Shown one piece after another: positions 1 through 23,819 of a DNA stretch of 23,819 nucleotides; within the stretch, counting starts at the first letter, position 1; each line of letters starts with the position of its first letter. Source of the DNA: Thermoproteota archaeon (lineage in GTDB: Archaea; Korarchaeota; JAOZGF01; JAOZFZ01); assembly GCA_027492035.1 (NCBI GenBank), contig JAOZFT010000026.1, positions 1-23,819 on the forward strand, given 5' to 3'. The translations under genes were made by a program, and so were the position numbers. The notes under the pieces are model-generated. The model worked only from the letters and a program-made list of their open reading frames with translations. It did no database searches and was not told where the DNA came from.

Positions 1-28
1 GTTTTAAATATTTTTTTCAACTTGAAAA

Positions 29-176
29 GGAAAATTTTTAAATAGTTTAATTTACATTATGTATATTTGCCCTTTTTCCTTTTCTTGAAAAAGGGAAAGA
101 GGGTGGGGGGTTGGAAGAGGCTGATGCCATTCACTATTAACCTCTACCATGTTTCAGCATCAGCCTCTCATCTTTT
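29..176 (+). ncRNA. Candidate small RNA: promoter-like box plus two hairpins
   Basis: This is the gene-free left edge beyond nadM. A purine-rich stretch followed by a TATA-like box lies at about 29-45. After it come a perfect 9-base hairpin (70-78 with 87-95, 8-base loop), a G-rich tract (101-110) and a perfect 12-base inverted repeat (116-127 with 157-168, 29-base loop). A T-rich tail (171-179) follows on the + strand. Read on + this has the layout of a short terminated transcript of roughly 110 nt. Read on - the larger stem starts about a dozen bases after the nadM stop and could simply be its 3' end structure. No RNA family is recognised; C/D boxes do not fit properly. Confidence 0.3.
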
Positions 177-179
177 TCT

Positions 180-728
180 TCATGTATTCAATTTTACTTT
201 ACTAAGTTCAGCGGCTCCTACAGCGTAAAGTGTCTTCAGCCTCTTAACACCATTAACTTGTTTAATAATTTTAACTGCTTCAGATGGCAAAAGTTTTTCC
301 CAGTTTCCTTGTTTAACCATTAACTCCCTTATTTTCTCTCCATTTAACCTCTCTCTTTGTTTGAAAGGTATAGGTTCCACTTTAACCGAGCTTTTTTCAC
401 ATAGTAATTTAACGAATGCGTTATTAGTGAAAACTACCTCGAAGGACGGTAAATAATTTTTTAGATACTCAATCCAGAGAGAATTGTTTGGGATATTGTT
501 TAATGGAACAATATAGACGTTTATGTTTAGATTTTTCAGTGAATCATGAATCATTTGAATTCTTTCCCCTGCTGTGAAAGGGTCTTGAAGTGTAAAGTTG
601 TACTGGGCAGCCATAACACCTACTATAACTTCTTTTGACTTTGTCAAGATATATTTGATTGCATGGAGATGACCGTTATGGAAAGGCTGGAATCTTCCAG
701 GGAAAAACACCCTCTTATACTGTTTCAA
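180..728 (-). CDS. nadM: Nicotinamide-nucleotide adenylyltransferase, archaeal NadM type
   Basis: This cytoplasmic enzyme joins NMN and ATP to give NAD and pyrophosphate. The N-terminus carries the nucleotidyltransferase signature GRFQPFHNGH (residues 11-20), whose two histidines bind the nucleotide phosphates. A late NGEKIRELM stretch (about 129-137) corresponds to the second nucleotide-binding motif of the family (ISGTxIR-like). At 182 residues the length is normal for archaeal NadM. The start is TTG at 728, preceded by GGGGAGGGTGT inside the end of the upstream gene; start and upstream stop overlap as TTGA, so translation is probably coupled. It is the last gene of a leftward run, after the CinA-domain gene. 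A separate nadE lies in the same window. Confidence 0.93.
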   Translation of the reverse strand: MKQYKRVFFPGRFQPFHNGHLHAIKYILTKSKEVIVGVMAAQYNFTLQDPFTAGERIQMIHDSLKNLNINVYIVPLNNIPNNSLWIEYLKNYLPSFEVVFTNNAFVKLLCEKSSVKVEPIPFKQRERLNGEKIRELMVKQGNWEKLLPSEAVKIIKQVNGVKRLKTLYAVGAAELSKVKLNT

Positions 729-1561
729 ACACCCTCCCCTTGCTGAAATTTAATTTTTTGGGAGGAAGTACTTCTTATCTTCATTTTCATGATTTCTTGT
801 TTAAGAAGTTTTTCAGCTTCTTCTAAGGTTTCAACTGCTTCTTTCCCTGGTAATTTTTCTGCATACAGTACAACGTTCATTTTTAATGTTTCCCCGAACC
901 CTTGAGGATAAGATTTAACCTTTAATTTTGGAAATTCCTTCATTATTTTCCTTAAAATCGGTGCAAGTGCTGATTCATCCTTAATTTCAACTTGGATTTC
1001 TTTCTGAATAAATGCTTTCTTCGCTTTAAAAAACCCTCTCTTTGTTTGAATAAAGTTTTCGAAAACATAGATCATTTCAGCGGGTACTCCCGGTAGATTA
1101 ATCAATTTCTTGTTTTTCACTGTTAACAAGACACCAGGAGCCACCCCTATTTTGTTAATCAACGGTTTCGAGTTTTGAGGCAGTAAAGCCATTTTCTTTC
1201 TCGACCGAGTTAAATTTTTTGAACTAATGAGCCCATGTTTGAAGAGGTAATTCAATCTTTCTTCCACCATTTTTAAGGCTTCTTTGTTTAGTTCCAGTTT
1301 CCTTTTCGTGGCTAAGGAGACAGCTTCTAGAGTTAGGTCTCCTGGAGTTGGTCCAAGTCCCCCGGTTGTGATTACTAAGTCGTATTTGCTGAGGAATTCC
1401 TTTATTTTGTTTTTTATGGTGTCTAAATTGTCTTTAACAACAGCTATTTCCTCCAGTTCAACATTTAAACTTGTTAACCTTTTAGCTAACCAATGTGAGT
1501 TATAGTCTAGGGTTCTTCCTGAAAGGATTTCATCGCCTACCACTATTATTCCTGCTTTCAC
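725..1561 (-). CDS. CinA N-terminal/MoCF-domain protein (COG1058 type)
   Basis: This is a molybdopterin-binding-fold protein of the CinA/COG1058 family. Visible motifs are GDEILSG near residue 9 and TTGGLGPTPGDLT at 65-77. In most relatives the second motif has two acidic residues (DD) where this one reads GD. The deamidase domain found at the C-terminus of bacterial CinA is absent; 278 residues fits the shorter archaeal form. Members of COG1058 have been linked to ADP-ribose pyrophosphatase activity, which would fit an NAD-metabolism role beside nadM. The start is GTG at 1561, overlapping the serA stop as GTGA; the 3' end overlaps nadM by 4 bases. The family is certain; the substrate is inference. 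Confidence 0.85.
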   Translation of the reverse strand: MKAGIIVVGDEILSGRTLDYNSHWLAKRLTSLNVELEEIAVVKDNLDTIKNKIKEFLSKYDLVITTGGLGPTPGDLTLEAVSLATKRKLELNKEALKMVEERLNYLFKHGLISSKNLTRSRKKMALLPQNSKPLINKIGVAPGVLLTVKNKKLINLPGVPAEMIYVFENFIQTKRGFFKAKKAFIQKEIQVEIKDESALAPILRKIMKEFPKLKVKSYPQGFGETLKMNVVLYAEKLPGKEAVETLEEAEKLLKQEIMKMKIRSTSSQKIKFQQGEGV

Positions 1562-2580
1562 TTCATTCTTCCCTGCTCTTCCTTTTTGAAAAAGTTGATT
1601 ATTTTTTCAGTCATTACTAAACCTGCTTGTTTCTGGGCTTCTTCGGTTTTTGCACCTATATGGTGGGTGCACACCACGTTTGGAAGTGAAGTTAAAATTT
1701 TTAGGTGTGGAGGGCCTTTGAATGGTGGTTCATAACTGTAAACATCTAGTCCTGCCCCACTTATTTTGTTGTTAAGTAAAGCTTTCGTTAACGCTTCTTC
1801 GTTTACTACTTCTCCTCTCGAAGTATTTATTACTATAGCTTCCTTTTTCAACATGTTTATTTCTTTTTCGCCAAGTAAATTCCTTGTTCCCTTTGTTAGG
1901 GGAACATGGATGGTTATTATGTCAGAAGTTTGAAGAAGTTTCTTTGGCAGCTTCAGTCCTTCCATTTTATCTTCAGGTTTTAACTCTATAAAGGAGATGC
2001 TGTTTACCTTTTCAAACTCTAAGTTTCTGTAAATGTCGTAGTATTGAACCTTCATACCGAAACTTAGGGCTAGTTTAGCCACTTTCTTACCTATTTTTCC
2101 AAGCCCTATTATCCCTATTGTTTTCCCGTTTAATGTGTGGAGGAGGCTTGTTTTTATTTGTCTCTTAAGCCAAAGTCCCTCCTTAATTGATGAATTAAAT
2201 AAAGGAATCTTTCGGTAAAGGGAGAGGGCTAGAGCTATCACTAATTCAGCTACGGAGTTGAAAATCGCCTCCGCTTCTGTTGTGTTTTCAACTTTCACCC
2301 CCTTTTGTTTTGCATGTTCAAGATCTATGTTGTCTAACCCAAGGCCAGGTCTTCCAATGTATTTCAAGTTTGAAGCTGCATCTATTGCTTCTTTATTTAC
2401 TTCTGTATTGCTTCTAACTATTAAAACGTCTGGGTTTATTTCTTTAAGTGTCTTAACAAGTCCTTTCCCTTTATTTATCTCCTCTATAGGGGTGAAAACT
2501 ACATTTTTTTGACCGAAGAAGCCCCTAAGCTTTTTTAAGGCTTCTTTATGGACTGGTTCAGTAATTAAAACTTTAACCAT
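1558..2580 (-). CDS. serA: D-3-phosphoglycerate dehydrogenase (D-2-hydroxyacid dehydrogenase family)
   Basis: It probably oxidises 3-phosphoglycerate to 3-phosphohydroxypyruvate with NAD, the entry step of phosphorylated serine synthesis. Numbering from the start chosen here: NAD-binding GLGKIG at 159-164, catalytic Arg255 in NTSRGE, Glu284 in SYEPP and His307 in THHIGA. There is no C-terminal ACT domain, so this is the short form, with a small insertion of roughly 20 residues after the nucleotide-binding region. An ATG six codons further upstream keeps the frame open, but GAAGAGGT lies about 7 bases before the ATG at 2580, so I prefer that start. The gene follows the aminotransferase by 27 bases and overlaps cinA by 4. 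Other 2-hydroxyacids are possible substrates, but the neighbours favour phosphoglycerate. Confidence 0.88.
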   Translation of the reverse strand: MVKVLITEPVHKEALKKLRGFFGQKNVVFTPIEEINKGKGLVKTLKEINPDVLIVRSNTEVNKEAIDAASNLKYIGRPGLGLDNIDLEHAKQKGVKVENTTEAEAIFNSVAELVIALALSLYRKIPLFNSSIKEGLWLKRQIKTSLLHTLNGKTIGIIGLGKIGKKVAKLALSFGMKVQYYDIYRNLEFEKVNSISFIELKPEDKMEGLKLPKKLLQTSDIITIHVPLTKGTRNLLGEKEINMLKKEAIVINTSRGEVVNEEALTKALLNNKISGAGLDVYSYEPPFKGPPHLKILTSLPNVVCTHHIGAKTEEAQKQAGLVMTEKIINFFKKEEQGRMK

Positions 2581-2607
2581 TCCATAAACCTCTTCCATGT
2601 TTATTTT

Positions 2608-3831
2608 TTAAATTTCATTTATGTGTTTCATGTTTTTTTCAAGTATTTCCTGGGCTTTGGTTATTCCTTCACCTTCCTTAAATTCATGCTTAAGTTCTTT
2701 CAAGGTTAGTTCCAAAGCTGAAATGGTTTTGAGCACGTGACGTGGATAAATGAAGCCCATATGCCCTATCCGGAAAATTTTACCGAATAAATCAACTCTT
2801 TTGTCCTTTGTTACATTCCACGACTGTCCCTTAGCCACCAATACACCATACCTTTTCAGGGTTTCCCTCAAGGCCTTGTCCCTCTTCTTTTTTAGGGAAA
2901 TGTTTAATTTCTCAATTTCTTGAGGAATTGTTAGAGGGGGTATTTCAACAGAGGTGACTGTTTTTGAAGCTACTTTATCTTCGACAAAAAGGTTTAGGTT
3001 TAATGCTTTAACAGCTTCCCTGACCATTTCTTGACAAATTTGATGCCTCTTTATTCTGTTACTTAACCCTTCTTCAAAAACAAGGTTTAGGGACTCATTT
3101 AATGCATAGATCATGTTTATTGCTATAGTGAATGGTGTTTGAGGATGTTTTTGTTTGTAGTTTTGGAGGTTAAGGTAGTAGGGTTTGGATTTCTTTTTTT
3201 CAATTACTTCCCAAGCTTTTTCACTGACTGTTATAAAAGATAAACCTGGAGGTAGAGCTAAACATTTCTGTGAACCTGCAAAGCAAATATCTATATGTCT
3301 TTTATCAACTTCTACATTGTCCCCTCCCAGTGAGGACACAGTGTCAACAATAAACAATGCTTCATGTTCCTTAACTATTTCACCTACTTCCTTTACAGGA
3401 TTTACTGAACCTGTTGAGGTGTTGTTATGAACCATTGTAACAGCTTTAAATTCTTTTTTATCAAGTTTCTCCCTAACTTTTTCAGGATTAACAATTCCTC
3501 CTGGCTCCACATCAACTACTTCAGGTTTCCCGCCATAGTTTTCCACTATTTCCTTTAGTCTAGAACTGAATTTTCCTGAAACAACACATAAAACATTGTC
3601 ACCTTTATTTACAACGTTTGAAACAGCAGCGTCCATAGCGGATGTCCCGCTCCCAGTAAGGATGAAGACGTCATTCTTTGTTTCAAAAACTTTTTTCAGT
3701 CCTTCGTAACAGTTTGAAAGCAGAACAGTGAATTCTTCTTCCCTGTGATGAACCAAAGGCTTTGACAGTGCCCTCAAAATTTTTTCAGGCACAAAAGTGG
3801 GGCCAGGAGTCATTAACAATAACTTATTCAA
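2608..3831 (-). CDS. Class V aminotransferase, probable phosphoserine or serine/alanine-glyoxylate type
   Basis: A PLP-dependent aminotransferase of the alanine/serine-glyoxylate family. MTPGPTFVP at the N-terminus and the PLP-lysine motif GSQKCLALPPGL (Lys about residue 189) are diagnostic; TGSGTSAMDAA is the phosphate-binding region. Archaeal members of this class have been reported to transaminate 3-phosphohydroxypyruvate, which suits its place between serA and the kinase-like gene. It is longer than usual (about 407 versus about 380 residues), with a Lys-rich insertion near residue 320 and an extended C-terminus. The frame is open up to a TTG at 3849, but AGGTGAGG lies 6-8 bases before TTG 3831, and a TATA-like box at 3866-3875 would put the transcript start near 3844, so 3831 is chosen. 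Confidence 0.85.
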   Translation of the reverse strand: MNKLLLMTPGPTFVPEKILRALSKPLVHHREEEFTVLLSNCYEGLKKVFETKNDVFILTGSGTSAMDAAVSNVVNKGDNVLCVVSGKFSSRLKEIVENYGGKPEVVDVEPGGIVNPEKVREKLDKKEFKAVTMVHNNTSTGSVNPVKEVGEIVKEHEALFIVDTVSSLGGDNVEVDKRHIDICFAGSQKCLALPPGLSFITVSEKAWEVIEKKKSKPYYLNLQNYKQKHPQTPFTIAINMIYALNESLNLVFEEGLSNRIKRHQICQEMVREAVKALNLNLFVEDKVASKTVTSVEIPPLTIPQEIEKLNISLKKKRDKALRETLKRYGVLVAKGQSWNVTKDKRVDLFGKIFRIGHMGFIYPRHVLKTISALELTLKELKHEFKEGEGITKAQEILEKNMKHINEI

Positions 3832-3864
3832 TCTTTTCCTCACCTTCAAAACGTTATGGATGAA

Positions 3865-3878
3865 TTTTTATAAAAGTT
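3865..3878 (-). promoter_or_regulatory. TATA-like promoter for the aminotransferase gene
   Basis: On the - strand the sequence reads AACTTTTATAAAAA, overlapping the stop of the upstream kinase-like gene. The centre is about 26 bases from a predicted start near 3844, leaving a leader just long enough for the Shine-Dalgarno sequence before TTG 3831. The aminotransferase-serA-cinA-nadM group may therefore be expressed partly independently of the genes upstream. Confidence 0.5.
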
Positions 3879-4860
3879 AAGTTAAGAGGATTTTCGCAAC
3901 ACCTGAAACTTCCTTTATGTCTTCCATTAATTCTTTTTCTGTTTCTCCAGAAAAAATACTGCATGGTTCATTGTAAAACCTTTCTAGTTTTATTCCCTTA
4001 TCCCAAACCCATAAAGTTTTTTCTTTAAGCATTAACCTAATTTTTTCATTTAATTTTTTTTCGGGAACCCTGGTTTGAGCTAAAAAGGGGAGAGGGGTTT
4101 TTACGTTGAATGGTCTCAGGGGTACTGAATGTTTAGTTGTTTTCCTCACAAAAACTCTTTCTGGTTCATTGTTACCCTTCATAGCCACTTCTTTTACTTC
4201 TTTAGGTAAAACTTTGGGGGTAAGTAAAACAGCTAGAACTTTGCCTTTTTTAGCAGTTAATTCTTTTAGAGCTTCTTTTTCGAAGTTAAAATCAAGCCAC
4301 CGTGCAGCTTTTCTCCTGTCCTTTTTAGGTAAGTACTTGTAACCTCTTAAATTAAGTTTTTTCTCTATTTCACCGAATTGCCTGTTTAAACATAAAATAT
4401 TTTCATGGAACCTGGTTTCTTTCCCTTGTACAAGGTAACATTGCCCATTACTAGTTATTATTGCTGTCACAGCCTTTTTTGAATCTAATTCCTTCTTTGC
4501 TTCATCAATGGTTGTTTCGGAAATATTTAGGTTAAGTTCGTTAACAACTTGGAATATTTCTTTAAGTTCTGCCTTTTCACCGCCTAAAACCCTGCACCAA
4601 GTCCCTATTTCAACCCTAAACTTTTTTCCACCTATTAAGTAAGAGGTGTAGTTTACATTGAAGATAGGTATGTAGTTACATCCAAGTTCTTCTAAAGCCT
4701 TTTTCCTATGCATTCCGTCAAGGATAACCCATTTATCTTTGTTTACAGGGGTGGCGGGTACAGGTACAAGTAAAGCGTTTGCTTCATTTATTTCGTTAAC
4801 AAGTTCTTTAACTAATTCAGGGATTATTTCTTCGTGAATGAAAACTTTTCTAATATTCAC
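3877..4860 (-). CDS. SerK-like free serine kinase (ParB/sulfiredoxin-like fold)
   Basis: Likely phosphorylates free L-serine to O-phosphoserine, the activity of Thermococcus SerK and staphylococcal SbnI. The pattern seen matches what I recall of SerK: HE at 9-10 (catalytic Glu region), DGMHRKKALEELG at 48-60 (the ParB-like core), Trp88 in EIGTWCR, and KTTKHSVP at 240-247 near the end of the catalytic part. At 327 residues it is longer than Thermococcus SerK (about 240), with added sequence around 100-200 and about 70 residues after the KTT motif. The only usable start is GTG at 4860 without a clear Shine-Dalgarno; the frame stays open for another 46 codons upstream. It sits between serS and the serine-pathway aminotransferase. 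Whether it uses ADP or ATP cannot be seen. Confidence 0.72.
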   Translation of the reverse strand: MNIRKVFIHEEIIPELVKELVNEINEANALLVPVPATPVNKDKWVILDGMHRKKALEELGCNYIPIFNVNYTSYLIGGKKFRVEIGTWCRVLGGEKAELKEIFQVVNELNLNISETTIDEAKKELDSKKAVTAIITSNGQCYLVQGKETRFHENILCLNRQFGEIEKKLNLRGYKYLPKKDRRKAARWLDFNFEKEALKELTAKKGKVLAVLLTPKVLPKEVKEVAMKGNNEPERVFVRKTTKHSVPLRPFNVKTPLPFLAQTRVPEKKLNEKIRLMLKEKTLWVWDKGIKLERFYNEPCSIFSGETEKELMEDIKEVSGVAKILLT

Positions 4861-4975
4861 TATCTTTATTAATTTTAGTAAATCTTTTTTCTCTTCAGAA
4901 GAAGCTTTTCTTGGCTTCGGAACAACTAAACTATTCCTTTTCTTTTTAATCCCCTCTTTGTTAAGATTAGAAATT

Positions 4976-6337
4976 TTAATCCCCCCTTTTGCAAGGAGTT
5001 ATTACTTCTTTAGGGGCTTTGTTGAAAGGTTCCAAATATTTTCTTAAAACTTTAGGTATTATAACGTTTCCTTCTTCATCTTGGCAGTTTTCAAGGATGG
5101 CTGTTATGGCTCTTGTTGAAGCTATAGCTGTTGAGTTTAAAGTGTGAACGTACCCCCTCTCTCCCTTCTTCGTTATATACCTGATTTTTAGACGATATGA
5201 TTGGTAGTCGGTGCAGTTGCTACATGAAACCATTTCTTTATATTTTCCTTGAGCAGGCATCCAGGTTTCAAGGTCGTACTTTTTTGAAGCAACAGCTCCC
5301 AAATCTCCAGTACAGATGTTAACTACCCTAAATGGTATGTTTAACCCTCTCCAAAGTTCTTCAGCATTATTAATTAATTTTTCATGCCAACTCCAGGATT
5401 CTTCAGGTAAACAAAAAACGAATTGTTCAATCTTATGAAACTGATGGACTCTGAAAATTCCCTTTGTTTCTTTTCCATGTGCACCTGCCTCTTTTCTGAA
5501 ACATGGACTTATCCCGGTGTAGAGGAGAGGTAAATCTGTCTCATTGATTAAATCGTTCATATGTAAAGCTGCCAATGGATGCTCTGAAGTAGCTATTAGG
5601 AATAAGTCCTCATTCTCCACTTTGTAAATTGCTGTTTCAAAATCCTCAAGCGCCACAACCCCTTCGTAAGCGTTTCTTCTTAACATGTAAGGGGGAATAA
5701 CTACCTTAAACCCTTTAGAAGACATAAAGTCTAACCCGTAGAGTAATAAACTTAAATCTAACCAAACTAAGTCGTCAAAAAGGTAATAGAACCTTGAACC
5801 AGCAACCTCAGAGGCTTTCTGAGTGTCACCGCAGCCTAAGTAATTGAATTCATCTGCATGGCCTACCGGTTTTCCCTCAACTATTTCATAGTCAACTTTA
5901 AAGCCCTTAGTTTCCTCCAAAAAATTTTGCAGATGCTCTTTCCAGACTTTATGTTTACCGTAAAACCTTATAGGCACATTTTCTGTTTCATCCTTCCCCA
6001 CAGGGACTTCTTCATGCAAAATATTTGGTATTTTTAGTAAAGCCTCATCCCTTTCTTTTTCAAGTTTCTTGACTTCATTTTCCAAGCTTTTAATCGTGTC
6101 TAAAAGATCCCTAGCTTCTCTGATCTTCTCCTCCCTTTCTTCACCTGTTACCTTGGGTATTTGTCTCGAAAGGACATTGTGTTCATGTTTGAGTTTTTGA
6201 AGTTCAGATATTTTCTTCCTCCAAGAAGTATCAAGTTCAATTGCTTTATCAACAAAGGAAACAGGTAGATCTCTTTGCTTTAAAGACCAAACAATTTTTT
6301 CAGGGTTGTTCCGCAGAAAATAAAGGATACTCCACAT
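4976..6337 (-). CDS. serS: Seryl-tRNA synthetase
   Basis: Charges tRNA-Ser with serine in the cytoplasm. The N-terminal half (about 30-105) is the charged two-helix coiled coil that grips the long variable arm of tRNA-Ser. The class II core carries TSEHP at 250-254, motif 2 (GISPCFRKEAGAHG onward, 275-305) and motif 3 (NSTAIASTRAITAILE, 401-416). This is the common bacterial/archaeal type, not the rare zinc-dependent methanogen type. Length (453) is slightly above average. The start ATG at 6337 follows GGTTGATGAAGAA and a TATA-like box at 6366-6380. It is the first gene of the leftward serine cluster, divergent from the cupin gene. Confidence 0.96.
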   Translation of the reverse strand: MWSILYFLRNNPEKIVWSLKQRDLPVSFVDKAIELDTSWRKKISELQKLKHEHNVLSRQIPKVTGEEREEKIREARDLLDTIKSLENEVKKLEKERDEALLKIPNILHEEVPVGKDETENVPIRFYGKHKVWKEHLQNFLEETKGFKVDYEIVEGKPVGHADEFNYLGCGDTQKASEVAGSRFYYLFDDLVWLDLSLLLYGLDFMSSKGFKVVIPPYMLRRNAYEGVVALEDFETAIYKVENEDLFLIATSEHPLAALHMNDLINETDLPLLYTGISPCFRKEAGAHGKETKGIFRVHQFHKIEQFVFCLPEESWSWHEKLINNAEELWRGLNIPFRVVNICTGDLGAVASKKYDLETWMPAQGKYKEMVSCSNCTDYQSYRLKIRYITKKGERGYVHTLNSTAIASTRAITAILENCQDEEGNVIIPKVLRKYLEPFNKAPKEVITPCKRGD

Positions 6338-6365
6338 TTCTTCATCAACCCTTTAAAAAGGAAGA

Positions 6366-6380
6366 CATAAATATAAAAAA
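6366..6380 (-). promoter_or_regulatory. TATA-like promoter of serS
   Basis: The - strand reads TTTTTTATATTTATG here, about 30-40 bases before the serS ATG. This predicts a transcript start around 6345 and a very short leader. It is one half of a divergent promoter region (6338-6469) shared with the cupin gene. Confidence 0.5.
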
Positions 6381-6430
6381 ATTTTTGAGTTTCGTAAAGT
6401 AGTTGTCTCAATAAAAAGGCTTCCCTTTTT

Positions 6431-6440
6431 AATTTATAAA
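6431..6440 (+). promoter_or_regulatory. TATA-like promoter of the cupin gene
   Basis: AATTTATAAA followed by GGAG lies about 30 bases before the ATG at 6470. The predicted transcript start near 6463 gives a leader of under 10 bases before the first ATG, or slightly more before the second ATG at 6476, which is the better spaced of the two from AGTGA at 6464-6468. Confidence 0.5.
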
Positions 6441-6469
6441 GGAGAAAAGTAAGAAACAAAGGAAGTGAC

Positions 6470-6814
6470 ATGAACATGTACATAAAACATGTAAGGGAGG
6501 TAAAAGAGGAGGAAGTTAATTATGAAGGAAGTATAAATGCAAAAATTCAGTGGTTAATAACCAAGGACGTGGGAGCTAACCATTTCGCAATGAGAAGGTT
6601 CATAATCAAGAAGGATGGGAAAATACCCAAGCACCAACACGATTGGGAACATGAGATATATATGCTTAGCGGGAGGGGAGTAGTAGGGATAGATGAAGAA
6701 GAAGTAGAGGTAGATAAAGACATGTTTATTTACATTCCACCAAACAAACCTCACTGGTTCCGTAATCCTTATAATGAAGACTGCATATTCCTATGCCTCA
6801 TTCCCTACAAGTGA
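6470..6814 (+). CDS. Small single-domain cupin protein
   Basis: A cupin-fold protein with a likely metal site. Motif 1 is complete: His55, His57 and Glu62 in HQHDWEHEIYMLSGRG. Motif 2 gives His95 in IPPNKPHWFRN. The whole 114-residue protein is one beta-barrel, with no partner domain to show its substrate. Such proteins range from sugar-phosphate isomerases and dioxygenases to simple sensors. ATG at 6470 and ATG at 6476 are both possible starts. It is divergent from serS and followed, after 83 bases, by the eIF-2B-like gene in the same direction. The fold is certain; the function is unknown. Confidence 0.88.
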   Translation: MNMYIKHVREVKEEEVNYEGSINAKIQWLITKDVGANHFAMRRFIIKKDGKIPKHQHDWEHEIYMLSGRGVVGIDEEEVEVDKDMFIYIPPNKPHWFRNPYNEDCIFLCLIPYK

Positions 6815-6840
6815 AGGGAAATAAGTAAATTGCTGAATGA

Positions 6841-6890
6841 TTAACAGGTTCCTACCCCTCCTTTTTCAAAAAATTTCTGTTTAACAGGTT
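6841..6890 (+). repeat. Two direct copies of TTAACAGGTT spaced 40 bases
   Basis: TTAACAGGTT occurs at 6841-6850 and again at 6881-6890, so the copies are on the same face of the helix (about four turns apart). They bracket a T/A-rich box just before the eIF-2B-like gene. The core AACAGGTT is present in inverted orientation (AACCTGTT) at 7877-7884, before the MFS gene. They could be binding sites for one regulator of both genes. Confidence 0.4.
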
Positions 6891-6897
6891 TTGGGAT

Positions 6898-7788
6898 ATG
6901 ACTTCCCATCCAACAAAGTTTTTTGCGTTGAAGAGGGAAATAATGGAGGACAAGTTTTCAGGAGCTTCCCAGCTCACTAAAAAAATGATAAACTTGGTAA
7001 TCCATGGTTTACAGGAAAAGTACCCTTTAGATTTTGTTAAGCAGACTCTTGAGGAAGTAAGGAATATACACAGTGAAATTATTCCCCTTCAAAACATAGC
7101 TGAAATATTTAAGTGGAGAATGGAAGCTGGAAGAGAAGAAATTTTAACTTTTTTCAACACGCTACTTAAAGAGTTGAATTACGCCAAGGAAAGGATAACC
7201 CAATTACTTCTTCAAACATTAGAAACCTATGGAAAAATTAGAATTATAACTTTAAGTTGGAGCTCAAATGTTTATGCATGTTTAAAGAAGGCCCATGAAG
7301 AGGGGGTAATAAATGAAGTTGTAGTTCTAGAGTCCAGACCTTTACAGGAAGGAGTTAAACTGGCTGAAAAGTTAGTTGAGGAAGGAATTAAAACAAAACT
7401 TATAAGTGATGCTGCATTAGGTTTCTTTGCTGAGAAAGTAGATGTGGGGTTAACAGGAGCCGACGCAATTACTCAAAAGGGAGAAGTGATTAATAAAGTG
7501 GGAACTTACCCTTTAGCCTTAGCATTGAGAGATAAAGGAAAAAGGTTTTATGTGGCATCAGAAACAATAAAAATAAATTTAACAGGTAAAGAAGTTAAGA
7601 TAAGGAAGAGGAACCCGTACGAATTGTTAAAAAAAGAAATTAAGAAGCTTGAGGTTGTGAATATTTATTTCGACAAAACACCTCCCCACTTAATTGATGG
7701 GATAGTGACAGAAAGAAAAGTGTTGAAGCCTCCTTTTGAAGAAAGCGTTAGGGAAACAATAAGGGAAAACTATGGATTTGTTCATTAA
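6898..7788 (+). CDS. eIF-2B alpha/beta/delta family protein (ribose-bisphosphate/methylthioribose isomerase superfamily)
   Basis: The fold is clear from ESRPLQEG (145-152), TGADAI with the conserved Asp189, NKVGTYPLALAL (199-210) and FDKTPPHLIDGIVTE near the end. Relatives are sugar-phosphate isomerases (methylthioribose-1-phosphate, ribose-1,5-bisphosphate) or eIF-2B-type regulatory subunits. The isomerases have a catalytic Cys in a HCxS-like strand; here that place reads LSWSSN (119-124) with no Cys, as in the beta/delta-like group, while the Asp is kept. I therefore favour a non-classical or regulatory member. The N-terminal helical half is typical. ATG 6898 is used; ATG 6943 has a better Shine-Dalgarno (GAGGG) but would cut the usual N-terminal helix. 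Confidence 0.82.
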   Translation: MTSHPTKFFALKREIMEDKFSGASQLTKKMINLVIHGLQEKYPLDFVKQTLEEVRNIHSEIIPLQNIAEIFKWRMEAGREEILTFFNTLLKELNYAKERITQLLLQTLETYGKIRIITLSWSSNVYACLKKAHEEGVINEVVVLESRPLQEGVKLAEKLVEEGIKTKLISDAALGFFAEKVDVGLTGADAITQKGEVINKVGTYPLALALRDKGKRFYVASETIKINLTGKEVKIRKRNPYELLKKEIKKLEVVNIYFDKTPPHLIDGIVTERKVLKPPFEESVRETIRENYGFVH

Positions 7789-7938
7789 AAATATTTTTAC
7801 TTTCACCCTTCCTTCAACTTGGAAATTATTACTTGAAAAAATTAGTTTCTTTTCCATAAAATTTTTTAAGTAAATAACCTGTTGTTTTTTAGATTCACTT
7901 CACAATTTACTTAAAGTTTTTGGAGGGAACGGATTAGT

Positions 7939-9138
7939 TTGGGGAAACAAATCGGTTACTCCCACTACAAACTTGTTGTACTTGGTTCTTACATGTTCAT
8001 TGCAGCTTTAACCCAGCTTTTGTGGCTGAACTTCGCATCTATAACCTCTACTGTTCAACACATTTTTAATGTTTCTGAACTTGAAGTAGGCCTACTTTCA
8101 ACTGTTTTCCCTCTGCTTTTCATACCTTTAGCTATTCCTACAGGGGTATTAGCTGACAAGAAAGGATTTAAAGTTGCAGTAACAATCGGCGCAGTTTTTA
8201 CAGCTTTTTTTGCTTTCCTAAGATATTTCGCTTCAAGTTTTATTTCGTTACTTGCTTTTCAAGCGTTAGTGGCAGTAGGGCAGCCTTTCGTTTTTAACAG
8301 CATATCTAAACTTGTTAACGAATGGTTTCCTGCAGGTGAAAGAGCGTTAGCTACAGGTTTGGGGACAATGTCACTTTACCTAGGCATGATAGTAAGTTTA
8401 TCCCTTACCCCCTTCATTACAACTTCTTTAGGTTTTAAAAACATGTTATTAATTTACGGAGTGGTTTCTGTAATAGGGGCCCTGCTTTTCGTTTCTCTAG
8501 CTAAAGAAAAACCAACCCCGCGAAAAGAAACAGAGGAAGCAATTACCGAAAGTGTTTCACTAAAAGACCTAACCAAACTTTTAAAGGTGCGTAACTTAGT
8601 CATTCTAAACTTTCTATTTTTCATCGGTGTAGGGGTTTTCACTGCTTTTGCGACATGGATAGAGAAAATATTAACCCCTCAAGGGTTAACAATGACTGAG
8701 GCGGGGTTAGCTGGAGGTTTAATAATTTTGGGAGGAATCTTCGGCTCAATAGTTATTCCCGGCTTATCTGACAAATATATGAAAAGAAAACCCTTTATCT
8801 TAATGGATTTAGTTATTTCAACGATTATTTTCTTCATTCTACCTAGTTTAAAAGGGTTCTTAACTGTTTCAACTACTTTGTTCATACTCGGCTTCTTTTT
8901 AATGTCAGCTTTACCCTTAGGTTTAGAAATTTCGGCTGAAGCTGTTGAACAGTCACTAGTTGGAAGTGCAACAGCTTATCTTTGGATGTTTTCACAAATA
9001 GGTTCCGTAATTTTAATAATTGCTGCTGAATATGTAAAGACATTTTTTGGTGGATTCAGCTACGCAATCACCTTCTTTTCACTCTTAATTTTCATTTCTT
9101 TAATTACCTCCATTTTCCTACAGGAAAGAGGGAGATAA
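7939..9138 (+). CDS. Major facilitator superfamily transporter, FLVCR-like group
   Basis: A 12-helix inner-membrane transporter of 399 residues. Motif A appears after the second helix as GVLADKKGFK. The N-terminal sequence LLWLNFASIT followed by a helix with PTGVLADKKG resembles the FLVCR/MFSD7-type branch of the superfamily, which also has prokaryotic members; that branch does not fix the substrate. The loop between helices 6 and 7 is charged and about 30 residues long, as usual. The start is TTG at 7939, the first start codon after an in-frame stop; GGAGG lies 12 bases upstream, rather far. No transport partner lies beside it. A T-rich stretch (9250-9260) downstream may end the transcript. 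Confidence 0.87.
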   Translation: MGKQIGYSHYKLVVLGSYMFIAALTQLLWLNFASITSTVQHIFNVSELEVGLLSTVFPLLFIPLAIPTGVLADKKGFKVAVTIGAVFTAFFAFLRYFASSFISLLAFQALVAVGQPFVFNSISKLVNEWFPAGERALATGLGTMSLYLGMIVSLSLTPFITTSLGFKNMLLIYGVVSVIGALLFVSLAKEKPTPRKETEEAITESVSLKDLTKLLKVRNLVILNFLFFIGVGVFTAFATWIEKILTPQGLTMTEAGLAGGLIILGGIFGSIVIPGLSDKYMKRKPFILMDLVISTIIFFILPSLKGFLTVSTTLFILGFFLMSALPLGLEISAEAVEQSLVGSATAYLWMFSQIGSVILIIAAEYVKTFFGGFSYAITFFSLLIFISLITSIFLQERGR

Positions 9139-9275
9139 CTTAAATAAACAAAGGGTCTTCTTGAATTTCTTCCGATTTTACAAAATCCTTCTCTCAAACA
9201 TTGAAGCTTTGCCACAAGTTCAGACAATTATAGCTTACCATCCCATCCCTTCTTTTTTTATTCAATAGATATGCA

Positions 9276-9713
9276 TTAAACACCTAAAGGCGAAGGAGGA
9301 AGACTGAGTACTCCCCTTAGCCACGGACTGTTGATAGTATTAAACAGGTTCTTACTGAAAATGTGCCAATAAAAAGGGAAGAGGTATTTCCAATTCCTGT
9401 ACACTTTTTTCCTTTTTCTTAGACGCCGCAGGATTACTTGTCTACCAGATTGAGTAATTTCATACATTAGTCTGTAGGTAGCAATCCTGATACTACGTGA
9501 CCCTTTTAAGTTACTCACTAATAACTTCCCTTTATATGGATTTCGGCTAAGTTCTCTTATGATTTCAGGTATTTTATTTGAAATTAGAGGGTTTCCTTTC
9601 ACTAATTTTCTTAGGTCAAACTCAAATTTTGATGTAATGATGAGGGTGTAAAGTTTACTTTTCCACTCCGCAATAAGCAAAGGGAGGAATGGAGTAACCA
9701 CTATGACCCCCAC
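9276..9713 (-). CDS. Orphan RelE/ParE-like toxin with unusual ends
   Basis: The middle of the protein (about residues 28-106) matches the RelE/ParE toxin fold. It has a leading two-helix part with ELSRNPYKGKLL, then LKGSRSIRIATYRLMYEI, then a strand ending RKRKKVYR. Such toxins cut mRNA on ribosomes or poison gyrase. Odd features: an N-terminal hydrophobic extension (VVTPFLPLLIAEW) where relatives start directly at the first strand, and a tail of about 40 residues after VYR with no family counterpart. No antitoxin gene is visible on either side. The start is GTG at 9713 or GTG at 9701. The extra ends could mean decay with read-through into flanking DNA. Activity is uncertain. Confidence 0.6.
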   Translation of the reverse strand: MGVIVVTPFLPLLIAEWKSKLYTLIITSKFEFDLRKLVKGNPLISNKIPEIIRELSRNPYKGKLLVSNLKGSRSIRIATYRLMYEITQSGRQVILRRLRKRKKVYRNWKYLFPFYWHIFSKNLFNTINSPWLRGVLSLPPSPLGV

Positions 9714-9750
9714 AACCTTTTAAAGTTCAGTTTAGCTCTGTGGGGGGTCA
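9704..9750. repeat. GC-rich inverted repeat over the toxin-like gene start
   Basis: TGACCCCCACA (9704-9714) pairs with TGTGGGGGGTCA (9739-9750), leaving a single bulged base, with 24 bases between. This is exceptional in such AT-rich DNA. In the toxin-like mRNA the GTG start (9713-9711) and following G-run lie inside the stem. On the + strand the stem is followed by CGTTTTTG, so a terminator reading is also possible. Confidence 0.5.
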
Positions 9751-10141
9751 CGTTTTTGTTAACGAAACATTAATGGAAGAATAAGCATGTCAACTGTGCA
9801 CATTGCACAATTGAATATATAACTAAAATTAATTTTTATACATATATCTATACACATGTTTAATATTTGTGTAAAACATGTTTTTTAAATTTATCATGAA
9901 TTAAAACGTATAATACATCGTCATTTGATATATTCAGATTCATTCACGTCTGTTTAATGCACGCCCACTTGATTCATTACATAAATCTACGTAAACTCAA
10001 TAAATGAGCAATTTCTTAAAATTGGAAAATTAAAAAGGGTAGCACAGTACTTACGGGTAAGGTGACAAGGTAGCATACTTTCCCTTGATTTCCATATTTC
10101 ACTTAACTTTTATTAATCTAGAACAGGAGAGGATAGTAACT
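9714..10141. other. Gene-poor stretch between toxin-like and MBL genes
   Basis: About 430 bases without a convincing gene. Besides the inverted repeat at its left edge it holds a 23-base palindrome (9791-9813). A TATA-like box on the - strand lies at 9829-9840, and CATGTTT/AAACATG form an inverted pair at 9855-9861 and 9874-9880. A partial direct repeat starting GGTAGCA is at 10038 and 10069. The longest open frame on the - strand here is about 27 codons (near 9856-9940) and has no recognisable content. Confidence 0.5.
9791..9813. promoter_or_regulatory. 23-base operator-like palindrome
   Basis: CAACTGTGCA CAT TGCACAATTG: two 10-base arms with one mismatch and a 3-base centre. A TATA-like sequence on the - strand (TATAAAAATTAA, 9829-9840) would place a transcript start at about 9808, inside the palindrome. 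This geometry suits a dimeric repressor blocking a leftward promoter about 95 bases upstream of the RelE-like gene. Confidence 0.5.
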
Positions 10142-11332
10142 TTAGGGTACAACATAAATTTGTTTTACTTCTGGAACGAAAGCTTCAAAACCTCTTTCTT
10201 GCGCCGTTTGCAGGAACAGTTTGTTGTTCCAGGAGTCTCCGTGCGTCACAACAGTTACTTTAGGCTGTAGGGCTTTAACTATTTTATAAGCATGCTCAGG
10301 CGAAGTTGAGGGTGACCCTCCGCCGACGCCTACGAAAGCTACGTCTGCTCCCCCAAGTAAGTTTATTGTTGTGACATAAGATGAATCTGCTGAATCAAAG
10401 AATCTAATTCCGTCAACTTCTATTAAGGGCAGCATTACAGGCACAGTATGGCTTCCCCCTACTGCTTTAATGGTTATCCCCCTTATATGATATGTTTGCA
10501 CTTCGAAGCTTTTTAGCTGTATCAAATCTTCTTCAGGTATAACGTTTCGTAAACTCACATAGACGCTGAGTTCAGCTAAAACTTTACATTTGGTCTTTTG
10601 ATAAATTTCTTCAGCTGCTTCTTTATTATAGTTTTCATCATGGATGTGAGTATAAATCAATAAGTCTAATCCTTTTAATGCATTTATTTCTTCGGGTTTC
10701 AAGTAGTTTGCTACATCTATGGCTATTAGATGTTCTTTTGTTTTAATTATTAATCCACTTTTGCCCAGGAAAATGAAGGCCAGTTCCCCTTCGCTTACTC
10801 CTTTTTCAATTAAATTTGTGACTACAGTTTCTTTTATGTAAGGGTTTGTGCCGCTCAGTATTTCTCTTATGTTGTTAAATGTATCTCCATCAAAGTCTGA
10901 ATAAAGGATATTTGCTGTTTCTTTCCTTGTGTGACCTGCTAAAATATAAAATGTTGTACCACCTAGGGTGAGGTTGTAGATTATTTTTGCTGCAGGGTTT
11001 GTTTCAAGTTGTGCCTTAATGTTTGAAGGTAAGTACACATTTGCCAAGTTTTCAGGCATGAACTCATCCAAGTAGGCTAGATGACCACCTAAAATGATTA
11101 CGTGTTGGTAGTTGTTTAGTTCGAGGGGGTCCGTAACCCTGTAAACCTGTATTCCTGTTTTGTTTGAAGCCTCTATTAAACTGAATCTGCAAAGGTTCCA
11201 ATCTACTTCATTTGAATAAACAGCAAAACCGCTTATTTTTTGGCAGTAGGATGGAGCCGAGACAATGCACAAGGGAGAGAATAGTAAAATTGGGATAAGT
11301 GACAGAAAAAATTTTTTAGTGTTTAAATTCAT
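10142..11332 (-). CDS. Exported metallo-beta-lactamase-fold protein with surface-type N-terminal module
   Basis: A signal peptide occupies about the first 26 residues (Lys-Lys, a hydrophobic run, then VSAPS). Residues 30-140 have the VIILGGHLAYL and YILAGHTRKET pattern recalling archaeal S-layer/cell-wall modules. Residues 146-157 form a calcium-loop-like DFDGDTFNNIRE followed by GTNP. The C-terminal 210 residues are a metallo-beta-lactamase fold with THIHD (228-232), GGSH (His295), FDSADS (313-316) and VTHGDSW (His364). The first motif lacks the usual DH after HxH, so zinc binding may differ; an UlaG-like hydrolase is one option. ATG 11332 has GGTGA 7 bases upstream. It appears to be a single-gene unit. 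The substrate is unknown. Confidence 0.75.
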   Translation of the reverse strand: MNLNTKKFFLSLIPILLFSPLCIVSAPSYCQKISGFAVYSNEVDWNLCRFSLIEASNKTGIQVYRVTDPLELNNYQHVIILGGHLAYLDEFMPENLANVYLPSNIKAQLETNPAAKIIYNLTLGGTTFYILAGHTRKETANILYSDFDGDTFNNIREILSGTNPYIKETVVTNLIEKGVSEGELAFIFLGKSGLIIKTKEHLIAIDVANYLKPEEINALKGLDLLIYTHIHDENYNKEAAEEIYQKTKCKVLAELSVYVSLRNVIPEEDLIQLKSFEVQTYHIRGITIKAVGGSHTVPVMLPLIEVDGIRFFDSADSSYVTTINLLGGADVAFVGVGGGSPSTSPEHAYKIVKALQPKVTVVTHGDSWNNKLFLQTAQERGFEAFVPEVKQIYVVP

Positions 11333-11381
11333 TATTTTTTCACCGTTTCTCCGAAAAAGAGGACTTAGAAATTTCTTGGAA

Positions 11382-12500
11382 TCATTTTTGTTTCCTATAT
11401 AAATATTTTATTATTTCTTTCAAATTATTGATTACGTCTTCTGTCTTAGCCATGCCGCCTAAATCTGGGGTTCTTACTTTTCCCTTTTTCAGTTGCTGGG
11501 CTACAGCTTCCTCAATTAATTCACCACCTTTCTCCAGTTCTCTGTCGTTACGTTGCTCAGCTAACCATTCAATCATTAATTTAGCTGACAGAACTGAAGC
11601 TAGAGGGTTTGCTATATGTTTGCCATAAATGTCAGGAGCTGTTCCATGTACAGGTTCAAACATTGCATGTTTATCACCTATGTTTCCAGACGGTGCTAAA
11701 CCCAAGCCTCCTTGTAGAACCGAGGCTAAGTCGGTTATTATGTCGCCGAACATGTTGGTTGTAACCACTACGTCAAATTTTTCAGGTGATTTTATGACTT
11801 GAATAGTCCAAGCGTCTACGTAGCTAAAGTTTTTTTCAACATTTGGGTACTTTTTCCCCACTTCTTTAAAGGTTTCACGGAAAAATAGACACCCTTTTAA
11901 CACATTACTTTTATCTACAATAGTTACTCTTTTTTTACCGTCTAAAGGGGCACCTTTCCTCTTTAGAGAGACTTGAAAAGCTTTTTCAATTATTCTTTCA
12001 CATCCCTTCCTTGTTATGATCCTTACGTCTACTGCTTCCTCTTTCTTTGACCCTCTCTTAAGTTCTCCACCGACTTGCACATACAATCCTTCAGTGTTTT
12101 CTCTTACAACAACAAAATCTATTTCCGCTGGCTTTTTTCCTTTAACAGGGATGTCTACTCCAGGGTAAAGTTTTACAGGCCTTATGTTTGCGTAGAGATC
12201 TAAATCAAATCTTAGTTTCAGTAGAGTTTTTATCCCTACCAGGTTTCCGTCCGGGTAAACAGCTTTAGGCCACCCTACTCCACCAAAGAACACTGCATCA
12301 TTTTTCTTCGCGACGTCAATTAGATCTGCAGGAGCTTCTTCACCTGTTTCCAACCAATGTTGACCACCTATTTCAAGCTCTGTAAAGTTGAAAGAAAAGG
12401 CTTCAAAGAGGTCTTCAAGCAATGTTAAAATTTTCAGTGTTTCAGGGATAACTTCCTTACCTATCCCATCCCCTGGTAAAACAAGTATTTTGTAATTCAT
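11382..12500 (-). CDS. leuB: 3-isopropylmalate dehydrogenase
   Basis: An NAD-dependent beta-decarboxylating dehydrogenase producing the keto precursor of leucine. [10 protein letters not shown] at the N-terminus, [20 protein letters not shown] and the signature [28 protein letters not shown] are all present, followed by [10 protein letters not shown]. At 372 residues it is longer than many archaeal Leu[14 protein letters not shown] and [10 protein letters not shown] resemble the tartrate/D-malate dehydrogenase branch, so a broader substrate range is possible. It follows leuD by 16 bases, and GAGG stands 8 bases before its ATG. It is the last gene of leuC-leuD-leuB, which makes isopropylmalate the likely substrate. 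Confidence 0.9.
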
Positions 12501-12516
12501 TTCTTTTTCCTCTTCC

Positions 12517-13026
12517 TTATTTAGACAGTTTAGAAACTTCTCTTTTTGTTCGTAAGTATTTTATGAGGCCACCTGCCTTGATTATCTCCAGTGCATAGCT
12601 ACTGAGGGGTTCAGCTTTAAACACTTCATTCCTTGTTATGTTTCTTATTTCTCCAGTAACTAGGTTTACTTCTGCTTCGTCGAAACTTTTGAATTTTTTA
12701 CTTATTCTTTGACAAGTTAGGACAGGAAGAGCTAAGTTTATAGCATTTCTGAAAAAAATCCTAGCTACACTCTCAGCTACTATAGTTTTCACTCCTGCAT
12801 ATTTTAAAGCTAAAGGGGCGTGCTCCCTGCTTGATCCTCCTCCAAAGTTTCTGCCTGCCACCAGAATTACTCCCTCCCTTGCTTTCTCTAGGAATTTTTT
12901 ATCCACTGTCTCCATTGCGTGTTCAGCTAACTTGTAGGGGTTATTGATCACTAGGTATCTGCCAGGAATTATTAAGTCAGTGTTTACGTTATTTCCATAA
13001 ACCAAGACTTTCCCTTTGATTTTCAT
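12517..13026 (-). CDS. leuD: 3-isopropylmalate dehydratase small subunit
   Basis: The swivelling small subunit of isopropylmalate isomerase. VNTDLIIPGRYL near residue 15, the conserved GRNFGGGSSREHAP around 58-71 and SVARIFFRNAINLALP define the family; 169 residues is typical of archaea. The substrate loop reads YLVI. As I recall, methanogen homoaconitases carry YLRT there and isopropylmalate isomerases YLV, which supports the leucine assignment. The ATG overlaps the leuC stop (ATGA), so the two subunits are translationally coupled. Confidence 0.93.
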   Translation of the reverse strand: MKIKGKVLVYGNNVNTDLIIPGRYLVINNPYKLAEHAMETVDKKFLEKAREGVILVAGRNFGGGSSREHAPLALKYAGVKTIVAESVARIFFRNAINLALPVLTCQRISKKFKSFDEAEVNLVTGEIRNITRNEVFKAEPLSSYALEIIKAGGLIKYLRTKREVSKLSK

Positions 13027-14291
13027 TTCAAATACCTCCTCGGATCTGTTATTTCTCCATTAATTGCTGAAGCTGTAACTGTGAGGGGGGAAGCTAAGTA
13101 AATGTAAGCTTTCGGACTTCCCATTCTTCCCCTGAAATTCCTGTTTGATGAACTTATTGCTACTTCTCCTGCAGCCAGTAAACCTACGTGGCCCCCTATA
13201 CATACTGTACAGCCTGGATTAGTTACTATTGCACCTGCTTTCAAAAGAGTTTCAAGTACCCCTCCCCTTTCCATTTCTAAATATATTTTTCTTGAAGCTG
13301 GTGAGACTATAAACCTTACTTTCCTGTCTATTTTTCTTCCTTTGAGCATTTTAGCTGCTAACTCCATGTCTTTAAGTCTTCCATTTGTACATGAACCGAG
13401 GAACGCTTGGTTTATGGGTACTCCTTCAACTTCGTTTACAGATTTGATGTTATCAACTGCATGGGGAACTGCAACTTGTGGTTCTAAGTTTTCAATATTA
13501 AACTTTATTTTTTCATCATATTCAGCTTCGGGGTCGCTTTTTAAAGGTTTAACTGGGAATTTTGCTCTTCCTTTTAAGTATTGAATAGTTTTTTCGTCTG
13601 GTTCAATTATTCCTGCCTTCGCCCCCATTTCAACTGCCATGTTTGAAATGGTCATTCTTTCACTTACATCCATTTCTTTAACGGTTTCACCTTTGAACTC
13701 CACTGATTTGTAGTTAGCTCCTTCAGCTCCTATTTCACCTATGACGTGAAGTATAATATCTTTACTTGTTAAGTAATTTTTCTTTTTTCCCTCTATCTTT
13801 ATTTCCATTGTTTCAGGCATTTTAACCCATAGTTCACCTGTAGCTAAAATTGCTGCTAGATCTGTATGGCCTATACCTGTCGAAAAAGCGCCCAGGGCTC
13901 CATAGGTCGTTGTATGCGAATCTCCTCCGACTATAAACATTCCAGGTGAAATATAGCCTTTTTCTGGAAGGATTTGGTGACAGATTCCCTCCCCTACGTC
14001 ATAGAAGTTTTTTATCCCTTGCTGTTCCACAAACTCCCTTATTTTCTTTTGGTTTTCAGCTGCTTGAATTGAGCTTGGAGGAGACTGATGGTCAAATACA
14101 ACAATTATTTTTTCGGGGTTCCACACTTTGTCTTTCCCTATTTCTTTCAGTAAATTGATTGCAGGCAAACCTGTTATATCATGCATCATAACCAGGTCAG
14201 GTTTAGCGAAATAGATTTCTCCCTTTTCAGGTTTATTCACACCTGTAGCTTTTGAGAGGATTTTCTCTGTTAATGTCCTTTTCCCAAGCAT
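13023..14291 (-). CDS. leuC: 3-isopropylmalate dehydratase large subunit
   Basis: The aconitase-family [4Fe-4S] subunit that, with LeuD, isomerises 2- to 3-isopropylmalate. The three cluster cysteines are Cys301 (GSCTNGR), Cys361 and Cys364 (NPGCTVCIGGH). Early motifs include DHQSPPS, VGGDSHTTTYGALGAFSTGIGHTD and EMGAKAGIIEPD. The 422-residue length is that of the archaeal/two-subunit form. The ATG at 14291 lies only about 24 bases from the centre of a TATA-like box (14311-14319) and has no well-placed Shine-Dalgarno, so the mRNA may be leaderless. It heads the leuC-leuD-leuB operon, just downstream of ilvC. Confidence 0.94.
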   Translation of the reverse strand: MLGKRTLTEKILSKATGVNKPEKGEIYFAKPDLVMMHDITGLPAINLLKEIGKDKVWNPEKIIVVFDHQSPPSSIQAAENQKKIREFVEQQGIKNFYDVGEGICHQILPEKGYISPGMFIVGGDSHTTTYGALGAFSTGIGHTDLAAILATGELWVKMPETMEIKIEGKKKNYLTSKDIILHVIGEIGAEGANYKSVEFKGETVKEMDVSERMTISNMAVEMGAKAGIIEPDEKTIQYLKGRAKFPVKPLKSDPEAEYDEKIKFNIENLEPQVAVPHAVDNIKSVNEVEGVPINQAFLGSCTNGRLKDMELAAKMLKGRKIDRKVRFIVSPASRKIYLEMERGGVLETLLKAGAIVTNPGCTVCIGGHVGLLAAGEVAISSSNRNFRGRMGSPKAYIYLASPLTVTASAINGEITDPRRYLK

Positions 14292-14310
14292 TTCTTTACT
14301 TAACCCCTTA

Positions 14311-14319
14311 CTTTATAAG
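14311..14319 (-). promoter_or_regulatory. TATA-like promoter of leuC
   Basis: The - strand reads CTTATAAAG, a few bases past the end of ilvC (stop at 14324). Its distance to the leuC ATG predicts transcription starting at or next to the start codon. Confidence 0.5.
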
Positions 14320-14323
14320 TCTT

Positions 14324-15301
14324 TTATTTTATCTTGGCCAATTTACGTATTTTAGAGCCTACTTCCTCAATTTCATGAGAAGAAATTTTTTGGAGAAGTT
14401 TCTCCAGTGTTTTTCCGCCACTTTCGTACTCTTTAACCCATTCCTTAGCGAAGCTACCGTTTCTAACTTTTTCAGCTGCTTTCTTCATGCTTTCTTTCAC
14501 GTGTTCATCTAGAACTTGTGGGCCTACTTTTAAGCCTCCATATCTTGCAGTTACACTTACAGAATTCAGCATGCCTGTGAACCCTCTTGAGTAGATTAGA
14601 TCCATTATAAGTTTAGCTTCATTTAAAACTTCAAAGTAAGCCACTTCCGGTTGATAACCCAGCTCTGTTAACACCTCAAACCCTTTTTTTATGAGTTCTA
14701 TTAAGCCTCCAACTAGAACTGCTTGTTCACCTATTAAGTCTGTTTCTGTTTCTTCCTTGAAGGTTGTTTCAATTAAACCTACTCTGGCTGAACCTATTGC
14801 CTTCCCTATTTCTAAAGCCTTTTCCTTAGCTTTTCCTGTGTAGTTTTGATGAACAGCGATAAGTGAAGGGACACCGAACCCTTCAAGGTAATTCCGCCTC
14901 ACTACAGCCCCTGGCCCTTTTGGTGCAACCATGAATACATCCACGTTTTCAGGGGGGGTTATCAGGTTGTAATGTATGGCGAAACCATGTGCAAAGCAAA
15001 GAGCTTTACCTTCTGAGAGATTGGGTCCTATTTCACCCTTAAAAACTTTGCTTTGAACCATGTCAGGGATTAGAACTAAAATAACATCCCCTTCCTCAGT
15101 GGCCTCATTAACTTTCTTGACTTGAAACCCTTCTTTTTCGGCTTTACTCCATGACTTCCCTTTTCTTAACCCTATTATTACGTTTAAACCGGAGTCTCTC
15201 ATGTTTAAGGCTTGAGCCCTTCCTTGGCTTCCGTAACCTATAACGGAAACCGTTTTGTTTCTAAGAATATTTGTTTGAATGTCTTCTTCCCTATAAATCA
15301 T
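14324..15301 (-). CDS. ilvC: Ketol-acid reductoisomerase
   Basis: Converts acetolactate (or acetohydroxybutyrate) to the dihydroxyacid in valine, isoleucine and leucine synthesis. It has [13 protein letters not shown] (nucleotide binding), a [15 protein letters not shown] specificity loop, [13 protein letters not shown] and the metal-binding [12 protein letters not shown]. The short C-terminal knotted domain makes it a class I enzyme (325 residues). Basic and serine residues in the specificity loop favour NADPH. The frame is open six codons further to a TTG, but GGAAGGTGATC lies just before the ATG at 15301, making that the true start. A TATA-like ACTTTAAATG is at about 15355-15364 on the same strand. 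Confidence 0.96.
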
Positions 15302-15319
15302 TTTTAGATCACCTTCCAA

Positions 15320-15753
15320 ATTTTCTGCCAGTTAAAGGTGGGGAGTGTGAAGTTCATTTAAAGTTCCCTCAAAAGTTAAGTAACTGAATGAAGACAGGAA
15401 AATGTGTAAAGCAGTAAATTTATTTAGTAAAACAGGGTTGAAACTGTATTCTGCAATTTGGAAAAATTCTAAGATTTCCAAAGGACAGAGGAATAGTTCT
15501 TTTTTACCCTGAAACTTGATTTTTTGGCTGCTATTTAAGGAACAAAAAACACTCCCCTTTCTTCATGAAAACACACAACTCCTTAAAAGGAATAAAAGGG
15601 TACTGTGAATCTGAAGAAAAGAACTTATAAATTTTTCTTTTTTCAATTCACCAATTTTCGATGGACGCAGTGTCCGTCACTGAAAAATGTCTAGAGGGTA
15701 AAGATACTGAATCCGGTGGACACGTGATCTGGAGCCTGAACAATGAACCTTGC
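15320..15753. other. Gene-poor stretch between ilvC and the lipoprotein gene
   Basis: About 430 bases. It contains the ilvC promoter region (TATA-like box near 15355-15364) and a perfect inverted repeat TTTGGAAA/TTTCCAAA (15457-15464 and 15475-15482). A + strand TATA-like box, ACTTATAAATTTT, is at about 15620-15632, and CAGTG/CACTG form an inverted pair at 15668-15682. A 52-codon frame begins at 15661. I see no RNA gene. Composition shifts towards G+C from about 15660 rightwards. Confidence 0.5.
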
Positions 15754-15819
15754 TTATTTTCCAGACACATTTTTCCAAATTCTGTAACCAAGTTTTTCGG
15801 TTCCATCAGTTTTGATTAA
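15661..15819 (+). CDS. Possible 52-residue small protein, unrecognised
   Basis: ATG GAC GCA GTG opens a frame of 52 codons ending TAA at 15817-15819. A good TATA-like box lies about 30 bases upstream, giving a nearly leaderless message with no Shine-Dalgarno. Residues such as KDTESGGHVIWSLNN are encoded with G+C-rich codons, like the adjacent lipoprotein gene. The last 22 codons or so lie antisense to that gene's 3' end. I recognise no family. It could be a truncated remnant that came in with the lipoprotein gene, or chance. Confidence 0.2.
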   Translation: MDAVSVTEKCLEGKDTESGGHVIWSLNNEPCLFSRHIFPNSVTKFFGSISFD

Positions 15820-16827
15820 CCCGATTGCATCATTTTCATTAAGATCATGAAGCCATGGCCATCCAAACAAATAAAGGTTTACTCCTTTATCCCGAGTAAG
15901 TCGCCCAGTTGCTTGCATAATGAAATCAACTTGTGCTTGCTCCCCTCCAAATGCGTCAGTTGATGGCCAAGCGATTTCACTGAAACCAAATGGTTTCTCC
16001 GGCATATAACTCGCTGCCCTCAAATAATAATTATCAGGAATCATTGAAGGACTGGTTTTTCCAAGTGCATATGGATAACTGGTAAAAACCAGTAAATCCA
16101 TTTTGTCCCTGTTAAACAAGCGAAGAACCTCAAGATTTGCTTCACGGTTTTCCTGAACAATTTCTCTGGCGAACACACAGAAGATCATTGTCTCTGGCGA
16201 TAGTTTCTTAATGTCATCGTAAATTTCCTCGTAAAGGCTGACATAGTTCTTAAAACCATTGGCCCCGTCTTCACCATATTTTTCATACCACCTGTTAACT
16301 TCGTTCCCAAGTGAAATATATCGTGGCTTCACAGCTTTCACAACATCAAGCGCCGCTTGTTTATATGCCGCTCTCCATGCAAGGTCGCTTAAAGTAGCGT
16401 TTTCCATCCCAGGCGGCATAGCAAGAGTTACTCCGCTTTCAATAAAGGATAAATGAATTATTGGAAACATTCCATTGCCACGAATAAGTTTTTTAACAAA
16501 GATTTGCCCCCAACTCCCACTTAAGTCAACTGCAAGATTGTAAAATGGAGTAGGTCTTCCCCATACTGGAACGAATTCTGAATACCGAGCAGCTTGTGTG
16601 TATGCATCATTGAATGACTGACCTTGAGCAGCAGTGGGCAGTATCCCCATAAAGAATCCACGTGGCGGAAGCTGCGGAGAATCTATTGGAACAAGCTTTC
16701 CTGGTTTAGTAAGGGCTGTTTCTTTTTTTGTACACCCGCTTACACACACAACTCCGATTAAAACCATTACACAAATTGCTAACACTTCAGAGTTTCTTAT
16801 ACCTATTTCCACTGTTTCCTTACCCAC
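15754..16827 (-). CDS. Lipoprotein with clan GH-A-like glycoside hydrolase pattern, probably foreign
   Basis: A hydrophobic segment ends in VSGC (Cys32), a lipobox, so the protein is probably lipid-anchored outside the cell. The rest reads as a TIM barrel with ISLGNEVNRW (Glu176, candidate acid/base), TSYPY (249-253) and GFSEIAWPS (Glu284, candidate nucleophile), the spacing of clan GH-A enzymes such as endo-galactanases. The exact family is not recognised. Arginine codons include several CGN, and base composition is clearly higher in G+C than nearby genes, pointing to recent transfer. GTG 16827 gives an acidic N-terminus, poor for a signal peptide; ATG 16829 in another frame gives MWVRKQWK then a stop, so a small frameshift is possible. 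Confidence 0.7.
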   Translation of the reverse strand: MGKETVEIGIRNSEVLAICVMVLIGVVCVSGCTKKETALTKPGKLVPIDSPQLPPRGFFMGILPTAAQGQSFNDAYTQAARYSEFVPVWGRPTPFYNLAVDLSGSWGQIFVKKLIRGNGMFPIIHLSFIESGVTLAMPPGMENATLSDLAWRAAYKQAALDVVKAVKPRYISLGNEVNRWYEKYGEDGANGFKNYVSLYEEIYDDIKKLSPETMIFCVFAREIVQENREANLEVLRLFNRDKMDLLVFTSYPYALGKTSPSMIPDNYYLRAASYMPEKPFGFSEIAWPSTDAFGGEQAQVDFIMQATGRLTRDKGVNLYLFGWPWLHDLNENDAIGLIKTDGTEKLGYRIWKNVSGK

Positions 16828-16888
16828 ATATTCAAGTTTTTTTCTACTTCACATCCTCCATCTTAAATCGAGTTTTTAAGGGAGAAAC

Positions 16889-17665
16889 TCAATCTATCAA
16901 GTCTCTTAGGGGGATAATTGGCGGTTTTTCTCTTTTATGAACGCTTCCTTTAATGAGTTGCAAAACTTTCTCTAAATTTCCTTTCTTGATGTTAAATTTC
17001 CTAATAATTTCTTCAGGTTTAATTTTTTTTTCTAAAGCTGCAAGGATTAGGTCTAGTTCTTTATAACTTATCCCAAGCTCTCCTTCATCCGTTTGACCCT
17101 TCCAAAGTCCAGCTGATGGTTTTTTCTTAATTATTTTTTCTGGAACACCTAGGAATTCAGCTAATTGCCAAACTTCTGTTTTATAGAGGTCCCCTATTGG
17201 CAAGAAATCAACTCCACCGTCACCGTACTTTGTATAGTAACCAGTCATTAATTCACTTTTGTTTCCTGTACCGACTACAAGGTAATTTAAAGAGTTAGCG
17301 TAGTAATAGTTTATGGTCATTCTGATCCTTGGTTTCAAGTTAGCTATTGCTATTTTGCTCCCCTCACCAAGGCTTTTAAGGAAAGCTGCTACTATCGGTT
17401 TTATTTCAATGATTTCATGTTTTAGCCCTAAAAAGTTACAGAATTCAACAGCGTCTTTCAGATCCTGTTTATCTGTGACTTCCTTTTCAGGCATTAAAAC
17501 TGCTAGAACTTTTTTTTTACTTAGAGCCTTCGTGCAAAGACAAGCTGTAACTGAGCTATCCACGCCGCCACTTACACCCACAACAACTCCTTTCGCACCT
17601 GCACCCTCAACTATTTTTTTTATGGATTCAGTTATTCTTTTTGACACCAAGGACCAGTCAATCAT
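16889..17665 (-). CDS. nadE: NH3-dependent NAD synthetase
   Basis: Amidates deamido-NAD to NAD using ATP and ammonia. The PP-loop motif SGGVDS is at 32-37. TGNKSELMTGYYTKYGDGG and PIGDLYKTEVWQLAEFLGVP are the family's substrate-binding stretches, followed by PSAGLWKGQTDEGELG. There is no glutaminase domain, so free ammonia is the donor; 258 residues is normal for archaea. GGGGAGAGAGAC precedes the ATG, and a TATA-like box sits at 17697-17709. It is divergent from thrB and appears to be transcribed alone. Confidence 0.96.
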   Translation of the reverse strand: MIDWSLVSKRITESIKKIVEGAGAKGVVVGVSGGVDSSVTACLCTKALSKKKVLAVLMPEKEVTDKQDLKDAVEFCNFLGLKHEIIEIKPIVAAFLKSLGEGSKIAIANLKPRIRMTINYYYANSLNYLVVGTGNKSELMTGYYTKYGDGGVDFLPIGDLYKTEVWQLAEFLGVPEKIIKKKPSAGLWKGQTDEGELGISYKELDLILAALEKKIKPEEIIRKFNIKKGNLEKVLQLIKGSVHKREKPPIIPLRDLID

Positions 17666-17696
17666 GTCTCTCTCCCCATAAACAAAAGCAAGGGAA

Positions 17697-17709
17697 CATT
17701 TAAAATTTT
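17697..17709 (-). promoter_or_regulatory. TATA-like promoter of nadE
   Basis: The - strand reads AAAATTTTAAATG-like sequence about 35-40 bases before the nadE ATG. It predicts a leader of about 10 bases that just holds the GGGGAGA ribosome site. Confidence 0.4.
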
Positions 17710-17777
17710 TCCTTCAACTAGTTAGAAATTGAGGAGTTAAGAAGAAAAAGAGGCGATCAAGTAAGAAAATGTGAAAA

Positions 17778-17791
17778 AATTTAAATATAAA
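17778..17791 (+). promoter_or_regulatory. TATA-like promoter of the thrB-thrC-eno operon
   Basis: AATTTAAATATAAA about 65 bases before the thrB start, the best TATA match in the nadE-thrB intergenic region. The predicted transcript start near 17811 leaves a leader of about 40 bases. Confidence 0.45.
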
Positions 17792-17851
17792 ACTGGTAAA
17801 AACAAAACAACCTCTTTGTCGAAAATGAAGACGGTTTTGTGAAGGTGTAAG

Positions 17852-18784
17852 GTGAATTGCAAACAATACATTAAAGTTTTTTCCCCGGCTTCAATAGCTA
17901 ACGTCGGCCCAGGATTTGACACTTTTGCTTTGGCTTTAGAAGGATTAGGGGACACAATTGAAGTCTTCAGGGTAGATGGTGACACTATAGAAGTAATTGT
18001 GGAAGGGGAACATTCCCAACATGTTCCGAAGAACTGGAAATTAAACAGTGTAGGGGGGGTTATCCAGTATTTTAAAAAGAAATACGGATTTAAGGGAGGG
18101 CTTAAAGTAAAGGTAGTGAAAGGGGTACCTGTTGGGAAAGGGCTAGGTTCCTCCGGTGCCTCTGCAGCAGGGATAGCTTATGCCTTAACAAAGATTTTCA
18201 ATTTAAAAATAACGGATAGGGAACTTGTTAGGTTAGCAGCAGAAGGTGAAAGAGTGGTTTCCGGTTCAGCGCACCCAGACAATGTTTCAGGCTCCCTTTT
18301 TGGCGGATTCGTTATAGTGACTCCTGAATTGAATGTTCTGAAACTGAACCCACCGGAGATGGAGATAGTTATAGGGATCCCTGAATTAAAAAACCAAAGA
18401 AACAAAACAAGGAAAGCTAGGCAAGTTATACCTAAAAAAATAAAGCTTGAGCATGCTGTGAAAAATATAGGCTATGCTTCAATGGTAACGGCTGCTGTTA
18501 TCTTAAATAAACCAGATTTATTCGGAAAAAATTTGCTTGACTACTTAGCTGAGCCGCACAGGTCAGAATCAATACCTGGCTACAAAGAATTAAAAAAGGA
18601 ACTAATGAAAAACGGAGCCTACGGTTGTGCAATAGCAGGAGCTGGACCTTCAATTTTCACTATAGGGAAAAATAGTGGAGAACTTAGAGAAATAATTAAA
18701 AGAAAATTTGAAGAACAAAACATTAAGTGTAAAGTTATGGTTACAAAGCCCAGTTTAACGGGAGTTAAGGAAATTAAAGGGTGA
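17852..18784 (+). CDS. thrB: Homoserine kinase
   Basis: A GHMP-family kinase that phosphorylates homoserine for threonine synthesis. The N-terminal SPASIANVGPGFDTFALAL, the ATP-binding GVPVGKGLGSSGASAAG (91-107) and the C-terminal AGAGPSIF are characteristic. Residues around SAHPDNVSGSLFGG match the homoserine-kinase subgroup rather than mevalonate kinases. The 310-residue length is standard. The start is GTG at 17852, preceded by GAAGGTG; there is no other start codon nearby in frame. It is followed directly by thrC, whose ribosome site overlaps the thrB stop. Confidence 0.94.
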   Translation: MNCKQYIKVFSPASIANVGPGFDTFALALEGLGDTIEVFRVDGDTIEVIVEGEHSQHVPKNWKLNSVGGVIQYFKKKYGFKGGLKVKVVKGVPVGKGLGSSGASAAGIAYALTKIFNLKITDRELVRLAAEGERVVSGSAHPDNVSGSLFGGFVIVTPELNVLKLNPPEMEIVIGIPELKNQRNKTRKARQVIPKKIKLEHAVKNIGYASMVTAAVILNKPDLFGKNLLDYLAEPHRSESIPGYKELKKELMKNGAYGCAIAGAGPSIFTIGKNSGELREIIKRKFEEQNIKCKVMVTKPSLTGVKEIKG

Positions 18785-18789
18785 AAAAA

Positions 18790-20067
18790 ATGTCAAGCTA
18801 CTTGAAATGCATTGATTGCGGGAGGGAATACAGTATAGAAAAGGTAAGGTTTAGATGTGAATGCGGGGGTTTATTGGAAGTAATCCATGGATTTGGAAAC
18901 GAAGTTTCAAGGAAGATTTTCGATGAAAGAAGGAAGATATGGAATTCTTTTTTGAACAGTGGAGTGTGGAGGTTCAAGGAATTAGTTCATCCATTAATTA
19001 AAAAAGAAGACATTGTGTCAAAACAGGAAGGGAACACAAACATTTACTTCCATGAAAAATTGTGTAGGTATGTAGGGATAGAGGAGTTTATGGTTAAACA
19101 TGAGGGAGAAAACCCAACCGGGTCATTTAAGGATAGAGGAATGACTGTCGGGGTGTCAGAGGCAAAAAGACTGAAAAACAAAGTAGTTGCATGTGCATCA
19201 ACCGGAAACACTTCAGCCTCTTTAGCAGCTTACGCTGCAACAGCAGCAATGAAATGCATAGTTTTTATACCTAAAGGAAAGGTAGCATATGGGAAGCTTT
19301 CACAAGCATTAGCTTACGGGGGTAGAGTGTTAGAGATCAATGGAAATTTCGATTTCGCCATGAAATTAGTTCAAGAAACCAGTAAAAAACTAGGTCTGTA
19401 TTTACTGAACTCAGTAAACCCATGGAGACTGGAGGGACAGAAGACAATAGTTTTTGAATTGATTCAACAACTAAACTGGGAACCACCCGACTGGATAATT
19501 GTCCCAGCTGGAAACTTAGGAAATACTTCAGCTTTCGGGAAAGCACTTAAAGAAATGAAAGAGCTAGGTTTAATAGAAAAAGTTCCTCATCTAGCCTCTA
19601 TACAAGCTGAAAAATCATCCCCTTTCTATGAAACATGGAAGAAAAAATCAAGTAAGCTATTGGTGGTAGAAGAGCCTGAGACAGTGGCCACAGCTATTAG
19701 AATAGGTAATCCTGTAAATTGGAAAAAGGCTTTAAAAGCAATAAAGTACACAAAGGGAGTAGTTGAAAAAGTTACAGACCAGGAGATAATGGATGCCAAA
19801 GCAGTAGTTGACAGTTGCGGAATAGGTTGTGAACCTGCTTCAGCTGCATCTATAGCTGGAGCTAAAAAATTAAGGGAGAAAGGGGTTATTGAAGAAGGAG
19901 ATAAAGTAGTGAGCATCTTGACAGGGCATTTGCTTAAAGACCCTGACTCCACAATGAATTACCACAGAAACAAGCTTCCAGGAATAGAACCCAGATTCTG
20001 CAATACACCTGTTTCTTTACCGAAAGAAGTAAATGAAAACAAACTTAGAGAAGTAATTTTCAGCTAA
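18790..20067 (+). CDS. thrC: Threonine synthase
   Basis: A PLP enzyme turning O-phosphohomoserine into threonine. It begins with a zinc-ribbon-like pair of motifs (Cys7/Cys10 and Cys23/Cys25), as in the shorter archaeal and plant-like synthases. The PLP lysine is in NPTGSFKDRGM (Lys114), and ASTGNTSASLAAYAA binds substrate. The frame also has GTG at 18781, but GGGTGA (18779-18784, overlapping the thrB stop) is 5 bases before ATG 18790, so this start is chosen. It is the second gene of thrB-thrC-eno, which makes the phosphohomoserine substrate clear. Confidence 0.95.
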   Translation: MSSYLKCIDCGREYSIEKVRFRCECGGLLEVIHGFGNEVSRKIFDERRKIWNSFLNSGVWRFKELVHPLIKKEDIVSKQEGNTNIYFHEKLCRYVGIEEFMVKHEGENPTGSFKDRGMTVGVSEAKRLKNKVVACASTGNTSASLAAYAATAAMKCIVFIPKGKVAYGKLSQALAYGGRVLEINGNFDFAMKLVQETSKKLGLYLLNSVNPWRLEGQKTIVFELIQQLNWEPPDWIIVPAGNLGNTSAFGKALKEMKELGLIEKVPHLASIQAEKSSPFYETWKKKSSKLLVVEEPETVATAIRIGNPVNWKKALKAIKYTKGVVEKVTDQEIMDAKAVVDSCGIGCEPASAASIAGAKKLREKGVIEEGDKVVSILTGHLLKDPDSTMNYHRNKLPGIEPRFCNTPVSLPKEVNENKLREVIFS

Positions 20068-20082
20068 GGGAAGGGAAGGACT

Positions 20083-21405
20083 ATGAATAGCGAAAAATTT
20101 AAAATAGAGAAGATAAAGGGCCGATGGATACTTGATTCCAGAGGAAACCCCACAATTGAAGTTGAAGTTCGTACAAAAAAAGGGATAGTGGGGTTAGCTT
20201 CTGTTCCAAGCGGCGCCTCCACAGGTAAATTTGAAGCTTTAGAACTTAGAGATGGTGGAGAAATGTTTCATGGAAAGGGAGTATTCAAAGCAATAAAGAA
20301 CATTGAAGAAGTAATAGCGCCTGCTTTAAAAGGAAAAAATGTACTGGACCAAAAAGAGATAGACGAAGAAATGATTAAGCTTGATGGAACAAAAAACAAA
20401 TCAAAACTAGGTGCAAATGCCATACTTGGTGTTTCACTCGCCATTTCAAGAGCTGCAGCTAATACGTTAAAAACTCCACTCTATAAATACTTACAAAAAC
20501 TTTTTAAGGGTGATTCTAAGGAGGAATACATCCTTCCTTTACCTTTAAGCAACGTGTTTAACGCAGGGAAACATGGAGGAAGCAAGTTAGAGATTCAAGA
20601 GTTCATGTTGGCACCTATAGGAGCCAATAATTTCCATGAAGGTTTAAGGTGGCTAAGTGAAGTTTATCAGACATTAAGAAGTTATTTAGTGGAGAAGTAC
20701 GGAATGCTTACTAGAAATGTGGGGGATGAAGGAGGGTTTTCTGGTCCATTAAACACCGTAGATGAAGTTATGGATGCATTAGTTAACTCTGTTGAAGAAT
20801 CAGGGTATACGTTACCTAAAGACTTTGTTTTAGCGATAGATTCTGCAGCAAGTGAGTTTTATAACGGGAAAGAATACATTGTAGAGGGGAAAAAACACTC
20901 AACAAAAGAATTAATTGATTATTATGTTGAATTAACTAGGAAGTACCCTTTAGCTTCAATTGAAGACCCTTTTGATCAGGAAGACTGGTCAGGTTTCATT
21001 GAATTAACAAAGAAGATAGGAGGAAACGTTCAGGTAGTAGGGGATGACCATTTAGTTACAAACATCGAAAGGATTAAGAGAAGCGTTGAACTGAAATCTT
21101 GCAACTCACTGCTTTTGAAGGTGAACCAAGTAGGGACATTAACTGAAGCTTTAGAAGCAGCTAGATACTCATTAAAGAATAAATACTCCGTTATTGTAAG
21201 CCATAGAAGCGGAGAGACTGAGGATTCTTACATTTCTGACTTAGCAGTAGGTATAGGATGTGGACAAATTAAAACAGGTGCACCTGCAAGAGGAGAAAGA
21301 ACCGCAAAATATAATCGTTTACTCAGGATAGAGGAAAGAGAAAAAGGAAGGACACGGTACGCAGGTCCCAATTTCTTATCTCCTCTGTTTTTCAGTAAGC
21401 ATTAA
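20083..21405 (+). CDS. eno: Enolase
   Basis: Interconverts 2-phosphoglycerate and phosphoenolpyruvate. All hallmark sites are present: GASTGKFEALELRDG, KLEIQEFMLAPIGA, GDEGGFSGPL, SIEDPFDQEDW, GDDHLVTN, KVNQVGTLTEA (catalytic Lys), SHRSGETED and IKTGAPARGER. At 440 residues the length is typical. ATG 20083 follows GGAAGGAC and lies 15 bases after thrC, so it is probably the third gene of the threonine operon. Pairing a glycolytic gene with threonine synthesis is unusual, though both draw on central carbon. Confidence 0.97.
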   Translation: MNSEKFKIEKIKGRWILDSRGNPTIEVEVRTKKGIVGLASVPSGASTGKFEALELRDGGEMFHGKGVFKAIKNIEEVIAPALKGKNVLDQKEIDEEMIKLDGTKNKSKLGANAILGVSLAISRAAANTLKTPLYKYLQKLFKGDSKEEYILPLPLSNVFNAGKHGGSKLEIQEFMLAPIGANNFHEGLRWLSEVYQTLRSYLVEKYGMLTRNVGDEGGFSGPLNTVDEVMDALVNSVEESGYTLPKDFVLAIDSAASEFYNGKEYIVEGKKHSTKELIDYYVELTRKYPLASIEDPFDQEDWSGFIELTKKIGGNVQVVGDDHLVTNIERIKRSVELKSCNSLLLKVNQVGTLTEALEAARYSLKNKYSVIVSHRSGETEDSYISDLAVGIGCGQIKTGAPARGERTAKYNRLLRIEEREKGRTRYAGPNFLSPLFFSKH

Positions 21406-21464
21406 CCTCAGGATTGAACCGCCCACAACAAGTAGTAAATTATTTAGTTCCCTAAATGAATTGT

Positions 21465-22025
21465 TTAGAGTGTACCACGATAATTTTTCGTAGCGGGACA
21501 CCCTAAACATTTTTTTGTGTGGTACCTATCACATTTTGAGCAGTTCGCTCCACAGGGAGCAACATCACTTTCTCTAGTGAAAGGAAGAACAATTGGCACA
21601 AAGTCAGGATATATTACATCTCCTACGCACACTTCAGATTTCCTTATTCCCTTCTGGGTCCTTATTGAACAAATGTCAACTATGCTTCTTAAGGTGTCTA
21701 TATCTTCTGCAAACATTAAGACAAGCAGGTTATGTCTTCCGGTGACGTTTGCAACAAAAAAGGTTCGTGGGCATTTATTAAAGATGTTAAGTAATTCTTT
21801 TAATCTTTTAAATGTTTCAACCTCAACTAAAACAGCAGCAATCCTCAACTTAAGTTTGGAGAAATTTAGTTGAGGGTAAATTCTTAATACTCCCTTATTT
21901 ATTAGGTTTTCAAGTCTTTTTTTAACAGCTACGTGTGAAATATTGAATTTTTTCCCAAGTTCTGTTAATGTCATTCTCCCATTTTTTTGAAGCTCTATGA
22001 TCAATTGTTTATCTTTTTCATTCAT
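21465..22025 (-). CDS. Lrp/AsnC-family regulator with C-terminal Cys-rich (DUF3795-like) domain
   Basis: Residues 1-50 are the Lrp helix-turn-helix (LIIELQKNGRMTLTELGKKF, then ISHVAVKKRLENLINKG). Residues 55-150 form the ligand-binding RAM-like beta-alpha domain. The end adds Cys158, Cys162, Cys165, Cys173 and Cys176 in APCGANCSKCDRYHTKKCLGC. This resembles the small cysteine-rich DUF3795 family and could bind zinc or a metal cluster. Most Lrp proteins end before this point (about 150 residues). ATG 22025 has GGTGA 7 bases upstream. The gene is convergent with eno and has a perfect palindrome at its own promoter, suggesting autoregulation. The effector and targets are unknown. Confidence 0.85.
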   Translation of the reverse strand: MNEKDKQLIIELQKNGRMTLTELGKKFNISHVAVKKRLENLINKGVLRIYPQLNFSKLKLRIAAVLVEVETFKRLKELLNIFNKCPRTFFVANVTGRHNLLVLMFAEDIDTLRSIVDICSIRTQKGIRKSEVCVGDVIYPDFVPIVLPFTRESDVAPCGANCSKCDRYHTKKCLGCPATKNYRGTL

Positions 22026-22040
22026 GAATGCGTCACCGTC

Positions 22041-22063
22041 TTTTATTACAAAATGTAATAAAA
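22041..22063. promoter_or_regulatory. Perfect 10-3-10 palindrome at the lrp-like gene promoter
   Basis: TTTTATTACA AAA TGTAATAAAA, two perfect 10-base arms. It lies between a - strand TATA-like box (22069-22080) and the start codon at 22025, overlapping the expected transcript start near 22048. Lrp-family proteins bind such sites as dimers and commonly repress their own genes, so this is a strong candidate autoregulatory operator. Confidence 0.65.
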
Positions 22064-22068
22064 AAACT

Positions 22069-22080
22069 ATTAAAATTTAT
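22069..22080 (-). promoter_or_regulatory. TATA-like promoter of the lrp-like gene
   Basis: The - strand reads ATAAATTTTAAT, about 50 bases before the start codon and about 25 before the expected transcript start, which falls in the palindrome. Confidence 0.45.
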
Positions 22081-22176
22081 CTTTTCGAAAACAACACTTC
22101 AATGTAACTTACCAAGAAGTATTTGAAAAAAGAGAGAAATTCAGAAATCTAAAAAGGTAAGAGAAGACACTTCTCG

Positions 22177-22269
22177 ATGTTTCGCTTGACAATGGATTTC
22201 TCTGAAAAAGAAGGGGCTTATGATAAATTAAAAAAAGGAGAGGAGGGGAGGGTAATTTTATATCCTTAA
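22177..22269 (+). CDS. Possible 30-residue peptide, unrecognised
   Basis: ATG at 22177 opens a 30-codon frame to TAA, reading as a hydrophilic peptide with MDFSEKEGAYDKLKKGEEG in the middle. ATG 22192 is an alternative start. There is no proper Shine-Dalgarno or TATA box, and an inverted pair GAGAAG/CTTCTC sits just upstream (22161-22175). It could be chance in AT-rich DNA. Confidence 0.12.
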   Translation: MFRLTMDFSEKEGAYDKLKKGEEGRVILYP

Positions 22270-22478
22270 AATGATCCCTTTAATTTTTCTTTAGCTTTAA
22301 TGAGGTATTGAGATGATTGAGTAATTTGTTCAGCTGCTTTTTTCAGGTATTCACTTACCTCTACCAAGTTTTCCTCCTCAATTTTTTGACTCCACTTAAG
22401 GAATTCATTGGCATGCTCTTTATTATGTTCAATCCAGAAATCCAAATATTTATCAAGTTTGGCTTTTACTTCGCTCAT
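22266..22478 (-). CDS. Small all-helical protein with WIEHNKEHANEF motif
   Basis: About 70 residues, highly charged and predicted to be two or three amphipathic helices. The N-terminal WIEHNKEHANEFLKW has two histidines four residues apart that could hold a metal. The remainder (EVSEYLKKAAEQITQSSQYLIKAKEKL) has heptad-like spacing. I recall similar short proteins in other archaea, but no function. The frame is open six codons further to a TTG; ATG 22478 is chosen because its N-terminus MSEVKAKL looks natural and GGAG lies upstream. It has its own TATA-like box (CTTATAAACTC, about 22534-22544), so it is likely transcribed separately from the DUF47 gene upstream. Confidence 0.7.
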   Translation of the reverse strand: MSEVKAKLDKYLDFWIEHNKEHANEFLKWSQKIEEENLVEVSEYLKKAAEQITQSSQYLIKAKEKLKGSF

Positions 22479-22572
22479 TTCTCTCAACCACTCCAAAAGA
22501 TTCTTAGGGATTTCTTTAATTCTTTAACTAAGAGTTTATAAGGACAAATAGTTCATAAGAAATAAACAATTT

Positions 22573-23259
22573 TTAAGCCATTGACACCGCAGTGGCTCTT
22601 ATTTGGTCACAGGTCATTTCGCATTTATCAGCTGTGTTTTCTATTGCGTCAACAAACTGTAAAAGTAACACATATTTTAATGTACAGACTTCAGGTTTTT
22701 CTATGGCTGCAAATATTTTTCTTGCTTCTTCATAAAGGGCATCTACTGCTTCTTCCCTTCTTTCAACTTTGTCAGCTAAGTTTAGTGTTTCTTCAATTTC
22801 TCCTTTCGAAAGGTCTGAAACAGCTTCAAAAAGGAAAGCTGCAGCCTCAACCGTTTCATCAATCATTTTTAAAATAACTTTTTTCATTTCAGGCAAGTTT
22901 TTCAGTATTTCCACTACATAAGGGGAAAGAACCTTCATTATTCTGCTTGCTTCATGAACCCAGTCAATTATCCAATCAATCCGTCTTGCAAGCCTCATAA
23001 GATCTCCTCTGTGTGAGGGTGGAAGCTCCCCCCTCGCCAGCTCAGTAATTATTAATCTCCTTAATGAATCTTGCTCTTTTTCACCTAATTCAACTCTATT
23101 ATGGATTCTTAAGGCTTCCTCGATGTTTCCCCCAAATATTTCCTTTATTTCCTCCCTGAAGTCTTTAATTATCTGTAAAGTCTTTTTTGCGTGTTCTTTC
23201 ATCATTTTTATGGCTTTAGATTCTCTTCTAACTTTAAACCATTTAGAGATTTCACTCAT
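22573..23259 (-). CDS. DUF47 family protein (PhoU-like phosphate-transport accessory)
   Basis: An all-helical PhoU-like protein (TIGR00153/DUF47), 228 residues, with the family's repeated acidic and histidine-containing helices: EHAKKTLQIIKDF, ADKVERREEAVDALYEEARKIF and LLLQFVDAIENTADKCE. Members usually accompany phosphate transporters and modulate uptake, often with bound metal ions. Here the partner is an ABC ATPase: the two genes share a base as TAATG (23257-23261), so translation is tightly coupled. GAGATGA lies just before the ATG. No PiT-type permease is visible in the window. Confidence 0.88.
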   Translation of the reverse strand: MSEISKWFKVRRESKAIKMMKEHAKKTLQIIKDFREEIKEIFGGNIEEALRIHNRVELGEKEQDSLRRLIITELARGELPPSHRGDLMRLARRIDWIIDWVHEASRIMKVLSPYVVEILKNLPEMKKVILKMIDETVEAAAFLFEAVSDLSKGEIEETLNLADKVERREEAVDALYEEARKIFAAIEKPEVCTLKYVLLLQFVDAIENTADKCEMTCDQIRATAVSMA

Positions 23260-23819
23260 TAAATCATCTCTTTCAAAGCTTCAGGGTCATGTTTGAAAAG
23301 TAATATGTTTGCAGGGTTCAGCAAAACATTAACTTTTTGTTTTATTTTTACTTTATCATAAAAATTGTTTGAAGTTTTACATATAACTTTTATTTTATTT
23401 AAAAGTTTTACTTCACATCTTATCTTTTCACCTAGAAAATCAACCTCCATTACTTCACCTTCAAAAAAATTTACCCCTTCTCTTCTATCTATAGCAAAAT
23501 CTAAAACAAAATGTTCAGGTTTAATAGCTAATATAACTTTTTCTCCTTTTTCGAAACCATTCGCCGAGGTTGAAACTTGAAGATGAAACCCTTCCTTCAC
23601 TTCAACTTCTAAATAATTTTTCTTCAAACCCTTTACTTTTCCTTCCAGAAAATTACATTCCCCACCTATGAATTTGGCAGTGAAGAGAGAGGCAGGTTTG
23701 AAGTATATTTGTGTTGGTGAACCTATTTGTTCTACTTCTCCCTTCCTTAAAACAACTACTTTGTCAGCTATTGACATTGCTTCTTCTTGGTCGTGAGTGA
23801 CGTGGATAGCTGTTAAACC
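23259..23819 (-). CDS. ABC transporter ATP-binding subunit, C-terminal part (PotA/FbpC/MalK-like), cut by window edge
   Basis: The frame runs off the right edge. The first visible residues, GLTAIHVTHDQEEAMSIADK, include the switch histidine of the ATPase, followed by VVVLRKGEVEQIGSPTQIYF. The Walker A and signature motifs are outside the window. After the ATPase, residues such as FIGGECNFLEG and AIKPEHF mark a TOBE-type regulatory domain, as in iron(III), sulfate/molybdate, polyamine or sugar importers. The substrate is not readable; coupling to a DUF47 gene hints at phosphate or another oxyanion. Confidence 0.9.
   Translation of the reverse strand, partial: GLTAIHVTHDQEEAMSIADKVVVLRKGEVEQIGSPTQIYFKPASLFTAKFIGGECNFLEGKVKGLKKNYLEVEVKEGFHLQVSTSANGFEKGEKVILAIKPEHFVLDFAIDRREGVNFFEGEVMEVDFLGEKIRCEVKLLNKIKVICKTSNNFYDKVKIKQKVNVLLNPANILLFKHDPEALKEMI

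Follow-up and report, generated by a model that had tools for sequence, protein, structure and literature searches.

A conserved korarchaeal gene block joins seryl-tRNA synthetase to a divergent candidate serine kinase, a class V aminotransferase and SerA

The window analyzed here, a stretch of 23,819 nt, comes from a korarchaeal genome of 1.87 Mb in 42 contigs. On its minus strand, running from 6337 to 1558, lie four adjacent genes encoding a seryl-tRNA synthetase (SerRS), a protein related to free-serine kinases, a class V aminotransferase and a D-3-phosphoglycerate dehydrogenase (SerA) (Table 1), as the preliminary description had recognized and as the open reading frame coordinates and family models now confirm. 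Counting from serS, the genes are separated by 115, 27 and 9 nt, and the four are presumably co-transcribed. The serS product is a standard SerRS, scoring 501 bits against TIGR00414 (cut-off, 302). Beyond serA follow two NAD-related genes, one of the CinA/NMN deamidase type and one for an NMN adenylyltransferase, each with a 4-nt overlap; the CinA-related gene is probably co-transcribed with serA, although it is not a member of the conserved block. Elsewhere in the window (11382-15319 and 17852-21405), we read from the sequence leucine/isoleucine genes (IPMDH, LeuD, LeuC, IlvC) and a homoserine kinase-threonine synthase-enolase run, and positions 21465-22025 encode an Lrp/AsnC-type regulator with a cysteine-rich C-terminal tail (CGANCSKCDRYHTKKCLGCP).

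Table 1. Genes of the leftward run, with protein identities to G001 (Thermoproteota archaeon Flange_M5_B4)
Gene or product	Coordinates	Strand	Identity in G001	Remarks
serS, seryl-tRNA synthetase, first gene of the block	4976..6337	-	73%	TIGR00414 above cut-off
SerK/SbnI-like candidate free-serine kinase	3877..4974	-	39-40%	listed from GTG 4860, 327 aa; from probable ATT 4974, 365 aa
class V (AGXT/PucG-like) aminotransferase, candidate phosphoserine:2-oxoacid aminotransferase	2608..3849	-	65%	PF00266; PDB 3isl, 2dr1
serA, short D-3-phosphoglycerate dehydrogenase	1558..2598	-	57%	TIGR01327 best model; PDB 1wwk best; IVRS/GRPGLGLDN arginines
CinA/NMN-deamidase-related protein	725..1561	-		NF002291; 4-nt serA overlap; outside the conserved block
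archaeal nicotinamide-nucleotide adenylyltransferase	180..728	-		NF002243; same leftward run; outside the conserved block

Comparison of gene order in related archaea, one of the tests set in advance for this cluster, showed that it is conserved beyond the window's genome. The same order and orientation, serS-kinase-aminotransferase-serA, recur in G001, which belongs to another genus of the same family (L020 7497-12314, where L020 is contig JAOZFL010000169.1), with protein identities from 39-40% for the kinase to 73% for SerRS (Table 1). The flanking genes are different: a cupin gene and the CinA-like gene in the window, and an MgtE-like membrane protein and a mevalonate-kinase-like gene, as read from the sequence, in G001. 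The CinA/NMN-deamidase-related gene was not found downstream of serA in L020. Because the four genes are kept together in two genera while their flanks change, chance is an unlikely explanation of the gene order and a functional link is indicated; the four-gene block looks selected. In a third genome (G015, locus L106), an aminotransferase-SerA pair with 54% identity to that of the window sits at a contig edge, cut at the expected position of the kinase. In other korarchaeal genomes, both the aminotransferase (about 32%) and the SerA encoded next to it are more distant, and the phylum search of these genomes returned no full-length SerK-like protein, only short matches of about 75 residues. 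A contig scan with a single kinase-like sequence gave zero matches, and the G001 record was the sole match when a two-sequence kinase profile was used. In one group of these korarchaeal genomes (L110:4438-5778 and L112:6459-7799), SerA-like proteins that precede an aminotransferase gene carry a 185-aa N-terminal extension, for which no Pfam or PDB match was found.

The kinase-like protein is a very divergent, distant relative of the free-serine kinases, with predicted serine kinase activity. It scores 60.8 bits (E=1.1e-16) against NF053625, the model of the ADP-dependent L-serine kinase SerK, and 49.9 bits (E=2.7e-13) against the SbnI model, short of the equivalog cut-off of 380 and the cut-off of 350, respectively. 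Pfam yielded zero families at E<=0.001, ParB_N reaching just E=0.046. When the single sequence was compared with solved structures, the best match was SbnI, through the N-terminal domain (E=1e-8), and SerK was also matched; with a two-sequence profile, the matches to SerK structures improved to 5e-8 to 4e-6, and the C-terminal motif was aligned as well. Identity to SerK-like proteins is about 30%, and hhalign against four such proteins from another archaeal phylum gave a probability of 99.2% over 229 columns. According to the passage of PMC9641203 that cites Verstraete 2018, Glu20 and Asp58 are needed for the kinase activity of SbnI; counted along the printed alignments, these residues align with E10 and D48 of the window protein, and the counterpart of Glu20 in SerK is residue 30. 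The C-terminal TT[KR]H motif is also kept, as KTTKH in the window and KTTRH in L020, aligned to KTTRH of SerK. In both the window and G001 the protein ends in a conserved extension of about 65 aa with the pattern LWxWDxGxxLxRxYxEPxSIF. An AlphaFold model built from the two-sequence alignment was unusable (pLDDT 34, pTM 0.23). The features that define ParB partition proteins were not found: ParB_N scores 14.2 bits against a gathering threshold of 26.3, there is no HTH match, and the nine genes annotated between 180 and 9138 include no parA-like gene. Homology bears out the enzyme assignments made at the outset, including the connection with Thermococcus SerK; both the substrate and the phosphate donor of the kinase are inferred.

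The position of the listed start codon, GTG 4860, differs between the window and G001, and it is the in-frame sequence upstream that stays conserved (window 4860-4976, L020:8877-8981). The upstream peptides, VPKPRKASSEEKKDLL in the window and VPSPRIADEDEKKDII in G001, align with a local score of 51, reached in 0 of 2000 shuffles. Because the frame is conserved upstream of the GTG, the kinase gene is probably longer than listed and its start probably lies upstream. This stretch contains no ATG, GTG or TTG in either genome; in both, a G-rich stretch is followed by ATT and then TCT shortly after the stop codon of serS (ATT at 4974 with GGGGGG in the window; ATT at L020 8888 with GAGGGGAGG or AGGGGAGG). 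The simplest reading of the two sequences is perhaps an AUU start coupled to termination of serS, with ATT 4974 as the candidate, though frameshifts elsewhere in the same genome, in a SerB-like gene and in glyA, call for caution about the start. We also considered a SerS-kinase fusion produced by frameshifting and rejected it: the gaps of 115 nt (window) and 104 nt (G001) place the kinase in the +1 frame with respect to serS in the window and in the +2 frame in G001. A bolder proposal is that the protein represents a kinase subfamily of its own, extended at both termini, possibly with an AUU start coupled to serS termination, and that it is made only when SerRS is translated, thereby dividing serine between tRNA charging and carbon metabolism; we regard this as distinctly unlikely.

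The aminotransferase belongs to PF00266 (E=9e-30), and among solved structures it is closest to PucG (3isl) and 2dr1, the latter annotated as a hypothetical serine aminotransferase. Its top scores are with aminotransferases of glyoxylate, pyruvate and purine catabolism rather than with SerC models; against TIGR01364 and TIGR01366 it reaches 51-57 bits, below cut-offs of 402-444. Since the SerC cut-offs are not reached, phosphoserine is proposed as its substrate from gene context. Other class V enzymes have also been assigned phosphoserine transamination in archaea, so a phosphoserine transaminase function is possible without a SerC-level score. For SerA, the best model is the phosphoglycerate dehydrogenase (PGDH) model TIGR01327 (E=4e-79); the score falls below the model cut-off, as expected for a short SerA measured against a model of 525 positions. 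The best solved structure match is the PGDH 1wwk. Alignment with 1wwk and korarchaeal relatives shows that SerA has both PGDH-motif arginines, in IVRS and GRxGxGLDN, together with the Arg/Glu/His catalytic residues, as looked for in a short-type SerA; in such enzymes these residues have phosphate-side and catalytic roles. In the most distant korarchaeal SerA-like proteins, those of G007 and G014, the second arginine is absent.

Gene identities here rest on homology, and order and residues are conserved between genomes. With these in hand, the reading that we consider fairly probable is that the block is a serine-use operon, converting serine through O-phosphoserine and phosphohydroxypyruvate to 3-phosphoglycerate and also supplying phosphoserine for cysteine. 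SerRS would direct serine into protein, while the SerK/SbnI-like protein would phosphorylate it to O-phosphoserine. The class V aminotransferase would then convert phosphoserine to 3-phosphohydroxypyruvate, and SerA would reduce the latter with NAD(P)H to 3-phosphoglycerate, which would enter lower glycolysis or gluconeogenesis. Phosphoserine would be the branch point, from which a CysK-like enzyme could take a share for cysteine synthesis, as is the case in Thermococcus and in some Desulfurococcales. Both the substrate of the aminotransferase and the direction of flow are presumed. The preliminary description left the direction open in its statement that the flow could run either way, and established biochemistry weakens this. 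Phosphorylation of serine with ADP or ATP, if these are the donors used, is downhill, and SerA favors reduction to 3-phosphoglycerate; running the kinase in reverse to produce serine would be thermodynamically unfavorable. Given the placement of the kinase with these partners, serine to 3-phosphoglycerate is the simplest direction. Counting against the serine-use reading, the kinase falls far below the equivalog cut-offs of SerK and SbnI and has only about 30% identity to SerK-like proteins, and the aminotransferase gets its top scores outside the SerC models.

The genome inventory bears on the opposite direction. It was claimed at first that no phosphoserine phosphatase is seen, which is true of the window but fails for the genome, where the search for serB found phosphoserine phosphatase (PSP)-like HAD genes. 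One of these, at L102:3656-4327, scores above the cut-off of TIGR01491, the archaeal PSP-like model, and has an intact relative in G001. In the second, SerB-like HAD gene, at L101:3999-4612, the first motif (VVFDMESVLINGE) is in a different frame from the remainder, which reflects an assembly error or a decayed gene; glyA (G000:C9:441543-442737) likewise seems to be broken in two, its first part forming a short frame by itself, and the assembly may therefore contain indel errors. Given the PSP-like genes, SerA and the aminotransferase could also act in biosynthesis: the two would make phosphoserine from 3-phosphoglycerate, the HAD phosphatase encoded elsewhere would release serine, and the kinase would return surplus serine to phosphoserine for cysteine. 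The cysteine genes agree with such a scheme and with the serine-use reading alike. The genome encodes CysRS, GlyA (frameshifted) and a CysK-like protein, and the CysE models gave no match above the family cut-off in the genome, only weak matches far below. T. kodakarensis, moreover, uses both directions, as set by supply. However, the phosphatase lies outside the block, and a kinase with SerA and the aminotransferase as neighbors would oppose net serine synthesis, so we judge a biosynthetic serine operon rather unlikely. The CysK-like protein (L104:6194-7204) has insertions relative to standard CysK, the reference to which it was aligned; phosphoserine-type CysK is defined by insertion sequences and by a basic residue at the position of Arg297 in A. 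pernix CysK. A SepRS route was rejected, since a genome search found nothing above the cut-off (the sole match to the SepRS model scores 57.6 bits against 381).

Two further alternatives concern what the ParB-fold protein does. It could be a nucleotide-binding (CTP or ATP) regulator or switch of the operon, in the manner of SbnI regulation, rather than a metabolic kinase. SbnI is annotated as both regulator and kinase, the C-terminal extension has no assigned role, and a SerK-like archaeal fusion bound CTP, not ATP, in a 2025 survey (PMC12704722). Yet the catalytic Glu/Asp pair and the TT[KR]H motif are conserved, the ParB_N score is marginal, and the neighboring genes encode precisely the two enzymes that come next on the phosphoserine route, all of which make a regulator very unlikely in our estimation. 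Alternatively, the block could encode a non-phosphorylated route of the serine-glyoxylate type, in which the aminotransferase would yield hydroxypyruvate and the dehydrogenase glycerate, with the ParB-fold protein phosphorylating some other substrate. Among solved structures, the aminotransferase is indeed nearest to enzymes of purine catabolism and to serine-glyoxylate/pyruvate aminotransferases, and hydroxypyruvate reductases belong to the dehydrogenase family, but for SerA the top-scoring models and structures are those of PGDH, and neither PGDH arginine is lost. We give this route hardly any credence.

The steps of the proposed serine-use operon have a precedent. In Thermococcus kodakarensis, a route from serine to 3-phosphoglycerate was proposed from gene disruptions, with the same three steps assigned to SerK (TK0378, ADP-dependent), SerA (TK1966) and an aminotransferase (TK1548), in addition to phosphoserine-dependent cysteine formation. 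The catalytic Glu and Asp and the TTRH-type motif are common to the SerK family and the window protein, which is longer (327-365 aa, against 242 aa in solved SerK chains). SbnI of Staphylococcus aureus shares the Glu20/Asp58 equivalents but is encoded in a siderophore operon, has 254 aa and lacks a comparable C-terminal extension, and we know of no link between SbnI and SerA. In the description by Makino et al. (2016, PMC5120207), as far as its account of gene neighborhoods goes, TK0378 lies in no operon with other genes, whereas the window kinase is in a block with serS. Clear-cut SerK homologs are reported there only for Thermococcales and a few Desulfurococcales; Thermococcales show no tendency to cluster, whereas in three Desulfurococcales species (Desulfurococcus mucosus, Staphylothermus marinus and S. 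hellenicus) serK lies near PGDH and aminotransferase genes, as in the window. That description of the Desulfurococcales clusters does not mention serS, and their kinases, from a different lineage, are close SerK homologs, unlike that of the window. Thus, the clustering of the kinase noted in the preliminary description is real, but its association with serA and an aminotransferase, and with it the idea of a serine-kinase cluster, is not new. What is new here is the lineage, a kinase that is longer and far more diverged, the leading position of serS, and the retention of the block in two genera.

A divergent member in a conserved korarchaeal block lends weight to the proposal of an ancient archaeal origin for serine use through phosphoserine, and the four neighboring genes offer a set for joint expression and testing. 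Given the CTP-binding fusion, the window kinase could also help to settle which nucleotides the distant SerK members use. Further SerK-like proteins, of 245-290 aa, are encoded at L115, L116, L117 and L118 in a small archaeal phylum with genomes of 0.6-1.0 Mb, and in L021 one of them runs into the end of a convergent gene that, as read from the sequence, is phosphoglycerate-mutase-like.
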